A DNA stretch of 64,000 bases from Robiginitalea aestuariiviva (GTDB lineage: Bacteria > Bacteroidota > Bacteroidia > Flavobacteriales > Flavobacteriaceae): positions 1,561 to 65,560 of the forward strand of contig NZ_JARPUQ010000003.1 in NCBI RefSeq assembly GCF_029537735.1. The letters run 5' to 3'. The notes under the pieces were generated by a model that saw only the letters and a program-made list of their open reading frames with translations, ran no database searches and had not been told where the DNA came from. Each line of letters starts with the position of its first letter. Position 1 is the stretch's first letter. This document shows positions 1-64,000 of this stretch, one piece after another. Position numbers and translations under genes: made by a program.

Positions 1-3000
1 GATGCGGCAGCCAATTTCACAGCTACCGACGTAGAAGGTGCCCTGGCCGAACTGGCCGCAGGCAGCACCGACGACCAAAACATCAGCGGTTCCGGTTTGG
101 CCGGCACCACCCTGACCATCGGGATTGAGAATGGCACGGGCGAGACCGTAGACCTGTCTTCCCTGGTAAACGATGCGGATGCAGACCCGACCAACGAATA
201 CAACACCGGCATCAGCTTTGACGGCACCAACCTGACCGTGACCGATGCAGGTGGCAACCAGAGCGTGGATATCAGCGGCGTAAGCACTGACGACCAAACG
301 GCGGCCGAAGTAACCTACAGCAATGCCACTTCCGGGCTTACCGCCACGGACGTACAGGCAGCCATCGACGAGGTTGCTGCAGGCAGTACTGACGACCAGA
401 ACATTAGCGGTTCCGGTCTGGCTGGAACCACCCTGACCATCGGGATTGAAAACGGAACCGGAGAAACGGTAGACCTGTCTTCCCTGGTGAACGATGCGGA
501 TGCAGACCCGACCAACGAATACAACACCGGCATTAGCTTTGACGGCACCAACCTGACAGTTACCGATGCAGGCGGGAATCAGAGCGTGGATATCAGCGGT
601 GTAAGCACCGACGACCAGAACATCAGCGGCTCCGGCCTGGCCGGGACCACCCTGACCATCGGGATTGAGAACGGGACTTCCGAAACCGTAGACCTGTCTT
701 CCCTGGTGAACGACGCGGACGCCGATCCGACCAACGAATACAACACTGGCATCAGCTTTGACGGCACTAACCTGACCGTTACCGATGCAGGCGGGAACCA
801 AAGCGTGGATATCAGCGGGGTTTCTACTGACGATCAGAACATCAGCGGCTCTGCCCTGGTGGGAACCGACCTGACTATTGGCATCGAGAATGGTACCAGC
901 GAGACCATTGACCTGTCCAGCCTGGTGGGTACTGACGATCAGACTGCAGCTGAAGTAAGCATAGCCGATGCAGCAGCCAATTTCACGGCTACTGACGTGG
1001 AAGGAGCCCTGGCCGAACTGGCCGCGGGCAGCACTGACGACCAAACCATTTCTACGGATGGTACGGCCGGAAACCTCTCCATCGAGAGCGGCAACACCAT
1101 CACCCTTAATGTGGATGACGCGGACGCCGACCCGACCAACGAATACAACACCGGCGTAGCTATGAACGGCGGGGCACTGGAAGTTACCGATGGGGGAGGT
1201 ACCCAGTCTGCTAACCTGGTGAGTACCGATGCCAATAACGATATTGCCGTAGGCACGGACGGTGCCCTTTACCTGAATGTGGCTTCCGTTACCATTGCCG
1301 AAACCGTGACTAACCTTTCCGATAACGGAGACGGTACCTTCACTTATGTGAATGAAAGCGGGGCTAGCCAGACGGTGGCCAAAAGCGATATCACTGCCAA
1401 TGGCGATGGTACGTATACCTTTACCAACAATGACGGATCCGATGTGATCCTGGATACCCGCGCGGCTTCTAACCCGTACGATAATTCCACCAGTGGCCTA
1501 ACCGCCACGGATGTACAGGCGGCTATCGATGAGGTTGCCACAGGCAGCACCGACGACCAAAACATCAGCGGTTCCGGTTTGGCCGGCACCACCCTGACCA
1601 TCGGGATTGAGAATGGCACGGGCGAGACCGTAGACCTGTCTTCCCTGGTAAACGATGCGGATGCAGACCCGACCAACGAATACAACACCGGCATCAGCTT
1701 TGACGGCACCAACCTGACCGTAACCGATGCAGGCGGGAACCAGACTGTGGATATTAGCGGCGTAAGCACTGACGACCAGACTGCGGCCGAGGTGACCTAC
1801 AGTAACACCACTTCCGGGCTGACTGCCACCGATGTGCAGGCGGCTATCGATGAGGTTGCTGCGGGCAGCACCGATGACCAAACCATCTCCCTGACCGGGA
1901 ACACCCTGGCCATCGAGAGCGGCAACAGCATAGACCTGAGCGGTTACCTTGATAATACTGACGACCAGACGGCAGCCGAGGTGAGCATAGCCGATGCGGC
2001 AGCCAACTTTACGGCTACCGACGTAGAAGGTGCCCTGGCCGAACTGGCCGCTGGCAGCACCGATGATCAAACCATCTCCCTGACCGGGAACACCCTGGCC
2101 ATCGAGAGCGGCAACAGCGTAGACCTGAGCGGCTACCTGGACAACACCGACGACCAAACCATCTCCCTGACCGGGAACACCCTGGCCATTGAGAGCGGTA
2201 ACAGCGTAGACCTGAGCGGCTATTTGGACAACACGGACGACCAGACGGCAGCCGAGGTAAGCATAGCCGATGCGGCAGCCAATTTCACGGCTACCGATGT
2301 GGAAGGTGCCCTGGCCGAACTGGCCGCAGGCAGCACCGACGATCAGAACATCAGCGGTTCCGGTTTGGCCGGTACCACTCTGACCATTGGCATTGAGAAT
2401 GGGACTTCCGAAACCGTAGACCTGTCTTCCCTGGTGAACGACGCGGATGCAGACCCGACCAACGAATACAACACCGGTATCAGCTTTGACGGCACCAACC
2501 TGACCGTAACTGATGCAGGAGGCAACCAGAGTGTGGACATCAGCGGAGTAAGCACTGACGACCAGAACATTAGCGGTTCCGGCCTGGCCGGCACCACCCT
2601 GACCATCGGGATCGAGAACGGGACTTCTGAAACCGTAGACCTGTCTTCCCTGGTTAACGATGCGGATGCAGACCCGACCAACGAATACAACACCGGCATT
2701 AGCTTTGACGGCACCAACCTGACCGTTACCGATGCAGGCGGAAACCAGAGTGTTGACATCAGCGGGGTTTCTACCGACGATCAGAACATCAGCGGCTCTG
2801 CCCTGGTGGGAACAGACCTGACCATTGGCATTGAGAATGGAACCAGCGAGACCATAGATCTGTCCAGCCTGGTGGGTACTGACGATCAGACTGCGGCCGA
2901 GGTGACCTACAGCAACGCCACTTCCGGGCTTACCGCCATGGACGTACAGGCGGCTATCGATGAGGTTGCTGCGGGCAGCACCGACGACCAGAACATCAGC

Positions 3001-6000
3001 GGTTCCGGTTTGTCCGGCACCACCCTGACCATCGGGATCGAAAACGGCACGGGTGAGACCGTTGACCTGTCTTCCCTGGTAAATGATGCGGATGCAGATC
3101 CGACCAACGAATACAACACCGGCATCAGCTTTGACGGCACCAACCTGACCGTTACCGATGCAGGTGGGAACCAGAGCGTGGATATCAGCGGGGTTTCTAC
3201 CGATGATCAGAATATCAGCGGTTCCGGTCTGGCCGGCACCACCCTGACCATCGGGATCGAGAACGGGACTTCTGAAACCGTAGACCTGTCTTCCCTGGTG
3301 AACGACGCGGACGCCGATCCGACCAACGAATACAACACCGGCATCAGCTTTGACGGTACCAACCTGACCGTTACCGATGCAGGTGGCAACCAGAGTGTGG
3401 ATATTAGCGGCGTAAGCACTGACGACCAGACGGCTGCTGAAGTTAGCATCGCCGATGCGGCTGCCAACTTTACGGCTACCGACGTGGAAGGTGCCCTGGC
3501 CGAACTGGCCGCTGGCAGCACCGATGACCAAACCATCTCCCTGACCGGGAATACCCTGGCCATTGAGAGCGGTAACAGTATAGACCTGAGCGGCTATTTG
3601 GACAACACGGACGACCAGACTGCAGCCGAAGTAACCTACAGCAACGCCACCTCCGGGCTTACCGCTACGGATGTACAAGCCGCTATTGACGAGGTTGCTG
3701 CAGGCAGCACCGACGATCAGAACATCAGCGGTTCCGGTTTGGCCGGTACCACCCTGACCATCGGGATTGAGAACGGGACTTCCGAAACCGTAGACCTGTC
3801 TTCCCTGGTGAACGACGCGGACGCCGATCCGACCAACGAATACAACACCGGCATCAGCTTTGACGGCACCACCCTGACCGTAACCGATGCAGGCGGCAAC
3901 CAGACTGTCGATATCAGCGGGGTAAGCACCGACGACCAAAACATCTCCCTGACCGGGAACACCCTGGCCATTGAGAGCGGTAACAGTATAGACCTGAGCG
4001 GCTATTTGGACAACACGGACGACCAGACTGCAGCCGAAGTAACCTACAGCAACGCCACCTCCGGGCTTACCGCTACGGATGTACAAGCCGCTATTGACGA
4101 GGTTGCCGCTGGCAGCACCGACGATCAGAACATCAGCGGTTCCGGCTTGGCCGGCACCACCCTGACCATCGGGATCGAAAACGGCACCGGCGAGACCGTA
4201 GACCTGTCTTCCCTGGTGAACGATGCGGATGCAGACCCGACCAACGAATATAACACCGGCATCAGCTTTGACGGCACCACCCTGACCGTGACCGATGCAG
4301 GCGGGAACCAGAGTGTGGATATCAGCGGGGTTTCTACCGATGACCAGACGGCAGCCGAGGTAAGCATCGCCGATGCGGCAGCCAACTTTACGGCTACCGA
4401 CGTAGAAGGTGCCCTGGCCGAACTGGCCGCTGGCAGCACCGACGACCAGAACATCAGCGGCTCTGCCCTGGTCGGAACTGACCTGACTATTGGAATTGAG
4501 AATGGAACCAGCGAGACCATAGATCTGTCCAGCCTGGTAGGTACTGACGATCAGACTGCAGCCGAAGTAACCTACAGCAACGCCACTTCCGGGCTTACCG
4601 CTACGGATGTACAAGCCGCTATTGACGAGGTTGCCGCAGGCAGCACCGACGATCAGAACATCAGCGGTTCCGGTTTGGCCGGCACCACCCTGACCATAGG
4701 AATTGAAAACGGAACCGGAGAAACGGTAGACCTGTCTTCCCTGGTGAACGATGCGGATGCAGACCCGACCAACGAATACAATACCGGCATCAGCTTTGAC
4801 GGCACCACCCTGACCGTGACCGATGCAGGCGGGAACCAGAGTGTGGATATCAGCGGGGTTTCTACCGATGATCAGACTGCGGCTGAAGTAACCTATAGCA
4901 ACGCCACCTCCGGGCTTACCGCCACGGATGTACAGGCGGCTATTGATGAGGTTGCCGCTGGCAGTACCGACGACCAGAACATCAGCGGCTCTGCCCTGGT
5001 GGGAACAGACTTGACCATTGGTATCGAGAATGGTACCAGCGAGACTGTCGATCTGTCCAGCCTGGTAGGGACGGATGACCAGACTGCAGCTGAGGTAAGC
5101 ATTGCCGATGCGGCTGCCAACTTTACGGCTACCGACGTAGAAGGTGCCCTGGCCGAACTGGCCGCTGGCAGCACCGATGACCAAACCATCTCCCTGACCG
5201 GGAACACCCTGGCCATCGAGAGCGGCAACAGCGTAGACCTGAGCGGCTACCTGGACAACACCGACGATCAAACCATCTCCCTGACCGGGAACACCCTGGC
5301 CATTGAGAGCGGTAACAGTATAGACCTGAGCGGCTATTTGGACAACACGGACGACCAGACTGCAGCCGAAGTAACCTACAGCAACGCCACTTCCGGGCTT
5401 ACCGCTACGGATGTACAAGCCGCTATTGACGAGGTTGCCGCTGGCAGCACCGATGACCAAACCATCTCCCTGACCGGGAACACCCTGGCCATTGAGAGCG
5501 GCAACAGCGTAGACCTGAGCGGCTACCTGGACAACACCGATGCCCAGACCCTGTCTACAGACGGAACGGCTGGCAACATCAGCGTGTCCGGAGGCAATAC
5601 CATTACCCTGAATGTGGACGATGCGGATGCGGATGCCACCAATGAGATCCAGGACCTGAGCCTGACCGGCAACAGCCTGGCCCTCTCCGGCGACGCCACC
5701 CCGGTAGACCTGAGCGGTTACCTGGACAACACCGATGACCAGACGGCTGCTGAAGTTAGCATCGCCGATGCGGCAGCCAATTTCACAGCTACCGACGTAG
5801 AAGGAGCCCTGGCCGAACTGGCCGCAGGCAGCACCGACGACCAAAACATCAGCGGTTCCGGTTTGGCCGGTACCACCCTGACCATCGGGATTGAGAACGG
5901 GACTTCCGAAACCGTAGACCTGTCTTCCCTGGTGAACGATGCGGATGCCGATCCGACCAACGAATACAACACCGGCATCAGCTTTGACGGCACCAACCTG

Positions 6001-6962
6001 ACCGTAACCGATGCAGGCGGGAACCAGAGTGTGGATATCAGCGGGGTTTCTACCGATGATCAGACTGCGGCTGAAGTAACCTATAGCAACGCCACCTCCG
6101 GGCTTACCGCCACGGATGTACAGGCGGCTATTGATGAGGTTGCCGCTGGCAGTACCGACGACCAGAACATCAGCGGCTCTGCCCTGGTGGGAACAGACTT
6201 GACCATTGGTATCGAGAATGGTACCAGCGAGACTGTCGATCTGTCCAGCCTGGTAGGGACGGATGACCAGACTGCAGCCGAGGTAAGCATAGCCGATGCG
6301 GCAGCCAATTTCACGGCTACCGATGTGGAAGGTGCCCTGGCCGAACTGGCCGCAGGCAGCACCGACGACCAGAACATCAGCGGCTCTGCCCTGGTGGGAA
6401 CAGACTTGACCATTGGTATCGAGAATGGAACCAGCGAGACTGTCGATCTGTCCAGCCTGGTAGGGACGGATGACCAGACTGCAGCTGAAGTAAGCATTGC
6501 CGATGCGGCTGCCAATTTCACGGCTACCGACGTGGAAGGTGCCCTGGCCGAACTGGCCGCTGGCAGCACCGATGACCAAACCATCTCCCTGACCGGGAAC
6601 ACCCTGGCCATTGAGAGCGGCAACAGCGTAGACCTGAGCGGCTACCTGGACAACACCGATGCCCAGACCCTGTCTACAGACGGAACGGCTGGCAACATCA
6701 GCGTGTCCGGAGGCAATACCATTACCCTGAATGTGGACGATGCGGATGCGGATGCCACCAATGAGATCCAGGACCTGAGCCTGACCGGCAACAGCCTGGC
6801 CCTCTCCGGCGACGCCACCCCGGTAGACCTGAGCGGTTACCTGGATAACACGGACGACCAGACTGCAGCCGAGGTAACCTACAGTAATGCCACTTCCGGG
6901 CTTACCGCCACGGATGTACAGGCGGCTATTGATGAGGTTGCCGCTGGCAGCACCGACGACCA
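1..6962 (+). repeat. Coding tandem-repeat mosaic with long identical copies
   Basis: The modules of the giant protein are also highly similar at DNA level, with mostly silent differences. Two pairs are identical over long stretches by base-by-base reading: 5437-5726 equals 6556-6845 (290 bp, offset 1119), and 4819-5090 equals 6007-6278 (272 bp, offset 1188). Both offsets are multiples of three, so recombination between copies would keep the frame. Repeats this long could also cause assembly errors. Confidence 0.9.
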
Positions 6963-7386
6963 GTATGACGACGAGGTGCCGCTGCGCACGCCCATCGATG
7001 TGGACGAAGGCGGGGAAGCCTCCCCGACTGCGGAGACCAATGTGCAGGAAGTGATCAATGCCATTGCGCCGATCACCTCCAAGGCAGCCCGGATCTTTTA
7101 TCCGCCGTCCATTGCGATTGATGCTTCTACCAATGGCAGCGGATACACGGTAGACCTCTATGCCCAGTACGTGGCCCAATTCGGCACCCCGGCAGTTGCC
7201 AGTTCAGGTGCCCCTGCAGCCCTGCCCACATACGGCGCTACGGAGCTCTACTACTATGTGACCTATGCGGACCCGGCGGTTTTTGCTAACATGAGTATTG
7301 ATGCCAATGGTGTACTTACCTACGACATCATCGGACAACCTGCGGATTACAACTCCCTGATTAACGTTGTCTTTGTTGTAAAGTAA
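1..7386 (+). CDS. Giant repetitive surface protein, 5' end outside the window
   Basis: The reading frame is open from base 1 to the TAA at 7384-7386, so the real start lies upstream; at least 2,461 codons are visible. Almost all of it is a mosaic of a few modules joined by the linker STDDQ or NTDDQ: a ~72-residue module ([12 protein letters not shown] to [11 protein letters not shown], about a dozen copies), two ~34-residue modules containing [16 protein letters not shown] or [16 protein letters not shown], and ~29-35-residue modules such as [17 protein letters not shown] distinct NGDGT-type segment sits near 1260-1480. The last ~140 residues (from about 6964) are non-repetitive, begin [10 protein letters not shown] and end [10 protein letters not shown]. 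They do not look like a type A or B type IX sorting domain. The composition is acidic and rich in Thr/Ser/Asp/Gly with no cysteine. The next two genes encode a type B type IX substrate and a PorP/SprF protein, so I infer an exported filament or adhesin. No catalytic domain is visible. Confidence 0.85.
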
Positions 7387-7408
7387 GAACCCTGACGCCA
7401 CCCAGACC

Positions 7409-9421
7409 TTGAAAACGAACCTACCACATATCACCAAACTAAGCGGCCTGCTTTTCCTGCTCCTGGGCATGTACCAGGTGCAGGGGCAGTTCCTGCTGCA
7501 GGCGCCCAACTCCGGGGATGAGAACAATTTCCGCTGGTACGAGGCCTCCGACCCGGCCACCGTACTTGGAACAGACTTCTTTTACGAAGCGACCACCCCG
7601 GGTATTTATTTTGCCACCTACGACGGTACGGCCTGTGGCTCCAATGCCACTGGATATTTTATCCTGACGGATTGCAGCAGCCCGGACAACGAGGTAACCC
7701 TGGATATTTCGGCCAATGTGAATGCCAGTGCCACCGTAAGCTGGTCGCCGGCGGTAAGTGGGGACCCGCTGCGGCCTATGGTGATTTCCACCCAGGCCGT
7801 TACCACATATACGGCATCGGTAATCAAGGCCGGAGTGGCCAGCGCCCTGCCGTCGTTTACCATTGTCTGTATGCAACAGGCGGCTACCCTGGTAGACGAC
7901 TTTGTAACCGTGAACGAGGATGTGGATGTGGTGGTGCCCCTGTACCTGAACGACACCGGGATTCCGGACGACGGGATTCTGACCGTGACCAACCCCCCGA
8001 ACGGAACGGCCACTATTGACGACAACGGGACGCCCAACGACCCTTCAGACGATATTGTGACCTATACGCCGGATCCGGATTTCAACGGCACAGATTCCTT
8101 TGAATACACCGTGTGTACTGCTTCCGGATATTGCAGCACCGCCGTGGTTAACGTAACGGTGAACCCCATTGTGGATGCGGTGGACGATGTGGCGGCAACC
8201 TTTGTAAGCGTTCCCATTGACATCAATGTGCTGACCAACGACAACGATGTGCCTTCTGCCGGGGCCTGTACGATCAACGACCCGGCCAACGGTACCGTAA
8301 CCATGGACGATAACGGCACGCCGAACGACCCGTCCGACGATATGCTCACTTATACCCCCGACCCCGGGTTTATTGGTACGGACTCTTTTACGTATACCAT
8401 ATGTGATGACCTCGGACGTTGCGATACGGCCACGGTGACCATCATCGTAAACCCGCCCGGGGTAGACCTGGACAGCGATAACGACGGGATTGTGGACACC
8501 TTTGAGGACCTGGATCTGGACGGGGACGGCGATCCTTCCACCAACCCTACCGATACCGACGGGGACGGCGTACCGGATTACCTGGATATCGATTCCGATA
8601 ACGATGGGATCCCGGATAACGTGGAGGCCCAGAGCACGACGGGTTACCTGGCCCCCAGCGGGGAGGATATGAATGCCAACGGCCTGGACGATGCCTATGA
8701 AAACGGCGGCGGCCTGGGGGTAATCCCCGAAGATACTGACGGGGACGGCATCCCGGATTATGTGGATTCTGACAGCGACAATGATGGTGTCCCGGACGTA
8801 ATTGAGGCCCACGACTGGGATCAAGACGGGGTTGCGGATGTGGTGTTGGTCGGTTCCGACAAGGACAACGACGGCCTGGACGACGGCTTTGAAGGATCTA
8901 CCTCCATAGACGATGATATCAATGACGAGATCGACAACCCGGTGGGCGACCTGCCGGATACCGACAGCGACGGGGAATCCGATTACCGGGATACCGACGA
9001 CGACGGGGACCGCCTGCTGACTATTGATGAAGATGCCAACGGCGATGGTATGCTGTATAATGACGACGTGGACCAGGACGGCACCCCGGACTATCTGGAA
9101 CCCAACCCCGGAGAAGATCCCATTGAGATCTATAACGTATTGACTCCCAATGGGGATGGCGCACACGATTATCTGAAAATCGAAGGCCTGGAAGATTTCC
9201 CGAACAACACCATCCGGATCTACAACCGATGGGGCGTGCTGGTCTTCACCACCAGGGCTTACGATACGGCAGGAAATGTGTTTGATGGCACTTCCCAGGG
9301 CCGGGTAACCATACAACAGGAGAATAAGTTGCCGGTAGGTACCTATTTCTATATCCTGGATTACGAGGACCGCGCCGGGCAGATGCAATCGCGCACGGGC
9401 TATCTCTACTTAAACCGATAA
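7409..9421 (+). CDS. Type IX secretion (type B CTD) protein with Ig-like domains and TSP3 Ca-binding repeats
   Basis: 670 residues. The start is a TTG 22 bp after the giant gene's stop; it gives a clean signal peptide ending near VQGQF, and no ATG gives a better one. Two Ig/cadherin-like repeats follow (about 135-250 and 253-350), both with [12 protein letters not shown] and TYTPDP. Residues ~352-575 are thrombospondin type 3 style Ca-binding repeats ([22 protein letters not shown] and similar). The last ~90 residues are the gliding-motility-associated C-terminal domain ([37 protein letters not shown]), the type B sorting domain of the type IX secretion system. The product should be secreted through the outer membrane, probably with the PorP/SprF protein encoded next. 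Its role beside the giant repeat protein is inferred to be a partner or anchor. Confidence 0.9.
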
Positions 9422-9425
9422 GGGC

Positions 9426-10388
9426 ATGAAGGGCATTAACAACTTTGGGATTTTGAGTATTCGCCGGGCCGGGATGGCCCTGCTGGCGGCAGGCTGCCTT
9501 TGGGGCGCCGGGCTGCAGGCACAACAGGATGCCCAGTACACCCAGTATATGTACAACACCGTAAGTGTGAACCCGGGCTATGCCGGTTCCCGCGGCAACA
9601 TGAGTATTGCGGCCCTGTACCGGGCCCAGTGGGTGGGCCTGGACGGGGCGCCCAAAACCCAAACCCTGAACTTGCACTCTCCCGTGGGCTATCGCGGGCT
9701 GGGAATGGGGGTTTCCATTGTGAACGACCAGATCGGGCCTACCTCCGAGACCTATTTTGACGGGGACATCTCCTATACCATACAGGTGGGGCCGGAGCAG
9801 CGCCTGAGTTTTGGGGTGAAAGGGAGCGTGCACCTGCTGGATATCCGCTTCTCGGAACTGAACCAGGACCCCAATTACCCGGATGCCCAGTTGCAGGCCG
9901 ATATACAGAACCGCCTTTCACCCAATGTGGGGGCCGGGGTCTATTACCATACCGAACACTTCTATGCCGGGCTTTCCATCCCCCGCTTCCTGGAAACACG
10001 GCATTTTGATGAATCTTCCCTGTCTACGGCAAATGAGCAGATGAACTTCTATTTCATTACCGGCTATGTGTGGGACCTGAACGACCTCTGGAAATTCAAG
10101 CCAACCATCCTGGCCAAGGCCACCTCCGGGGCGCCCTTGCAAGCAGATTTATCCGCCAACTTCATGTATGACGAGAAGTTTATTTTCGGGGCAGCTTACC
10201 GCTGGGATGCTGCCTTCAGCGGGATGATCGGCTTTAATATTTCCCGTTCCTTCCTGATCGGGCTGGCCTATGACCGGGAGATTACCGAGCTGGGGAGCGC
10301 CGCGTTCAACAACGGTTCCTTCGAGGTGATCATGCGCTACGATTTTATCCGTACGGTGGGCAATATCAAGAGCCCGCGTTTCTTCTGA
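9426..10388 (+). CDS. PorP/SprF family type IX secretion outer-membrane protein
   Basis: 320 residues, starting 4 bp after the previous stop. A signal peptide (ending near AGLQAQ) is followed by the family's N-terminal signature QDAQYTQYMYNTVSVNPGYAG, with YRAQWVGLDGAPKTQ and GLGMGVSIVNDQIGPTSE after it. The rest alternates short beta strands as in a membrane barrel. SprF is needed in Flavobacterium for delivery of the adhesin SprB, and PorP/SprF genes commonly sit beside genes for type B substrates. The three-gene order here (giant protein, type B protein, PorP/SprF) fits one operon. No clear terminator follows, only a short ACCCC/GGGGT dyad near 10405-10420. Confidence 0.93.
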   Translation: MKGINNFGILSIRRAGMALLAAGCLWGAGLQAQQDAQYTQYMYNTVSVNPGYAGSRGNMSIAALYRAQWVGLDGAPKTQTLNLHSPVGYRGLGMGVSIVNDQIGPTSETYFDGDISYTIQVGPEQRLSFGVKGSVHLLDIRFSELNQDPNYPDAQLQADIQNRLSPNVGAGVYYHTEHFYAGLSIPRFLETRHFDESSLSTANEQMNFYFITGYVWDLNDLWKFKPTILAKATSGAPLQADLSANFMYDEKFIFGAAYRWDAAFSGMIGFNISRSFLIGLAYDREITELGSAAFNNGSFEVIMRYDFIRTVGNIKSPRFF

Positions 10389-10435
10389 TCACCCAATTTT
10401 AAGAACCCCTTAACGGGGGTCTGCGGCAAAGGCCG

Positions 10436-10443
10436 TATTTTTG
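10436..10443 (+). promoter_or_regulatory. Bacteroidota -7 promoter element for idi
   Basis: TATTTTTG matches TAnnTTTG. It ends 7 nt before the ATG at 10451, so the mRNA may be leaderless or nearly so. Confidence 0.6.
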
Positions 10444-10450
10444 GGGAGTG

Positions 10451-10987
10451 ATGGAAGAAAAGGTGATTTTGGTGAGCCCCGAGGACGAGGTCCTGGGGAC
10501 CATGCCCAAAATGGAGGCACACGAAAAAGCGGTCCTGCACCGCGCATTCTCTGTATTTGTACTGAATCAAAAAGGGGAACTTATGCTGCAGCAGCGCGCA
10601 GCGGATAAGTACCATTCCCCCCTGTTGTGGACCAACACTTGTTGCAGCCACCAGCGCCTGGGGGAGTCCAATGTGCAAGCCGGGAAACGGCGCCTGCAGG
10701 AAGAGATGGGTTTTGAGACTGAGCTGCAGGAATTGTTTTCCTTTATCTATAAGGCCCCATTCGACAACGGCCTGACCGAGCACGAGCTGGACCACGTTTT
10801 GCTGGGGTATTTTGAGGATGCGCCCCGGATTAACCCGGAGGAGGTGGAAGCCTGGAAGTGGATGCCCCTGGATGCAGTGGCACAAGACCTGGAAGCCCGT
10901 CCCGGCCACTACACAGCCTGGTTCCGCATCGTCTTCCGCAGATTCTATGATTACATTCAATCCCAATCCGGAAACCATGAAGGTTAA
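10451..10987 (+). CDS. idi: Isopentenyl-diphosphate delta-isomerase (type I)
   Basis: 178 residues. Interconverts isopentenyl and dimethylallyl diphosphate, supplying isoprenoids such as menaquinone, carotenoids and undecaprenyl lipids. The Nudix-like fold is recognisable: HRAFSVFVLNQKGELMLQQR, the catalytic cysteine in TNTCCSHQ, the Nudix-type helix RRLQEEMGFETEL, and the glutamates of EHELDHV. I chose ATG 10451 over the GTG at 10448 because MEEKVILVSPEDEVLG matches relatives. A promoter box lies 7 nt upstream. The 3' end overlaps the next gene by 11 bp. Confidence 0.95.
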   Translation: MEEKVILVSPEDEVLGTMPKMEAHEKAVLHRAFSVFVLNQKGELMLQQRAADKYHSPLLWTNTCCSHQRLGESNVQAGKRRLQEEMGFETELQELFSFIYKAPFDNGLTEHELDHVLLGYFEDAPRINPEEVEAWKWMPLDAVAQDLEARPGHYTAWFRIVFRRFYDYIQSQSGNHEG

Positions 10988-11384
10988 AGTTAGCCGCAAG
11001 GCCCATTTTAATGCCGCCCACCGCCTGTTTCGGGCAGACTGGGACGATGCTGCCAACAAGGAGGTATTCGGCAAGTGCAGCAACCCCCTGTACCACGGGC
11101 ACAATTATGAACTGATTGTAAGCGTAACCGGCCCCATTGACCCCCGCACCGGTTTTGTGATGGACATGAAGGTGTTGAAAGACCTGATCCGCACCCATGT
11201 GGAAGATGCCCTGGATCACAAGAACCTGAACCAGGAAGTGCCTGAATTCAAAGACCTGAACCCCACGGCCGAAAATATTGCGGTGGTGATTTGGAACCGG
11301 TTGCGACCCCATATAGACCAGGGCAGCGACCTGGAGGTTCAGCTTTTCGAGACTCCCCGCAACTTTGTAACCTATTCAGGGTAG
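10977..11384 (+). CDS. 6-carboxytetrahydropterin synthase / 6-pyruvoyl-tetrahydropterin synthase family (QueD-like)
   Basis: 135 residues; the ATG overlaps the end of idi. The Zn ligands of the family are visible: the AHFNAAH histidine and HGHNY. The catalytic cysteine is in FGKCSNPLYHGHNY, and the acidic ETP motif is near the C-terminus (QLFETPRNF). Members convert dihydroneopterin triphosphate to carboxytetrahydropterin (queuosine pathway) or pyruvoyltetrahydropterin. No other queuosine or biopterin gene is in the window, so the exact product cannot be settled here. Very tight spacing (2 bp) to the peroxiredoxin gene suggests co-transcription. Confidence 0.88.
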   Translation: MKVKVSRKAHFNAAHRLFRADWDDAANKEVFGKCSNPLYHGHNYELIVSVTGPIDPRTGFVMDMKVLKDLIRTHVEDALDHKNLNQEVPEFKDLNPTAENIAVVIWNRLRPHIDQGSDLEVQLFETPRNFVTYSG

Positions 11385-11386
11385 GT

Positions 11387-11842
11387 ATGGGCTTAAGCAT
11401 TGGATCCAAAGCCCCTGAATTTACCCTGCAGGACCAGGACGGCCAAACCTTCCGTCTTTCGGAACATCTGGGTACCCAGCCTGTGGTGGTCTTCTTCTAC
11501 CCCAAGGATTTTACCCCGGGATGTACGGCCGAGGTGTGTTCGTTTCGCGACAGTTATGAGGCGTTCACCGACGCCGGGGCGCTGGTAATCGGTATTAGCG
11601 CAGATACGGAAGAATCTCACCATAAATTCGCCTCGCGTTACCGGGTTCCCTTCCGGCTGCTGAGCGATCCGCAGGGGAAGGCCCGCCGCGCCTTTGGTGT
11701 GGAGGCCCGGATGTTTGGCTTGTTGCCCGGAAGGGAGACCTTTGTGATTGACCGGGGCGGTACCATAGCCCTGGCCTTCCGTTCCCTCCATTTTAAGGGG
11801 CATATGGACCAGGCATTAAACGCCCTCAAAAAACTGAAGTAG
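11387..11842 (+). CDS. bcp: Thioredoxin-dependent thiol peroxidase, Bcp/PrxQ type
   Basis: 151 residues. Reduces hydroperoxides with electrons from thioredoxin. The signature KDFTPGCTAEVCSFRDSY holds the peroxidatic cysteine (Cys46) and, five residues later, the resolving cysteine (Cys51), which is the classic two-cysteine Bcp arrangement. The N-terminal GSKAPEFTLQDQDGQTF and the later FVIDRGG are also family-typical. ATG 11387 starts 2 bp after the upstream stop; the frame extends further upstream only inside the preceding gene. It ends 1 bp before manA. Confidence 0.93.
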   Translation: MGLSIGSKAPEFTLQDQDGQTFRLSEHLGTQPVVVFFYPKDFTPGCTAEVCSFRDSYEAFTDAGALVIGISADTEESHHKFASRYRVPFRLLSDPQGKARRAFGVEARMFGLLPGRETFVIDRGGTIALAFRSLHFKGHMDQALNALKKLK

Positions 11843-11843
11843 C

Positions 11844-12812
11844 ATGGATTGTTATCCGCTGCGGTTTACGCCGCTTTATAAGGAACGCCTCTGGGGAGGC
11901 GAGAAATTGCGCACGGTGCTGGGCAAGGACTGCAAAGGAGACCGGATTGGCGAAAGCTGGGAAGTTTCCGGGGTGCCTGGAGATGTTTCTGTGGTCGCCG
12001 AAGGCCCGTATGCCGGGAGGGACCTGCAGGACCTGGTGGACACCTTTGGGGCCCAACTGCTGGGGCAGGCGGTCCTGGACCGGTTCGGGCGGGAATTCCC
12101 CATCCTGATCAAATATATCGATGCGCGCCAGGACCTTTCCATACAGCTGCACCCGGACGATGCCCTGGCCCGCCAACGCCACAATTCCTTCGGAAAAACC
12201 GAGATGTGGTATGTCATGGATGCCGACCCGGGGGCCGAACTCATTGTGGGGTTTAACCGGGACGTAACCCGGGAGGAATACCAGCAGGCCCTGGACGCGG
12301 GGAAACTAACCGATTTACTCCATTACCAGGCGGTGGAGCCCGGGGACGGCTATTTTATCAATGCCGGCAAGATCCACGCTATTGGGGCCGGAATCCTGCT
12401 GGCAGAGATCCAACAGAGTTCCGACGTGACCTACCGCGTATACGATTTTGACCGGCGCGATGCCGAGGGCAACCTGCGCGAATTGCATACGGAGCAGGCC
12501 CTGGATGCCATGGATTATCAGCAGAAGGACGATTTTCGCCTGGAGTATAGCCCAAAGGCCAACCAACCCCAAACCCTGGCAGCCACCCCGTACTTTACCA
12601 CCGAATTCCTGAAACTGGACCAGCCCCTGCACCGGGACCTGGCTTCCCGCGATGCCTTTACCATTTTCCTCTGCGTAAGCGGGGAAGCCGAAATTGCTAC
12701 GGCAGACGGGGCAGCGTGCCTCCGGCGCGGGCAGACCCTGCTGATACCGGCGGCAGCCCCCTGGGCGGCAATCCGCACCCATGGGTGCGAACTGCTGGAA
12801 GTTACGGTTTAG
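11844..12812 (+). CDS. manA: Mannose-6-phosphate isomerase, class I (short bacterial type)
   Basis: 322 residues, the usual length of the Bacillus-type enzyme. Interconverts mannose-6-phosphate and fructose-6-phosphate, feeding GDP-mannose for polysaccharides. Metal-binding features are seen: the QLHPDD motif, the glutamate of GKTEMWYV, and the histidine of AGKIHAIG, followed by EIQQSSDVTYRVYDFDR. The C-terminal cupin part is complete. It starts 1 bp after the bcp stop and is probably the last gene of the run beginning at idi, since a new promoter box follows. Confidence 0.93.
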   Translation: MDCYPLRFTPLYKERLWGGEKLRTVLGKDCKGDRIGESWEVSGVPGDVSVVAEGPYAGRDLQDLVDTFGAQLLGQAVLDRFGREFPILIKYIDARQDLSIQLHPDDALARQRHNSFGKTEMWYVMDADPGAELIVGFNRDVTREEYQQALDAGKLTDLLHYQAVEPGDGYFINAGKIHAIGAGILLAEIQQSSDVTYRVYDFDRRDAEGNLRELHTEQALDAMDYQQKDDFRLEYSPKANQPQTLAATPYFTTEFLKLDQPLHRDLASRDAFTIFLCVSGEAEIATADGAACLRRGQTLLIPAAAPWAAIRTHGCELLEVTV

Positions 12813-12843
12813 GCCGCATAGCGGTGCATCCGCGGGGAAATTG

Positions 12844-12851
12844 TACTTTTG
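12844..12851 (+). promoter_or_regulatory. Bacteroidota -7 promoter element
   Basis: TACTTTTG matches TAnnTTTG and lies 17 nt before the ATG of the small conserved gene at 12869, so that gene is probably transcribed on its own. Confidence 0.55.
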
Positions 12852-12868
12852 TCCAAAAGACTGCAACT

Positions 12869-13138
12869 ATGGCGAGCATCCGCAACCTCAAAAAGGACAT
12901 CAACAACGTACTGGGCGACGTAATCGAAGCCGTTTACATCGTAGAACAAACCCAGGGTAAGGAAGGGTCCAAGGAAGGCTCCGAGATCATCGACAAGGCT
13001 ATTGAGACCTTCGATCAGCTGATAGCCGACATCCACCGCAAAGACGTGGAGAACCGTAAGGCCCACTTCAAACAGGTGCGCAAAGACCTGGAGGCCGAAG
13101 CTACCGCCCTGGTGGAGCGCATCAACAAGATGGCTTAA
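12869..13138 (+). CDS. Small conserved Bacteroidota protein, function unknown
   Basis: 89 residues, starting MASIRNLKKDINNVLGDV. Highly charged and predicted all-helical: a long amphipathic stretch is followed by DVENRKAHFKQVRKDLEAEA. It has no signal peptide, membrane segment or cysteine. I recall similar unannotated short proteins in other Flavobacteriia, but I do not know a function. It has its own promoter box. Its TAA (13136-13138) overlaps the stop codon of the convergent gene by 3 bases on the opposite strand. Confidence 0.8.
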   Translation: MASIRNLKKDINNVLGDVIEAVYIVEQTQGKEGSKEGSEIIDKAIETFDQLIADIHRKDVENRKAHFKQVRKDLEAEATALVERINKMA

Positions 13139-13839
13139 TCCCGGCTGGCCTCCAGCAATTCCGCCAGCTTTTTCCCGTATTTGGAACCGGCCACACTGTC
13201 CGGTAACACCCGGTAAACCGAATCCAGGTATACCGGATTGGCATCCCCCACCTCGCTGTAGGCAATAAACGGCGCCAGGTAGGAATCTTTGTGGGTAATG
13301 GCGAAGTTCAGGGCATAGAGGTAGGAGCGGCGCACCAGCATATCCGAACGGCGGCCGATGGAATCGATGGCTGCCGAATCTTCCGGCATGCTGAGGCCCA
13401 GGGCAGCCTGGTTCAGTTCCAGCTGGCCCACGTGGAAACGGGATTGTGTCTTCCGGTATTCCGCAAAGAGTGCCTGCTCGGGGGAACCTGAAATCTCGGC
13501 GGCCGGCTCAAAGGCATCCCATTTGGTGCGTATTTCTACCTGCCCGGGGCCGGAAAAGAAAATAATCCGATCGTTAAGGGTATTGTTGTCCGCCTTATCC
13601 AGGTAAAGGTAATAGAGGTCTGCGCCTTCCACCGGGCTGCTCAGGGTAAATGCCCCGTTGCCTTCCACCACCATGGAATCCAGGGTGACCAGGGAGGAAT
13701 CCTGTACGGTTTGCAACAGCAATTTTCCCTTCTTTAACCCTTTTACTTCCCCGTGGACTTCCAAAACGGAGGCGTCCGCGCCCCCGGAACAGGCCGCGAT
13801 TCCCACCGCTGCCAGACATGCAATAAATACCTTCTTCAT
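13135..13839 (-). CDS. DUF4369-type lipoprotein
   Basis: 234 residues. A lipoprotein signal peptide with lipobox IAAC (Cys17) precedes a beta-rich domain (EVHGEVKGLKKGKLLLQTV, FTLSSPVEGADLYYLYLD) that resembles the DUF4369 domain often found N-terminal in Bacteroidota thioredoxin-like lipoproteins. The C-terminal part is helical with no CxxC, so a redox role is not supported. The start is the ATG at 13839; upstream in-frame codons would lack the signal peptide at the N-terminus. It sits 43 bp downstream of the DUF819 gene on the same strand. Confidence 0.75.
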   Translation of the reverse strand: MKKVFIACLAAVGIAACSGGADASVLEVHGEVKGLKKGKLLLQTVQDSSLVTLDSMVVEGNGAFTLSSPVEGADLYYLYLDKADNNTLNDRIIFFSGPGQVEIRTKWDAFEPAAEISGSPEQALFAEYRKTQSRFHVGQLELNQAALGLSMPEDSAAIDSIGRRSDMLVRRSYLYALNFAITHKDSYLAPFIAYSEVGDANPVYLDSVYRVLPDSVAGSKYGKKLAELLEASRD

Positions 13840-13882
13840 GGATAATTTCTGAGCGGCAAATATCTGTTTTTTTTTGAAGGCG

Positions 13883-15163
13883 TCAAACCCCGGCCGCACC
13901 CCCCACCTGGGCAGCGATTTCCAGAAACCAGGCACATACCAGGGCACCCCCGGTACCCACCACATAACCCAGGACCGCCAGCAAAACGCCCACAGAGCTC
14001 AGGGATGGGTGGAATTCCGCCGCGACCACCGGGGCCGTGGCTGCACCGCCCACATTGGCCTGGCTGCCTACGGCCAGGAAGAAAAACGGGGCCCGGATCC
14101 ATTTGGCCACGAGGATCAGCAGCCCGGCGTGGAAGGCGATCCAGATCAGCCCCAGGGCAATGAGGCCGGGGTTATCCAACAGGCGACTCAAATCCATTTT
14201 CATCCCGATGGTGGCCACCAAAATATAGATAAACACCCCACCCAGTTTGCTGGCCCCGGCGCCCTCGTATTGTTTGGCCCGCGTAAAGGACAGACCAATA
14301 CCCAGTGCTGTGGCGATGACCACCATCCAGAAGAATTCGCCCCCCAGGAAGGAGCCGAAGCTTTTGGGGTCGCTTACCCAGGTAAACTGCTCGGTAAGGG
14401 TGGTGCTGAACACCTCGCCCAGGAAATGCGCCAGGCCCACAGCCGTAAAGGCCAGGAAAAGCATCACCATATAGTCGTGCAGGGTGGGCACCCGGGTTAT
14501 GCGCTCGGCAAAAGCCGTTACCTTTTGTTTCAGGGTTTCAATGGAACTGGCATCGGCCTTCAGCCACCGGTCAATACGGCGGGTCTTGCCTACCCCCAGC
14601 AGGAGGATGGCCATCCAGATGTTGGCCGCTACTATATCCACCAGAACCATCTCCCCGAAACGCTTGGGGTTAAACTGGAAGATTTCCAGCATGGCGGCCT
14701 GGTTGGCTCCCCCGCCAATCCAGCTGCCCGCTATGGTGGAAAGCCCCCGCCACACGGCATCCGGCCCCACGCCCCCTACGGTTTCAGGGGAAAAGAAGGA
14801 AACGACCAGTACGGCCAGCGGCCCGCCCAGGATAATCCCGATCGTCCCGGTCAGGAACATGATCAGGGCTTTGGACCCCAGGTTGCTGATGGCTTTCAGG
14901 TCTATACTCAGGGTCATCAGTACCAGGGCGGCTGGCAGCAGGTAACGACTGGCTACAAAATACAGGCGCGAGGTCTCGTCGGAAATCAGGCCAAAACTGG
15001 CCAGTACGGCCGGCAGCATATAACAGAGCAGGATGGCTGGCACCCAATTGTAGAAGCGGGCCCAGAAGCCGGTTTTGATCCCGGAGGTAATAAAGACCAG
15101 CCCCAGGCAGGCGGCCAGTAGTCCAAAGGTAATGGTGTCGTTGGTGATCAGGGGTGTTTCCAT
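13883..15163 (-). CDS. DUF819 family integral membrane protein
   Basis: 426 residues with roughly ten or more hydrophobic segments spread over the whole length. Features of the family: STIAGSWIGGGANQAAMLE in the middle and FLAVGSQANVGGAATAPVVA near the C-terminus, pseudo-symmetric glycine-rich signatures as seen in transporter-like proteins. Substrate unknown. The start ATG 15163 gives METPLITNDTITFG. A nine-T run (13867-13875 on the plus strand) lies between its stop and the lipoprotein gene. Confidence 0.88.
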   Translation of the reverse strand: METPLITNDTITFGLLAACLGLVFITSGIKTGFWARFYNWVPAILLCYMLPAVLASFGLISDETSRLYFVASRYLLPAALVLMTLSIDLKAISNLGSKALIMFLTGTIGIILGGPLAVLVVSFFSPETVGGVGPDAVWRGLSTIAGSWIGGGANQAAMLEIFQFNPKRFGEMVLVDIVAANIWMAILLLGVGKTRRIDRWLKADASSIETLKQKVTAFAERITRVPTLHDYMVMLFLAFTAVGLAHFLGEVFSTTLTEQFTWVSDPKSFGSFLGGEFFWMVVIATALGIGLSFTRAKQYEGAGASKLGGVFIYILVATIGMKMDLSRLLDNPGLIALGLIWIAFHAGLLILVAKWIRAPFFFLAVGSQANVGGAATAPVVAAEFHPSLSSVGVLLAVLGYVVGTGGALVCAWFLEIAAQVGGAAGV

Positions 15164-15219
15164 GGGCTCAGTTTGCGAATTTGGCCCAAAAGATATCGCT
15201 TTTTTAAGAAGCGCGCCCC

Positions 15220-17424
15220 TCAGATATTCAGCCAGTAAGTCAGCTTCAGGTTTACCGACCGGAATCGCGGGCTAAACTGGTTTACGTAGTAATTGTCCGT
15301 GTAGACCAGGAACAGGTCCGAGAGGGGGGCAAAGCGCCATTGCAGGCGGGAGTTGATCCCCAGGCTGTTTCGTTGGTTGCTGTACTGCACCAGGGTAGAC
15401 CAGAACAGGGATTTGGAAAAGGTGAAATCAAACCGGGGCACCACCAGCCAGATATCTGCGCTCGGGTAGGGGTCCGGCAGGGATATTCGGTCGTAATTGA
15501 GCTGCAGGCCCAGGACGGCCTTGGGTTGAATACGCAGGTTCATACGGCTTTCCAGGGAAAAACGCTCTCCGTTAAAGAAATCACCCAGGGTAGATTGCAC
15601 GCTATAAGAGAAGATGCGCCGCCGGTCCGACTGATACTCCATCTCCAGGCTGTTGTAGTAGTATTCCGTGTCGCCCTGCAATTCCTGCCCCTCGTCCGAA
15701 CCCGTGGGGTCGAAAGCATCAAAAAGGTAGGTGTACTCGTTGTTCCACTGCAGGCGCAGTTGTTGCTGGCGGCGGGTGCGGCCTTCCCACCGGGTGCGGA
15801 TGTTGTAGTCCGTGCGCTGTAGGGCATTGCTGGGGCGCCAGGTAAATACAGGGGTTACCCCAAAGCTGTGGTTGTTGAAGATCCCGCGTTCCGGCCAGAA
15901 AACCCGGGAAACGTTAAACAACCCTTTGAAGATGTCTTTCCGGCGCACAAACCCCAGGTCGGATTCAAAGTTTTCCCCGATGTAAACCCCTTTTACAAAG
16001 CCGTTCCAGTTCCGGGAATTGAAACGCAGGTTGGCCCCGGAAGACCAGTCCTTGTCTTCTACCCCCGGGCGGAAGGATTTGTGCAGGTAGGCCTGCCCGC
16101 TCCATACGTTGTTGGCGGAAATCAGGTTGTAATCAATCCCGGCCACGCGATTGTACCGGTCCTCCGGCGCAATAAAGGAATCGTCTCCCAACGACTGGCG
16201 GTTGAGCAGGAAGAAGCCTATGTTGGAACGGGAAAAGACCAGTTGCTGCAGGGCCAGCATACTGTTGTTGTTGGCGGCAATCTGGTTGGCGGCATCCTTT
16301 TCCGTCTGAATATTGAAAAAGCCAAGCCGCAGGCGGTTGTTCACCTTGCCGCTCAGGCGCACCCCGGCAGTAATCCGGTTTTCTATGGTTTTGCCGGCTG
16401 TATCCGAAGCAATCCCGATCCGTCTGGAAAAGAAGGGATTGGCGTCCCGGGCATCCCCGAAACTGGCAAACAGGTCGTTGTTGTCTATAAAGAATTGTCG
16501 TTTTTCCGGCAGGGAAACCTCAAACCGCGTCAGGTTGGTTACCTGGTCGTCCACTTCCACCTGGGAAAAATCCGGGTTTACCGTGATATCCAGGTTCATG
16601 CTGTTGCCAATAGAGAGCTTGGCATCGCCCCCCACTTTAAAGTTGGTTTCTTCCAGGGGGGCTTCCCGGTCTTCGGCCCAGCTGGTATTGATGTACGGGA
16701 TAACGGCCATGGGGGTGCGGGAGCGGCCCAGAGGGCGTTCAAAGACCATTTCCCCCATGAAGGTAAGCCCGTAGATGTTTTGGTTTTGCGGGATGTTTAC
16801 CCAGGTGGTGCTTTCGTTGGACTGGGTGTCAAAACGGTAGCTGTTAAACCGCCAGCGGGTTTCCCCTTCCCGAAATTTAAAGGAGGTTAGCGGAATTACC
16901 AGTTCCGAAGTGTAGCCATCGTCCAGGATCTGAGATTCGCCCCGCCACTTCACATCCCAGGAAATGGTAAATCCCCTCAGGTCCAGCCCGCCCCCGGAAA
17001 CCAGCCCTTCCCGACGCACGCCATAGGGGTTGGTCCCGAACAGGAAGGCGTTATTGCCATCATTAAAGGTGTCGAAAAGCAGGGTGATGTTATCGGAATT
17101 CCCGGCCCGGAAATCCCGTTTCAGGGATTCGATGGCGTAGTTACGACCCGCAGCGTACACCCGGATGCCGATGTACAGGTTTTGGTCGTCAAAGAGCATC
17201 TTGATTTCCGATTGCTGTTGCGCCTGCACGCTGTCTGCCGGGAAGTATTGCCAGAATTCCCGGGCGCTGTCCGCGGCCTCCCAGGCGGCATCGTCCAGCA
17301 CCCCGTCCAGCACAATGGGCTGGTCGGTAAACCGGACCGTCACGGACTTTTCCGGGATGCGCTGGGCCATCCCAAACTGGGCCAGGAGGCAAAAGGCAGG
17401 AAGCAAACGGAAAGCGAATTTCAT
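15220..17424 (-). CDS. DUF5916 outer-membrane protein with N-terminal CBM9-like domain
   Basis: 734 residues. Signal peptide (cleavage near GMAQ) is followed by a family 9 carbohydrate-binding-like domain at about 30-190 (VLDGVLDDAAWEAAD, LYIGIRVYA). The C-terminal ~500 residues match DUF5916, a predicted outer-membrane beta-barrel, ending in the aromatic-rich LKLTYWLNI typical of outer-membrane proteins. The function is unproven for the family; uptake or surface binding of polymers is only a guess. A minus-strand promoter box (17444-17451) precedes it. It is 56 bp upstream of the DUF819 gene. Confidence 0.87.
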   Translation of the reverse strand: MKFAFRLLPAFCLLAQFGMAQRIPEKSVTVRFTDQPIVLDGVLDDAAWEAADSAREFWQYFPADSVQAQQQSEIKMLFDDQNLYIGIRVYAAGRNYAIESLKRDFRAGNSDNITLLFDTFNDGNNAFLFGTNPYGVRREGLVSGGGLDLRGFTISWDVKWRGESQILDDGYTSELVIPLTSFKFREGETRWRFNSYRFDTQSNESTTWVNIPQNQNIYGLTFMGEMVFERPLGRSRTPMAVIPYINTSWAEDREAPLEETNFKVGGDAKLSIGNSMNLDITVNPDFSQVEVDDQVTNLTRFEVSLPEKRQFFIDNNDLFASFGDARDANPFFSRRIGIASDTAGKTIENRITAGVRLSGKVNNRLRLGFFNIQTEKDAANQIAANNNSMLALQQLVFSRSNIGFFLLNRQSLGDDSFIAPEDRYNRVAGIDYNLISANNVWSGQAYLHKSFRPGVEDKDWSSGANLRFNSRNWNGFVKGVYIGENFESDLGFVRRKDIFKGLFNVSRVFWPERGIFNNHSFGVTPVFTWRPSNALQRTDYNIRTRWEGRTRRQQQLRLQWNNEYTYLFDAFDPTGSDEGQELQGDTEYYYNSLEMEYQSDRRRIFSYSVQSTLGDFFNGERFSLESRMNLRIQPKAVLGLQLNYDRISLPDPYPSADIWLVVPRFDFTFSKSLFWSTLVQYSNQRNSLGINSRLQWRFAPLSDLFLVYTDNYYVNQFSPRFRSVNLKLTYWLNI

Positions 17425-17443
17425 AGGGCTTATTTACGGGTGT

Positions 17444-17451
17444 CAAAAATA
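17444..17451 (-). promoter_or_regulatory. Bacteroidota -7 promoter element for the DUF5916 gene
   Basis: On the minus strand TATTTTTG matches TAnnTTTG, 19 nt upstream of the ATG at 17424. Confidence 0.55.
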
Positions 17452-17542
17452 CACGAAACCAGCCGAATGGGCTATATTCCCGGATTGATTTATTCCATAC
17501 GGGTATAGACAACCAGCTTGGGGCTGGCCCTGCTGTAAAGGG

Positions 17543-19798
17543 TTACACATCCTGGTTTCGGAATTTTCGGGTTTTGGTTTTATTCGGATTGGTAAACAGG
17601 CGTTTGAAAAAGCCGTCCCTTTTAACAGGCGGGCAGTCCAGCAAGGCTTCCGTTCCCGGTTCCGCCGGAGGAAATTCCCCCCGGGTTAAGGCCCGTAATT
17701 CCGGGTCTTTCCCAAGGGCCCTGTACCAGCGGGCAAAGAGGGGGAGGGCGGCATGCGCCCCCTGGCCGATCCGGGTATTGGGGAACCCCAGGCGGTGGCT
17801 GTTGAGCCCTACCCAGCTAACATGGACCAGGCGGGGGGTTAGGGCCACAAACCAGGCGTCTTTGTTTTGTTGGGTGGTGCCGGTTTTTCCGGCAATCGCC
17901 CCTTTGAGCCCGTATTGGGACCGCAGTCGGGCGGCGGTGCCGTCCTCGGTTACCGCCTGCAGCATCTCCAGCATCAGGGAGCGCGTACGCGGGCTAAACG
18001 CGGCTGGCTGTGCTTCACCCGGGGAGGCGCGGAACAGTGCGGCCCCTTCCCGGTCCGTAATGCTTGTAATCAGGTAAGGGGTTACCGGCCGGCCCTGGTT
18101 CAGGAAACTGGCATAGGCCCCGGCCATTTCCGTCATCCGGATGGAGGCGCTGCCCAGGGCAATGGAGGGTTTTTCGGGAATCTCGCTTTCAATCCCCAGG
18201 GCCTTTGCCATTTCAACCACACGGGGGATGCCGGTTTCCTCCAGCACCTTTACCGCCACGGTATTTACCGAGTGGCGCAGGGCTTCCTCCATGGAGTAAT
18301 TCATATAGGCCTCTTCCGCTTCCCCGCTATTGGAAGGGGTCCACCCTTCAAAGTTTTCATATTGTACTTCCCGGGCTTCGTAATAGCGGCAGGGGTCTGC
18401 CCCGGCCTCCAGGGCCGCTGCATAGACAATGGGTTTGAAAGTAGAGCCCACCTGCCTGCGGCTTTGGGAAACATGGTCGTATTTAAAATGGGCAAAGTCT
18501 ATGCCCCCGATCCAGACGCGCACGGCCCCGTCTGCGGGGTCCAGGGCCAGGGACCCGGCCTGCAGCAATTTGGCATAGTGCAGAATGCTGTCGGCTACCG
18601 AAGCCTTGCGGCGCTTTTCCCCGGACCAGTCCCAGAGGTCCATTTCGCGAGGCCGGCTCAGGGAATCCTGTGTCGCTGCCGAAGATAGCCCCGTTGCCAG
18701 CAGGCGGCGGTAAGGCTCAGAGGCTTGCAGGATGGCCCGGGCTGTAGGGTGGCTGGCCTTCCAGGGGGCCTGGCTGCCATAAGCCTGTTCAAATTCCCGT
18801 TGCAGGGCCGCCATATGGGTACGCATGGCCCGTTCGGCTTCCCGTTGCAGCCCGGCATTCAAGGTGGTATAAACCTTCAGGCCTGAAGTATAGAGGCTCC
18901 CAGGGGCGTCGGGCCCCAGGCTTTCCAGTACCCGGCTGGCTTCCCTGCGCACGGCTTCCCGGAAATAGGGGGCAAGGCCGGCATCGTGGCGGAACGGGCG
19001 GTAGTCCAGCTCAAGGGGCAGGGCTTGCAGGCTGTCTGCTACTTCGGGCTCCAGGTACCCCTGTTCAGCCATCCGCCTGAGCACCAGGTTCCTGCGGGCC
19101 AGGCTGCGGGCCGGGAAATTTTTCGGGTTGTAGGCACTGGTGGCCTTCAGCATGCCTACCAGGGTGGCAGCCTGTTCGGGGCGCAAACGCGCGGCCGGGG
19201 TATTGAAAAAGGTGCGGGCAGCCGCCTCGATCCCATAGCGGTTGCCCCCAAAAGATACCGTGTTCAGGTAAAGGGACAGGATACTGTCTTTGGAGTACTG
19301 GGCTTCCAGGCGGCGTGCGGCAATCATTTCCCGGATTTTGTCCGCAGCCAGGCGCAGGCTGCCGCCTTTACGCCTCGGGTACAGGTTTTTGATCAGTTGC
19401 TGGCTCAGGGTGCTCCCGCCCCCGGCTGCATCGTCCTGCAGGAGCAGGGTTTTGAAAAAGACGCGTCCCAGGCTTTGGTAATCTACCCCGTTGTGGGTAT
19501 AGAAGCGGGCATCCTCCACGGCCACAAGGGCCTCCGCAATGTGCTCGGGAAGTGCAGCAAAGGGCACGGGTTGGCGGTCGGCCAGGAAAAACTTCCCAAT
19601 CAGGACACTGTCTGCGGAAAATACCTCTGTGGCCTGATCCAGCCGGATATCGCGCAGTTCCGATGCTGTAGGCAGGCTGCCCCACAGGCCCAGGTAGACC
19701 GAGGCAACGAAGAGGACCGGAATGCAGAGTGCGGCAGCGAGCAGGCGCCAACCTACCCGTGCGAGCCATCCTCTGGTTTTTTTCTGTTTCCCGCGCAC
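17543..19798 (-). CDS. Class A penicillin-binding protein (transglycosylase/transpeptidase, PBP1A-like)
   Basis: 751 residues. Polymerises and crosslinks peptidoglycan at the periplasmic face of the inner membrane. A cytoplasmic tail and one membrane helix (~17-38) are followed by a GT51 domain with catalytic Glu95 in VEDARFYTHNGVDY and GGSTLSQQLIKNLYPR. The transpeptidase domain shows all three motifs: the STFK serine in RQVGSTFKPIVY, HSVNTVAV (SxN) and GKTGTTQQNKDAWF (KTG). The start is GTG 19796-19798 because no ATG lies close upstream in frame. The C-terminus is basic (KRLFTNPNKTKTRKF). Confidence 0.95.
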   Translation of the reverse strand: MRGKQKKTRGWLARVGWRLLAAALCIPVLFVASVYLGLWGSLPTASELRDIRLDQATEVFSADSVLIGKFFLADRQPVPFAALPEHIAEALVAVEDARFYTHNGVDYQSLGRVFFKTLLLQDDAAGGGSTLSQQLIKNLYPRRKGGSLRLAADKIREMIAARRLEAQYSKDSILSLYLNTVSFGGNRYGIEAAARTFFNTPAARLRPEQAATLVGMLKATSAYNPKNFPARSLARRNLVLRRMAEQGYLEPEVADSLQALPLELDYRPFRHDAGLAPYFREAVRREASRVLESLGPDAPGSLYTSGLKVYTTLNAGLQREAERAMRTHMAALQREFEQAYGSQAPWKASHPTARAILQASEPYRRLLATGLSSAATQDSLSRPREMDLWDWSGEKRRKASVADSILHYAKLLQAGSLALDPADGAVRVWIGGIDFAHFKYDHVSQSRRQVGSTFKPIVYAAALEAGADPCRYYEAREVQYENFEGWTPSNSGEAEEAYMNYSMEEALRHSVNTVAVKVLEETGIPRVVEMAKALGIESEIPEKPSIALGSASIRMTEMAGAYASFLNQGRPVTPYLITSITDREGAALFRASPGEAQPAAFSPRTRSLMLEMLQAVTEDGTAARLRSQYGLKGAIAGKTGTTQQNKDAWFVALTPRLVHVSWVGLNSHRLGFPNTRIGQGAHAALPLFARWYRALGKDPELRALTRGEFPPAEPGTEALLDCPPVKRDGFFKRLFTNPNKTKTRKFRNQDV

Positions 19799-19865
19799 GG
19801 CGGGAAGTTCGGATTTTACGCCAAAATAGGCGGCCCCCTTAACAATACTTTTAGGATTGAATCCC

Positions 19866-19873
19866 TACTTTTG
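19866..19873 (+). promoter_or_regulatory. Bacteroidota -7 promoter element for the nuclease gene
   Basis: TACTTTTG matches TAnnTTTG, 20 nt before ATG 19894, in the divergent gap with the PBP gene. Confidence 0.55.
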
Positions 19874-19893
19874 AGGGCCTAAAACCCATTGCC

Positions 19894-20667
19894 ATGCGCA
19901 TTTATTTCCTGCTTCTGTTGCTGCTGCCCTCTCTTTGCTGGTCTAATCCTCCGGTATGGTCCCGCACCGGGCATCGGGTGGTCGGGGAGGTGGCCCAGGA
20001 GCACCTGAGCCGCAAGGCGCGCAAGGCCGTTGCCCGCCTACTGGGAGGCGAAACCCTGGCCGAGGTTTCGAATTTTGCGGACGACATCAAGTCCGATACC
20101 ACCTACCGGGGGTACAGCCCCTGGCATTACGTGAATTTCCCCCTGGATAAAGCGTATACCGAGGTAGATCCCAGTCCCTATGGGGATGTGGTGACAGGAA
20201 TCCGCAAATGCACCGAAGTCCTGAAAGACCCCGATGCATCCCGGGATCAGCAGGTTTTTTACCTGAAGATGCTGGTCCACCTGGTGGGGGATATGCACCA
20301 GCCCCTGCACGTGGGGCGTGCCGAAGACCGGGGCGGGAACGACATACAGTTGCAGTATTTTGACCGGGGAACCAACCTGCACCGCCTCTGGGACTCCAAC
20401 CTGATTGACGACTACGGCATGAGCTATACCGAACTCGCCCAATCCTTGCCGCGCTGGAGCAAAGCGCAAATCAAAGCGGCCCAGCAGGGTGACGTGTTAG
20501 ACTGGGTAGAGGAAATCCAGGAGGTGACCCGCGGGGTTTACGGCTCCGTGAACACCGGGGAGAAGATCTATTATGCCTACCGCTATACGTGGTGGGATAC
20601 CCTGGAAGAGCAGCTGCTGCTGGGAGGGGTGCGCCTGGCCGCCGTACTCAACGAAATATACGGCTAG
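19894..20667 (+). CDS. S1/P1 family nuclease, secreted
   Basis: 257 residues. A Zn-dependent endonuclease family acting on single-stranded nucleic acids, usually exported. The signal peptide ends near CWSNP. The mature N-terminus carries the conserved Trp and first His (VWSRTGHRVVGEVA). Other metal ligands: Asp in NFADDIKSD, His in PWHYVNFP, the HLVGDMHQPLHVG cluster, and NLHRLWDSNLI. All expected zinc ligands appear intact, so the enzyme is probably active. It ends 3 bp from the convergent TIGR03643 gene. Confidence 0.93.
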   Translation: MRIYFLLLLLLPSLCWSNPPVWSRTGHRVVGEVAQEHLSRKARKAVARLLGGETLAEVSNFADDIKSDTTYRGYSPWHYVNFPLDKAYTEVDPSPYGDVVTGIRKCTEVLKDPDASRDQQVFYLKMLVHLVGDMHQPLHVGRAEDRGGNDIQLQYFDRGTNLHRLWDSNLIDDYGMSYTELAQSLPRWSKAQIKAAQQGDVLDWVEEIQEVTRGVYGSVNTGEKIYYAYRYTWWDTLEEQLLLGGVRLAAVLNEIYG

Positions 20668-20670
20668 GGG

Positions 20671-20958
20671 TTAGCCTCTGGGCTTGGAGGCCCGGTTGCC
20701 GCTAATGGCCTTCTGGCGCGTACTTTTAAATCGTGTGATCCCTTCTGTGCGTTTTTTAAGGTGTTTGGTGGGCCGCCCCTGGACGCGGGCGCGCCACCGG
20801 CGAAAACTCCCCGGCTTTAATTCCCTGCGCATCAGGCGGATTACCGCAGCTTCATCCAGGCCAAATTGCAACTCAATCGCATCAAAAGGGGTGCGGTCCT
20901 CCCAGGCCATTTCCACAATCCGGTCCCGGGTTTCCGGGCTGAGCGTTTCGAATTCCAT
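20671..20958 (-). CDS. TIGR03643/DUF2805 family small protein
   Basis: 95 residues. The core (SPETRDRIVEMAWEDRTPFDAIELQFGL, then VIRLMRRELKPGSFRRWRARV) matches the conserved TIGR03643 family, probably helix-turn-helix-like and basic at the C-terminus; function unknown. I start at ATG 20958 rather than the upstream TTG at 20973, because a promoter box overlaps the upstream codons. That box ends 4 nt before the ATG, which predicts a leaderless transcript. Confidence 0.85.
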   Translation of the reverse strand: MEFETLSPETRDRIVEMAWEDRTPFDAIELQFGLDEAAVIRLMRRELKPGSFRRWRARVQGRPTKHLKKRTEGITRFKSTRQKAISGNRASKPRG

Positions 20959-20962
20959 AGTG

Positions 20963-20970
20963 CAAAAATA
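20963..20970 (-). promoter_or_regulatory. Bacteroidota -7 promoter element for the TIGR03643 gene
   Basis: TATTTTTG on the minus strand, 4 nt upstream of the ATG at 20958. It decides the start and implies a leaderless mRNA. Confidence 0.6.
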
Positions 20971-20982
20971 CAAAACCGCCGG

Positions 20983-21576
20983 CTAGACCACCTTGCGGAA
21001 CGTCAGGTTAATACGCGCTTCCAGGGGTTTTTGGGTCTTGGGCAGCTGGTGCAGCCAGTGGTGCTGCATGGCTCCCTGCATCAGCAGGAGGCTGCCGTTT
21101 TCCAGTAGAACCTTATACCGGTGTGCCGCCTCCCGGCGGTGTTTGAGATGGAACCACCTGGAGGCGCCCAGGGAGAGGGAGGCAATGGCCGGGTTGGTGC
21201 CCAATTCCTTTTCATTGTCGGCATGCCAGCCATTGCTGTCCTGCCCGTCCCGGTACAGGTTCAGCAGGCAGATATTGAAGGTGCAGCCGGCCTCGGCTTC
21301 CACCATGTCTTTCAATTCCGATAAAGCGGGGGTGAAGGGCAGGGGCTGCATCCGGATCCCGGAATACCCATAACTGCTTCCGGCTTCCCCGTAAAGGGCG
21401 GTCAGGCGCGGCTGGGGGTAGGTTTTGCCGAATACGCGGATGGGGTCCTGCTGCCAGGGTACCTCCTGTTCCAATCGGTCCATCAGGACCTGGGTCTCCC
21501 GTGGCTTCAGAAACCCTGGAAGGTAGCGCAGGTGCGCATCGGGCAGGTCCGGAAATGGGGCTTTCAGGATGGTCAC
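20983..21576 (-). CDS. AlkB-like 2-oxoglutarate/Fe(II) dioxygenase
   Basis: 197 residues. Members oxidatively remove alkyl groups from DNA or RNA bases. Fe ligands: H and D of GWHADNEKELG and a distal His in QHHWLHQ; the 2-oxoglutarate-binding arginine is in ARINLTFR. NLYRDGQDSNGWHADNE and SLSLGASRWFHLKHR are typical of the short AlkB class. The start is GTG at 21574-21576, overlapping the TGA of the AraC gene (GTGA), so translation is probably coupled to the regulator. No other in-frame start fits the N-terminus. Confidence 0.9.
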   Translation of the reverse strand: MTILKAPFPDLPDAHLRYLPGFLKPRETQVLMDRLEQEVPWQQDPIRVFGKTYPQPRLTALYGEAGSSYGYSGIRMQPLPFTPALSELKDMVEAEAGCTFNICLLNLYRDGQDSNGWHADNEKELGTNPAIASLSLGASRWFHLKHRREAAHRYKVLLENGSLLLMQGAMQHHWLHQLPKTQKPLEARINLTFRKVV

Positions 21577-22445
21577 CGCACCACGGATTTAAGCTGGTTC
21601 CGATAGCCGGACGGGCTCATGCCGGTAAAGGCCTTGAAGGACTTGTTGAAATGGGAAAAGTTGTTGAACCCGCTGGCAAAGCAGACGTCCGTAATGGACA
21701 TCTGGCTTTCGGACAGCAGGTTGGAGGCGTGAACCACCCGGTATTCATTGACAAACTGCACAAAGGTCTTGCGGGTCACCTTTTTAAAGTACCGACAAAA
21801 GGAAGGCACGGTCATATGGGTGAGTTCCGCCATGGTTTCCAGGGCAATGGGTTCCTGGTAGTGCTCTTTTACATAGTTAAAGATGGCGTTGATGCGGTCG
21901 TTTTCCTTGGATTGGGTTTCCATAGAAAGATGGTCCGCATTCAGGATCTGGTATTCCGTTGTGCTGCCCAGTTCATTGAGGATGTTCAGGATGGCCAGCA
22001 GCCGCTGGAACTCGGATTTGTATTCCAGGATTTCGATTTTCTCGCCAATTTTCTTTTTGGCGCCCCCGGTAAAGGCGATGCCCCCTTTGGCTTTTTCAAA
22101 AAGGTTGCGCACATGGGCCATTTCAGGGATGTTCAGGAATTCACGCCCCAGGAAATCTGCTTTCATCTGCAGCACGGATTCGCTGCGGTTCCCGGTACAG
22201 GCATCGGTAAAACCGCAATGGGGCAGGTTGGACCCGATAAGGATCAGATCCCCGTCCCGGTAATAGGACACATGGCTCCCGATCTGCCGCTTCCCGTTGC
22301 CCCCGTTTACATACACCAGTTCAATTTCCGGGTGGTAATGCCAGACCAGGTTCGTATTGGGCCGGTTGGCATTGAACTTCTGGTAGGTAAAGGAATGGCC
22401 GAAATCCGGGGCAATGGCCTCAAATGCCGGTTTGGTTTTTTGCAT
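21573..22445 (-). CDS. AraC family transcriptional regulator with cupin sensor domain
   Basis: 290 residues. The N-terminal cupin-like domain (about 15-110: VWHYHPEIELVYVNGGNGKR, YRDGDLILIGSNLPH) is followed by a linker and a C-terminal AraC-type double helix-turn-helix (about 190-285: ITDVCFASGFNNFSHFNKSF, FTGMSPSGYR). The ligand is unknown. I chose ATG 22445 because a promoter box covers the alternative TTG start at 22466. It lies upstream of and overlaps the alkB-like gene, which is its likeliest target along with its own promoter. Confidence 0.88.
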   Translation of the reverse strand: MQKTKPAFEAIAPDFGHSFTYQKFNANRPNTNLVWHYHPEIELVYVNGGNGKRQIGSHVSYYRDGDLILIGSNLPHCGFTDACTGNRSESVLQMKADFLGREFLNIPEMAHVRNLFEKAKGGIAFTGGAKKKIGEKIEILEYKSEFQRLLAILNILNELGSTTEYQILNADHLSMETQSKENDRINAIFNYVKEHYQEPIALETMAELTHMTVPSFCRYFKKVTRKTFVQFVNEYRVVHASNLLSESQMSITDVCFASGFNNFSHFNKSFKAFTGMSPSGYRNQLKSVVR

Positions 22446-22463
22446 GACTTCCCTTTTCTCTTC

Positions 22464-22471
22464 CAAAATTA
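22464..22471 (-). promoter_or_regulatory. Bacteroidota -7 promoter element for the AraC-AlkB pair
   Basis: TAATTTTG on the minus strand, 18 nt upstream of ATG 22445. It overlaps the alternative TTG start and argues against it. Confidence 0.55.
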
Positions 22472-22614
22472 CGAGCCCTTTTGGGGTGGATGGTGATGCA
22501 AAATTATCCCATTTATGTGTAATATTAACAATTCACAATTATTTAACAGATAATGACGGTAAAATAACACAGAAAATGGATAATCCGGTGGTAGTGTACC
22601 CCAGGGTGCGGCCC

Positions 22615-22622
22615 TAGATTTG
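22615..22622 (+). promoter_or_regulatory. Bacteroidota -7 promoter element for the small secreted protein gene
   Basis: TAGATTTG matches TAnnTTTG, 28 nt before ATG 22651. The A+T-rich divergent region 22495-22590 upstream may hold regulator sites. Confidence 0.5.
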
Positions 22623-22650
22623 CCTTGTGTAATTCAAAAAACAATTCGTC

Positions 22651-23016
22651 ATGAAAAAAAATTGGATCAACATTGCAGCCGCCCTCGTACTGATGGCGGG
22701 AAGCGCAGCGGCCAACGCGGCCCCTGCTTCCGCTAACCCCGTGGTAGCGGAGAAAACGGACAACACGGTAACCCCATACCTGCGCAAGGAGGGAGAACGT
22801 GTCTTTGTGAACTACCTGAACCTGGAGGGCAGCTCAGTAGTCGTTAAGGTTATGGACGAGGAAAACCGCGTCCTGTACTACGAACGGTTCAGCAGCGCCC
22901 CCGTGGTGGAAAAAGCCATCAACTTTGGCCGGGCCGTAAAAGGGGTTTACAAGGTAGAGGTATTGGTTTCCGACGGAAACCGGACCATATCCGAAAGCCT
23001 GAAAGTTGTCAGGTAG
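22651..23016 (+). CDS. Small secreted beta-sandwich protein, function unknown
   Basis: 121 residues. Signal peptide with cleavage likely after ANA (about residue 23). The mature ~98 residues are beta-rich (VFVNYLNLEGSSVVVKVMDE, GVYKVEVLVSDGNRT, ISESLKVVR), with an order of strands that resembles DUF3244-like proteins and the tail of a type A sorting domain. It stands alone with its own promoter and a following terminator. I cannot assign a role. Confidence 0.75.
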   Translation: MKKNWINIAAALVLMAGSAAANAAPASANPVVAEKTDNTVTPYLRKEGERVFVNYLNLEGSSVVVKVMDEENRVLYYERFSSAPVVEKAINFGRAVKGVYKVEVLVSDGNRTISESLKVVR

Positions 23017-23044
23017 TGGATGTTTAGTTTGTTTAATTCGGGGA

Positions 23045-23072
23045 AGAGGGGGCTGCGGCTCCCTCTTTTTTT
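23045..23072 (+). terminator. Rho-independent terminator after the small secreted protein
   Basis: AGAGGG (23045-23050) pairs with CCCTCT (23061-23066), followed by a T run to 23072. The T run overlaps the stop codon of the convergent MOSC gene. Confidence 0.85.
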
Positions 23073-23712
23073 ATCCGGCAGCGGCCCATTTCCTGAATTT
23101 TTCCTGTTTGGAGGCCGGCAGGTCGGGTAAGGCCAGCGCCCGCTGCAGCAGGGTAGGATCTTTTTCCCGGGCATACAGCAACCGGTAAAACTCCAGGATG
23201 CTCAGGCTACTCTGCGGTTCGGACTCCAGTACCAGGGTATCTCCTGGGGTTACCTTCCCGGGCTGCAGGACTTCGGCATAACTGCCCGGTTTGCCATGGG
23301 CGATAAACCGGTCTATGATGCCCTGGTCGCCAAAGCGCAACCCCAGTTTAAAGCAGGGCTCTCTGGGGATGGTGATGCGGATGCGGGCCTCGCCTACGCT
23401 ATACACCGCCCCGATTTGCAGGCGTTCTTCCCGTAAACCCGAAAGGCTCAGGTTTTCCCCGAACATCCCATAGCCCCACTCCAGGGCCGGATACCATTCC
23501 TGCCAATAGGGGTAATCGTCCGTGTCAAAAAGGTAACAGGCTTTGTGCCGGTCGCCGTGCACCCGGGGGTTGCCAATGGTGTCTCCCCGTACCCCTTCCG
23601 GGGTCAGGAATACCCCGTCGGGTTGTGGCTTTTTATAAATTCCGGTAAGTTCTTCCCGCCCTTTCCAGGACAGGGTAACCGGGGTGGCGATGTTGGTGCT
23701 GAGGATTTTCAT
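23071..23712 (-). CDS. MOSC domain protein (YiiM-like)
   Basis: 213 residues. MOSC domains bind sulfur carriers or molybdenum cofactor; YiiM-type members detoxify N-hydroxylated compounds. The domain's conserved cysteine is seen in TIPREPCFKLGLRFGD, with GDTIGNPRVHGDRHKACYLF and GYGMFGENLSL typical of the family. The ATG overlaps the stop of the upstream DUF3291 reading frame (ATGA, 23709-23712) if that frame is read through its amber codon. The original arrangement was thus a coupled pair. Confidence 0.88.
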   Translation of the reverse strand: MKILSTNIATPVTLSWKGREELTGIYKKPQPDGVFLTPEGVRGDTIGNPRVHGDRHKACYLFDTDDYPYWQEWYPALEWGYGMFGENLSLSGLREERLQIGAVYSVGEARIRITIPREPCFKLGLRFGDQGIIDRFIAHGKPGSYAEVLQPGKVTPGDTLVLESEPQSSLSILEFYRLLYAREKDPTLLQRALALPDLPASKQEKFRKWAAAG

Positions 23713-24203
23713 ATGTTCGGGTTCGCCCGGATCGATCCTGCCGGGGATGGAAAAGGGTTTTTAAAAGTAAAAGCCGTTTGCGATGGTCCGTGGGCTTGCA
23801 GGTGTACCAGACGCATCCAGGCTTCTTCCGGCCCCGGGGTGTGGCCAGCCGGGATCCACCACAAGGCCATATGTGCCTCCCTGGCAGGTTCAAACTATTC
23901 CCGCCGGCGGCGGACCATGCCTGCATGCGTGCCGGCATAGGTAAAAGCCTGCAGGGCTTCCAGGGTTTCCCATACGGAGAGGTTAGTCACCACCCGCGGG
24001 TCCTTCCAGGGTTCAGGGATGGCCTCCGGGCCTGCCTCATCCCATTGCCAGATAAACCCCGGGTTGCTGCGGGCCAGGGCGTTAATGGCATCCAGTTGGG
24101 AGGTGAAGCCCTCCATAACCGGATCCTGCAGGTCCCTGCCCCGGATGCGGGCCGTATTCACCTGGGCCAGGTGGAACACGGGTGTATGTAGGGGAGACGG
24201 CAT
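23709..24203 (-). pseudogene. DUF3291 gene interrupted by an in-frame amber codon
   Basis: Starts at ATG 24203 (MPSPLHTPVFHLAQVNTARI) and reads a good DUF3291 N-terminal part to VRRRRE, where a TAG (23895-23897) ends it at 102 residues. The same frame continues without another stop for 61 codons (FEPAREAHMALWWIPAGHTP then EEAWMRLVHLQAHGPS) to a TGA at 23709-23711. The continuation is clearly family sequence. The family normally has Trp after RRRE (RREWFE), so one G-to-A change, TGG to TAG, explains the break. It may be a true nonsense mutation, a sequencing error, or a readthrough gene. Confidence 0.85.
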
Positions 24204-24297
24204 GAGATAAAGGTATAAAACTCAGGGAAAGGAAAAGGGGGTGGGGGATGGAGCTATAGGGGCCCACCCGCCCACCCGGCTTCAATGTACTTCACAA

Positions 24298-24318
24298 GCC
24301 TGCAACCCCCTTGCAGGC
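24298..24318. repeat. Perfect inverted repeat beside the DUF6249 terminator
   Basis: GCCTGCAA (24298-24305) and TTGCAGGC (24311-24318) flank five C. It has no T run on either side, so it is not an obvious terminator. It could be a second hairpin at the 3' end of the DUF6249 transcript. Confidence 0.6.
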
Positions 24319-24320
24319 AC

Positions 24321-24346
24321 AAAAAAACCGCCCGAAGGCGGCTTTT
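24321..24346 (-). terminator. Rho-independent terminator of the DUF6249 gene
   Basis: On the minus strand GCCGCC, loop TTCG, GGCGGT is followed by seven T. It lies 18 bp beyond the stop codon. Confidence 0.85.
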
Positions 24347-24363
24347 CCAATCCGAAGTCCTTT

Positions 24364-24714
24364 CTAGGCCTCCCGATCCATCTTCCGGGTCATGAAGAAT
24401 CCGACCAGCAAGCCCGTACCGGCCATCAGGAAAATGGAGCCGGGCATGGCAATGTCTTCGTCCACGCCGGCACCGTCTGAGAGTAAGCCTCCAAGCATAA
24501 CCCCGGCGCCAATGCCCATCAGCAGGAGGGCCAGATTCAGGATCAGCACCTTCCAGATGGGTTGGGCATGCGGGCGCCCTTTGGCAAAAATGGTGGCATC
24601 CGCCCCTTTTTCGATCAGGGCCAGCCGCTCTTTGTTCCGGGTGGAATAGTAGAGGTAGGCAATTCCGAAGATGACGGAAAACATGGTGATAAATACGATA
24701 ACTTCTGCTCCCAT
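24364..24714 (-). CDS. DUF6249 family membrane protein
   Basis: 116 residues. An N-terminal membrane helix (~4-24) is followed by a polar stretch with RNKERLALIEKGADATIF, which is characteristic of this Bacteroidota family, then two more helices (~54-76 and ~90-108). Function unknown. It is divergent from an ECF sigma factor gene 126 bp away, a pairing that may be meaningful. It has its own terminator. Confidence 0.8.
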   Translation of the reverse strand: MGAEVIVFITMFSVIFGIAYLYYSTRNKERLALIEKGADATIFAKGRPHAQPIWKVLILNLALLLMGIGAGVMLGGLLSDGAGVDEDIAMPGSIFLMAGTGLLVGFFMTRKMDREA

Positions 24715-24840
24715 AATAGGTGTGTTTTAAAGATTGATGACGTTTTGTTTTGCCCATAGGACGGCCGGGAGAAACCACAGGTTACACAAAAGCCGTATTT
24801 TTCTGTAACCAAAGGGCAGCAGTCCCCGTCTTATGGGCAT

Positions 24841-25422
24841 ATGAGCCAGCAACCAACCGACAAGGCCCTGATTGGCCGCGTTCTCCGGGGAGAAACGCGG
24901 GCCTATGCGGTATTGGTAGAACGCTACCAGCACATGGTCTTTACGCTTGCGGTTCGCGTTTTGGGCCGGGAGGCCCTGGCGGAGGAAACGGCCCAGGATG
25001 TCTTTATAAAGGCGTTCGAGTCCCTGGGGACCTTTAAAGGGCAGGCCAAGTTTTCTACCTGGCTGTACCGGATTGCTTACCACCGCAGCCTGGATGTGCT
25101 GGACCGGGAAAAGCGAAACCGCCTGGCCGGGGCCGCCCCCCTGGAATCCCTTCCGGGGGCCGGGGAAAACACCACCTGGAATACGCTGCTGGCGCAGGAC
25201 CGGGGGGTAATGGTACGGGAGCTGCTGGCCAGGCTCGATCCGGAAGACCGGGCCGTGTTGACCCTGCATTACCTGCAGGAACTATCGCTGAAGGAGGTAG
25301 GTGAGGTAATGGGCCTGAGGCCCGACACGGTGAAGGTGCGTCTGCACCGCGCCCGCAAGCGTCTCAAAGCGCTGGTAGGAGAAGATTTACAACATCAAAT
25401 GGTTAGGGATTATGGTACCTGA
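24841..25422 (+). CDS. ECF-type RNA polymerase sigma factor
   Basis: 193 residues. Region 2 (about 20-90: VERYQHMVFTLAVRVLG, DVFIKAFESLGTFKGQ, FSTWLYRIAYHRSLD) and region 4 (about 125-175: LTLHYLQELSLKEVGEVMGL then TVKVRLHRARKRLK) are complete; region 3 is absent as expected for the ECF class. The stop overlaps the next gene by 11 bp (or lies 1 bp before its second ATG), so the two are co-translated. The partner gene is the likely regulator. Confidence 0.92.
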   Translation: MSQQPTDKALIGRVLRGETRAYAVLVERYQHMVFTLAVRVLGREALAEETAQDVFIKAFESLGTFKGQAKFSTWLYRIAYHRSLDVLDREKRNRLAGAAPLESLPGAGENTTWNTLLAQDRGVMVRELLARLDPEDRAVLTLHYLQELSLKEVGEVMGLRPDTVKVRLHRARKRLKALVGEDLQHQMVRDYGT

Positions 25423-25813
25423 AATGCAAGATAAAGACCCCTGGAAATCCTGGCTGGAGGAAGCTGCCGAAAGGGCCCCTGAGGGGTTCACGGACCGGGT
25501 GATGGCACAAATTGAAATGGCCGGGACGCCGGCTACCAGTACCCTCATCCCAAAACGGGCCTGGGCCTGGATCCTGGCCTGGGCCGGGGGGCTGCTGGCA
25601 GGCGGGGTACTCCTGAGTCAGGGCGGGGCGAGCCCGCATCCGGCCTGGAAAATGGCCTTTGAGGGGCTACAACGCCTGCAGGCGCCCTCCTTTCAACTTC
25701 CGGCTTTGCCGGATACAGTAGCCTGGTGTGGCCTGGCGCTTTTGGTTTTTGCCCTGATGCACTTCTGGTGGCTGAGGCGATTTCTATGGGGGCAGGATGT
25801 GGTTCAGAGGTAG
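25412..25813 (+). CDS. Small membrane protein coupled to the sigma factor, possible anti-sigma factor
   Basis: 133 residues from ATG 25412; a second ATG (25424) directly after the sigma stop would give 129. An acidic N-terminal helix (DPWKSWLEEAAERAPEGFTDRVMAQI) is followed by a membrane segment (~51-68) and a second one (~103-121). There is no zinc-finger anti-sigma motif. The topology (cytoplasmic N-terminus, membrane anchor) and the overlap with the sigma gene suggest an anti-sigma role; this is inference from position only. Its last 10 bp overlap the convergent DoxX gene. Confidence 0.7.
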   Translation: MVPEMQDKDPWKSWLEEAAERAPEGFTDRVMAQIEMAGTPATSTLIPKRAWAWILAWAGGLLAGGVLLSQGGASPHPAWKMAFEGLQRLQAPSFQLPALPDTVAWCGLALLVFALMHFWWLRRFLWGQDVVQR

Positions 25814-26157
25814 GTATACGCCCAGTAGATCAGGGCACCCTGTAGGGGGATACGCAGCCATAGGGCCCAGAGCGGTATTTTACGGAACTTCTGGTAGGCC
25901 CGCAGCATGTAGGCATGCACAGGCAGGAAGGCCACCAGCATAAGCATGATGCCATATAACGCCAAGGTAGCCAGTCCGGGTATAAACAGGGCTGCCCCAA
26001 GCAGGACTTCGGCCAGGCCGCTGGCCCAGACCACAGCCCGTTTCCAGGGCATCCAGGGGGGGAGGATAACCAGGTAGACTTTCGGAAAAAACCAATGGGC
26101 CAGGCCTGCAGCCAGGTAAATTACCGCCATCAGTATGTAATGCCAGGGATGAGCCAT
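25804..26157 (-). CDS. DoxX family membrane protein
   Basis: 117 residues from ATG 26157 (MAHPWHYILMAVIYLAAGLA). Four hydrophobic segments; the AGLAHWFFPKVYLVILPPWMPW region and the VVWASGLAEVLLGAALFIPG helix match DoxX-like proteins. A longer frame to 26235 adds a poor N-terminus and is less likely. Function unassigned. The stop overlaps the convergent sigma-partner gene. Confidence 0.85.
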   Translation of the reverse strand: MAHPWHYILMAVIYLAAGLAHWFFPKVYLVILPPWMPWKRAVVWASGLAEVLLGAALFIPGLATLALYGIMLMLVAFLPVHAYMLRAYQKFRKIPLWALWLRIPLQGALIYWAYTYL

Positions 26158-26240
26158 ACCCCCAAGGTACGTAATCTGCCCCGGCTGGATATGATTCCCG
26201 CCAAATATGTACCTTAGGCAAAACCCGAAAGACATCCCAT

Positions 26241-27980
26241 ATGCGACGTCCCCTGAAAACCCCAGGTATTGTTCTCATCCTGCTATTGGTCCTGGCCTGT
26301 TCAGAAACCCCAGAACCCCAGGCTCCGGCCCAGCCGGACCGGGAATGGTGGAAAGAAGCGATTATCTACCAGTTATACCCGAGAAGTTTTAAGGATACCG
26401 ATGGAGACGGAGTGGGAGACCTGAAGGGTATTATCCAGGAATTGGATTACCTGCAGGAACTGGGGATAACCGCCGTCTGGCTTAACCCTATTTACGCCTC
26501 GCCCAATGCAGACAACGGGTACGACGTAAGTGATTACCGGGCCATCATGTCCGAGTTTGGGACCATGGAGGATTTTGACCGCATGCTGGAGGGGATGCAT
26601 CAGCGGGGCATCCGCCTGATCATGGATATTGTGGTGAACCACAGCAGCGAGGAGCACCCCTGGTTTGTGGCTTCCCGCAGCTCCCGGGACAACCCCTACC
26701 GGGATTATTACCATTGGTGGCCGGCGGAAAAGGGCAAGCCGCCCTACCGCTACAGCCTCTTCGATGCGGCCGGGGATGCCTGGAAATACGATTCCCTGAC
26801 CGATGCCTATTACCTCCATTATTTTTCGTCCCAGCAACCGGACCTGAAATGGGAAAACCCCAAGGTGCGTCAGGAGGTATATGACATCATGCGCTTTTGG
26901 GCCGAAAAGGGGGTGGACGGGTTTCGCCTGGACGCTTTCCAGTTTGCCGCCAAGGATACCACCTACCCCGAATTCCCGGAAGGCTTTGAAAAGGACTTTA
27001 TCCAATACTACGCCATGCAGGACGGGCTGCACGAATACCTGAAGGAAATGAACCGGGAAGTGCTGGCCCCCTATCAGGTCATGAGCGTTTCCGAAGGGGC
27101 GGGCCGCAATTTTGAGGATGCCCATATGTTGGTCGATGCGGACCGGGAGGAACTCGATATGGCCTATGCCTTCGACGGAGTGGATATCCCAAAATACGGG
27201 GGGTACGAACTGGATACCATGAAGTCTGTCTTTGGACGTTGGGATGCCCAGTTTGCAGAGAAGGGATGGCTGTCCATCTTCCTGTCCAACCACGACCAGG
27301 CCCGGATGGTGAGCCGCTGGGGCAATGACAGCCCGGAATTCCGACGGGCCTCGGCCAGCCTCCTGAATACCTTTATCCTGACCATGCGCGGCACCCCGTA
27401 TTGTTATTATGGGGATGAACTGGGCATGACCAACATCGACTTTGACAGCATTTCGGATTACCAGGATATTGCCGCCCTGAACGGCTACCAGAAAGCGTTG
27501 TCCGAAGGGGCGGATATGGAAGCCTTTATGCAGCAGCTGAATTTCAGTTCCCGCGACAACGGGCGTACCCCCATGCAGTGGACATCCGGGCCGCAGGCCG
27601 GCTTTACCGAAGGGCAACCCTGGCTGCCGGTCAATGCTAACAAAGACCGGATCAATGTGGCCATGCAGGAGAACGATCCGGAATCCGTCCTGAACCATTT
27701 CAAGCGGCTCACCCGCCTGCGGCGCGAAAACCCTGCACTGATTTATGGGGATTACGCCTTGCTGGATGCCGGGCATCCTAAGATTTACGCCTATACGCGT
27801 ACCCTGGGGGATGAGCGCATTTTGGTCCTCCTGAATTTCAGTGCTGAAGTGGCTGATTTTACGCTCCCGTCCGGTATGGACCAGGGCGAAGTACTGATAA
27901 CCAATGTAAGCCCGGTACCTGTGGGTATGCTCCCGGACACCCTGCTGCCCTGGCAGGCCGTAGTGGCCCGGTTGCCGTAA
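26241..27980 (+). CDS. GH13 alpha-glucosidase/alpha-amylase family lipoprotein
   Basis: 579 residues. Lipobox LVLACS (Cys20) puts it on a membrane surface, probably periplasmic or outer-membrane anchored. The GH13 core is complete: WWKEAIIYQLYPRSFKDTDG, IMDIVVNHSSEEHPWF, the nucleophile Asp in GFRLDAFQF, the acid/base Glu in MSVSEGAG, and the third Asp in FLSNHDQARMVSRWG. The DTDGDGVGDLKGI loop is the Ca-binding site typical of oligo-1,6-glucosidase-like members. Likely releases glucose from short alpha-glucans. No SusC/SusD pair is nearby, so it is not part of a classic polysaccharide locus here. Confidence 0.92.
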   Translation: MRRPLKTPGIVLILLLVLACSETPEPQAPAQPDREWWKEAIIYQLYPRSFKDTDGDGVGDLKGIIQELDYLQELGITAVWLNPIYASPNADNGYDVSDYRAIMSEFGTMEDFDRMLEGMHQRGIRLIMDIVVNHSSEEHPWFVASRSSRDNPYRDYYHWWPAEKGKPPYRYSLFDAAGDAWKYDSLTDAYYLHYFSSQQPDLKWENPKVRQEVYDIMRFWAEKGVDGFRLDAFQFAAKDTTYPEFPEGFEKDFIQYYAMQDGLHEYLKEMNREVLAPYQVMSVSEGAGRNFEDAHMLVDADREELDMAYAFDGVDIPKYGGYELDTMKSVFGRWDAQFAEKGWLSIFLSNHDQARMVSRWGNDSPEFRRASASLLNTFILTMRGTPYCYYGDELGMTNIDFDSISDYQDIAALNGYQKALSEGADMEAFMQQLNFSSRDNGRTPMQWTSGPQAGFTEGQPWLPVNANKDRINVAMQENDPESVLNHFKRLTRLRRENPALIYGDYALLDAGHPKIYAYTRTLGDERILVLLNFSAEVADFTLPSGMDQGEVLITNVSPVPVGMLPDTLLPWQAVVARLP

Positions 27981-27983
27981 AAA

Positions 27984-28010
27984 AAAAGCCGCCCTTAGCG
28001 GACGGCTTTT
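27984..28010. terminator. Bidirectional terminator between GH13 and htpG
   Basis: AAAAGCCG (27984-27991) pairs with CGGCTTTT (28003-28010). The minus-strand side continues into a run of about ten T, a strong terminator for htpG; the plus side has four T. Confidence 0.85.
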
Positions 28011-28028
28011 CAGGTTTCGGGTGGTGGG

Positions 28029-29915
28029 TTATTTCACCATCTCGTAGCTTCTGCGGATAAAGCGGGTCAGATCTTCCCCTTTGAGCAAGCCCTTGGAAAG
28101 GCGTGCCAGGTCCAGCGACTGGTTAATCAGCCGGCTGCGCTTCTTATCTGTTTTGGTGTTCAGGATCTCGCTCACCAACGGATGGTTGGTGTTCACCACC
28201 AGGTTGTAGACCTCCGGCATGTTGCCGATACCGAACATCCCGCCCCCGGTTTGCTGCATTTCCTTCATGCGCCGCATAAATTCGGGTTCGGTGATCACAA
28301 AGGGTGCTGCCTCGCTGTCCATGGCTTCCAGTTGTACGGTGTAGGCACTTTTATCGCCCAACACTTGCTCCATCTGGGTTTTCAAGGTTTCCTGCTCACT
28401 TTCGGAAAGTTTGGATACCTGGGGCTCGTCCTTGGGGATGAGCTTATCCAGGTGATCGGCATCGACCCGGGCAAAGGCAATTTTTTCCTTGCTGGTTTCC
28501 AGTTTTTGCATCAGGTGAGACACAATGGGGCTGTCCAGCAGCAGGACTTCGTATCCCTTGGCGCGTGCCGCTTCAATATAGGAGTGCTGGGCTTCCTGAT
28601 CCGAAGCGTAGAGCAGTACCAGGCGGTCGTCTTTATCGGTTTGCTGCGCCTTGACTTTCTCCTGGAGTTCCTCAAAGGTGTAATACGCCCCGTCCACCGT
28701 GGGGTAGAGGGCAAAGGTTTCGGCTTTTTCGAAGAATTTCTCCTCCGAGAGCATCCCGTATTCAATCACGATTTTGATATCGTTCCACTTTTGCTCAAAA
28801 CCTTCCCGGTCTTCCTTGAAGAGGGAGGTGAGTTTGTCTGCCACCTTGCGGGTGATGTAGCTGGAAATCTTCTTTACGGCCCCGTCTGCCTGCAGGTAGG
28901 AACGGGAAACGTTCAGCGGGATATCCGGGGAGTCGATCACCCCGCGCAGCATAGTCAGAAACTCCGGGACAATCCCCTCTACATTATCCGTTACAAAGAC
29001 CTGGTTCTGGTAGAGCTGGATGCGGTCCTTCTGCAGGTTCAGGTCTCCGGTTAGTTTGGGGAAATACAGGATCCCGGTCAGGTTAAAGGGGTAGTCCACA
29101 TTCAGGTGGATGTGGAACAGGGGCTCCTCGAATTGCATGGGGTATAGCTCCCGGTAGAACGTGCGGTAATCTTCATCTTCCAGGTCGGTGGGCTTGCGCG
29201 TCCAGGCCGGGCTGGGGTTGTTGATGATATCGTCTACCTCCCGGGTGGGTGCAGGGTCTTCCTCTTTGGCGCCCTCGGGTTTCGGCAGGGTTTCGGTCCG
29301 GGTGCCAAACTTGATGGGCACCGGCATAAACTTGTTGTATTTCATCAGCAGTTCGCGGATGCGGCCTTCTTCAAGGAATTCTTCGGAGTCCTCCGCAATG
29401 TGCAGGATGATTTCCGTTCCGCGGTCGGCTTTGTCTGCCTCTGAGGTGGTGAATTCCGGATTCCCCTCACACACCCAATGCACAGCCGGGGCATCCTGGT
29501 AACTCTTCGAAATGATTTCCACCTTGTGGGCTACCATAAAGGCAGAGTAGAAGCCCAGCCCAAAATGGCCAATGATGCCTGCATCCTTGCCGGCGTCCTT
29601 GTATTTGTCCAGGAATTCCTCGGCCCCGGAGAACGCCACTTCGTTAATGTATTTGCGGACCTCCTCTTCGGTCATTCCGATCCCCTGGTCCACAATATGG
29701 AGTTTCTTCCCTTCCGTATCCACCTTTACCTCAATTCGGGGCTCACCAAGCTCTACCTGGGCTTCCCCGATGGAAACGAGGTGTTTTAATTTTAAAGTGG
29801 CATCTGTGGCATTGGAGATGAGTTCCCGAAGAAAGATCTCATGGTCGCTGTACAGAAACTTTTTGATCAGCGGAAAAATGTTGTCTACCGATACGTTAAT
29901 CTTACCTGTGGCCAT
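28029..29915 (-). CDS. htpG: Molecular chaperone HtpG (Hsp90)
   Basis: 628 residues, full length for bacterial Hsp90. ATP-driven chaperone in the cytoplasm. The N-terminal GHKL ATPase motifs are present: LRELISNATDATLKL, DQGIGMTEEEV and GHFGLGFYSAFMV. The middle and C-terminal domains are complete. I start at ATG 29915 (MATGKINVSVDNIFPLIKKF); the frame runs on to a TTG at 29990 but that extension is unlike other HtpG N-termini. It is probably monocistronic, with a terminator after it. Confidence 0.96.
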   Translation of the reverse strand: MATGKINVSVDNIFPLIKKFLYSDHEIFLRELISNATDATLKLKHLVSIGEAQVELGEPRIEVKVDTEGKKLHIVDQGIGMTEEEVRKYINEVAFSGAEEFLDKYKDAGKDAGIIGHFGLGFYSAFMVAHKVEIISKSYQDAPAVHWVCEGNPEFTTSEADKADRGTEIILHIAEDSEEFLEEGRIRELLMKYNKFMPVPIKFGTRTETLPKPEGAKEEDPAPTREVDDIINNPSPAWTRKPTDLEDEDYRTFYRELYPMQFEEPLFHIHLNVDYPFNLTGILYFPKLTGDLNLQKDRIQLYQNQVFVTDNVEGIVPEFLTMLRGVIDSPDIPLNVSRSYLQADGAVKKISSYITRKVADKLTSLFKEDREGFEQKWNDIKIVIEYGMLSEEKFFEKAETFALYPTVDGAYYTFEELQEKVKAQQTDKDDRLVLLYASDQEAQHSYIEAARAKGYEVLLLDSPIVSHLMQKLETSKEKIAFARVDADHLDKLIPKDEPQVSKLSESEQETLKTQMEQVLGDKSAYTVQLEAMDSEAAPFVITEPEFMRRMKEMQQTGGGMFGIGNMPEVYNLVVNTNHPLVSEILNTKTDKKRSRLINQSLDLARLSKGLLKGEDLTRFIRRSYEMVK

Positions 29916-30067
29916 ATGTAATTCGTTTGATTTGCCTTCCCCAGAACAAAAAAAATACCAAGCCCTGATGAGGTGACAAACTGACACCATTAGGGGGTTT
30001 CATGTACTTTGGGAAATGTTTAACACAAAAAAACGTTTAATAATTAGAAAGTAAAGCTAAACGTATA

Positions 30068-30193
30068 TATATTTGTCATGATTCGAGTTCAAGATGGCTG
30101 CGAGATAGCGTTTTGAAATTTGTAATCAGTTTGTTTATTAATTGGTTAGGTTGTTTGAAAGGCGTGCCCCCATCTTTGGGGGCACGTTTTTTT
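30068..30193 (+). ncRNA. Candidate small RNA (promoter plus strong terminator, no gene)
   Basis: In the 351-bp gap 29916-30266 a TATATTTG promoter box (30068-30075) predicts a start near 30080. A perfect 9-bp hairpin, CGTGCCCCC (30163-30171) and GGGGGCACG (30178-30186), is followed by seven T. The ~110-nt interval has no credible ORF; a 12-codon frame at 30078-30116 begins before the likely start site. No SRP RNA, tmRNA or RNase P signature was recognised. The terminator cannot serve htpG, which runs the other way, and lies upstream of the TetR gene. The rest of the gap is A+T-rich and probably holds the htpG and TetR promoters. Confidence 0.55.
30163..30193 (+). terminator. Strong orphan rho-independent terminator
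   Basis: 9-bp perfect stem with a 6-nt loop (ATCTTT) and a run of seven T. It closes the candidate small RNA unit and isolates the TetR-UbiB operon from upstream transcription. Confidence 0.9.
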
Positions 30194-30266
30194 ATGGGAA
30201 TTTTTCAGATTGTTAACATCTTAAATGTTTAATATATAGTAATATTGTATAAACAAAAATTGCACA

Positions 30267-30947
30267 ATGGCAACGCAGACCAAAAAGAAGCAAAACACGG
30301 CAGCAGAGATCGTATCTGCCTACATGACGCAATGTCTGGAGGAGGGTCAGGCCCCGGCCTCCGTCTATAAATTTTCCAAGTCCCTCGGGATCGAGGAAGC
30401 GGAATTCTACCAGCACTTCGGCTCCCTGGATGCGGTGCGCAAAGGGGTGTGGCAGGCCTTTTTTGATCAGACACGTACGCGGATAGAAACCGATAAGGCT
30501 TTTGAGGACTACAGTGCCCGAGAAAAGTGGCTGAGTTTCTATTACACCTTTTTTGAACTGCTGACACTCAACCGTTCCTATGTAACCTTTACTTTAGGTA
30601 CTTCCGGAAAACCCCTGGAGCAACTGGAGCAACTGGCAGGCCTGCGGGCTCTGGTGCGGGACTACGCTCTGGAAACCCTGGAAGCCGAAGCCCCTGGTGA
30701 CGGCCCGGTGAAATTGCGCAAACGCCGGATCCAATTGGTGTCTGAAGGTATTTGGGTTCAAACCCTTATGTTGTTGCGTTTTTGGATGCGGGATGAGTCT
30801 CCCGGGTTCCAGAAAACGGATATGGCCATCGAGAAATCCGTGCAGACCGCCTTCGACCTGGTAGATACCGCTCCGGTTGAGCGATTGCTGGACTTTGGCA
30901 AATTCCTGTTGCGGGAACATTTCGGCAAACCCGCAGGCAGCCTATGA
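30267..30947 (+). CDS. TetR family transcriptional regulator
   Basis: 226 residues. The N-terminal helix-turn-helix (about 10-60: AAEIVSAYMTQCLEEGQAPASVYKFSKSLGIEE, EFYQHFGSLDAVRKGVW) is TetR-like although divergent in its first helix. The C-terminal ligand-binding part is all helical. The stop overlaps the UbiB-like gene by 4 bp (ATGA), so the two are translationally coupled. The regulator most likely controls its own operon; ligand unknown. Confidence 0.82.
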   Translation: MATQTKKKQNTAAEIVSAYMTQCLEEGQAPASVYKFSKSLGIEEAEFYQHFGSLDAVRKGVWQAFFDQTRTRIETDKAFEDYSAREKWLSFYYTFFELLTLNRSYVTFTLGTSGKPLEQLEQLAGLRALVRDYALETLEAEAPGDGPVKLRKRRIQLVSEGIWVQTLMLLRFWMRDESPGFQKTDMAIEKSVQTAFDLVDTAPVERLLDFGKFLLREHFGKPAGSL

Positions 30948-32263
30948 AAACCCTGGACAACATCCCGGTAACCAAATTTGAACGGGCCGGGAAACTGGTA
31001 CAAACCGGTGTAAAGGTAGGCGGGAATTACCTGAAGTATTACGGACAAAAACTCCTGGACCCTGAACGGGACCGTTCCGAACTGGATGAAAAAAATGCCC
31101 GGGACGTCTACGACGGGCTCAAACGCCTGAAAGGCAGTGCCCTGAAGGTGGCCCAGATGCTCAGCATGGAGAAAAACCTGCTACCGCAGGCCTATGTGGA
31201 GCGTTTCTCCCTGGCCCAGTTTTCCGTTCCCCCTTTGTCTGCCCCCCTGGTCCGGAAAACTTTTCGCTCTTATTTTGGGCAGTACCCCGAGGACTTATTC
31301 GATCGTTTTGAGCCGGATTCCGTGAATGCAGCCAGCATCGGACAGGTGCACCGCGCCTGGAAGGACGACCGGCCCCTGGCGGTCAAAATTCAGTATCCCG
31401 GAGTTTCGGACAGTATACGTACGGACCTGGCCCTGGTAAAGCCCGTTGCCCTGCGCATGTTCAATATGCAGGGGCAGGACACGGACAAGTATTTCCGGGA
31501 GGTAGAAGAAAAACTTATGGAAGAAACGGATTACCTGCTGGAACTGGAACGCAGCCAGGCTCTTACGGCCGCCTGCAGCCATCTTCCAGGCATCCGTTTC
31601 CCCGAATACTATCCCGAATGGTCCGCCCGGCGCATCCTCACCATGGACTGGATGGAAGGGCAGCATTTAGGGGAGTTTACCCAGACGGAGTTCTCCCGGG
31701 AAACGGGCGACCGACTGGGGCAGACCCTATGGGATTTCTATATGTTCCAGATCCACGGCTTACGGCAGGTGCATGCAGACCCGCACCCCGGCAATTTCCT
31801 GGTAAGCCCGGAGGGAGAGCTCATCGCCATCGATTTTGGCTGCATCAAGGAGGTGCCTGAATCCTTTTATATCCCTTACTTCGAATTGGCACAGGCCGAA
31901 AATATCGGCAACCCGGAGGTGCTGGAGGAAAAGTTGCGCGCCCTGGAAATCCTGAACCCGAGCGACAGCCCGGAAGAAGTACGCTTCTTTACCGTCCTGT
32001 TCCGCGAAATGCTCGAGCTGTTTACCGAACCCTTCCAGACCGAGGAATTCGATTTTTCGGACCCGGAATTCTGGGGCCGGATCGCGTCCCTGAGCCAGCG
32101 GTTTGCTTCAGATACGCAGATCCGGAAAATGGATGCCAGCCGGGGCTCCCGCCATTTTATCTACATCAACCGGACCTTCTTTGGCCTGTACAACCTTTTA
32201 CACGACCTGAAGGCCCGGGTGAAGGTAAATGCGTTTCGGGACTACCTGTCTTCCAGGGGCTGA
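30944..32263 (+). CDS. AarF/ABC1/UbiB family atypical kinase-like protein
   Basis: 439 residues. The family has a protein-kinase-like fold with ATPase activity and is linked to quinone biosynthesis or lipid handling. Motifs seen: the KxGQ-type segment as LKGSALKVAQMLSME, the AASIGQVHRA loop that replaces the glycine-rich loop, VKIQYPGV with the invariant lysine, the catalytic HADPHPGNFLV and the metal-binding IAIDFGCIKE. There is no C-terminal membrane helix, unlike Escherichia coli UbiB. It overlaps the TetR gene (4 bp) and, at its 3' end, the convergent S9 peptidase gene (22 bp). Confidence 0.92.
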   Translation: MKTLDNIPVTKFERAGKLVQTGVKVGGNYLKYYGQKLLDPERDRSELDEKNARDVYDGLKRLKGSALKVAQMLSMEKNLLPQAYVERFSLAQFSVPPLSAPLVRKTFRSYFGQYPEDLFDRFEPDSVNAASIGQVHRAWKDDRPLAVKIQYPGVSDSIRTDLALVKPVALRMFNMQGQDTDKYFREVEEKLMEETDYLLELERSQALTAACSHLPGIRFPEYYPEWSARRILTMDWMEGQHLGEFTQTEFSRETGDRLGQTLWDFYMFQIHGLRQVHADPHPGNFLVSPEGELIAIDFGCIKEVPESFYIPYFELAQAENIGNPEVLEEKLRALEILNPSDSPEEVRFFTVLFREMLELFTEPFQTEEFDFSDPEFWGRIASLSQRFASDTQIRKMDASRGSRHFIYINRTFFGLYNLLHDLKARVKVNAFRDYLSSRG

Positions 32264-34689
32264 GTCAGTTCCCCCTGGGGCACAGAGGGCCTCAGGTGGG
32301 TTTCCAGCCATTGGTCCTGTTCCCACAGCATGTGGAGGATACTTTCCCGTGCGCGGTAGCCATGGCTCTCCTTGGGGAGCATCACCAGGCGAACCGTAGC
32401 GCCCAGGCCTTTGAGCGCATTGAAGTAGCGCTCGCTTTGCATGGGGTAGGTGCCGGAGTTGTTGTCAGCCTCCCCGTGGATCAGCAACAGGGGCGTTTTC
32501 ATCTTATCCGCATGCATAAAAGGCGACATCCCGTAATAGATTTCCGGGGCTTCCCAGTAACTGCGCTCTTCCCGTTGGAAGCCAAAGGGCGTGAGGGTGC
32601 GATTGTAGGCGCCGCTGCGGGCAATACCCGCGGCAAAGAGGTCCGAATGCGACAGCAGGTTGGCTACCATAAAGGCCCCATAGCTGTGTCCGCCCACGGC
32701 CACGCGGTTGCGGTCAATTACACCCATGGCATCCACAGCATCGATGGCGGCTTTGGCATTCGCCACCAGCTGGGAGCGGAAGGTGTCGTTGGGCTCATTT
32801 TCCCCTTCCCCGATAATGGGGAAAGCAGCCCCGTCCAGTACGGCATACCCCCGGGTTACCCAGAAGACCGGAGAGGCCCAGGAGGGATAGGTAAAGGCGT
32901 TGGGGTTGCTGGTATTCTGGGAAGCACTGCTCTTGTCTTTATACTCCCGGGGATAGGCCCATAAAATCATGGGAAGCTTTTCTCCGGAATCCCGGTCATA
33001 CCCTTCGGGCAGGTAAAGGGTGCCGCTCAGTTCCAGGCCGTCTTCCCGTGGATAGGTGATAACCTCCTTGTGCACCCCGGCCAGGGCCTTGTAGGGGTTG
33101 TCAAAGTAGGTCAGCTGCTGGGGCCCACGCCGGCGCACCACGCTTTTTTCATAATAGTTTGGGTACTCGGAAGGGGATTCAATGCGCACCAGCAGGCGGT
33201 CTTCCCCCGGGTCGTATTCCAGCAGTGTTTCTTTCTGCCCCTGTAGGCGGGAGGTATACATGCGCTGCTTTTCCAGGCTTCCCAGGTCCAGGCGATCCAC
33301 AAAGGGAAACTGCCCCTGAGGGGTGTAGCCGTCGCCCAGCAGATAGGCATGGCCCCTGCGATCCAGGGCCATTACATATTCCCCAAAGGCGTTGCGTTTC
33401 ATGGCCCAGTTGCCCGGGTCGCTGTAACGGTCCTGGTAATTGCGGTCGTCCAGCAGGCGGGGCGCTGCTCCGGGGTCCGAGGGATTAAAGAGGTAGGTGC
33501 GGGTGTTGCGGGTGCTGAACCAGCTGTCGGTAGCCACAGCAATCTGGTCGTTACCCCAGGCAATCCCGTCGAACCGGTTTTTGAGTTTAAGCAGCAGCCT
33601 GCCCTTGCCCTTAAAGGGCAATTCCAGCTGGTACACGGCGTCGTGATATTCCACTTCGGCGGCAGGGTCGCCCCCGTCCAGCGCTTCGGCATAGACCAGG
33701 GTGGCCGGGCGGTCGTTGCGCCAGTCCAGGTCCCGCATCCCTTGGCGCACGGCCATAAAGCCCTGGGGCAGGTCCTCAATTAGGGGGACTTCCAAAACAG
33801 TGTTCACCAGGTCGCCGCTGCGGGTGTAAACCTCGGTTTTGGAGGGAAAGCGATAATAGGGTACCAGGTAGGAAAAGGGCTTTTCCACGGTTACGGCCAG
33901 CAGGTACTGCCCGTCCGGCGAAAAACGCAGGCTGCGGTACATAGCAGCCGCTTTCCACAGGCTTTTGGTCCCCTCCAGGGAAACCCGATACAGGGTACTG
34001 CGGGCCAGTTGTTCAAAATTAAAGGCGTCGTCCGGGTTTTTGATCAGGTCCTGATAGGTGCGGTTCTGGGCTTTTTTCCCATCGTTGGCAGACACGGTAG
34101 GGCCCTCGGGTACGGTTTCCGCCCGGTCTATAAGCGGCAGCCGGTCTTCGGGCAGCATTTTGACCAGCAGGGCCTGCCCGTCCTTAAACCAGGTATAGGG
34201 CATTCCCATATTGGCGTTCAGGGGGCCTGCGGAAATCCGGCGGGCCTGGGCAGCCTCCAAATCGACCACCCATAATTCCACGGATTGCCCCGTTGTGTGG
34301 GTCATGGCCAGCAACCGCTGGTCCGGGGAAAGGCTGAAGTTGGCCAGTAGGGGGGTATCGGGCAGGCCGGCTACCTGCCGGGCCTCCCGCTCCCCACGGG
34401 TCTTGACCTGCAGGTTGTTGTAGAAGGTGGTCCGGCTTCCGATGTTGGTTTTGGGATTAATACGGAGCCCGGCCAGGCGCAACTCGGGCTGGGAGAGCTC
34501 GGCAATGCTTTTGTAGGCGTTGCGGGAACGCAGGATCAGGTCCCCATGGTCTGTGGTCCACACCGCAGGAGGCAGGGGGGCATCTGCAAGTTCCATAATA
34601 GAGGGGGGCGGGGTCTGATAGCCCAGTTGGCTCTGCCCCAGGGCGGCGGCGGTACTCAGGGCCAGTAAAAACAACAACCGTAGTTTCAT
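32242..34689 (-). CDS. S9 family serine peptidase, exported (glutamyl endopeptidase-like)
   Basis: 815 residues. Signal peptide ending near ALGQS. The first ~550 residues form a WD/beta-propeller-like domain. The C-terminal alpha/beta-hydrolase carries the nucleophile in AVGGHSYGAFMVANLL, the aspartate near LIHGEADNNSG and the histidine in LPKESHGYRAR. The GHSYGAFM motif and length suit the S9D (glutamyl endopeptidase-like) group. Likely periplasmic peptide degradation. It is monocistronic. Confidence 0.9.
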   Translation of the reverse strand: MKLRLLFLLALSTAAALGQSQLGYQTPPPSIMELADAPLPPAVWTTDHGDLILRSRNAYKSIAELSQPELRLAGLRINPKTNIGSRTTFYNNLQVKTRGEREARQVAGLPDTPLLANFSLSPDQRLLAMTHTTGQSVELWVVDLEAAQARRISAGPLNANMGMPYTWFKDGQALLVKMLPEDRLPLIDRAETVPEGPTVSANDGKKAQNRTYQDLIKNPDDAFNFEQLARSTLYRVSLEGTKSLWKAAAMYRSLRFSPDGQYLLAVTVEKPFSYLVPYYRFPSKTEVYTRSGDLVNTVLEVPLIEDLPQGFMAVRQGMRDLDWRNDRPATLVYAEALDGGDPAAEVEYHDAVYQLELPFKGKGRLLLKLKNRFDGIAWGNDQIAVATDSWFSTRNTRTYLFNPSDPGAAPRLLDDRNYQDRYSDPGNWAMKRNAFGEYVMALDRRGHAYLLGDGYTPQGQFPFVDRLDLGSLEKQRMYTSRLQGQKETLLEYDPGEDRLLVRIESPSEYPNYYEKSVVRRRGPQQLTYFDNPYKALAGVHKEVITYPREDGLELSGTLYLPEGYDRDSGEKLPMILWAYPREYKDKSSASQNTSNPNAFTYPSWASPVFWVTRGYAVLDGAAFPIIGEGENEPNDTFRSQLVANAKAAIDAVDAMGVIDRNRVAVGGHSYGAFMVANLLSHSDLFAAGIARSGAYNRTLTPFGFQREERSYWEAPEIYYGMSPFMHADKMKTPLLLIHGEADNNSGTYPMQSERYFNALKGLGATVRLVMLPKESHGYRARESILHMLWEQDQWLETHLRPSVPQGELTQPLEDR

Positions 34690-34888
34690 ATATTCCAGTT
34701 TTTGGTGAGATGTTTTCCCTTGGTAAAAGGGCTATACAAGATACCAAACTTTTGGCAGATTCGCCGGCCCGGCCGGGCGATATCCCCTGTCATTTTTGGG
34801 TTTCATTCCTAGGTGGTAAGGGCATTTATCGGTATTTTAGACGGGTTAAACCCTTGCGGGGTTTAGCATTTAACCAAACGGCAAGCAT

Positions 34889-35896
34889 ATGTACAATTCT
34901 AGGATTAGCGGCATGGGGTTCTTCGTGCCCGAGAAAGTCGTGACCAACGACGACCTCTCCAAGGTCATGGATACCAATGATGAGTGGATACAGGAACGCA
35001 CCGGCATACAGGAGCGGCGCCATGTGGACACCGACCAGGAAACCACCACCAGTATGGGGGTCAAAGCCGCCCGCCAGGCCATAGAACGGGCGGGCATCGA
35101 CAAGGACGAAATCGAATTTATCGTCTTTGCTACCCTGAGCCCGGATTACTATTTCCCGGGTCCGGGGGTGCTGGTACAACGGGATCTGGGCCTGCCCACC
35201 GTGGGGGCTGTAGATATCCGCAACCAGTGTTCCGGGTTTGTCTACGGGATTTCCCTGGCGGACCAGTACATCAAAACCGGGATGTATAAGCACGTGCTGG
35301 TGATCGGGTCCGAACTGCATTCCCGTGGCCTGGATATGACCACCCGCGGGCGCGGGGTTTCCGTTATTTTCGGCGACGGGGCAGGGGCGGTGGTCCTGAG
35401 CCGGGAAGAAGACCCGAAGAAAGGAATCCTTTCCAGCCACCTGCACAGCGAGGGGCAGCACGCCGAGGAGCTATCCCTGATTGCTCCCGGGATGGGCAAG
35501 CGCTGGGTAACCGATATCCTTTCGGACAATGACCCGGAGGATACGTCCTATTATCCCTATATGAACGGGCAGTTTGTATTTAAAAATGCCGTGGTGCGTT
35601 TCAGCGAGGTAATCCTGGAAGGGCTGGCGGCCAACGGGCTGGGCAAGGACGACATCGACATGCTGATCCCCCATCAGGCCAACCTGCGGATTTCCCAGTT
35701 TATCCAGAAGAAATTCGGCCTCTCGGACGACCAGGTATACAACAACATCATGCGCTACGGGAACACCACCGCGGCCAGCATTCCCATTGCCCTGACCGAG
35801 GCCTGGGAGGAAGGCAAGATCAAGGAGGGAGACCTGGTAGTGCTGGCCGCCTTCGGCAGTGGCTTTACCTGGGGTAGTGTAATCATACGCTGGTAG
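34889..35896 (+). CDS. 3-oxoacyl-ACP synthase III family protein (FabH-like)
   Basis: 335 residues. Condenses acyl-CoA with malonyl-ACP to start fatty acid synthesis. The catalytic triad is present: Cys in DIRNQCSGFVYG, His in LIPHQANLRI, Asn in MRYGNTTAASIP. It stands alone between two divergent genes and is followed by a terminator, not in a plsX/rpmF operon. Flavobacteria often carry several FabH paralogs, so it may be a specialised one; the window cannot decide this. Confidence 0.9.
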   Translation: MYNSRISGMGFFVPEKVVTNDDLSKVMDTNDEWIQERTGIQERRHVDTDQETTTSMGVKAARQAIERAGIDKDEIEFIVFATLSPDYYFPGPGVLVQRDLGLPTVGAVDIRNQCSGFVYGISLADQYIKTGMYKHVLVIGSELHSRGLDMTTRGRGVSVIFGDGAGAVVLSREEDPKKGILSSHLHSEGQHAEELSLIAPGMGKRWVTDILSDNDPEDTSYYPYMNGQFVFKNAVVRFSEVILEGLAANGLGKDDIDMLIPHQANLRISQFIQKKFGLSDDQVYNNIMRYGNTTAASIPIALTEAWEEGKIKEGDLVVLAAFGSGFTWGSVIIRW

Positions 35897-35923
35897 CCCC
35901 GGTGCGTCACGCTTCAAAATAAA

Positions 35924-35954
35924 GAACCCCGGCAAAAATGCCGGGGTTCCTTTT
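35924..35954. terminator. Terminator after fabH-like gene, probably bidirectional
   Basis: GAACCCCGGC (35924-35933), loop of six, GCCGGGGTTC (35940-35949), then a T run. The minus-strand side (TTTATTTT) may also stop transcription of the TonB-type receptor gene. Confidence 0.9.
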
Positions 35955-36013
35955 TGGACGATGCGCGGAAAAGTCAACCAACCCATTCCCTTCCGGCCCG
36001 TCCGCAATGCATC

Positions 36014-38470
36014 TTAAAAGAGGCCGCCTCCGCCCTGTTTGGTGTTGCTGTCGCGGCGCTTGCGCGAGAGGGCGCGGTTCTTGCCGCTGCCAAAGCGGTA
36101 GGCCAGGCCCATATACAGGGTACGGCTCTCCCAGGTAAAACGGCCCTGCTGGGGGATGGGCTGCCCGGCGGTGATTTGCGCCTGCATCCAGTTAAACACG
36201 TCGTTCACGTTCAGGCTCAGGGTCCCTTTGCCCTGTGCAAAGCTGTAGCGGGCCCCGGTGTTGATGAAATACATGGGCTCCTGCTCGAACTGCAGGGAAC
36301 GGTTGCGGCCGCGGTAGAAGCCAAAGAGTTGAAAGGTTAGGGCTTTGGTAGCCTTAAAACTGTTATTCATTCTCAGGTTCCAGGCGGTGTTGTCTACGGA
36401 AATGGCAGCTGTCTGTATGTCGTCCACCCCGGGGTCCTGTATGTCCGTGGGCAGGCTTTCGCTAAAGCCGCGCTGGGTCTGGTTGTACAGGTCAAAGCTG
36501 GCATTAATGTTCCACCAGGCAGCCGGTTTCAGGTTAGAGGACAGCTCCACCCCGTAGGCGCTGGTATCGTCAAAGTTGTCGAAGGTGAGCACAATGCGGT
36601 TCAGGTCAAGCCGGTCCAGGAACAGGGCCCGGTTGATCTCGTCCGTGATGGTCCGGTAAAAGACCCCGGCGGTAAGGCTGCCCAACCCAAAGCGGCGGGT
36701 GTAGTTCAGCTCGTAGGAGTAGGTAAACTGCGGCAGCAGGGAGGGGTTTCCGAAGGAGGAGATCAGGGGGGTTGAAAATTCCCGGATCGGGTTTACCTGC
36801 GAAAGGCCCGGGCGGTCTACGCGCCGGCTCACACTCAGTTGGAACTGGTTCTTTTCCCCGGGGCTGTAAGTGAGGAACCCGGAAGGGTATATTTCCGTAT
36901 AGCGGTCGGTAAAGGCGCGGGTCTGGTTGGTGTCCGCCTGTACCTCCACCTGCTCTACGCGTACCCCCAGCTGGTAGGACCAGGGCCCGGCAGTTCGGCT
37001 ATACGTGGCGTAGGCAGAATAAATGTCCATATCGTACAGGAAGGCGGTAGACGGGGTTGCCGCCAGTTGCCCCTGGGCGTTGTAGGTCTGCCCGGTGGAG
37101 CGGTAATCCGTATCCGTCTCAAAAAGCCGTGCCTGCACGCCCAGTTCCACCCGGGAAAGGGAATCGATAGGCGCCACATAATCCAGGTTTACGGTGGTCT
37201 GGGTGCGTTCCGTGTCTACAAAATCCTGGTAGTCCGGGTAGGGGTAGGCCCCGCTCAGGTCAAAGTTGGCCGCTTCCTCGCTTTCAAACAGGTTGTGGTC
37301 TACTTCCAGTTCCAGGCTCTGGCCTTCGCGTCCAAAGAGCAGTTTGTAATCGAAATTGTATTGCTGGGAGTGGTTGTCGCTGTCGCTCAGGAGGAACTGG
37401 GCCAGGTTTTGCTGGGGGTTGTTCAGGTAATCCACTTGGGTGTCTACCGTAAACTGCCCGTCAAAGTAATTCTGGTTCGTAAAGAAGGAGATGGTGTTTT
37501 TGTCGTTCAGGTAGAAATCCACGCCCAGTTTGTATAGGTAGGATTTGTTGTTGTTGAACACATCGATCAGCTGGCGGGACTGTTCTGCGGTCCGGTCCAG
37601 CCGGCCGTCGTTCACATAATTGCCAATGTTGGTGCCCGCGTTCCCGTAGAGGTTGAACTTCCCGTAGCGGTAGTTCAGGTCCAGGGAATTGTTGAATTTG
37701 GCTTCCAGCCCCTTGGTAAGCCCCAGGTTCAGGTTGCCGTTAAAGCCGATGTTGGCATTTTTGTGCAGCACAATGTTGATGATGCCGCTCATGCCCTCCG
37801 GGTTGTACTTGGCCGAGGGGTTGGTGATCAGTTCAATGGACTTGATGGAGGTGGAAGGGATCTGCCGCAGCAGTTGCGCCACCGGCACGTTGGAGAGTTT
37901 TCCATCCACCATGACCCGGACGTTGGCATTGCCGCGCATGGTGATTTCCCCGCTCTGCTGGTCCAGGTTCACCGAGGGGATGTTGTTCATGATGTCCGAG
38001 GCAGTAGCCCCGGCGGTGGTGAGGTCTTTCCCCACATTGATGACCTTGCGGTCTACCTTTTGTTCAATAGTGGTGCGTTCGGCAACCACTTCCACCCCTT
38101 CCAGGGCGGTGGCTTCGGCTTCCAGGGTGATGGTGCCGATTTCCACTTTCCGCTGGCTGCGGGTAATGGTGAATTCCTTGTGGTAGGTCTTGTAACCGAT
38201 AAACTGCACTTCCAGCACGAAGGTGCCTTCCGGTAGTTTTTCGATGCTGAAATGGCCATTGTCTTCCGTGATCCCCCCGGTAACCAGGGTGGAATCTGCG
38301 GCGCTGCGGATCACGATGGCCGCGTAGGCCACGGGTTGCTGGTCTGCAGGGTCCAGGACGGTACCGGATACGCTGCCTACCTTAAGGTCGGGTTCGGGAT
38401 CGGGAAGTGAGGCGGAGAGGGTGATCAGGGCGGTCAATACAAGGGCCACCCCGCGGATGCAGGTTTTCAT
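36014..38470 (-). CDS. Outer-membrane beta-barrel receptor of the TonB-dependent type
   Basis: 818 residues. Signal peptide, then a carboxypeptidase-regulatory-like domain (about 33-115: GSVSGTVLDPADQQPVAYA), a plug domain (about 130-240: VINVGKDLTTAGATASDIM, GNANVRVMVDGKLS, IIN-VLHKN) and a large barrel of the OMP_b-brl_3 class to the C-terminus. No SusD-like partner is adjacent, so the substrate is unknown. An 11-bp perfect hairpin lies 143 bp upstream of its start in the divergent region. Confidence 0.9.
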   Translation of the reverse strand: MKTCIRGVALVLTALITLSASLPDPEPDLKVGSVSGTVLDPADQQPVAYAAIVIRSAADSTLVTGGITEDNGHFSIEKLPEGTFVLEVQFIGYKTYHKEFTITRSQRKVEIGTITLEAEATALEGVEVVAERTTIEQKVDRKVINVGKDLTTAGATASDIMNNIPSVNLDQQSGEITMRGNANVRVMVDGKLSNVPVAQLLRQIPSTSIKSIELITNPSAKYNPEGMSGIINIVLHKNANIGFNGNLNLGLTKGLEAKFNNSLDLNYRYGKFNLYGNAGTNIGNYVNDGRLDRTAEQSRQLIDVFNNNKSYLYKLGVDFYLNDKNTISFFTNQNYFDGQFTVDTQVDYLNNPQQNLAQFLLSDSDNHSQQYNFDYKLLFGREGQSLELEVDHNLFESEEAANFDLSGAYPYPDYQDFVDTERTQTTVNLDYVAPIDSLSRVELGVQARLFETDTDYRSTGQTYNAQGQLAATPSTAFLYDMDIYSAYATYSRTAGPWSYQLGVRVEQVEVQADTNQTRAFTDRYTEIYPSGFLTYSPGEKNQFQLSVSRRVDRPGLSQVNPIREFSTPLISSFGNPSLLPQFTYSYELNYTRRFGLGSLTAGVFYRTITDEINRALFLDRLDLNRIVLTFDNFDDTSAYGVELSSNLKPAAWWNINASFDLYNQTQRGFSESLPTDIQDPGVDDIQTAAISVDNTAWNLRMNNSFKATKALTFQLFGFYRGRNRSLQFEQEPMYFINTGARYSFAQGKGTLSLNVNDVFNWMQAQITAGQPIPQQGRFTWESRTLYMGLAYRFGSGKNRALSRKRRDSNTKQGGGGLF

Positions 38471-38612
38471 GACTGTTCGTTTTGATAGATTGATTGATGA
38501 TGTTGTCTACAAGACGACCTGTGCCTGCAAATGTTACAGGGAGCCGGATATTTAACAGGGGAAAAGGCCGGGCCGGGTTCCAAGTGGCCATCTGCCAGCT
38601 CTTTAGAAAGGC

Positions 38613-38637
38613 GAGACCCCGCCAGGGGCGGGGTCTC
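38613..38637. repeat. Perfect 11-bp hairpin in a divergent intergenic region
   Basis: GAGACCCCGCC (38613-38623), AGG loop, GGCGGGGTCTC (38627-38637). The flanks have no strong T run. It sits between divergent genes, where no terminator is expected, so it could be a leader structure, an operator or the end of a small RNA. Confidence 0.7.
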
Positions 38638-38705
38638 ATTCATTGATAAGCTATACTAAACACTAACCATTAACTACAAAAAAAATACAGCGTTACCAAT
38701 GATTG

Positions 38706-38713
38706 TATCTTTG
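38706..38713 (+). promoter_or_regulatory. Bacteroidota -7 promoter element for the CoA-binding protein gene
   Basis: TATCTTTG matches TAnnTTTG, 34 nt before GTG 38748. Confidence 0.55.
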
Positions 38714-38747
38714 CAAAGGTATAGAAACAGACGACGCATAAACCATA

Positions 38748-39146
38748 GTGTTACAGGACAATCACAAAACAGGGCAAAATCTTCCAGTTAGCAGGACACT
38801 GGTATTCGGGGCGTCCCTGAAACCGGGCCGGTACAGCAACATGGCCATGAAGCGCCTTTCTCAGGCGGGATTCGGGGTTATCGGGTTCGGGCGGGTAGAG
38901 GGAACGGCCCACACCATCCAAATTACGTCAAATCTCGAAGCTGTGCAAGATGTGGATACCATTACTATGTATATGCGGGCCAAACACCAGCGGGAATTCC
39001 TGCCACAGCTCCTGGCCCTTAAGCCCCGGCGGGTGATTTTTAACCCCGGGGCTGAATTTCAGGAAAGCTACGCGGCCTGGGAAAGCGCCGGGGCTGAGGT
39101 ATTGGAGGCCTGTACCTTGGTGATGCTTGCCACAGGAACCTATTAA
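38748..39146 (+). CDS. CoA-binding domain protein (YccU-like)
   Basis: 132 residues from GTG 38748. A single Rossmann-like CoA-binding domain: TLVFGASLKPGRYSNMAMKR, FGVIGFGRVEGT, DVDTITMYMRAKHQ, RVIFNPGAEFQESYAAWE. The role of these stand-alone domains is not established. The GTG is the only suitable start after the promoter box; the next internal start would remove the first strand. It ends 2 bp from the convergent symporter gene. Confidence 0.85.
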   Translation: MLQDNHKTGQNLPVSRTLVFGASLKPGRYSNMAMKRLSQAGFGVIGFGRVEGTAHTIQITSNLEAVQDVDTITMYMRAKHQREFLPQLLALKPRRVIFNPGAEFQESYAAWESAGAEVLEACTLVMLATGTY

Positions 39147-39148
39147 CC

Positions 39149-40609
39149 TTATTTCCGCTCGCGGATCAGCAGCAGGGCCAGGAAGGTCAGCAACCCGTTC
39201 AGGGGGAGCAATTCGTAACCAAACTGATACCCGCCCAGCATGGATGACGGCAGGTTGGCCAGCAAGACGACCAGTCCGATCACCATCAGGGCCACCACGC
39301 CCACCCAACGGTCCTTCAGGGTATACCGGGTCAGGATGCCAAAGGCAAACAGGCCCAGCAAGGGGCCATAGGTGTAGGTGGCCACCGTGAGCAGGCCATC
39401 GATTACATTGCGGTCCAGTACGTATTTAAAAAGCACGACCACTATAACCAAAAGCGCGCTCATCCACAGGTGTACCCGTTTACGGAGGGCCTTCTGGCTG
39501 GCCTCGGGCCGCTTGCGGATGTGGAGGAAGTCCACACAGAACGAGGTAGTCAGGGAGGTCAGGGCACTGTCTGCGCTGCTGTAAGCCGCCGCAATAAGCC
39601 CCAGCATAAAGGTGATGCCCACAATGGGTTCCAGCCCGCTGTTCAGGGCAATTTCGGGGAATAAAAGGTCGGATTTCGGGGCCCCGTCCATCAGGGGGGT
39701 GGCAATCCCGAAACGGTCGGCATAGATAAACAACAGGGCTCCCAGCAGCAGGAAGAAAAACTTGACCCCAACCAGCACCACGCTAAAGGAAACCATGTTT
39801 TTCTGGGCATCCCTGAGATTGCGGCAGGTGAGGTTTTTCTGCATCATATCCTGGTCCAGGCCGGTCATGCATATGGTGATGAACATGCCGCCCAGAAAGG
39901 ATTTAACCAGGTGGTTCTTTTCAGAAAAGGATTCGGTAAACCAAACCTTGCTGTAGCGGGTGAGTTCTTCGGACGCCAGGAATTCCCCCAGACTCCATCC
40001 CAGGCTTTGGTTGATAAAATAGATGGAGAGCCCAACGGCCAGCAGCATAAAAAGGGTTTGCAATGTGTCGGTCCAGACAATGGTCTTGATTCCGCCCTTG
40101 TAGGTGTATACCCAGATCAGGCCTACGGACAGCACCACCGTAACCTCGAAGGGGACGCCCCAGGCCTCAAAGACAAACTGCTGCAGCACAATGGCCACCA
40201 AAAAGAGGCGGAAGGCCGCCCCCAGCACCCGGGAAACGAAAAAGGAAATGGCCCCCACCTTGTAACTGGTGTTGCCAAAACGCTGGTCCAGGTATTCGTA
40301 GATGGAGGTCACCCCCAGCCGGTAGTAGAGGGGCAACAGTACCCAGGCAATGACCAGGTAACCGGCCAGATAGCCAAAGACTACCTGCATATAGCTGAAC
40401 TGCGAACTTTCCACCCAACCCGGCACCGAGATAAAGGTGACCCCGGACAGGGAGGCCCCGATCATCCCGAAGGCCACCAGGTACCAGGGCGATTTCCGGC
40501 CCGCCTGGAAAAAGTCCTCGTTGGAATCGTTACGCCCTGTAAAATAGGAGATCAGAAGCAGCAGGGCAAAGTATCCGCCAATGAGCAGGAGTATGTGGAA
40601 TGCCGTCAT
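39149..40609 (-). CDS. Sodium:solute symporter (SSS family)
   Basis: 486 residues with about 13 membrane segments. SSS features: [22 protein letters not shown] at the N-terminus, [34 protein letters not shown], and [19 protein letters not shown]. Transport is presumably driven by sodium; the substrate is not predictable. It is monocistronic in a 249-bp gap shared with recR. Confidence 0.9.
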
Positions 40610-40814
40610 GGGAGTGGTAAACAGGGGCCAGCCCGGCCCCCTTTATTTTGTAGCCGAAAGTACAAAACTTACCACAGATATCCCCAACCCGTACGGATTT
40701 AGCGGGATGGAACGGCCGATCGCGTTTTATACCTGTAAGTAAACCTTTTGGGAGTCCATACCCACGTTTACGGATCAAAAGGACCGGGATGCAGGCCCAA
40801 AATTTTAAATTCCC

Positions 40815-40837
40815 GGCGGAGTACCGAAAACTCCGCC
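40815..40837. promoter_or_regulatory. Inverted repeat just upstream of the recR promoter
   Basis: GGCGGAGT (40815-40822) and ACTCCGCC (40830-40837) separated by 7 nt, ending 8 bp before the promoter box. It could be an operator; no T run follows, so it is not a clear terminator. Confidence 0.45.
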
Positions 40838-40845
40838 CGGCTTTG

Positions 40846-40853
40846 TAATTTTG
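40846..40853 (+). promoter_or_regulatory. Bacteroidota -7 promoter element for recR
   Basis: TAATTTTG matches TAnnTTTG and ends only 5 nt before the ATG at 40859, predicting a leaderless transcript. Confidence 0.6.
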
Positions 40854-40858
40854 CGGGT

Positions 40859-41485
40859 ATGGAAATTGCCTCCAAATTGCTTCAGCGCGCCGTGGAAGAG
40901 GTGGCCTTGCTGCCGGGAATCGGGAAGCGCACCGCCTTGCGGCTCATGTTGCACCTGCTTCGCCAGCCCGAGGGGCAGACCCGCCGTCTGGCCGAAGCCC
41001 TGCAGGAACTCCGGGAGCAGATCCGCCACTGCAGCGAATGCCACAACATCTCGGACCAGGACATCTGCGAGATCTGCAGCAGCCCCAAGCGGGACCGGGA
41101 AACCCTCTGTGTGGTGGAGGACATCCGGGATGTAATGGCCATTGAAAGTACGGGGCAGTTTCGGGGGCTCTACCACGTGCTGGGCGGGAAGATTTCGCCT
41201 ATGGAAGGGGTGGGTCCCCAAGACCTGCACATCAGCTCCCTGATCGAAAAGGTCCGCAAGGGGGAGGTGAAGGAGGTGATCTTTGCCCTGAGTGCCACCA
41301 TGGAAGGCGATACCACCAATTTTTACATTTTCCGGCAGCTGGAGGGGCACCAGGTACGGCTTTCAACCATTGCACGCGGTATACCCGTGGGCGATGAGCT
41401 GGAATATGCAGATGAGGTTACCCTGGGGCGCTCCATCCTGCAACGCGTCCCCTTTGAAGGCTCCCTGAAGCAATCGGGGCAGTAA
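40859..41485 (+). CDS. recR: Recombination protein RecR
   Basis: 208 residues. Acts with RecO (and RecF) to load RecA on gapped DNA. Helix-hairpin-helix ([18 protein letters not shown]), a four-cysteine zinc finger ([16 protein letters not shown]) and the Toprim domain ([24 protein letters not shown]) are in order. ATG 40859 matches family N-termini and is set by the promoter box directly before it. The 77-bp gap to the E2 gene has its own promoter box. Confidence 0.96.
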
Positions 41486-41517
41486 AAAATATTACAATAA
41501 AAAGCGGGTATTTTTGT

Positions 41518-41525
41518 TATTTTTG
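41518..41525 (+). promoter_or_regulatory. Bacteroidota -7 promoter element for the E2 gene
   Basis: TATTTTTG, 37 nt before ATG 41563. A second identical box overlaps just upstream at 41509-41516. Confidence 0.5.
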
Positions 41526-41562
41526 CAAAAAATAAACCTGCAACGGGTCTGAAACTAAGGAT

Positions 41563-42915
41563 ATGTCAAAGTTTGAATTGAAACTGCCGCAGATGGGCGA
41601 AAGCGTGGCCGAAGCCACCCTTACCGCCTGGCTCAAAGAGGTGGGGGATGCCATCGAGGCGGATGAACCGGTCTTTGAAATTGCCACGGATAAGGTAGAT
41701 TCCGAAGTGCCCAGCGAAGTGGAAGGCGTCCTGGTCGAAAAGTGTTTTTCGGTAGACGACGTTATCCAGGTGGGCCAGGTGGTGGCCGTGATCGAGGTGA
41801 GCGGGGAAGGAGCCGGGACCCCGTCACCCGAAGCCCGGACCGAACCGGAGCCCGATCCCGAGCCCGAGACCGCTGCGGTTGTAGAGCAGCAGGTGGCCCA
41901 GGCCCGTGAGGAAGTGGCTGTACCGGCGGTTGCTGCCCAGTCCGAATCCGGCCGTTTCTATTCCCCCCTGGTGCGGAACATGGCCCGGGAAGAGGGGATC
42001 CAGCCGGACGAACTCGATCGCATTCCGGGTAGCGGAAAGGATGGCCGCGTGACAAAGGCGGACATGCTGTCCTATATTGAAACCCGCGGGAAAGCGCCTG
42101 CGGCCCCTGCAGCGGCGACCCCTGCTCCCGCAGCTGAAGCCCCGGCCCCTATGACGGAATCCCGTCCTGCCCCGGAAACGCCCAAACCCGCCCTGCAGGT
42201 TGGGGAAGCAGACGAGATCATCCCCCTGACGCGTATGGGGAAACTCATTGCCAAACACATGGTGGAAAGCGTGTCCACCTCTGCCCATGTCCAGAGCTTT
42301 GTGGAAGTGGATGTTACCAATGTGGTGGCCTGGCGGGACAAGGTGAAGGACGCCTTCTTTAAACGGGAAGGGGAGAAGCTCACTTTTACCCCCATTTTTA
42401 TGGAGGCCATAGCCATGGCCCTGAAAAAATACCCCATGATGAACATCTCCCTGGACGGGGACCGCGTGATCAAGCGCAAGCACATCAACCTGGGGATGGC
42501 CGCCGCCCTGCCGGACGGCAACCTGATTGTTCCGGTGATCAAAAACGCAGACCAGCTGAACCTGGTGGGGATGGCCCGGGCGGTAAACGACCTGGCGCAA
42601 CGGGCGCGCAACAACGCCCTGAAACCAGATGAGATTAAGGATGGTACCTATACCGTAACCAACGTGGGTACCTTTGGCAGCGTTTTTGGCACCCCCATCA
42701 TTAACCAACCCCAGGTGGGTATCCTGGCCCTTGGGGCTATCCGGAAAATGCCATCGGTGATCGAGACCCCTGCCGGCGACTTTATCGGGATCCGTTCCAA
42801 GATGTTCCTCTCCCACAGTTACGATCACCGCGTGGTGAACGGGGCCCTGGGCGGGATGTTTGTCAAGGCCGTGGCAGACTACCTGGAGGCCTGGGATACC
42901 GACCGGGAAATTTAA
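41563..42915 (+). CDS. Dihydrolipoamide acyltransferase (E2) of a 2-oxo acid dehydrogenase complex
   Basis: 450 residues. Lipoyl domain (1-80) with the lipoylated Lys44 in EIATDKVDSEVP; an acidic Pro/Glu linker; a peripheral subunit-binding domain (about 130-170: YSPLVRNMAREEGIQ, PGSGKDGRVTKADML); an Ala/Pro linker; and the catalytic acyltransferase domain (about 220-450) with the active-site HSYDHRVVNGALGG. A single lipoyl domain and overall sequence suit the branched-chain or 2-oxoglutarate-like groups more than pyruvate E2. No E1 or E3 gene is adjacent. Confidence 0.92.
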   Translation: MSKFELKLPQMGESVAEATLTAWLKEVGDAIEADEPVFEIATDKVDSEVPSEVEGVLVEKCFSVDDVIQVGQVVAVIEVSGEGAGTPSPEARTEPEPDPEPETAAVVEQQVAQAREEVAVPAVAAQSESGRFYSPLVRNMAREEGIQPDELDRIPGSGKDGRVTKADMLSYIETRGKAPAAPAAATPAPAAEAPAPMTESRPAPETPKPALQVGEADEIIPLTRMGKLIAKHMVESVSTSAHVQSFVEVDVTNVVAWRDKVKDAFFKREGEKLTFTPIFMEAIAMALKKYPMMNISLDGDRVIKRKHINLGMAAALPDGNLIVPVIKNADQLNLVGMARAVNDLAQRARNNALKPDEIKDGTYTVTNVGTFGSVFGTPIINQPQVGILALGAIRKMPSVIETPAGDFIGIRSKMFLSHSYDHRVVNGALGGMFVKAVADYLEAWDTDREI

Positions 42916-42924
42916 CCCCCTGCT

Positions 42925-43692
42925 ATGGAGCTCAAACTGACCAAACCGATTTGTTTTTTTGACCTGGAAACCACCGGGACCAATATTGCCACGGACCGCA
43001 TTGTGGAAATCGCCATCCTGAAGGTACATCCCAACGGGAATAAGGAGAGCCGGAGCTGGCTGGTCAATCCCGGGGTGCCCATTCCGGCCGAGGCCAGTGC
43101 CATCCATGGGATCACGGACGAAAAGGTGGCCGGGGAGCCTACTTTCAAGGCCCTGGCCAACGACATCCACCAGATGATCCGGGGCTGCGACCTGGCCGGG
43201 TTTAATTCCAACCGCTTCGATATTCCGTTGCTGGCCGAAGAACTGCTGCGGGCGGGGGTGAACTTCGACATGAAGAACGCCGTGGCGGTAGACGTGCAAA
43301 CCATCTTCCACAAAATGGAAAAGCGCACCCTGGAGGCGGCCTACCAGTTTTATTGCGGCAAGGAGTTGCGGGACGCCCACAGTGCCGTGGCGGACACCGA
43401 GGCCACGTACGAAGTGTTGCTGTCGCAGCTGGAGCGTTACCCGGAGCTGGAAAACGACATCAAGGCCCTTTCCGAGTTTTCCTCCCACAAGGATACGGTA
43501 GACTTTGCCGGGTTTATTCAGCGGGACGAACATGGGGTGCCTGTTTTCTCTTTTGGAAAGCACAAAGGGCGCCTGGTCACCGAAGTATTGCAGGAAGAGC
43601 CCGGGTATTTCGGATGGATCCTCAATGCGGACTTTCCCCTGTATACCAAGAAAATTCTCACCCAAATTAAATTGGGCACCTTTTCCGGATAG
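42925..43692 (+). CDS. 3'-5' exonuclease, DnaQ-like DEDDh family
   Basis: 255 residues. Motifs Exo I FFDLETTGTN, Exo II GFNSNRFDIPLL and Exo III HSAVADTEATYE are intact. A C-terminal extension (SFGKHKGRLVTEVLQEEPGYFGWIL) resembles the exonuclease C-terminal module found in Bacteroidota proteins of this type. It could serve as a proofreading subunit or repair nuclease. It starts 9 bp after the E2 gene. Confidence 0.9.
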   Translation: MELKLTKPICFFDLETTGTNIATDRIVEIAILKVHPNGNKESRSWLVNPGVPIPAEASAIHGITDEKVAGEPTFKALANDIHQMIRGCDLAGFNSNRFDIPLLAEELLRAGVNFDMKNAVAVDVQTIFHKMEKRTLEAAYQFYCGKELRDAHSAVADTEATYEVLLSQLERYPELENDIKALSEFSSHKDTVDFAGFIQRDEHGVPVFSFGKHKGRLVTEVLQEEPGYFGWILNADFPLYTKKILTQIKLGTFSG

Positions 43693-43713
43693 GCGCCAGA
43701 ACCCCCCAACCTT

Positions 43714-44328
43714 ATGAAACTGGTCTGTGTTGGCCGCAATTATGCGGCGCATATCGAAGAACTTCAGAACGAGCGTCCGGATGAGCCCTTGCTCTTTATC
43801 AAACCGGATTCCGCCATCCTGCCCCGGGAACAGGATTTTTATATTCCCGAGTTTTCTCAGGACGTGCATTATGAGGCGGAATTGCTGGTGCGCATCTGCA
43901 AGGTGGGCAAGCACATCGCGCCCCGTTTTGCGCATACCTATTACGACGCTTTTTCCGTGGGCATCGACTTTACCGCCCGCGACCTGCAGGCCCGCCTGAA
44001 GGCCAAAGGCCTGCCCTGGGAAAAGGCCAAGGGCTTCGACGGGGCTGCCGTAATCGGGGAATGGATCCCCAAAAGCGCCTTTGAAGGCCGGGACCGCCTG
44101 ACCTTTACCCTGGAAAAAAACGGAGAAGTGGTGCAGCGGGGAGACACCGGCCTGATGCTCTGGGAACTGCATGAACTTATTGCCTATATGTCCACCTTTT
44201 TCACCCTGAAAAAGGGAGATATCATCTTTACCGGGACCCCGGAGGGGGTTGGCCGGGTGGCGGCAAATGATTACCTTGTGGGCAGCCTGGAGGGGACTAC
44301 GGTCTTCACCCTAAATGTGAGCGGATGA
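43714..44328 (+). CDS. Fumarylacetoacetate hydrolase family protein
   Basis: 204 residues. Single FAH-C domain: CVGRNYAAHIEEL, metal-binding acidic residues in HYEAELLVRI and GIDFTARDLQ, and GDIIFTGTPEGVG. Members include oxaloacetate decarboxylases/tautomerases and acylpyruvate hydrolases. The actual substrate is not predictable. The TGA overlaps the next ATG by 4 bp. Confidence 0.9.
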   Translation: MKLVCVGRNYAAHIEELQNERPDEPLLFIKPDSAILPREQDFYIPEFSQDVHYEAELLVRICKVGKHIAPRFAHTYYDAFSVGIDFTARDLQARLKAKGLPWEKAKGFDGAAVIGEWIPKSAFEGRDRLTFTLEKNGEVVQRGDTGLMLWELHELIAYMSTFFTLKKGDIIFTGTPEGVGRVAANDYLVGSLEGTTVFTLNVSG

Positions 44329-44663
44329 TTTACAATTTGGATAAAATCAATGAAATGGCGGACGGGGACCAGGACTTTGTCGAGTCCGTAATTTCCGTAT
44401 TCCTGGAAGAGGTACCCGAAGACCTGGAGGCCCTGGAGCAGGCCGTGGCTGCGGCCCATTACGAACAGGTCTATAAAATGGCCCATAAAATCAAGCCCAA
44501 TGTAGACCTGCTGGGGATGGAGCAAACCCGTGCTCTGGCCCTGGAAATTGAAACCCTGGGCAAGACTGAAGGCAGCCTGGAGGAGATCCGGCAGCGGTTT
44601 CCCATGCTGAAACGCGACGTGCAGCAGGTAGTGGGAGAACTGAAAAACGATTTCGACCTCTGA
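44325..44663 (+). CDS. Orphan Hpt (histidine phosphotransfer) domain protein
   Basis: 112 residues, a single four-helix Hpt domain. The phospho-accepting histidine lies in YKMAHKIKPNVDLLGM, equivalent to the HxLKGxxxxxG motif. It would carry phosphate between a hybrid kinase and a response regulator. No kinase or regulator gene is in the window. It overlaps FAH by 4 bp and cinA by 1 bp, so the three are co-translated. Confidence 0.87.
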   Translation: MIYNLDKINEMADGDQDFVESVISVFLEEVPEDLEALEQAVAAAHYEQVYKMAHKIKPNVDLLGMEQTRALALEIETLGKTEGSLEEIRQRFPMLKRDVQQVVGELKNDFDL

Positions 44664-45910
44664 TGTACGCCGAGATCGTGACCATTGGCGACGAGATCCT
44701 CATTGGTCAGATCGTCGATACCAATTCTGCCTTTATAGCCACCGAACTCCACAAGATCGGAGTGTCTGTTTACCAGATCACCTCGGTACAGGACCAGCGG
44801 GAGCATATCCTCAAAGCCCTTGAGGAAGCGGAATCCCGTGCGGACCTGGTGCTGCTTACCGGCGGGCTGGGCCCTACCAAAGACGACATCACCAAGCATA
44901 CCCTTTGCGAATACCTGGAAGACACCCTGGTGCAGGACGCCCGGGTGCTGGCCCATGTAGAGGAATTATTCCGGACCTACATTAGCACCCCCATTTCGGA
45001 CCTGAACCGGAAGCAGGCCCTGGTCCCTTCCCGGGCGCAGGTGTTACACAACGCCCACGGCACGGCCCCGGGCCTCTGGATGCAGGGGCGCAAGGCAGTG
45101 CTGGTCTCCCTGCCGGGGGTGCCCTTTGAAATGAAGGAGCTCCTGGGGCGGGAAGTGCTCCCCCGCATCGCGAGAAGTTTTACCCGCCCGGTACTCTTGC
45201 ACCGTACCCTGATTACCTACGGCCTGGGCGAGAGCGCCATAGCCGAACGCATAGCGGCCTGGGAAGATGCCCTGCCCCCTCATATGAAACTCGCTTACCT
45301 CCCCAACCTGGGGAAGGTTCGGCTGCGCCTTTCGGCCAAAGGGACCGATCTCGCGGGGCTGCAAACCGAAATGGAGGAACGCCTGGGCGAACTCCGATCC
45401 CTGATCGCAGATATCCTGGTGTCTGAAGAGGATGGGGAGCTCCTGGAAAGCGTCCTGCAAAAACGCTTTACCGAAAAGGGGGCCACCCTGGCCACGGCGG
45501 AAAGCTTTACCGGTGGTAAACTCGCAGCCCAGCTCACCTCCGTACCCGGAGCCTCAGCCTATTTTAAGGGCAGTGTGGTGAGTTATGCCACTTCGGTAAA
45601 GGCCTCCGTTCTGGGTGTGCCCGAGGCCCTGATCCGGGAGCATTCCGTGGTAAGCGGCCCGGTGGCCGAAGCCATGGCCCAGGGGGTGCGCCAGTTGCTG
45701 GGTACGGATTTTGCCCTGGCCACCACGGGTAACGCCGGACCTACCAAAGGCGATTCCGATGCTCCAATAGGCACGGTATACCTGGCCATTGCCGGCCCCA
45801 AAGGCGTCTACAGCGCCTCCTATACCATGGGGAACCACCGGGAGCGGATCGTGCAGAAGTCCGTACACAAGGGCTTTGAGCTGCTGCTTCAGGAAATTCT
45901 AAAATTCTGA
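44663..45910 (+). CDS. cinA: CinA family protein (competence/damage-inducible, NMN deamidase type)
   Basis: 415 residues. The N-terminal MoaB/MogA-like domain (1-170: IVTIGDEILIGQIVDTNSAF, LLTGGLGPTKDDITKHTL) and C-terminal CinA domain (about 260-415: ATAESFTGGKLAAQLTSVPG, SVVSYATSVKASVLGV, TTGNAGPTKG) are both complete. C-terminal domains of this type deamidate nicotinamide mononucleotide in pyridine nucleotide recycling. Start ATG overlaps the Hpt stop (TGATG). Confidence 0.94.
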   Translation: MYAEIVTIGDEILIGQIVDTNSAFIATELHKIGVSVYQITSVQDQREHILKALEEAESRADLVLLTGGLGPTKDDITKHTLCEYLEDTLVQDARVLAHVEELFRTYISTPISDLNRKQALVPSRAQVLHNAHGTAPGLWMQGRKAVLVSLPGVPFEMKELLGREVLPRIARSFTRPVLLHRTLITYGLGESAIAERIAAWEDALPPHMKLAYLPNLGKVRLRLSAKGTDLAGLQTEMEERLGELRSLIADILVSEEDGELLESVLQKRFTEKGATLATAESFTGGKLAAQLTSVPGASAYFKGSVVSYATSVKASVLGVPEALIREHSVVSGPVAEAMAQGVRQLLGTDFALATTGNAGPTKGDSDAPIGTVYLAIAGPKGVYSASYTMGNHRERIVQKSVHKGFELLLQEILKF

Positions 45911-45918
45911 AAAAGAAG

Positions 45919-45950
45919 TTTGGGGGTACGGTAAAAATGCCGTAAATTTG
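45919..45950 (+). promoter_or_regulatory. Promoter for the L28-L33-DUF4295 operon
   Basis: A TTTG at 45919-45922 (-33 type) and TAAATTTG at 45943-45950 (-7 type), 20 nt apart, fit the Bacteroidota consensus well. ATG follows 31 nt later. Confidence 0.65.
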
Positions 45951-45981
45951 CAGCCTGTTTTGAACCAAGAAAAGTAGCGCT

Positions 45982-46215
45982 ATGTCCAAAGTCTGCGAAC
46001 TTACCGGGAAAAAGGCCCAATTCGGGAACAACGTATCCTTTTCCATCAACAAGACCAAGAGGCGTTTCGACGTAAACCTCTCCAAGAAGCGGTTCTACAT
46101 CCCCGAGGAGGACCGTTGGGTTACCCTGCGGGTATCCGCCAAGGCTTTGAAAGCGATTAACAAAAAAGGGATTTCCGCTGTGCTGAAGGAAGCCAAGCAA
46201 AAAGGAATCCTCTAG
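45982..46215 (+). CDS. rpmB: 50S ribosomal protein L28
   Basis: 77 residues. MSKVCELTGKKAQFGNNVSF and KRRFDVNLSKKRFYIP are characteristic, and the length is normal. First gene of a translation operon with L33 (27 bp on) and DUF4295. Confidence 0.96.
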   Translation: MSKVCELTGKKAQFGNNVSFSINKTKRRFDVNLSKKRFYIPEEDRWVTLRVSAKALKAINKKGISAVLKEAKQKGIL

Positions 46216-46242
46216 TACACCCTTCAATAAAGCGTACCGACC

Positions 46243-46425
46243 ATGGCAAAGAAAGGCAACAGAGTACAGGTAATCCTCGAGTGTACCGAGCATAAGGAGT
46301 CCGGCATGCCCGGAACTTCCCGGTACATCAGCACCAAGAACAAGAAGAACACCCCCGATCGCTTGGAGTTGAAGAAATTCAACCCGATCCTCAAGCGAAT
46401 GACCGTACATAAAGAAATTAAATAA
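46243..46425 (+). CDS. rpmG: 50S ribosomal protein L33
   Basis: 60 residues. [20 protein letters not shown] then [20 protein letters not shown] is typical of Bacteroidota L33. The zinc-binding cysteines are reduced to one (ECTEH), as in zinc-independent forms. 9 bp before the DUF4295 gene. Confidence 0.96.
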
Positions 46426-46434
46426 TTCTGAAAC

Positions 46435-46587
46435 ATGGCTAAGAAAACCGTTGCAACGCTGCAGTCCTCTTCCAAGCGACTGACCAAGGCCATCAAGATG
46501 GTAAAATCCCCTAAATCCGGGGCCTATACCTTTGTGGAAGCGGTAATGCCTCCGGAGATGGTAAACGACTGGCTGTCCCAGAACTAA
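46435..46587 (+). CDS. DUF4295 small basic protein, likely ribosome-associated
   Basis: 50 residues, reading MAKKTVATLQSSSKRLTKAI then KMVKSPKSGAYTFVEAVMPP and ending WLSQN. It is the Bacteroidota DUF4295 family, nearly always next to L28 and L33. I believe this family corresponds to an additional Bacteroidota large-subunit protein (called bL38) seen in a Flavobacterium ribosome structure, but I state that from memory and am not certain. The basic N-terminus and operon position support a ribosomal role. A terminator follows. Confidence 0.88.
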   Translation: MAKKTVATLQSSSKRLTKAIKMVKSPKSGAYTFVEAVMPPEMVNDWLSQN

Positions 46588-46607
46588 GGACCGCAAGAAA
46601 ACATAGA

Positions 46608-46637
46608 TCAAGCCTTCCAACCGGAGGGCTTTTTTTA
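46608..46637 (+). terminator. Terminator of the L28-L33-DUF4295 operon
   Basis: AAGCCTTCC, loop AACC, GGAGGGCTT (one G-T pair), then a run of T to about 46637. Confidence 0.85.
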
Positions 46638-46696
46638 TGCCCGTACCCGGGCGATCTTTCCCGTTACCCCCCTTCCGGCAAAGCGGGCTAAAATGC

Positions 46697-46704
46697 TATC
46701 TTTG
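46697..46704 (+). promoter_or_regulatory. Bacteroidota -7 promoter element for ftsY
   Basis: TATCTTTG matches TAnnTTTG, 20 nt before ATG 46725. Confidence 0.55.
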
Positions 46705-46724
46705 CATACCAGCCAGTTAACCCC

Positions 46725-47687
46725 ATGAGTCTATTCAAGAAAATCTTTTCGTCCGAGAAAAAGGAAACCCTGGATAAGGGGCTAGAGAAGACCAGTACCT
46801 CGTTTTTCAGCAAACTCAGCAAAGCCGTTGTCGGTAAATCCCGCGTGGACGACGAGGTGCTGGACGAACTGGAAGAAGTCCTGGTCCGTTCCGACGTGGG
46901 GGTGGACACCACCCTGAAGATCATAGAGCGCATTGAGGCCCGCGTGGCCCGCGATAAATACGTGGGGACCGAAGAACTGGACCGCCTGCTGCGGGAGGAA
47001 ATTGCCGGCCTGCTTTCCGAGACGCATACCGGTGAAGCTTCCGAACTGCAGCTGCCCGAGGTGGAAGGTCCCTATGTGATCATGGTGGTGGGAGTAAACG
47101 GGGTAGGCAAGACCACTACCATCGGGAAACTTGCGCACCAATTCCGCCAGCAGGGAAAAAAGGTGATCCTGGGGGCTGCGGATACCTTTCGTGCCGCCGC
47201 CATTGAACAACTGGAAATCTGGGCCCAGCGCACGGGGGTGCCCATCGTAAAGCAGAAAATGGGCAGCGACCCGGCTTCGGTAGCCTACGATACCCTGCAG
47301 TCTGCCGTTTCCCAGGGGGCGGACGTGGTGCTGGTAGATACGGCCGGGCGCCTGCACAACAAGGTAAACCTGATGAACGAGCTCACCAAGGTAAAACGGG
47401 TGATGCAAAAGGTCCTGCCGGATGCCCCCCACGAGGTGCTGCTGGTGCTGGACGGTTCTACCGGGCAGAACGCCTTTGAACAGGCCCGGCAGTTTACCCA
47501 GGCCACCGAGGTCACGGCCCTTGCGGTGACCAAGCTGGACGGCACCGCCAAGGGCGGGGTAGTCATCGGCATTTCAGACCAGTTCCGCATCCCCGTCAAA
47601 TATATTGGTGTAGGGGAGGGGATAGAAGACCTACAGGTCTTCAATAAATACGAATTTGTGGATTCCTTTTTTAAGGCCCGTTCCTAA
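46725..47687 (+). CDS. ftsY: Signal recognition particle receptor FtsY
   Basis: 320 residues. GTPase that docks SRP-ribosome complexes at the membrane. N-domain helices (residues 1-100) are followed by the G domain: GVNGVGKTTTIGKLA (P-loop), DTFRAAAIEQLEIW, VDTAGRLHNK and TKLDGTAKGG. The acidic A domain seen in Escherichia coli is missing, as is usual in this phylum. It follows the ribosomal operon but has its own promoter box. Confidence 0.96.
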   Translation: MSLFKKIFSSEKKETLDKGLEKTSTSFFSKLSKAVVGKSRVDDEVLDELEEVLVRSDVGVDTTLKIIERIEARVARDKYVGTEELDRLLREEIAGLLSETHTGEASELQLPEVEGPYVIMVVGVNGVGKTTTIGKLAHQFRQQGKKVILGAADTFRAAAIEQLEIWAQRTGVPIVKQKMGSDPASVAYDTLQSAVSQGADVVLVDTAGRLHNKVNLMNELTKVKRVMQKVLPDAPHEVLLVLDGSTGQNAFEQARQFTQATEVTALAVTKLDGTAKGGVVIGISDQFRIPVKYIGVGEGIEDLQVFNKYEFVDSFFKARS

Positions 47688-47744
47688 CCGGATCCCTGGA
47701 CTACGCTGATCATCAACCCACGACATACAAACCCATTTGCAGCG

Positions 47745-49445
47745 ATGAAAACGGTACAAACTTTTAGAGCGACAATCTTTTTAGCCGGCCTGCTGGCCCT
47801 GATGACTACCGGGTGCAGGGAAACCCCTGTTGCAGAAGCAGAAAAGGCCCCCCTCTGGACCCCTTTTGACGAAACGGCCGAACTCCAGGCCAATGCGGAG
47901 CACGAGAATCGCCGGATGCGCTACAAACTTATCCAGTCTCAGGTTACGGATAAGAACGACATCTTTGCCCCCATGGCCGAGACGGCTATGGCCCTGGGCG
48001 AAAGCCGGTATGAGGCCCTACGGGGCCTGATCCTGGGGCACAGTATTCCCGAATTGCAGGCCCGAATCGGCCAGGGGGAATTCACCTACGAAGAGCTGAC
48101 CCGCTTTTTCCTGTACCGGATTTACCGGTACGAACTGGACCGGGAAACCTACCTGAACACGATTCTGGCCCTGAATACAGAGGCGGTGCAGGCCGCCCGC
48201 CGGGCAGACAGCCTCCTGAAGGCCAGCCCGGATACCCCAAGGCACCCCATATTCGGGATGCCGGTACTGCTGAAAGACAACATAGACACCGAAGGCATGC
48301 CCACTACGGCCGGCGCTGTGGCCCTGCAGGACCACCGCCCGCAGGATGCCTTTATCGTAAAGCAACTCAAGGCCAAAGGAGCCATCATCCTGGGGAAGGT
48401 AAACCTGAGCGAGTGGGCCTATTACTTCTGTTCCGGTTGCCCCGTGGGTTACAGTGCTATCGGGGGCCAAACCCTGAACCCCTACGGCCCGCGGCAATTC
48501 GAAACCGGCGGTTCCAGTTCCGGCAGCGGGACTTCCATGGCCGCTGCCTATGCCGTGGCAGCGGTGGGCACCGAAACCTCCGGCTCCATCCTTAGCCCCT
48601 CGGGCCAGAATTCTGTGGTAGGCCTGAAACCCACTGTTGGGGTGTTGAGCCGCAGCGGGATCGTCCCCATTTCCAGCACCCTGGATACCCCTGGCCCAAT
48701 GACCCGTTCCGTGGTAGACAACGGCATCCTGCTCAGTGCGATGATGGGGTTTGACGAGGAGGATCCCAAATCCGTGAACGCTCAATGGGAAGGAACGTGG
48801 TACCTCCCGGATTCCGTTTCCCTGAAAGGCCGCCGTTTCGGGGCCTTCAAGGGCCTGCTGGAGTCCGATTCCCTCTACCGCCAGGCCGTGGGCCAGCTGG
48901 AGGCCGCGGGGGCCGAGGTCATTGCTTTTGAGCCCCCGGAAGTGGACCTGGAAGGGTTCCTGCCATTGCTGAACGGTGATATGCGGGTAGATTTGCCCCA
49001 CTACCTGGAAACCCGGGTAGTGGATACCCAGGCCGTGCAGGTGCGTTCGGTGGCGGACGTAGTAGCCTTTAACCTGCAGGACACCCTGGTACGCGCGCCT
49101 TACGGGCAGGGCCGCCTGGAGGGTATTCTGGCCGATTCCACAGATGCCGCAGGGCTGCAACAGATCAAGGCCCGGATGCAGCAGGCCGGCCGGCAGTATT
49201 TTGACGAGGCTTTCCAGGCCCATAACCTGGATGCCATTCTCAGTGTAAACAACTACCATGCGGGTTATGCCGCGGTAGCCCTCTATCCGGCCCTGGGCGT
49301 GCCCATGGGGTATCGGGATAACGGAGAGCCGGCCAACCTCACTTTTATTGCCAAGCGCTACCAGGAACCGGAGCTGCTGCAATTCGGGGCAGGTTTTGAG
49401 GCCGTTAGCCAGGCCCGGCAAATGCCGGAGGCCTACCAGGATTAA
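47745..49445 (+). CDS. Amidase signature family lipoprotein
   Basis: 566 residues. Lipobox-like TTGC (Cys24) at the end of the signal peptide. Catalytic Ser-cisSer-Lys triad of amidase-signature enzymes: Lys in MPVLLKDNIDTEGMPTT, the serine stretch ETGGSSSGSGTSMAA, and the nucleophile in GTETSGSILSPSGQN. Hydrolyses amide bonds; substrate unknown, probably periplasmic. It starts 57 bp after ftsY. Confidence 0.92.
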   Translation: MKTVQTFRATIFLAGLLALMTTGCRETPVAEAEKAPLWTPFDETAELQANAEHENRRMRYKLIQSQVTDKNDIFAPMAETAMALGESRYEALRGLILGHSIPELQARIGQGEFTYEELTRFFLYRIYRYELDRETYLNTILALNTEAVQAARRADSLLKASPDTPRHPIFGMPVLLKDNIDTEGMPTTAGAVALQDHRPQDAFIVKQLKAKGAIILGKVNLSEWAYYFCSGCPVGYSAIGGQTLNPYGPRQFETGGSSSGSGTSMAAAYAVAAVGTETSGSILSPSGQNSVVGLKPTVGVLSRSGIVPISSTLDTPGPMTRSVVDNGILLSAMMGFDEEDPKSVNAQWEGTWYLPDSVSLKGRRFGAFKGLLESDSLYRQAVGQLEAAGAEVIAFEPPEVDLEGFLPLLNGDMRVDLPHYLETRVVDTQAVQVRSVADVVAFNLQDTLVRAPYGQGRLEGILADSTDAAGLQQIKARMQQAGRQYFDEAFQAHNLDAILSVNNYHAGYAAVALYPALGVPMGYRDNGEPANLTFIAKRYQEPELLQFGAGFEAVSQARQMPEAYQD

Positions 49446-49524
49446 GGATAGCGCCAGGATACCGGCCTGCTGTACCCTGTGGAAAGCAAGGGTGGTGTCT
49501 GTGCATACTCTGGCCTGAACTTCG

Positions 49525-49532
49525 TACCTTTG
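49525..49532 (+). promoter_or_regulatory. Bacteroidota -7 promoter element for rimO
   Basis: TACCTTTG matches TAnnTTTG, 19 nt before ATG 49552. Confidence 0.55.
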
Positions 49533-49551
49533 CGGCCTTATTGCCAAGGCT

Positions 49552-50853
49552 ATGCGGACCAAGTCTACGAAAAAGAACCGGATTAACGTGGTCACCCTGG
49601 GGTGCTCCAAAAACCTGTACGATTCCGAAGTGCTCATGGGGCAGCTCCGGGCAGGCAAGAAGGATGTGGTGCACGAAGGAGAAGGCAATATTGTGGTGAT
49701 CAATACCTGTGGCTTTATTGACAACGCCAAGGAAGAGAGCGTAAACACCATCCTGGACTTTGTGCAGCGCAAGGAGGCCGGGGAGGTAGACCAGGTTTTT
49801 GTTACCGGCTGCCTGAGCGAACGCTACAAGCCGGATCTCGAAAAGGAAATCCCCAACGTAGATGCCTATTTCGGGACGCGGGACCTGCCCCGTCTGCTCA
49901 AAGCCCTGGGGGCCGATTACAAACACGAGCTGGTAGGCGAGCGGCTGACCACCACGCCCTCCCATTACGCCTACCTGAAAATTGCCGAGGGCTGTGACCG
50001 CCCCTGTTCCTTTTGTGCCATCCCCCTGATGCGCGGCAAACACCGGAGCAAACCCATGGAGGAGCTGGTACAGGAAGCGAAAAACCTGGCTGCCCAAGGC
50101 GTTAAGGAGCTGATCCTGATTGCCCAGGACCTGACTTACTATGGCCTGGACCTGTACCGGGAACGCACCCTGGCGCCCTTGTTGCGAAAGTTGGCAGCTG
50201 TGGAAGGCATCGAATGGATCCGCCTGCATTACGCCTTCCCCGCGGGCTTCCCCATGGATGTGTTGGAGGTGATGCGGGAAGAGCCCAAGATCTGCAACTA
50301 CATCGACATCCCCTTGCAGCATATTTCCGATCCCATCCTGAAAAGTATGCGCCGGGGTACCACCCAGGCCCGTACCGAACGCCTGCTGGAGGACTTCCGC
50401 AGGGAAGTGCCCGAAATGGCCATCCGCACCACCCTGATTGTGGGGTACCCGGGGGAAACTGAAGCCGATTTCCAGACCTTGCTGGAATGGGTGGAGCGCA
50501 CCCGCTTTGACCGCCTGGGCTGTTTTACCTACAGCCACGAGGAGAATACCCATGCCTACGGCCTTGAAGACGATGTACCCGCTGCCGTGAAGCAGGAGCG
50601 GGCCAATGCGGTAATGGAGGTGCAGGCGCGTATTTCCTGGGAACTCAACCAGGCGAAGGTGGGGCAGACGTTAAAGGTGCTTATTGACCGGAAAGACGGG
50701 GACCATTTTGTGGGGCGAACCCAGTTCGATTCTCCGGATGTGGACAACGAGGTGCGAATCCCAGCCGTTGAGACCTACCTGCGGGTGGGGGATTTTGCCG
50801 ATATCCGGATCACGGAAGCCTCGGACTACGATTTGTTCGGGGAGCCTGCCTGA
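49552..50853 (+). CDS. rimO: Ribosomal protein S12 methylthiotransferase RimO
   Basis: 433 residues. Radical SAM enzyme that methylthiolates an aspartate of S12. N-terminal UPF0004 domain with three cysteines (LGCSKNLYDSE, INTCGFIDNA, VTGCLSERY), the radical SAM cluster CDRPCSFCAIPLMRG, and a C-terminal TRAM domain (about 365-430). The sequence VTLGCSKNLYDSEVLM and the S12-type C-terminus favour RimO over MiaB. Its stop (50851-50853) directly abuts the stop of the convergent DUF349 gene. Confidence 0.95.
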   Translation: MRTKSTKKNRINVVTLGCSKNLYDSEVLMGQLRAGKKDVVHEGEGNIVVINTCGFIDNAKEESVNTILDFVQRKEAGEVDQVFVTGCLSERYKPDLEKEIPNVDAYFGTRDLPRLLKALGADYKHELVGERLTTTPSHYAYLKIAEGCDRPCSFCAIPLMRGKHRSKPMEELVQEAKNLAAQGVKELILIAQDLTYYGLDLYRERTLAPLLRKLAAVEGIEWIRLHYAFPAGFPMDVLEVMREEPKICNYIDIPLQHISDPILKSMRRGTTQARTERLLEDFRREVPEMAIRTTLIVGYPGETEADFQTLLEWVERTRFDRLGCFTYSHEENTHAYGLEDDVPAAVKQERANAVMEVQARISWELNQAKVGQTLKVLIDRKDGDHFVGRTQFDSPDVDNEVRIPAVETYLRVGDFADIRITEASDYDLFGEPA

Positions 50854-52905
50854 TTATTCTTCTTCGGGTTCCTCCGCGGACTCCGCCTCTTCCGGCCCGC
50901 GCTCCAGGTGGTGGCGCAGGATGTTGAGCTTTTTCAGCTTGGCTTTCCAGGATTGCAGGGCTTCCTTCTTCCGGGCGATGTTGTTGACCACTTCCTGCAC
51001 CAAAGGGTTGCCCTCCGTGCTCCCGGAAAAGAATTCCAGGTTGTTTTCCAGCTGGCGGATGTCGTTTTTGTATTCCTCGATCTTTTTGCGGATAAACTGC
51101 CGTTCGTCCTCCACGGCACCCAGGTCGTCCGCCTGGGCCAGTTGCTTGATTTTGTCGCCGTATTTGATGATTTCGGCTTCCGCACGGTCTATGCCCATCT
51201 TCCGCAAAAGGGCTTCCACAATTTTGTAGAACTTGGCGTTCAGGTGTTTCTTGTTGTTGGGGATGCGTCCCTGCCCTTTCCAGGCAGCCAGAAACCCGCG
51301 CACGGCCTCCAGGTCTTCTTCCTTCTTGCCGCTTAACTGAAACGCCTTAAGCTGGTCCAGAATGTCGGTTTTCGCCTTCAGGTTCTCGCGTTCTCCGGCA
51401 TGGGCCGAATCGCGCCGGGCATGGAGGCGGTCAAAGTAGTGGTTGCACGCCTCTTTGAACTGTTTCCAGATCTTGTCCGAATACTTGCGGGGCACGTGGC
51501 CGATCTGCTTCCATTCCTGCTGGATACGCTTCATCTCCGGGGTGGCGGTATCCCAGTCTTCGCTGTCTTTTAACTCCTGGGCGCGCTGTAGCAGGGCCCG
51601 TTTCTGGTCCAGGTGAAGCTGCTGCTCTTTCTTCAGATTCTTATAGAACGCATTTTTGGTCCGGTTAAACCGGCGTACCGCTTCCTTAAAGGCAGCCCAG
51701 GTAGGCTCGTTGTCCTTTTGGGGTACCTTCCCGGCCTGGAAGAATGCCTCGCGAAGGGCTTCCACAGTCTTGATCTGGGCCTGTATCCCACGGTGGTTGT
51801 CCGCTACCTGGCCGGCTTCTGCTTCTATTTTCGAAATGATCTCCTGCTTGGCCGCCAGATTGGCCTCATACCGTTCTTCCTGTACCTTGTGGTAATCCTG
51901 CCGGCGCTGGTGCATGGCCTTGGTGGCTGCGCTGAAGCGGTCCCAAATGGCCTGCCGTTCTTCTTTGGCCACCGGCCCGAGTTCTTCCTTCCAAACCTTG
52001 TGCAGGGTTTGCAACTCCCGGAATGCCTTGTTCAGATCCGGTTCATTCGCCAGGGCTTCGGCCCGGGCGACCAGCTTTTCCTTTTCCTCCAGGTTGTGTT
52101 TAAAATCCAGGTCCCGCAGTTCGCGGTTCAGGTGGAGGAAGTCGTAGAAAATCTCCACATGGTGGTGGTAGGTGCGCCAAACGTCGTTGTAGCGCGTTCT
52201 GGGAATGGGACCCGCGTTGCGCCAGGCCTCCTGCAGGTCCTTGAAGGTCTTGTAGGTGGAGTTCATGTCTTCCTCCACATTCACCAGGCTCTTGAGCTGC
52301 TCGATAATGGCCAGGCGGTTCTCCAGGTTTTCCTTGAGCTGCTGGTCCAGGCTGCGGTAGTACTGGTTCCGCTTTTCGCGGTATTCCGCATACAGTTCGT
52401 TGAATTGCCGCTTGGTCACGGAATTGTAGCGGAAGTCGGCCTCGTTGCCCCCCCGGTCTATGAATTCCTCTTTTTTATGTTCCAGAAAGTCCTGAAACTT
52501 CAGGTCGAATTCCGTCTTAATGGCTTCTGCATGGCGGCGGATGGCCTGCACTTTTTCGGTGCGCAACAGCCGTTGCAATTCCCCCACCAGGTTTTCCATG
52601 GAAAGGGCGTGGTAATCCAGAAACGGGATGTGATGGCGGCGTTCGTTCTCCGAATCCTCGGCGTCCTCTGCATTGGAGGCGTCAATTTCATTTTCCATAT
52701 CGGCCTCCCCGGCAGGTTCCTCCTCAGAGGCCTCTGCGGCTTCGGGTTCCCCGGCTTCGGGGGCAGAACTTGTAGGTTCGGTTGTGGCTTCTTCGGCTTC
52801 CTGGCCGGCGGGCACCTGGCCCGAACCGGCGGGTTCGTTTGCTGCTTCGCTATTGGCTTCCCCCCCTACAGCTTCCTGTAGTTCTTTGTTTTCTTCTTCC
52901 GACAT
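50854..52905 (-). CDS. DUF349 domain protein, long coiled-coil form
   Basis: 683 residues from ATG 52905. The first ~100 residues are an acidic low-complexity region rich in Glu/Ala. From about 140 to 600 it holds tandem DUF349 repeats with the signature KxLxxxWKxxGxxPRxxxxxxWxxF (seen as EAWRNAGPIPRTRYNDVWRT, EWKQIGHVPRKYSDKIWKQF and others), ending in a coiled coil and an acidic tail. Cytoplasmic; function unknown. An upstream GTG (52935) would add ten residues and is less likely. Confidence 0.9.
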   Translation of the reverse strand: MSEEENKELQEAVGGEANSEAANEPAGSGQVPAGQEAEEATTEPTSSAPEAGEPEAAEASEEEPAGEADMENEIDASNAEDAEDSENERRHHIPFLDYHALSMENLVGELQRLLRTEKVQAIRRHAEAIKTEFDLKFQDFLEHKKEEFIDRGGNEADFRYNSVTKRQFNELYAEYREKRNQYYRSLDQQLKENLENRLAIIEQLKSLVNVEEDMNSTYKTFKDLQEAWRNAGPIPRTRYNDVWRTYHHHVEIFYDFLHLNRELRDLDFKHNLEEKEKLVARAEALANEPDLNKAFRELQTLHKVWKEELGPVAKEERQAIWDRFSAATKAMHQRRQDYHKVQEERYEANLAAKQEIISKIEAEAGQVADNHRGIQAQIKTVEALREAFFQAGKVPQKDNEPTWAAFKEAVRRFNRTKNAFYKNLKKEQQLHLDQKRALLQRAQELKDSEDWDTATPEMKRIQQEWKQIGHVPRKYSDKIWKQFKEACNHYFDRLHARRDSAHAGERENLKAKTDILDQLKAFQLSGKKEEDLEAVRGFLAAWKGQGRIPNNKKHLNAKFYKIVEALLRKMGIDRAEAEIIKYGDKIKQLAQADDLGAVEDERQFIRKKIEEYKNDIRQLENNLEFFSGSTEGNPLVQEVVNNIARKKEALQSWKAKLKKLNILRHHLERGPEEAESAEEPEEE

Positions 52906-53012
52906 CACGCTGGGTTTACGGTGATCGGCAATCACCTACCTAAGATAGTAACAAATGTGCTGTAAACAAAGGCGGGAGGCCGAACCTTTAAGGCGTGTGC
53001 GTATATTCCGAC

Positions 53013-53744
53013 TCAGGTGTTCCAGAGGTCCCAGGCCCGTTCGGCCTGTATTTCGAGCATTTCCAGTCCGTTCTTGAAACGGCATCCGGCCTGCTGCCCG
53101 TGGCGCAGGAAGGTGGTCAGGGGCGGGTTGTAGATCAGGTCGTACAACAGGTGGGAAGGCCCCAGGGCATCGTAGGGCAGGGGCGGGCAGCGGTCCGTTG
53201 CAGGGTGGGTGCCCAGGGGGGTGCAATTGACCAGGACCTGAAAGGATTCCAGCGCCCGGGCATCCAGTTCTGCGTAGCCCAATTGCCCTGTTTCCGGGTT
53301 CCTGGAAACCAGGGTGGCTTCCAGGCCCAGTTCTGCCAGGACGTAGCTGACTGCCCGGGAAGCCCCGCCCGTTCCCAGCACCAGGGCTTTGCGGTCCTCT
53401 GGTCTTAGCAGTGGCTTTAATGACTCCCGGAATCCTGCAGCATCCGTATTGTGCCCAATGGCCTGCCCATCCTTGAACCGGATGGTGTTTACGGCACCTA
53501 TGGCTTCGGCCACCGGGTCAAGCGCGTCCAGGAAGGGGATCACCTCCTGCTTGTACGGAATGGTCACGTTCAGCCCGCACAGGTCAGGGGTGTTGGCCAG
53601 CAGGGCTGCAAACCCGGAGAGGTCCTGCAGGTCGAAGTTTTCATACTGGCAGTCCGTCAGGCCCATCGCCTCGAATTTCCGGGCAAAATACCCCCGGGAA
53701 AAGGAGTATCCGATATTCCTGCCGACCAGCCCGAACCTACGCAT
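53013..53744 (-). CDS. aroE: Shikimate dehydrogenase
   Basis: 243 residues, somewhat short but complete. Reduces 3-dehydroshikimate with NADPH in aromatic amino acid synthesis. Substrate-binding YSFSRGYF, catalytic lysine in NVTIPYKQEV, aspartate in GHNTDAAGF, NADP loop LGTGGASRAVSYVL, and NCTPLGTHP. Its start overlaps the DUF368 stop by 8 bp, so it is co-translated with it, an unusual but conserved-looking pairing. Confidence 0.94.
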   Translation of the reverse strand: MRRFGLVGRNIGYSFSRGYFARKFEAMGLTDCQYENFDLQDLSGFAALLANTPDLCGLNVTIPYKQEVIPFLDALDPVAEAIGAVNTIRFKDGQAIGHNTDAAGFRESLKPLLRPEDRKALVLGTGGASRAVSYVLAELGLEATLVSRNPETGQLGYAELDARALESFQVLVNCTPLGTHPATDRCPPLPYDALGPSHLLYDLIYNPPLTTFLRHGQQAGCRFKNGLEMLEIQAERAWDLWNT

Positions 53745-54756
53745 CCGATTTCTGGTTTTGTCCGTACCATTCCAGGGCGATCAGGATGGCCAGGCCCACC
53801 CCGATATAAAAGAGGGCCCACTGGTTTTCGGCAAAAGAGAGGTCCGGGAGGTAACGTTCATAGTTCTGGATCACGGGATCGCCGTTGGAATCCAGGAGTA
53901 AACCCCCGTCCGGGCCCTGGGCAAACAGGGTCCGTTTCCAGGGCCAGACCACCCCCAGGGAACCCGTAATAAAACCGATGATCACGGCCGTGGTCAGGTA
54001 ACGGTAGTGTTTCAGCACATAACCCAGCAGGTGGGAGAGGGTAACCAGCCCGGCGGCCGACCCCGCGGTAAAGACCGCCAGGATCTTCAGGATTTCCAGG
54101 CGGGCACTGTTGCGCACAAAGCTGAAATCGCCCTGGAATACTTCTGCCAGCGTATCGTACAGGCCGTTTACGGAGTCTACCAACAGCAGCACGTAATTCC
54201 CAAGCAGGATCAGGATAAAGGAGCCCGACAGCCCGGGCAGGGTCATGCCGGAAACGCTGATCATCCCGCAGAGGAAAATAAACAGCAGGTTGTCGTTTTC
54301 CCGCGCCGGAGACAGAAAACTGATGGATACGCCCAGGATCAGGCCCAGGATCCCGGCCGGGATGGTGGTGCGGTTCCAGTGGTGAAAGTCCTTGGAAATA
54401 AAATAGATGGAACCGATAATCATTCCAAAAAACCCGGACCACACATAGAGTTCCTTTCGTTCCAGAAAATAATCAAGTACCTGGGAAACGCTGAAATAGC
54501 TGAAGAGCATCCCCAGCACCAGAATGGAGAGGAAGGGCCCGTTCACGTACCGGTAAAAGCTTCTGAAGCGGCCGTTGAACAGGAGTTTAAAGGCCTTCAG
54601 GTTAATCTTCTGCAGGGAATAGATAAATTCTTCGTAAAAGCCCACCACAAAGGCTACAATGCCCCCGGAAACCCCGGGTACTTTGTTGGCGGCCCCCATG
54701 GCCAGGCCCTTGATGAAGAGCAGGGCCTTATCCGTTATCGAACGCTTGTGGAACAT
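53737..54756 (-). CDS. DUF368 membrane protein, second of a tandem pair
   Basis: 339 residues from ATG 54756 (MFHKRSITDKALLFIKGLAM). The family signature GAANKVPGVSGGIVAFVVGF and the internal repeat GMTLPGLSGSFILILLG are present, with about nine to ten membrane helices. DUF368 proteins have been shown in other bacteria to return undecaprenyl phosphate across the membrane. A longer frame to 55023 is overlap with the neighbour, not real. ATG overlaps the upstream paralog's TGA by 1 bp. Confidence 0.9.
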   Translation of the reverse strand: MFHKRSITDKALLFIKGLAMGAANKVPGVSGGIVAFVVGFYEEFIYSLQKINLKAFKLLFNGRFRSFYRYVNGPFLSILVLGMLFSYFSVSQVLDYFLERKELYVWSGFFGMIIGSIYFISKDFHHWNRTTIPAGILGLILGVSISFLSPARENDNLLFIFLCGMISVSGMTLPGLSGSFILILLGNYVLLLVDSVNGLYDTLAEVFQGDFSFVRNSARLEILKILAVFTAGSAAGLVTLSHLLGYVLKHYRYLTTAVIIGFITGSLGVVWPWKRTLFAQGPDGGLLLDSNGDPVIQNYERYLPDLSFAENQWALFYIGVGLAILIALEWYGQNQKSDA

Positions 54757-55685
54757 CACGGTGCAGGCTTTTTTTGGCGGGCCAGGCCTTCCAGCAGGAA
54801 GATGAGCGCAAACCCGGCAATGGCCAGGGCTATAGCCAGGCCCAGGCGGGGTTCGCCCGGGTAATCCCAGGGCCAGACCCCGGCTTCGCGTACGGGGACC
54901 ACCTTGCCATCGAATACCTGGGTTTCCAGGACTTCTTTCCAGGGCCAGATTTTTCGCAGGGAACCGGCAATAAACCCGGTAAGCAGCGCCAGGGTCAGGT
55001 CGCGGTATCGCGCAAACATCCATTTTAGCAGGCGGGCAAAACTCAGGAGCCCGAAAACGGCCCCCAGGCCTACCACCACTATAATTTGCAAATCCCGCTC
55101 GTGTACCGCATCCAGTACGGTTTTATAAGACCCGAGCAGTACCAGGATAAAGGCCCCCGAGATCCCCGGGAGGATCATTGCGCAAATGGCCAGGGCCCCG
55201 GAAAGGAACAGGTAACCCATTCCGCCGGTGTCTTCGGAAACCGGGAGGGAAACCACCAGGTAGGCCAGGGCTGCCCCCACCAGCAGGGCCAGGATGCCCC
55301 CGGGCGTCCAGCGACCGATAGCGCGGGCCACATACAGGATGCTGGCCACCACCAGGCCAAAAAAGAAGGACCAGATCAGCACCGGCTCTTCGGTGAGTAA
55401 CCAGCTGATGCCTTTAGCCAGGGAGAGCACGCTGGTGGCTATGCCCAGAACCAGGGCCAGCAGGAAATTCCCGTTCAGGGCCTGCCAGAAAGCCCTGAAG
55501 CCCTGGCGGCGCCAGATGCCCAGCAAGGCCGGGCGAATGTTGTTGATGGAGGTGATCAGTTCTTCGTAAATCCCGGAAATAAAGGCGATGGTCCCCCCCG
55601 AAACGCCAGGAACCACGTCTGCGGCACCCATGGCCATCCCTTTAAGGACTGTGAAGATAAATTGTAGGCGATTTCCTGGTTTCAT
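54756..55685 (-). CDS. DUF368 membrane protein, first of a tandem pair
   Basis: 309 residues. GAADVVPGVSGGTIAFISGI and CAMILPGISGAFILVLLG carry the family's two PGxSG motifs. It is clearly paralogous to the next gene, sharing the layout up to a WPWK motif (RKIWPWKEVL versus VVWPWKRTLF). Probable undecaprenyl-phosphate recycling at the inner membrane, based on the family. The start ATG 55685 lies 27 bp after the TPR gene's stop. Confidence 0.9.
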   Translation of the reverse strand: MKPGNRLQFIFTVLKGMAMGAADVVPGVSGGTIAFISGIYEELITSINNIRPALLGIWRRQGFRAFWQALNGNFLLALVLGIATSVLSLAKGISWLLTEEPVLIWSFFFGLVVASILYVARAIGRWTPGGILALLVGAALAYLVVSLPVSEDTGGMGYLFLSGALAICAMILPGISGAFILVLLGSYKTVLDAVHERDLQIIVVVGLGAVFGLLSFARLLKWMFARYRDLTLALLTGFIAGSLRKIWPWKEVLETQVFDGKVVPVREAGVWPWDYPGEPRLGLAIALAIAGFALIFLLEGLARQKKPAP

Positions 55686-55712
55686 GCCGGATAAAAAGCA
55701 AAAATAGCGCTT

Positions 55713-57113
55713 TTATTCCGAAGCATTCCGCAGGTCGCGGAGGATTCCCTGCACCCAGGAAGCCCCGTAAAATTCAGGGTAATTCTTCTTGAAAACCTTC
55801 AGTTTGGAAGGGGCCCGTTTCAGGGCAGACCGCAGGTGTTCCACGGCCTGGGATTCCTTCCCGAGCTTGCGGCAGATCCCGGCCAGCTGGTAGCTGATTT
55901 CCACAGCGTCAGGGTAGCGTTCCGCACCCTGCTGCAGCACTTCTGCGGCGGCGCCGAATTCCCCGTTGTCCCGCAATACAGCTGCCCACTGCATCCACAC
56001 CTCCAGTTCTGCATTGCCCAGTTCCACAGCCCGTTTGTAGGCGTAGTCCGCGGCATCCAGCTCGCCCAGGGCCTGGTGAATCAGCCCGCAGCGCTTCCAG
56101 TAATCTGGGTTCTCCCCGTCTATGTTGATGGCCTTGTCAATATATTCCCGGGCCTTTTCGTACCGGCGTTTTCGCAAGTAGAAATCCGTGATGGCCAGCC
56201 ATCCCTTGTCCAGCAGGGGATCTTCGTGCACGGTCAGGTAGTAGTAGTGGCGGGCCTGCCGGTCGTCGCCCAGGCGTTCAAAACAATGCCCTATGCGCAG
56301 GTAGGCATGGGAGGTGGGGTCGTCCAGGCCAATGGTAATCTGGTAGTTTTCTATGGCTTCCCGGAAGCGGTCCAGGGCTTCCAGCACTTTGCCTTTTTCA
56401 AAGTAAGCCCCGATAAAACTCTCGTCAGCGATAATCGCAAAATCGAATGCCGAGAGAGCCTCCGGGTACATTTCCAGGGTTTGGAATTGCTTGCCCAGTT
56501 GGTGCCAGGCCACCTGGCAGTAGGGGTTGCGGTCCAGGTAGAGGTTTAAAAAGCGAATAGCGCCCTCGTAATCCTCCAGGAATTCGTAGCAGTAAACGGC
56601 ATTATACAGGGAGGCGTAATCTTCAGGATCGAACTCCAGGCAGCGCAGGAAACAGGTCCGGGCCTGCTCGTACTCGTCCAGGAAAAGGTATTCCATCCCC
56701 ATCAGGGAATAAATGTCGAAGTCGTCCTCCACCAGTTCCAGGGCCGCCTCCAGCAAAGCGATGGCCTCCCGGTGGTTGTCTTTTTTGGACTGGATGTTGG
56801 CGCGCTGTATGTAAATTTCCTCGTTCTGCCCGTCCAGCTCCTGCAGCTGGTCCAGCAGGTATTCCGCCTTCTCCAGCTCGTTTTCAAACACCAGTACTTC
56901 CACGTGCAGCAGTTGGAGGGGCAGGGCATCCGGGTGCTGGCCCATGCCCATGCGGATCGCCTTCTTGGCCAGGGATATCTTGCCCTGGTTCAGGTAATGG
57001 TGGATGATCTCCTCAAAGTCCTCCGCGTCAAAAAAGTAGACCGCGTCGGTCTTCAGCATGGATTCAAACTTGAGGATGGAAGGATTGGGAGTTTCGTTCG
57101 GTTCAATCGCCAT
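55713..57113 (-). CDS. Tetratricopeptide repeat protein
   Basis: 466 residues with about ten TPR-like repeats across the whole length (for example AIALLEAALELVEDDFDIYS, AWHQLGKQFQTLEMYPEALS, AYLRIGHCFERLGDDRQARH). No signal peptide or membrane segment, so cytoplasmic scaffolding is likely. It heads the run TPR, DUF368, DUF368, aroE. Partner unknown. Confidence 0.88.
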   Translation of the reverse strand: MAIEPNETPNPSILKFESMLKTDAVYFFDAEDFEEIIHHYLNQGKISLAKKAIRMGMGQHPDALPLQLLHVEVLVFENELEKAEYLLDQLQELDGQNEEIYIQRANIQSKKDNHREAIALLEAALELVEDDFDIYSLMGMEYLFLDEYEQARTCFLRCLEFDPEDYASLYNAVYCYEFLEDYEGAIRFLNLYLDRNPYCQVAWHQLGKQFQTLEMYPEALSAFDFAIIADESFIGAYFEKGKVLEALDRFREAIENYQITIGLDDPTSHAYLRIGHCFERLGDDRQARHYYYLTVHEDPLLDKGWLAITDFYLRKRRYEKAREYIDKAINIDGENPDYWKRCGLIHQALGELDAADYAYKRAVELGNAELEVWMQWAAVLRDNGEFGAAAEVLQQGAERYPDAVEISYQLAGICRKLGKESQAVEHLRSALKRAPSKLKVFKKNYPEFYGASWVQGILRDLRNASE

Positions 57114-57198
57114 ACATGCCGGTTTGGTTGTGTATGGACTTAAAAATATTTTTTTGAACCGTCCAATAGGGGGATAATGGGGTCATCTTATCAACAAA

Positions 57199-58392
57199 TT
57201 AGTTAACACCCGTGCCCGGGTAGGCTTCCAGCAGTTCCAGGATCAGGGTGCAGCCCTCCTGTATTTCGGCTTCGGAAAGGGTCAGGGGCGGGCTAATGCG
57301 CACCGCCCGGGGTTCAAAAAGCAACCAGAAGAGCAGCAGTCCCCGTTTCAGGCTTTCCGTAACCAGATAATTGGCCACCTGGGCATCCTCCATGATCAGG
57401 GCCAGCATGAGTCCGCGCCCCCGGACCTCGGAAATCAGGGGGTGTGCCAGCATGGCCCGGAAGGTTTGTTCCTTGGCCAGGGCCTGTTCCATAAGCCAGC
57501 CGGCCCGGAGTTCCCGAAGGGTGGCCAGGGCGGCGGCGGCCACCACCGGGTTTCCGCCAAAGGTGGTAATATGCCCCAGTTGGGGGGATTCGGAAAGGGT
57601 TTTCATGTGTTCCCGGGAGGCAGTAAAAGCCCCGACGGGCAGGCCGGAGGCCATGCCCTTGCCCATCACCACCACATCCGGGACACACCCGTGCTGGGTA
57701 AAGGCAAAGAGGGAGCCGGTGCGCCCGAACCCGGGCTGGATTTCGTCCAGGATCAGCAGGGCCCCGGTGGCTTCGCAGCGCCGTTTCACGGCCTGCAGAT
57801 AGCCCGGTTCGGGCAGGATAAAGCCAGCCCCGCCCTGTATGGTTTCCAGCACTACAGCAGCCGTATGGCGGTCAATGCGGTTCAGGTCTTCCAGGTGGTT
57901 AAAGCGCAGGTGGCGGATGTCCGGGATCAGGGGGCGGAACGGAGCCTTCCGCGTTTCGTAATCCATCAGGCTCAGGCTGCCCAGGGTATTGCCGTGGTAG
58001 GCGTTGCGGGCGGCCACAATACGGGAACGCCCGGTAACCCTCCGGGCCAGCTTTAGCGCCCCTTCCATGGCCTCGGTCCCGGAGTTGACCAGATAGGTGC
58101 TCTCCAGGGGGGCGGGCAGGGCTGCGGCCAGTTCCCGGCAAAGGGTTACGGCCGGCTCCAGGGCAAATTCCCCATAGACCATCACGTGCATGTATCGGGC
58201 GGCCTGTTCCTGTACCGCCTGTACCACTGCCGGGTGGCAATGCCCCAGGGTACAGGCAGATACCCCGGCAATAAAGTCCAGGTAGGCCTTCCCCCGGGTA
58301 TCATAGAGGTAGCTCCCGGAGGCACGGTCAATCTCCAGCCCCAGCGGGTGGGGCCCGGTCTGGGCCTGATACTGTTGGAAATCCGGGTTCAC
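57199..58392 (-). CDS. Class III PLP-dependent aminotransferase
   Basis: 397 residues from GTG 58392, which lies 10 nt after the OstA-like stop. The frame stays open to 58551 but that part is inside the previous gene. PLP-binding lysine in VVMGKGMASGLPVG; also NSGTEAMEGALKLARR, ARNAYHGNTLGSLS, and LILDEIQPGFGRTGSL. Acts on an omega-amino or acetylated diamine donor in related enzymes (acetylornithine or ornithine aminotransferase group); substrate not resolved. Confidence 0.92.
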   Translation of the reverse strand: MNPDFQQYQAQTGPHPLGLEIDRASGSYLYDTRGKAYLDFIAGVSACTLGHCHPAVVQAVQEQAARYMHVMVYGEFALEPAVTLCRELAAALPAPLESTYLVNSGTEAMEGALKLARRVTGRSRIVAARNAYHGNTLGSLSLMDYETRKAPFRPLIPDIRHLRFNHLEDLNRIDRHTAAVVLETIQGGAGFILPEPGYLQAVKRRCEATGALLILDEIQPGFGRTGSLFAFTQHGCVPDVVVMGKGMASGLPVGAFTASREHMKTLSESPQLGHITTFGGNPVVAAAALATLRELRAGWLMEQALAKEQTFRAMLAHPLISEVRGRGLMLALIMEDAQVANYLVTESLKRGLLLFWLLFEPRAVRISPPLTLSEAEIQEGCTLILELLEAYPGTGVN

Positions 58393-58402
58393 GGGCAGGG
58401 GG

Positions 58403-60115
58403 TTAAGGGGCTGAAGGGCGTGGCCGGGGTTTGGGCCTGCGGGCCTTGGCCGCGGGCAGGTCTTCGGTTTCCGGCTCGCTTTCCTGCTGGTCCATGGGTT
58501 GGTTAACCCCTCGGATCCGGGGCAGGACCAGGTTGTTGTCGTCGGCGTCAAAGAGGTCTTCCCGGGAACGGATGCGTTCCGGTCCCCTCCAGATAAACCC
58601 TTCCAGTTTTTGTTGCCCTTCCGGGAGGTCTTCCTCCGGGTACAGGGTGCCGTCCGGGTTGGTGAAGAAGGTGATTTCCTGGATCTCGCTCTGATCCAGC
58701 TCCAGGCGGATCTTACTGCAGACGGTCTTGTCTATGCCAACGAGTTGCTGGTCGTCATCGTACATATAGTACAGCACTTCCGTATTGGCGATCAGGTCTA
58801 CGGTTTTGAGTTCGTTTTCCCGGAATTTCCCGAACAGGTCTTTGCCTTTGGCCTGGTTATACCCGCGCAGGCCCACGGTGTCTTCCGAAATGATAAAGGC
58901 GTTGCCCAGTACCTTCAGGGAATCCAGTTTGTCGGTCTCCATGTCCGAGAGCAGGTAGATGGTGTCTCCCGTCATCTGGTTTTCCAAATTCCAGAGGATG
59001 GGCCGCTTCAGGAGCTGGGTGATGCCGGTGGCCTGGCTGAAGTGGATGGAATCGCACTTCCCGCTCAGGTCGGTTTTGTAGAATTTGGCATTGTGGTAGG
59101 CCCTGAGGATGCGCGCATCCGGCTTGCCGGTCACCATCAGGGTGTCTCCGTGCATGTAGAGGGAATCCTGTTCCACCAGGGAAATAGAAACCGCCCGCCG
59201 GGTGGCAAAAACCGAGTCTTTCTCCCGGTGCACCTCGGCATAATGGGCCCGGATCACCCCGTTGTTCAGGGTGTCCGTCACCACGATGTTGTTGGTGGCC
59301 GAGGCAAAGGCGGTAGCCTTGTCAAAGTACACACTGTCGCCTTCAATAATGCGGTTGTTGTAATGGATTTCCGTATTGCGGATGCCGTAACCCTGTTCCG
59401 CCCGGGTGTCGTAAAAGCCGCGTTCGCAATACATCATGTAATCCTCTCCAGTTACCCGGGAAGGCCCGTACATATAGGCGTTTTTGGAAACGGTGTAGTA
59501 ATCCAGGCGGGTAGATTCCAGTACGTAGTCCGGGTTCTGGATGCGAACCGAATCCTGGAACTGGTATTTCTTGGGCCCCAGGTAGTAGCGGCCTACCCGG
59601 CTGGTGAGGGTGTTTACGGAATCTACGATCTTGCCGTGGTGTTCGTAAAAAGCTTCCTGGGATTCCCGGTCAAAGAGGAGGGTGTCCGTGGTGAGCACGC
59701 TGCTGCGGTTGGTCAGGCGCACTTTTTCAAAGGCCTTGGCCTGTTTGCTGTTGCCGTCGTATTCCAGAAAGCCGCCGGTCATCACGATGGAATCGCCCTG
59801 CTTCAGGCGGACGTTCCCAATGGCCTCCAGGCGGTTTTCCTTTTGGTAAAGCAGGGCGTAGTCGCACCACAGGTCTGCCCCCTGGTGTTCAAACTGTACC
59901 TGCCGGGTATCTTTACTGAAGATAGAAGCCCCGGGCCGCAAGGCTTCATCCTTGGTGAAGTTGCCCCCGTAAATGATGTTGATCCGTTTTCCCTGGGCCG
60001 TGTCTTGGGCAGCCTTCGGCCTGCCGGCCTGGGCAAAGGCCAGGGCGGTCCAGAAGATGAGCAGCAGTGCGGTTACCGGGGTTTTCAAGCCAGAAATTTT
60101 AGCCAAAAATAGCAT
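58403..60115 (-). CDS. OstA-like / LptA-family periplasmic protein
   Basis: 570 residues. Signal peptide ending near AFAQAG. Most of the protein is the repetitive beta structure of the OstA/LptA jelly-roll (GNVRLKQGDSIVMTGGFLEY, RLTNRSSVLTTDTLLFDRES). Such proteins bridge or assemble lipopolysaccharide transport. It is much longer than LptA and ends in a basic Pro/Arg-rich tail (KARRPKPRPRPSAP). It starts 49 bp after purA. Confidence 0.88.
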   Translation of the reverse strand: MLFLAKISGLKTPVTALLLIFWTALAFAQAGRPKAAQDTAQGKRINIIYGGNFTKDEALRPGASIFSKDTRQVQFEHQGADLWCDYALLYQKENRLEAIGNVRLKQGDSIVMTGGFLEYDGNSKQAKAFEKVRLTNRSSVLTTDTLLFDRESQEAFYEHHGKIVDSVNTLTSRVGRYYLGPKKYQFQDSVRIQNPDYVLESTRLDYYTVSKNAYMYGPSRVTGEDYMMYCERGFYDTRAEQGYGIRNTEIHYNNRIIEGDSVYFDKATAFASATNNIVVTDTLNNGVIRAHYAEVHREKDSVFATRRAVSISLVEQDSLYMHGDTLMVTGKPDARILRAYHNAKFYKTDLSGKCDSIHFSQATGITQLLKRPILWNLENQMTGDTIYLLSDMETDKLDSLKVLGNAFIISEDTVGLRGYNQAKGKDLFGKFRENELKTVDLIANTEVLYYMYDDDQQLVGIDKTVCSKIRLELDQSEIQEITFFTNPDGTLYPEEDLPEGQQKLEGFIWRGPERIRSREDLFDADDNNLVLPRIRGVNQPMDQQESEPETEDLPAAKARRPKPRPRPSAP

Positions 60116-60164
60116 AAAAAGGCCCGCAGCGGCAAGCTTTCACACGCTTTTAGCAGTGCGGCGC

Positions 60165-61436
60165 CTAGCGCTGTATGGTCTGTACGCGGTCCGGCCCCAC
60201 GGATACGATGCGCACCGGGGTGTCCAGTTCCCGTTCCAAAAACGCAATGTACTGCTGCAGGGCGGTGGGCAGCTGGTCTTCTGCCGTCATCCCGGTGAGG
60301 TCCTCTTTCCAGCCCTTCATCTCGGTGTAGATGGGGGTGAGGTGCTCCGCTTCCAGGGTGTAGGGCAGGTGGGTAATTTTTTCGCCTTTGTAGTGGTAGG
60401 CGGTACACACTTTAATGGTGTCGAAGCCGCTCAGCACGTCGGCCTTCATCATCATCAGCTGGGTAACCCCGTTTACCTTCACAGCGTATTTCAGGGCCAC
60501 CAGGTCCAGCCAGCCGCAGCGTCTCGGGCGCCCGGTGGTGGCCCCGAATTCCCGGCCCACGCGGCCCATGGTGGCCCCGTCCTCGTCAAAGAGTTCGGTG
60601 GGGAAGGGCCCGCTGCCTACCCGGGTGGTGTAGGCCTTGAATATGCCAAAGACCTCCCCGATGCTGCCCGGGGCAATCCCGAGGCCGGTGCAGGCTCCTG
60701 CTGCCGTGGTGTTGGAGGAGGTAACAAAGGGATAGGTGCCAAAGTCGATGTCCAGCAGGGAACCCTGGGCACCTTCGGCCAGGATTTTCTTGCCGTCCGC
60801 CAGGGCCTGGTGCAGGTAGGCCTCGCTATCGATAAATTTCAGCTGCCGCAGGTTTTCCAGGGCTTCCAGAAATTCGGCCTCCAGTTCCTTGAGGTTGTAT
60901 TGGATGTCCACGTCGTAGAAGTGGATCATTTTTTCGTGCTTATCCGCCAGGGCGCGGTAGCGCTCCTTCCAGTCCGGGAGCTCCAGGTCGCCCACGCGCA
61001 GGCCGTTTCGCCCGGTCTTGTCCATATAGGTTGGCCCGATACCCTTCAGGGTACTGCCGATCTTGGCCTTCCCCTTGGAAGCCTCAGAAGCGGCGTCCAG
61101 CAAGCGGTGGGTGGGCAGTATCAGGTGGGCCTTGCGGGAGATCAGCAGGTTCTTGCGCACATCGATAGGGAAATCTTCCAGCTTCTCGAGCTCCCGCCGG
61201 AAGATCACCGGGTCAATCACGACCCCGTTACCTACCAGGTTCGTGGCCGTCGGGTGGAAAATCCCGGAGGGGATGGTGTGCAGTACGTGTTTGATCCCGT
61301 CAAATTCCAGGGTATGTCCCGCATTGGGGCCGCCCTGGAAACGGGCAATAATGTCGTAGTTTCCGGTAAGAACGTCGACGATTTTTCCTTTACCCTCGTC
61401 CCCCCACTGGAGGCCGAGCAGCAGATCTACGCGCAT
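60165..61436 (-). CDS. purA: Adenylosuccinate synthase
   Basis: 423 residues, full length. Makes adenylosuccinate from IMP, aspartate and GTP. GLQWGDEGKGKIVDVL with the catalytic Asp, GPNAGHTLEF with the catalytic His, GPTYMDKTGRNGLRVGDL, LAEGAQGSLLDIDFGTYPFV and GRPRRCGWLDLVALKYA are all intact. ATG 61436 overlaps the Fur-family gene's TGA by 1 bp, so the two are co-translated. Confidence 0.97.
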   Translation of the reverse strand: MRVDLLLGLQWGDEGKGKIVDVLTGNYDIIARFQGGPNAGHTLEFDGIKHVLHTIPSGIFHPTATNLVGNGVVIDPVIFRRELEKLEDFPIDVRKNLLISRKAHLILPTHRLLDAASEASKGKAKIGSTLKGIGPTYMDKTGRNGLRVGDLELPDWKERYRALADKHEKMIHFYDVDIQYNLKELEAEFLEALENLRQLKFIDSEAYLHQALADGKKILAEGAQGSLLDIDFGTYPFVTSSNTTAAGACTGLGIAPGSIGEVFGIFKAYTTRVGSGPFPTELFDEDGATMGRVGREFGATTGRPRRCGWLDLVALKYAVKVNGVTQLMMMKADVLSGFDTIKVCTAYHYKGEKITHLPYTLEAEHLTPIYTEMKGWKEDLTGMTAEDQLPTALQQYIAFLERELDTPVRIVSVGPDRVQTIQR

Positions 61437-61903
61437 CAGTCGGATTCGGTTGTTGAGCTGCCTTCCTCCTTCGGGTTTCGGGTCCCGTAGAAGTACAGCG
61501 AGTGATTGTTGATTTGGATGTCGAAAACCTCTTCAATGGTCTTCTTGATGGATTGAATACGGGGGTCGCAGAATTCCATGACCTCCCCCGTGTCGGTCAG
61601 GATCACATGGTCGTGCTGGCGGTCGAAATAGGATTTCTCATATTGGGCCTGGTTTTTGCCAAACTGGTGTTTGCGCACCAGCTTGCACTCCAGCAGCAAC
61701 TCAATGGTATTGTACAGGGTTGCACGGCTCACCCGGTAATTCTTGTTCTTCATTTTGATATACAGGGATTCGATATCAAAATGGTCGTCGCTTTCGTAGA
61801 TTTCCTGGAGGATGGCATAGCGCTCCGGGGTCTTGCGGTGCCCCTTTTCCTCAAGGAAGGCCGTGAAAACGCCTTTTACAATTTCCTGGTCTTTTTTGGA
61901 CAT
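61436..61903 (-). CDS. Fur family transcriptional regulator
   Basis: 155 residues. Winged helix (about 15-85: [40 protein letters not shown]) and the dimerisation domain with [20 protein letters not shown]. The HDH metal site is present, but the CxxC structural zinc pair after it is replaced by TDTG. Target (iron, zinc, peroxide) cannot be assigned. It precedes purA with 1-bp overlap and has a promoter box 24 nt upstream. Confidence 0.92.
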
Positions 61904-61927
61904 GGGTGGTTGCGGTCTCTGCAGCTA

Positions 61928-61935
61928 CAAAAGTA
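61928..61935 (-). promoter_or_regulatory. Bacteroidota -7 promoter element for fur-purA
   Basis: TACTTTTG on the minus strand, 24 nt before ATG 61903. Confidence 0.55.
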
Positions 61936-61988
61936 CGCTTTAATTGGGAATTTCCGCATCCGCCGCCCGGGAGGATGCCTTAAGGGGG

Positions 61989-64000
61989 TCAGCCGCGGGT
62001 AACCTTGTCGATCCCGTTGATCTTCCGCAGGTTCAGGATCAGCTTTTTGAGGATGTCCTTGTTTTTCACCACCACGGTAATACGCCCTTCGAAGGTCCCG
62101 CCCTGGGTGCTGAAGTTGATGTTGCGCATGTTCACGTGCATTTCGTCCGAAATCACGTCGGTGATGTGGTTGATCAGCCCCAGGTTGTCTATCCCGCTCA
62201 TGATGATCTCTGCGGTGAATTCCTCCTGGGTGGAATCGATCCAGCGGGCCGGGATTATACGGTAGGCATAATTGGATTGCAAAGCAATGGCGTTGGGGCA
62301 GTTCTTCTTGTGCACCTTAATCCCTTCATTTACGCTTACAAACCCGAAGACATCATCGCCGGGGATGGGGTTGCAGCATTTGGAAAGGGTGTAGCCCAGT
62401 TTTTCCTCCTCCTTCCCGAAGACCAGCATATCGTACTTGGAGGTAATTTCCTCCCGGTGAATATCCTCGGGCTGAGGTTTGCGGCGGATCTTGTTCTTGA
62501 AAAAGCTGATAAAGGCGTTGTTGTAGGAATGGGCAAAATCCCGCAACTGGGTATTCCCGATGGCCCCGTTACCCACCCGGAAAAACAGGTCCAGACTGGT
62601 CTGCAGCTTGAAGAACATGACCATCTTGTTGACCACGTCCTCGTTCAGGTTGATCTTTAGGGATTTCAGCTTGCGTCTGAGGATTTCCTTGCCCTCCTCG
62701 GCCATTTCTTTTTTCTCTTCCTTCAGGGAGGAGCGGATTTTGGAGCGCGCCCGCCCCGTAGTGGCATAATCCAGCCAGTTCTGGTTGGGTTTGGCCGTGT
62801 CCGAGGTAATGATTTCTACCTGGTCCCCACTTTTCAGGGTGGTGTTCAGGGGCACGAGTTTTCCGTTTACCTTGGCCCCCCGCGTATGCATGCCCACCTC
62901 GGTGTGGATGTGGAAGGCAAAGTCCAGGGGGGTGGCCCCTTTGGGCAGGGACTTCAGTTCTCCGCCGGGGGTAAAGACGAAGATTTCCTTCGAATAGAGG
63001 TTCAGCTTGAATTCCTCTACAAAATCCACGGCGCTGCCGTTGGAATTTTCCAGTGCCTCCTGCAGGCGGTTCAACCAGACCTCGATGCCCTGTTCCTTCT
63101 GGTCCCCGTGTTTGTATTTGAAGTGGGCCGCATAGCCCTTCTCGGCAATCTCGTGCATGCGCTCCGATCGGATCTGCACCTCCACCCACCGGCCTTTAGG
63201 GCCCATTACCGTGATATGAAGCGCCTCGTACCCGGTACTCTTGGGGGAAGAGATCCAGTCGCGAAGGCGTACCGGATTGGGGGTAAAGTGGTCCGTGACG
63301 ATGGAATAGATCTTCCAGGCCAGGAATTTTTCGTTCCGCCGGTCGGATTTGTAGATGATCCGGATGGCGAACTTGTCGTAGACTTCCTCGAAGGTAATGT
63401 TCTGGGTCTGCATTTTCCGGCGGATGGAATGGATGGACTTCATCCGCCCCTTGATGTGGTAATGCAGGCCTTCCTTATCCAGGGAATCCCGGATCACGTC
63501 TGTAAAATCCTCAATGTATTTTTCCTGTTCCTCTTTGGTGTCCTCGATCTTGCTGAGGATGTCGGTATAGACCTCGGGTTCGGTGTATTTGAGGCTCAGG
63601 TCTTCCAGTTCGGTCTTGATGTTGTACAACCCGATGCGGTGGGCCAGGGGGGCGTAGATGTAGAGGGTCTCCGAGGCGATTTTTACCTGCTTGTGCTCCG
63701 GCATGGAGTCCATGGTCAGCAGGTTGTGGTAGCGGTCCGCAATCTTGATGATGATCACCCGGACATCGTCGTGCAGGGTCAGCAGCATCTTGCGGAAATT
63801 CTCCGCCTGCTGGGAGATGTTCATGTCCTTCTTCAGGTGGGCAATCTTGGTAAGCCCGTCCACAATGCGGGCCACCGTCTCCCCGAACATCTGTTCGATG
63901 TCGTCCAGGGTGTAGGGGGTGTCCTCCACCACGTCGTGCAACAGGGCAGCCGCAATGGAAACTGCGTCAAGCCCGATTTCCGATGCCACGATCTTGGCCA
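61989..64000 (-). CDS. Bifunctional (p)ppGpp synthetase/hydrolase (RelA/SpoT), N-terminus outside the window
   Basis: At least 670 residues; the frame runs off the window end at 64000 in its HD hydrolase domain (AKIVASEIG, AALLHDVVEDTPYTLDD). It continues with the synthetase domain (KGRMKSIHSIRRKMQ, TGYEALHITVMGPKGRWVEV), a TGS domain (IFVFTPGGELKSLPKGATPL) and a C-terminal ACT-type domain. The HDxxED motif is intact, so it should hydrolyse as well as make (p)ppGpp. It is 85 bp upstream of fur-purA. Confidence 0.95.
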   Translation of the reverse strand, partial: AKIVASEIGLDAVSIAAALLHDVVEDTPYTLDDIEQMFGETVARIVDGLTKIAHLKKDMNISQQAENFRKMLLTLHDDVRVIIIKIADRYHNLLTMDSMPEHKQVKIASETLYIYAPLAHRIGLYNIKTELEDLSLKYTEPEVYTDILSKIEDTKEEQEKYIEDFTDVIRDSLDKEGLHYHIKGRMKSIHSIRRKMQTQNITFEEVYDKFAIRIIYKSDRRNEKFLAWKIYSIVTDHFTPNPVRLRDWISSPKSTGYEALHITVMGPKGRWVEVQIRSERMHEIAEKGYAAHFKYKHGDQKEQGIEVWLNRLQEALENSNGSAVDFVEEFKLNLYSKEIFVFTPGGELKSLPKGATPLDFAFHIHTEVGMHTRGAKVNGKLVPLNTTLKSGDQVEIITSDTAKPNQNWLDYATTGRARSKIRSSLKEEKKEMAEEGKEILRRKLKSLKINLNEDVVNKMVMFFKLQTSLDLFFRVGNGAIGNTQLRDFAHSYNNAFISFFKNKIRRKPQPEDIHREEITSKYDMLVFGKEEEKLGYTLSKCCNPIPGDDVFGFVSVNEGIKVHKKNCPNAIALQSNYAYRIIPARWIDSTQEEFTAEIIMSGIDNLGLINHITDVISDEMHVNMRNINFSTQGGTFEGRITVVVKNKDILKKLILNLRKINGIDKVTRG

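Follow-up and report, generated by a model that had tools for sequence, protein, structure and literature searches.

We describe a C-terminal module that closes a giant repetitive protein of Robiginitalea aestuariiviva and find it to be a real and conserved domain for which no model exists, and whose gene neighbourhood is tight within its own family, the Flavobacteriaceae. The window, the whole stretch of 64,000 nucleotides that was analysed, carries the gene for this giant protein and, downstream of it, genes for a type B substrate of the type IX secretion system (T9SS) and for a PorP/SprF family protein, referred to here as gene 2 and gene 3. Our leading reading, which we hold tentatively and with somewhat less than even confidence, is that the module is the C-terminal head of Sec-exported fibre proteins of Flavobacteriales, where it would trimerise the fibre and dock it on the partner encoded downstream.

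The giant protein is fibre-like, and its C-terminal 2461 amino acids, built of DDQ-type repeats, lie inside the window (1..7386, + strand). The repeat ORF is open from the start of the window to a stop codon at 7384-7386. Upstream it continues to the start of the contig; 2981 amino acids can be read in total, and the 5' end lies off the contig. Another contig of the same genome has at its start a Sec signal peptide (MKRLFLLLLLTFFSGVAFSQ) and the N-terminus TTVNLADQCNCEVL, with repeats of the same type running off the end. Because longer relatives that bear the module (L104, L116, L138, L150, L161 and L178) have the same N-terminus, this fragment is very likely the missing 5' end of the giant gene, a join that we infer.

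The module core, a new domain family of about 100 amino acids, lies at 7084..7383 on the + strand. The earlier note had drawn the module longer; the last 100 or so amino acids of that extent are indeed the conserved domain proper, whereas residues 1-40 (6964..7083, + strand), which precede it, have the look of a final repeat unit that has degenerated. Among 39 homologues, identity to the sequence in the window is 0.60-0.82 over the last 120 amino acids (0.63-0.82 over the core), 0.51 in the block before these and 0.09-0.35 at more than 140 amino acids from the C-terminus; over the degenerate repeat unit it is 0.51-0.60. An AF2 model of the 140 amino acid region, built from 77 sequences (mean pLDDT 87, pTM 0.67), shows strands and a helix in residues 1-40, in keeping with a final repeat unit; the core (about residues 41-140) is made up of beta strands and a single helix. 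The module is strictly C-terminal: the match ends no more than 2 residues from the C-terminus in all 90 module ORFs of the fetched loci, and the end is nearly always a hydrophobic strand plus K or R.

It had been claimed from the sequence that the giant protein ends in a compact, unique module and has no recognisable type IX sorting domain. Searches of Pfam, NCBIfam and the PDB, together with profile comparisons by hhalign, bear this out. The last 148 amino acids had no Pfam or NCBIfam match at E<=1, and 30 module members scanned singly gave scattered weak matches alone, the best at 0.024. Sequence searches of the PDB reached 0.64 with the single sequence and 0.18 with the profile. Foldseek searches with the model returned nothing at E<=0.001 among PDB and viral models (best 0.97 and 0.028, respectively), and VIA-align reached a Z of 4.2 at best, with phage tailspike C-terminal domains among weak rows that lie far below significance.

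Nor did the comparison with type A and type B sorting domains (CTDs) find the module to be one of them. The type A CTD (TIGR04183 / PF18962) had no match at E<=1 at the C-terminus of the giant protein and was absent from the weak matches of the 30 members, and the type B CTD (TIGR04131 / PF13585) matched neither this module nor the 30 members. Aligned by hhalign, the module gave a probability of 0.7% against eight type A CTDs of the same genome and 0.2% against its type B CTDs. A control comparison between type B and type A CTDs itself gave only 6.4%, so very remote kinship between the module and type A or B CTDs could escape detection with profiles this shallow. Module sequences had no NCBIfam or Pfam match to a type C CTD, for which these libraries presumably hold a model. 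The type C family, of the ChiA type, is given as cl41395 (PMC10202324). The module resembles type A, B and C sorting domains in being about 100 amino acids long, strictly C-terminal, composed mainly of beta strands in the model and usually ended by K or R, but differs from them in having no profile match to type A or B and no credible match in NCBIfam or Pfam, and any function in export is putative. Within the accessible parts of the open-licence literature, we found no earlier description of the module or of this gene layout.

The module is widespread. The VVFVVK endings that the earlier note mentioned in other flavobacterial repeat proteins are real, and its suggestion of a family-wide C-terminal device was right in the sense of a widespread, unmodelled domain, which is present in 62 of 299 Flavobacteriaceae genomes, in one copy each. 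In a sample of the order Flavobacteriales, 36 of 296 genomes had the module, some with two to four copies. Across the phylum it was found in 14 of 395 genomes, and all of these belong to the same order except G395, a genome of another family with a weak match (E 5.8e-4) and no PorP match.

The repeat style of the giant protein is phage-fibre-like, and this would suit a phage-derived fibre gene lying here by accident, or some other chance or mobile-element origin. We consider such an origin highly improbable. The module had no match among 50,697 phage and 72,556 plasmid records, which disfavours a phage or plasmid source for the gene, and its genomic place is conserved, since an idi-like gene lies within the fetched stretch of 71 of the 80 named loci.

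Directly after the giant gene, gene 2 (7409..9421, + strand) starts with TTG, 22 bases past the stop codon, and encodes a predicted secreted type B CTD protein of 670 amino acids with CHU_C, TIGR04131, Big_9 and cadherin-like domains. Residues 572-670 match CHU_C at 2e-28 and TIGR04131 at 8e-13, and the type B sorting domain itself (PF13585, residues 572-668) lies at 9122..9412 on the + strand. The N-terminal domain of gene 2 (residues 20-160; 7466..7888, + strand) is the part that goes with the module, as judged by co-occurrence and adjacency; its AF2 model has a mean pLDDT of 64 and is left out of the argument. Gene 3 (9426..10388, + strand) starts 4 bases past the stop of gene 2 and encodes an outer membrane protein of the PorP/SprF family (PF11751 4e-93, TIGR03519 3e-79). 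Profile matches therefore agree with the earlier assignment of a clear type B sorting domain to the second gene (TIGR04131 / PF13585) and of PorP/SprF to the third (PF11751 / TIGR03519).

According to four sources (PMC12618676, PMC9143113, PMC10202324, PMC12635249), a type B protein is released from the translocon together with its cognate PorP/SprF, and this partner serves as its anchor as well. By profile and order, genes 2 and 3 are such a pair, like PG1035-PorP-PorE and Fjoh_3952-Fjoh_3951, and gene 3 is likely the carrier and anchor of gene 2. The arrangement differs from PG1035-PorP-PorE in that no PorE-like gene follows gene 3, where by eye the next genes are the idi-like gene and others. 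It also differs from type B/PorP pairs in general: upstream lies a giant protein that does not itself carry a type B CTD, and a fibre protein before such a pair is not described in the literature consulted.

The same neighbourhood is seen around most family copies of the module. In 59 of these 62 copies, ORFs for a type B protein and for PorP both follow downstream in the same orientation (the copy in the window, 57 of 60 loci and that of genome G022); the exceptions are L084, with type B only, and L091 and L094, with neither. The immediate next gene encodes a type B protein in 52 of the 62 copies (that in the window plus 51). At seven loci (L089, L090, L092, L093, L095, L096 and L097) the module gene is separated from the type B gene by one for a large protein with an ITNPMLPSKAK-like end; after it come a type B protein of about 412 amino acids, PorP and, in six of the seven (L097 is without it), a PorE-like protein. 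The gene-2 N-terminal domain is found in the gene adjoining the module in 49 of the 62 family module genomes (R. aestuariiviva plus 48 of 61) and at 76 of the 80 named loci, and the remaining 13 of the 62 genomes have other neighbours. At least 49 genomes match the N-terminal part of gene 2 (46 at full length, three partially). Among the matches listed, all of these are module-positive and have the domain beside the module, and the matches in module-negative genomes fall in the repeat and TSP3/CTD part.

Sequence divergence at 70 of the 80 named loci was also compared. The module co-diverges with the gene-2 N-terminus (r=0.41; partial 0.37 given the idi-like gene) and with PorP (r=0.41; partial 0.38); by this measure neither gene 2 nor PorP stands out over the other as the module's partner. 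Mean distances were 0.236 for the module, 0.269 for PorP and 0.267 for the idi-like gene.

In a second family of the order, which we guess to be Chryseobacterium-like, the module has another neighbour. Loci were fetched from 15 of its 21 module-positive genomes. At 18 loci in these 15 genomes, module proteins of 190-240 amino acids are followed by a protein with an ITN- or ISN-like C-terminal tail, which is of the kind of CVISNKNVTQKI, CSVISNPMLP or CIITNRMIYTKLNSN in 17 loci and reads WINPSL in L200. Profiles made from the first family's loci, which diverged copies could escape, detected neither a type B nor a PorP ORF within the stretches fetched for these 18 loci; all 21 module-positive genomes of the second family have PorP genes and type B genes elsewhere. 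Across the 26 loci scanned, seven type B and six PorP ORFs were found, all in L198, L199, L201-L203, L222 and L223. The expectation that type B and PorP/SprF genes always come after the module is thus largely correct for its own family (59 of 62) and does not extend to these 18 loci, where neither was found nearby.

Among 710 ORFs of at least 200 amino acids in the loci, 33 have the strict form of the tail pattern, and 29 of these 33 lie directly after a module gene; the remaining four (L072, L201, L222 and L223) lie in the same fetched stretch as a module. The pattern is hand-made, and its loose form also took L091, L094 and L223, where visual reading suggests a next gene of another kind. Six ITN-tail partners scanned against domain models had at most adhesin-like or Ig-like domain matches, or none. 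Because the second-family loci have a tail protein and no PorP nearby, the constant neighbour of the module is a secreted partner protein, not PorP. To account for these loci, the docking reading has to postulate a partner of a second kind.

One alternative to docking is that the module itself acts as a T9SS C-terminal sorting signal of a new class, which the neighbouring PorP/SprF or some other carrier would recognise; the fibre and the type B protein would then be two substrates of one route. We consider this possible but rather doubtful. Its position and its end, nearly always a hydrophobic strand with K or R, would suit such a signal, a PorP gene accompanies the module in 59 of the 62 family genomes, partial co-divergence is as strong with PorP as with gene 2, and, besides the signal peptide, the module is the only part common to proteins with different N-termini. 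All 89 module-positive genomes carry sprA, a gene of the T9SS translocon (80 of 80 searched directly, with the other nine among the matches of the genome survey), so no module homologue turned up in a genome without type IX secretion. However, this is a weak test, as sprA occurs in 294 of 299 family genomes in any case; the five without it are all module-negative, and about one module-positive genome would be expected among them. Against a sorting signal stand also the 18 second-family loci without PorP or type B nearby, even though all 21 genomes have PorP elsewhere, the lack of a profile relation to the type A or type B CTD, and another head that lies upstream of type B genes with no PorP near it (see below). 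The loci without type B or PorP and the layout with another head fit display by binding a second protein better than they fit the module as an export signal, and we take docking to be somewhat likelier than direct sorting.

The proteins that carry the module look like fibres. Of the 54 module ORFs that are not open at a contig start and contain no N, 48 have a signal-peptide-like start (by eye). Because the N-termini of these 54 are of three kinds and lengths range from 190 to 2747 amino acids, the common parts are the signal peptide and the module. In a redundant set, 27 of 169 module proteins contain runs of at least eight collagen-like GXX triplets, with up to 329 triplets. Such runs are found in 15 of 90 module ORFs compared to 3 of 861 other ORFs at the same loci (Fisher p 9e-14, with relatedness ignored), and two of the three non-module ORFs look like 5' parts of module genes. 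Collagen helices are trimers, and a C-terminal domain next to a GXX stalk would therefore be a natural trimeriser in those relatives. Collagen-like triplets before the module thus point to trimeric fibres in these relatives. For the giant protein in the window, which has DDQ-type repeats and no collagen in the part read, trimerisation may be proposed by analogy with them. The layout recalls bacterial collagen-like and phage-fibre-like trimeric proteins, since many relatives have a GXX or short-repeat stalk and then a compact C-terminal domain. It differs from them in that the head has no sequence match to solved domains and is genetically tied to T9SS partners, and in that the trimer is a prediction.

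Two more fibre proteins with a different head (..LQSDG..W.QI) are encoded in tandem elsewhere in the same genome, at 117,002-124,670 of contig C1. One has the same kind of repeats as the giant protein and the other has GXX stretches, and directly next to each lies a gene for a type B protein of about 385 amino acids. No PorP was found near them, with no PF11751 match between 13,706 and 320,003 of contig C1. Because a different head takes the same position before type B genes on this contig, heads look interchangeable in front of type B partners.

Interchangeable heads, collagen-like stalks before the head and the phage tailspike domains among the weak structural rows would also suit a simpler explanation, that the module is a mere adhesive tip or trimerisation cap and that the genes lie together because they are surface genes under common regulation, with no binding of the fibre to gene 2. 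We regard this as unlikely. Among the matches listed, the N-terminal part of gene 2 is confined to module genomes, where it lies next to the module (49 of 49), and this exceeds what co-regulation would need. The module also matches PorP and the idi-like gene in its degree of conservation, which is unusual for an exposed receptor-binding tip.

The layout also resembles the SprB-SprF gliding adhesin operon (sprC-sprD-sprB-sprF), where a large repeat protein adjoins a PorP-family carrier. R. aestuariiviva has its own spr-like operon elsewhere (contig C1, about 939,758-958,600), in which we assign the presumed spr gene names by order and tail motif. The first ORF of this locus ends in a type B-like domain (by reading), and the second has a PF11751 match. 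The module profile had no match in the spr-like locus, and we rejected homology of the module to SprC or SprD. A twin-cysteine C-terminal tail that bonds GldK marks the SprF-type carrier (PMC12635249). The SprF-like protein of this genome has such a tail (NCRC), whereas gene 3 ends in KSPRFF and has no twin cysteines, and none of 59 PorP ORFs of module loci has C..C in its last 40 amino acids. Given the separate location of the spr-like operon and this difference in tails, the module system is distinct from the gliding adhesin operon.

Taken as a mechanism, the docking reading would run as follows. The giant fibre protein would be exported by Sec, and the module would trimerise the fibre, as the collagen-like repeats of relatives suggest, and dock it on the protein encoded just downstream, here gene 2. 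Gene 2, as a type B T9SS substrate, would be exported and anchored by its PorP/SprF partner, gene 3. With the fibre docked on gene 2 and gene 2 anchored by PorP, we propose that the giant fibre would be displayed via gene 2 and PorP. A bolder version, which we think possible but rather doubtful, is that the module is the first of a new set of T9SS-linked C-terminal devices that act on trimers, in which three stalk chains of up to thousands of residues would be folded into a fibre and the fibre handed to the type B/PorP pair or, in other genera, to the ITN-tail protein.

The module and its neighbourhood suggest that long fibres are displayed on the cell by a route that has gone unrecognised. 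Prediction of T9SS substrates relies on C-terminal domains of types A, B and C. Should display via partners be correct, secretome predictions of Flavobacteriales would miss a whole set of giant fibre proteins. If the module is also a trimer device, Bacteroidota would display collagen-like fibres by two-protein docking and not by a sorting domain on the fibre. The same question of surface cargo arises for static type B anchors such as Fjoh_3952, and the module, the gene-2 N-terminal domain and PorP could provide a compact three-part system for studying which cargo type B/PorP anchors keep at the surface of the cell.

A gene at 10448-10987 of the window, idi-like by eye, follows the PorP/SprF gene. 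Because an idi-like gene is present in the sampled stretch of 71 of the 80 named loci with the module (the conserved C-terminal domain of the giant repeat protein), the chromosomal place is conserved. At the loci L089, L090, L092, L093, L095, L096, L098, L099, L198, L201, L222 and L223, PorP is followed by a gene whose PorE-like product, about 640 aa long, was recognized by eye from its OmpA-like end (RRSEFI and similar); this gene is absent after PorP from the window's version of the locus. An open frame of 1893 aa also runs antisense to the repeats on the minus strand (window 1498-7179), and is likely a by-product of repeat composition.

The window's genome carries its own sprC-sprD-sprB-sprF-like operon elsewhere, on contig C1 at 939,758-958,600 (L240, L241). 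Its first ORF encodes 754 aa with a type B-like end, as judged by eye, and its second encodes 715 aa with a match to PF11751; the SprB-like protein has 4481 aa, and the SprF-like protein ends in NCRCTY. The same contig holds two tandem pairs of fibre and type B genes at 117,002-124,670 (L244:3-7671). Both fibre proteins end in ..LQSDG..W.QI, and the type B partner is about 385 aa long. For the C-terminal 187 aa of the first of these fibre proteins, neither Pfam nor NCBIfam gave a match at E<=0.01.

In several modules, a cysteine directly precedes the last strand (..CSFINIVFVVK; L205, L206, L208, L221, L222). Partner tails often contain a cysteine too; given that its presence there is inconsistent, no disulfide is claimed. 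The tail, roughly C..[IV][TS]N[PKR].[LIM]...K, ends proteins of 300-4233 aa from several unrelated clusters. A tail-bearing gene comes next after the module gene at L204-L220, L198, L199, L089, L090, L092, L093, L095-L097, L170, L174 and L177, and 29 of the 33 ORFs with the strict tail form lie immediately 3' of a module gene. The tail shared by these partners may be another unmodelled C-terminal device.
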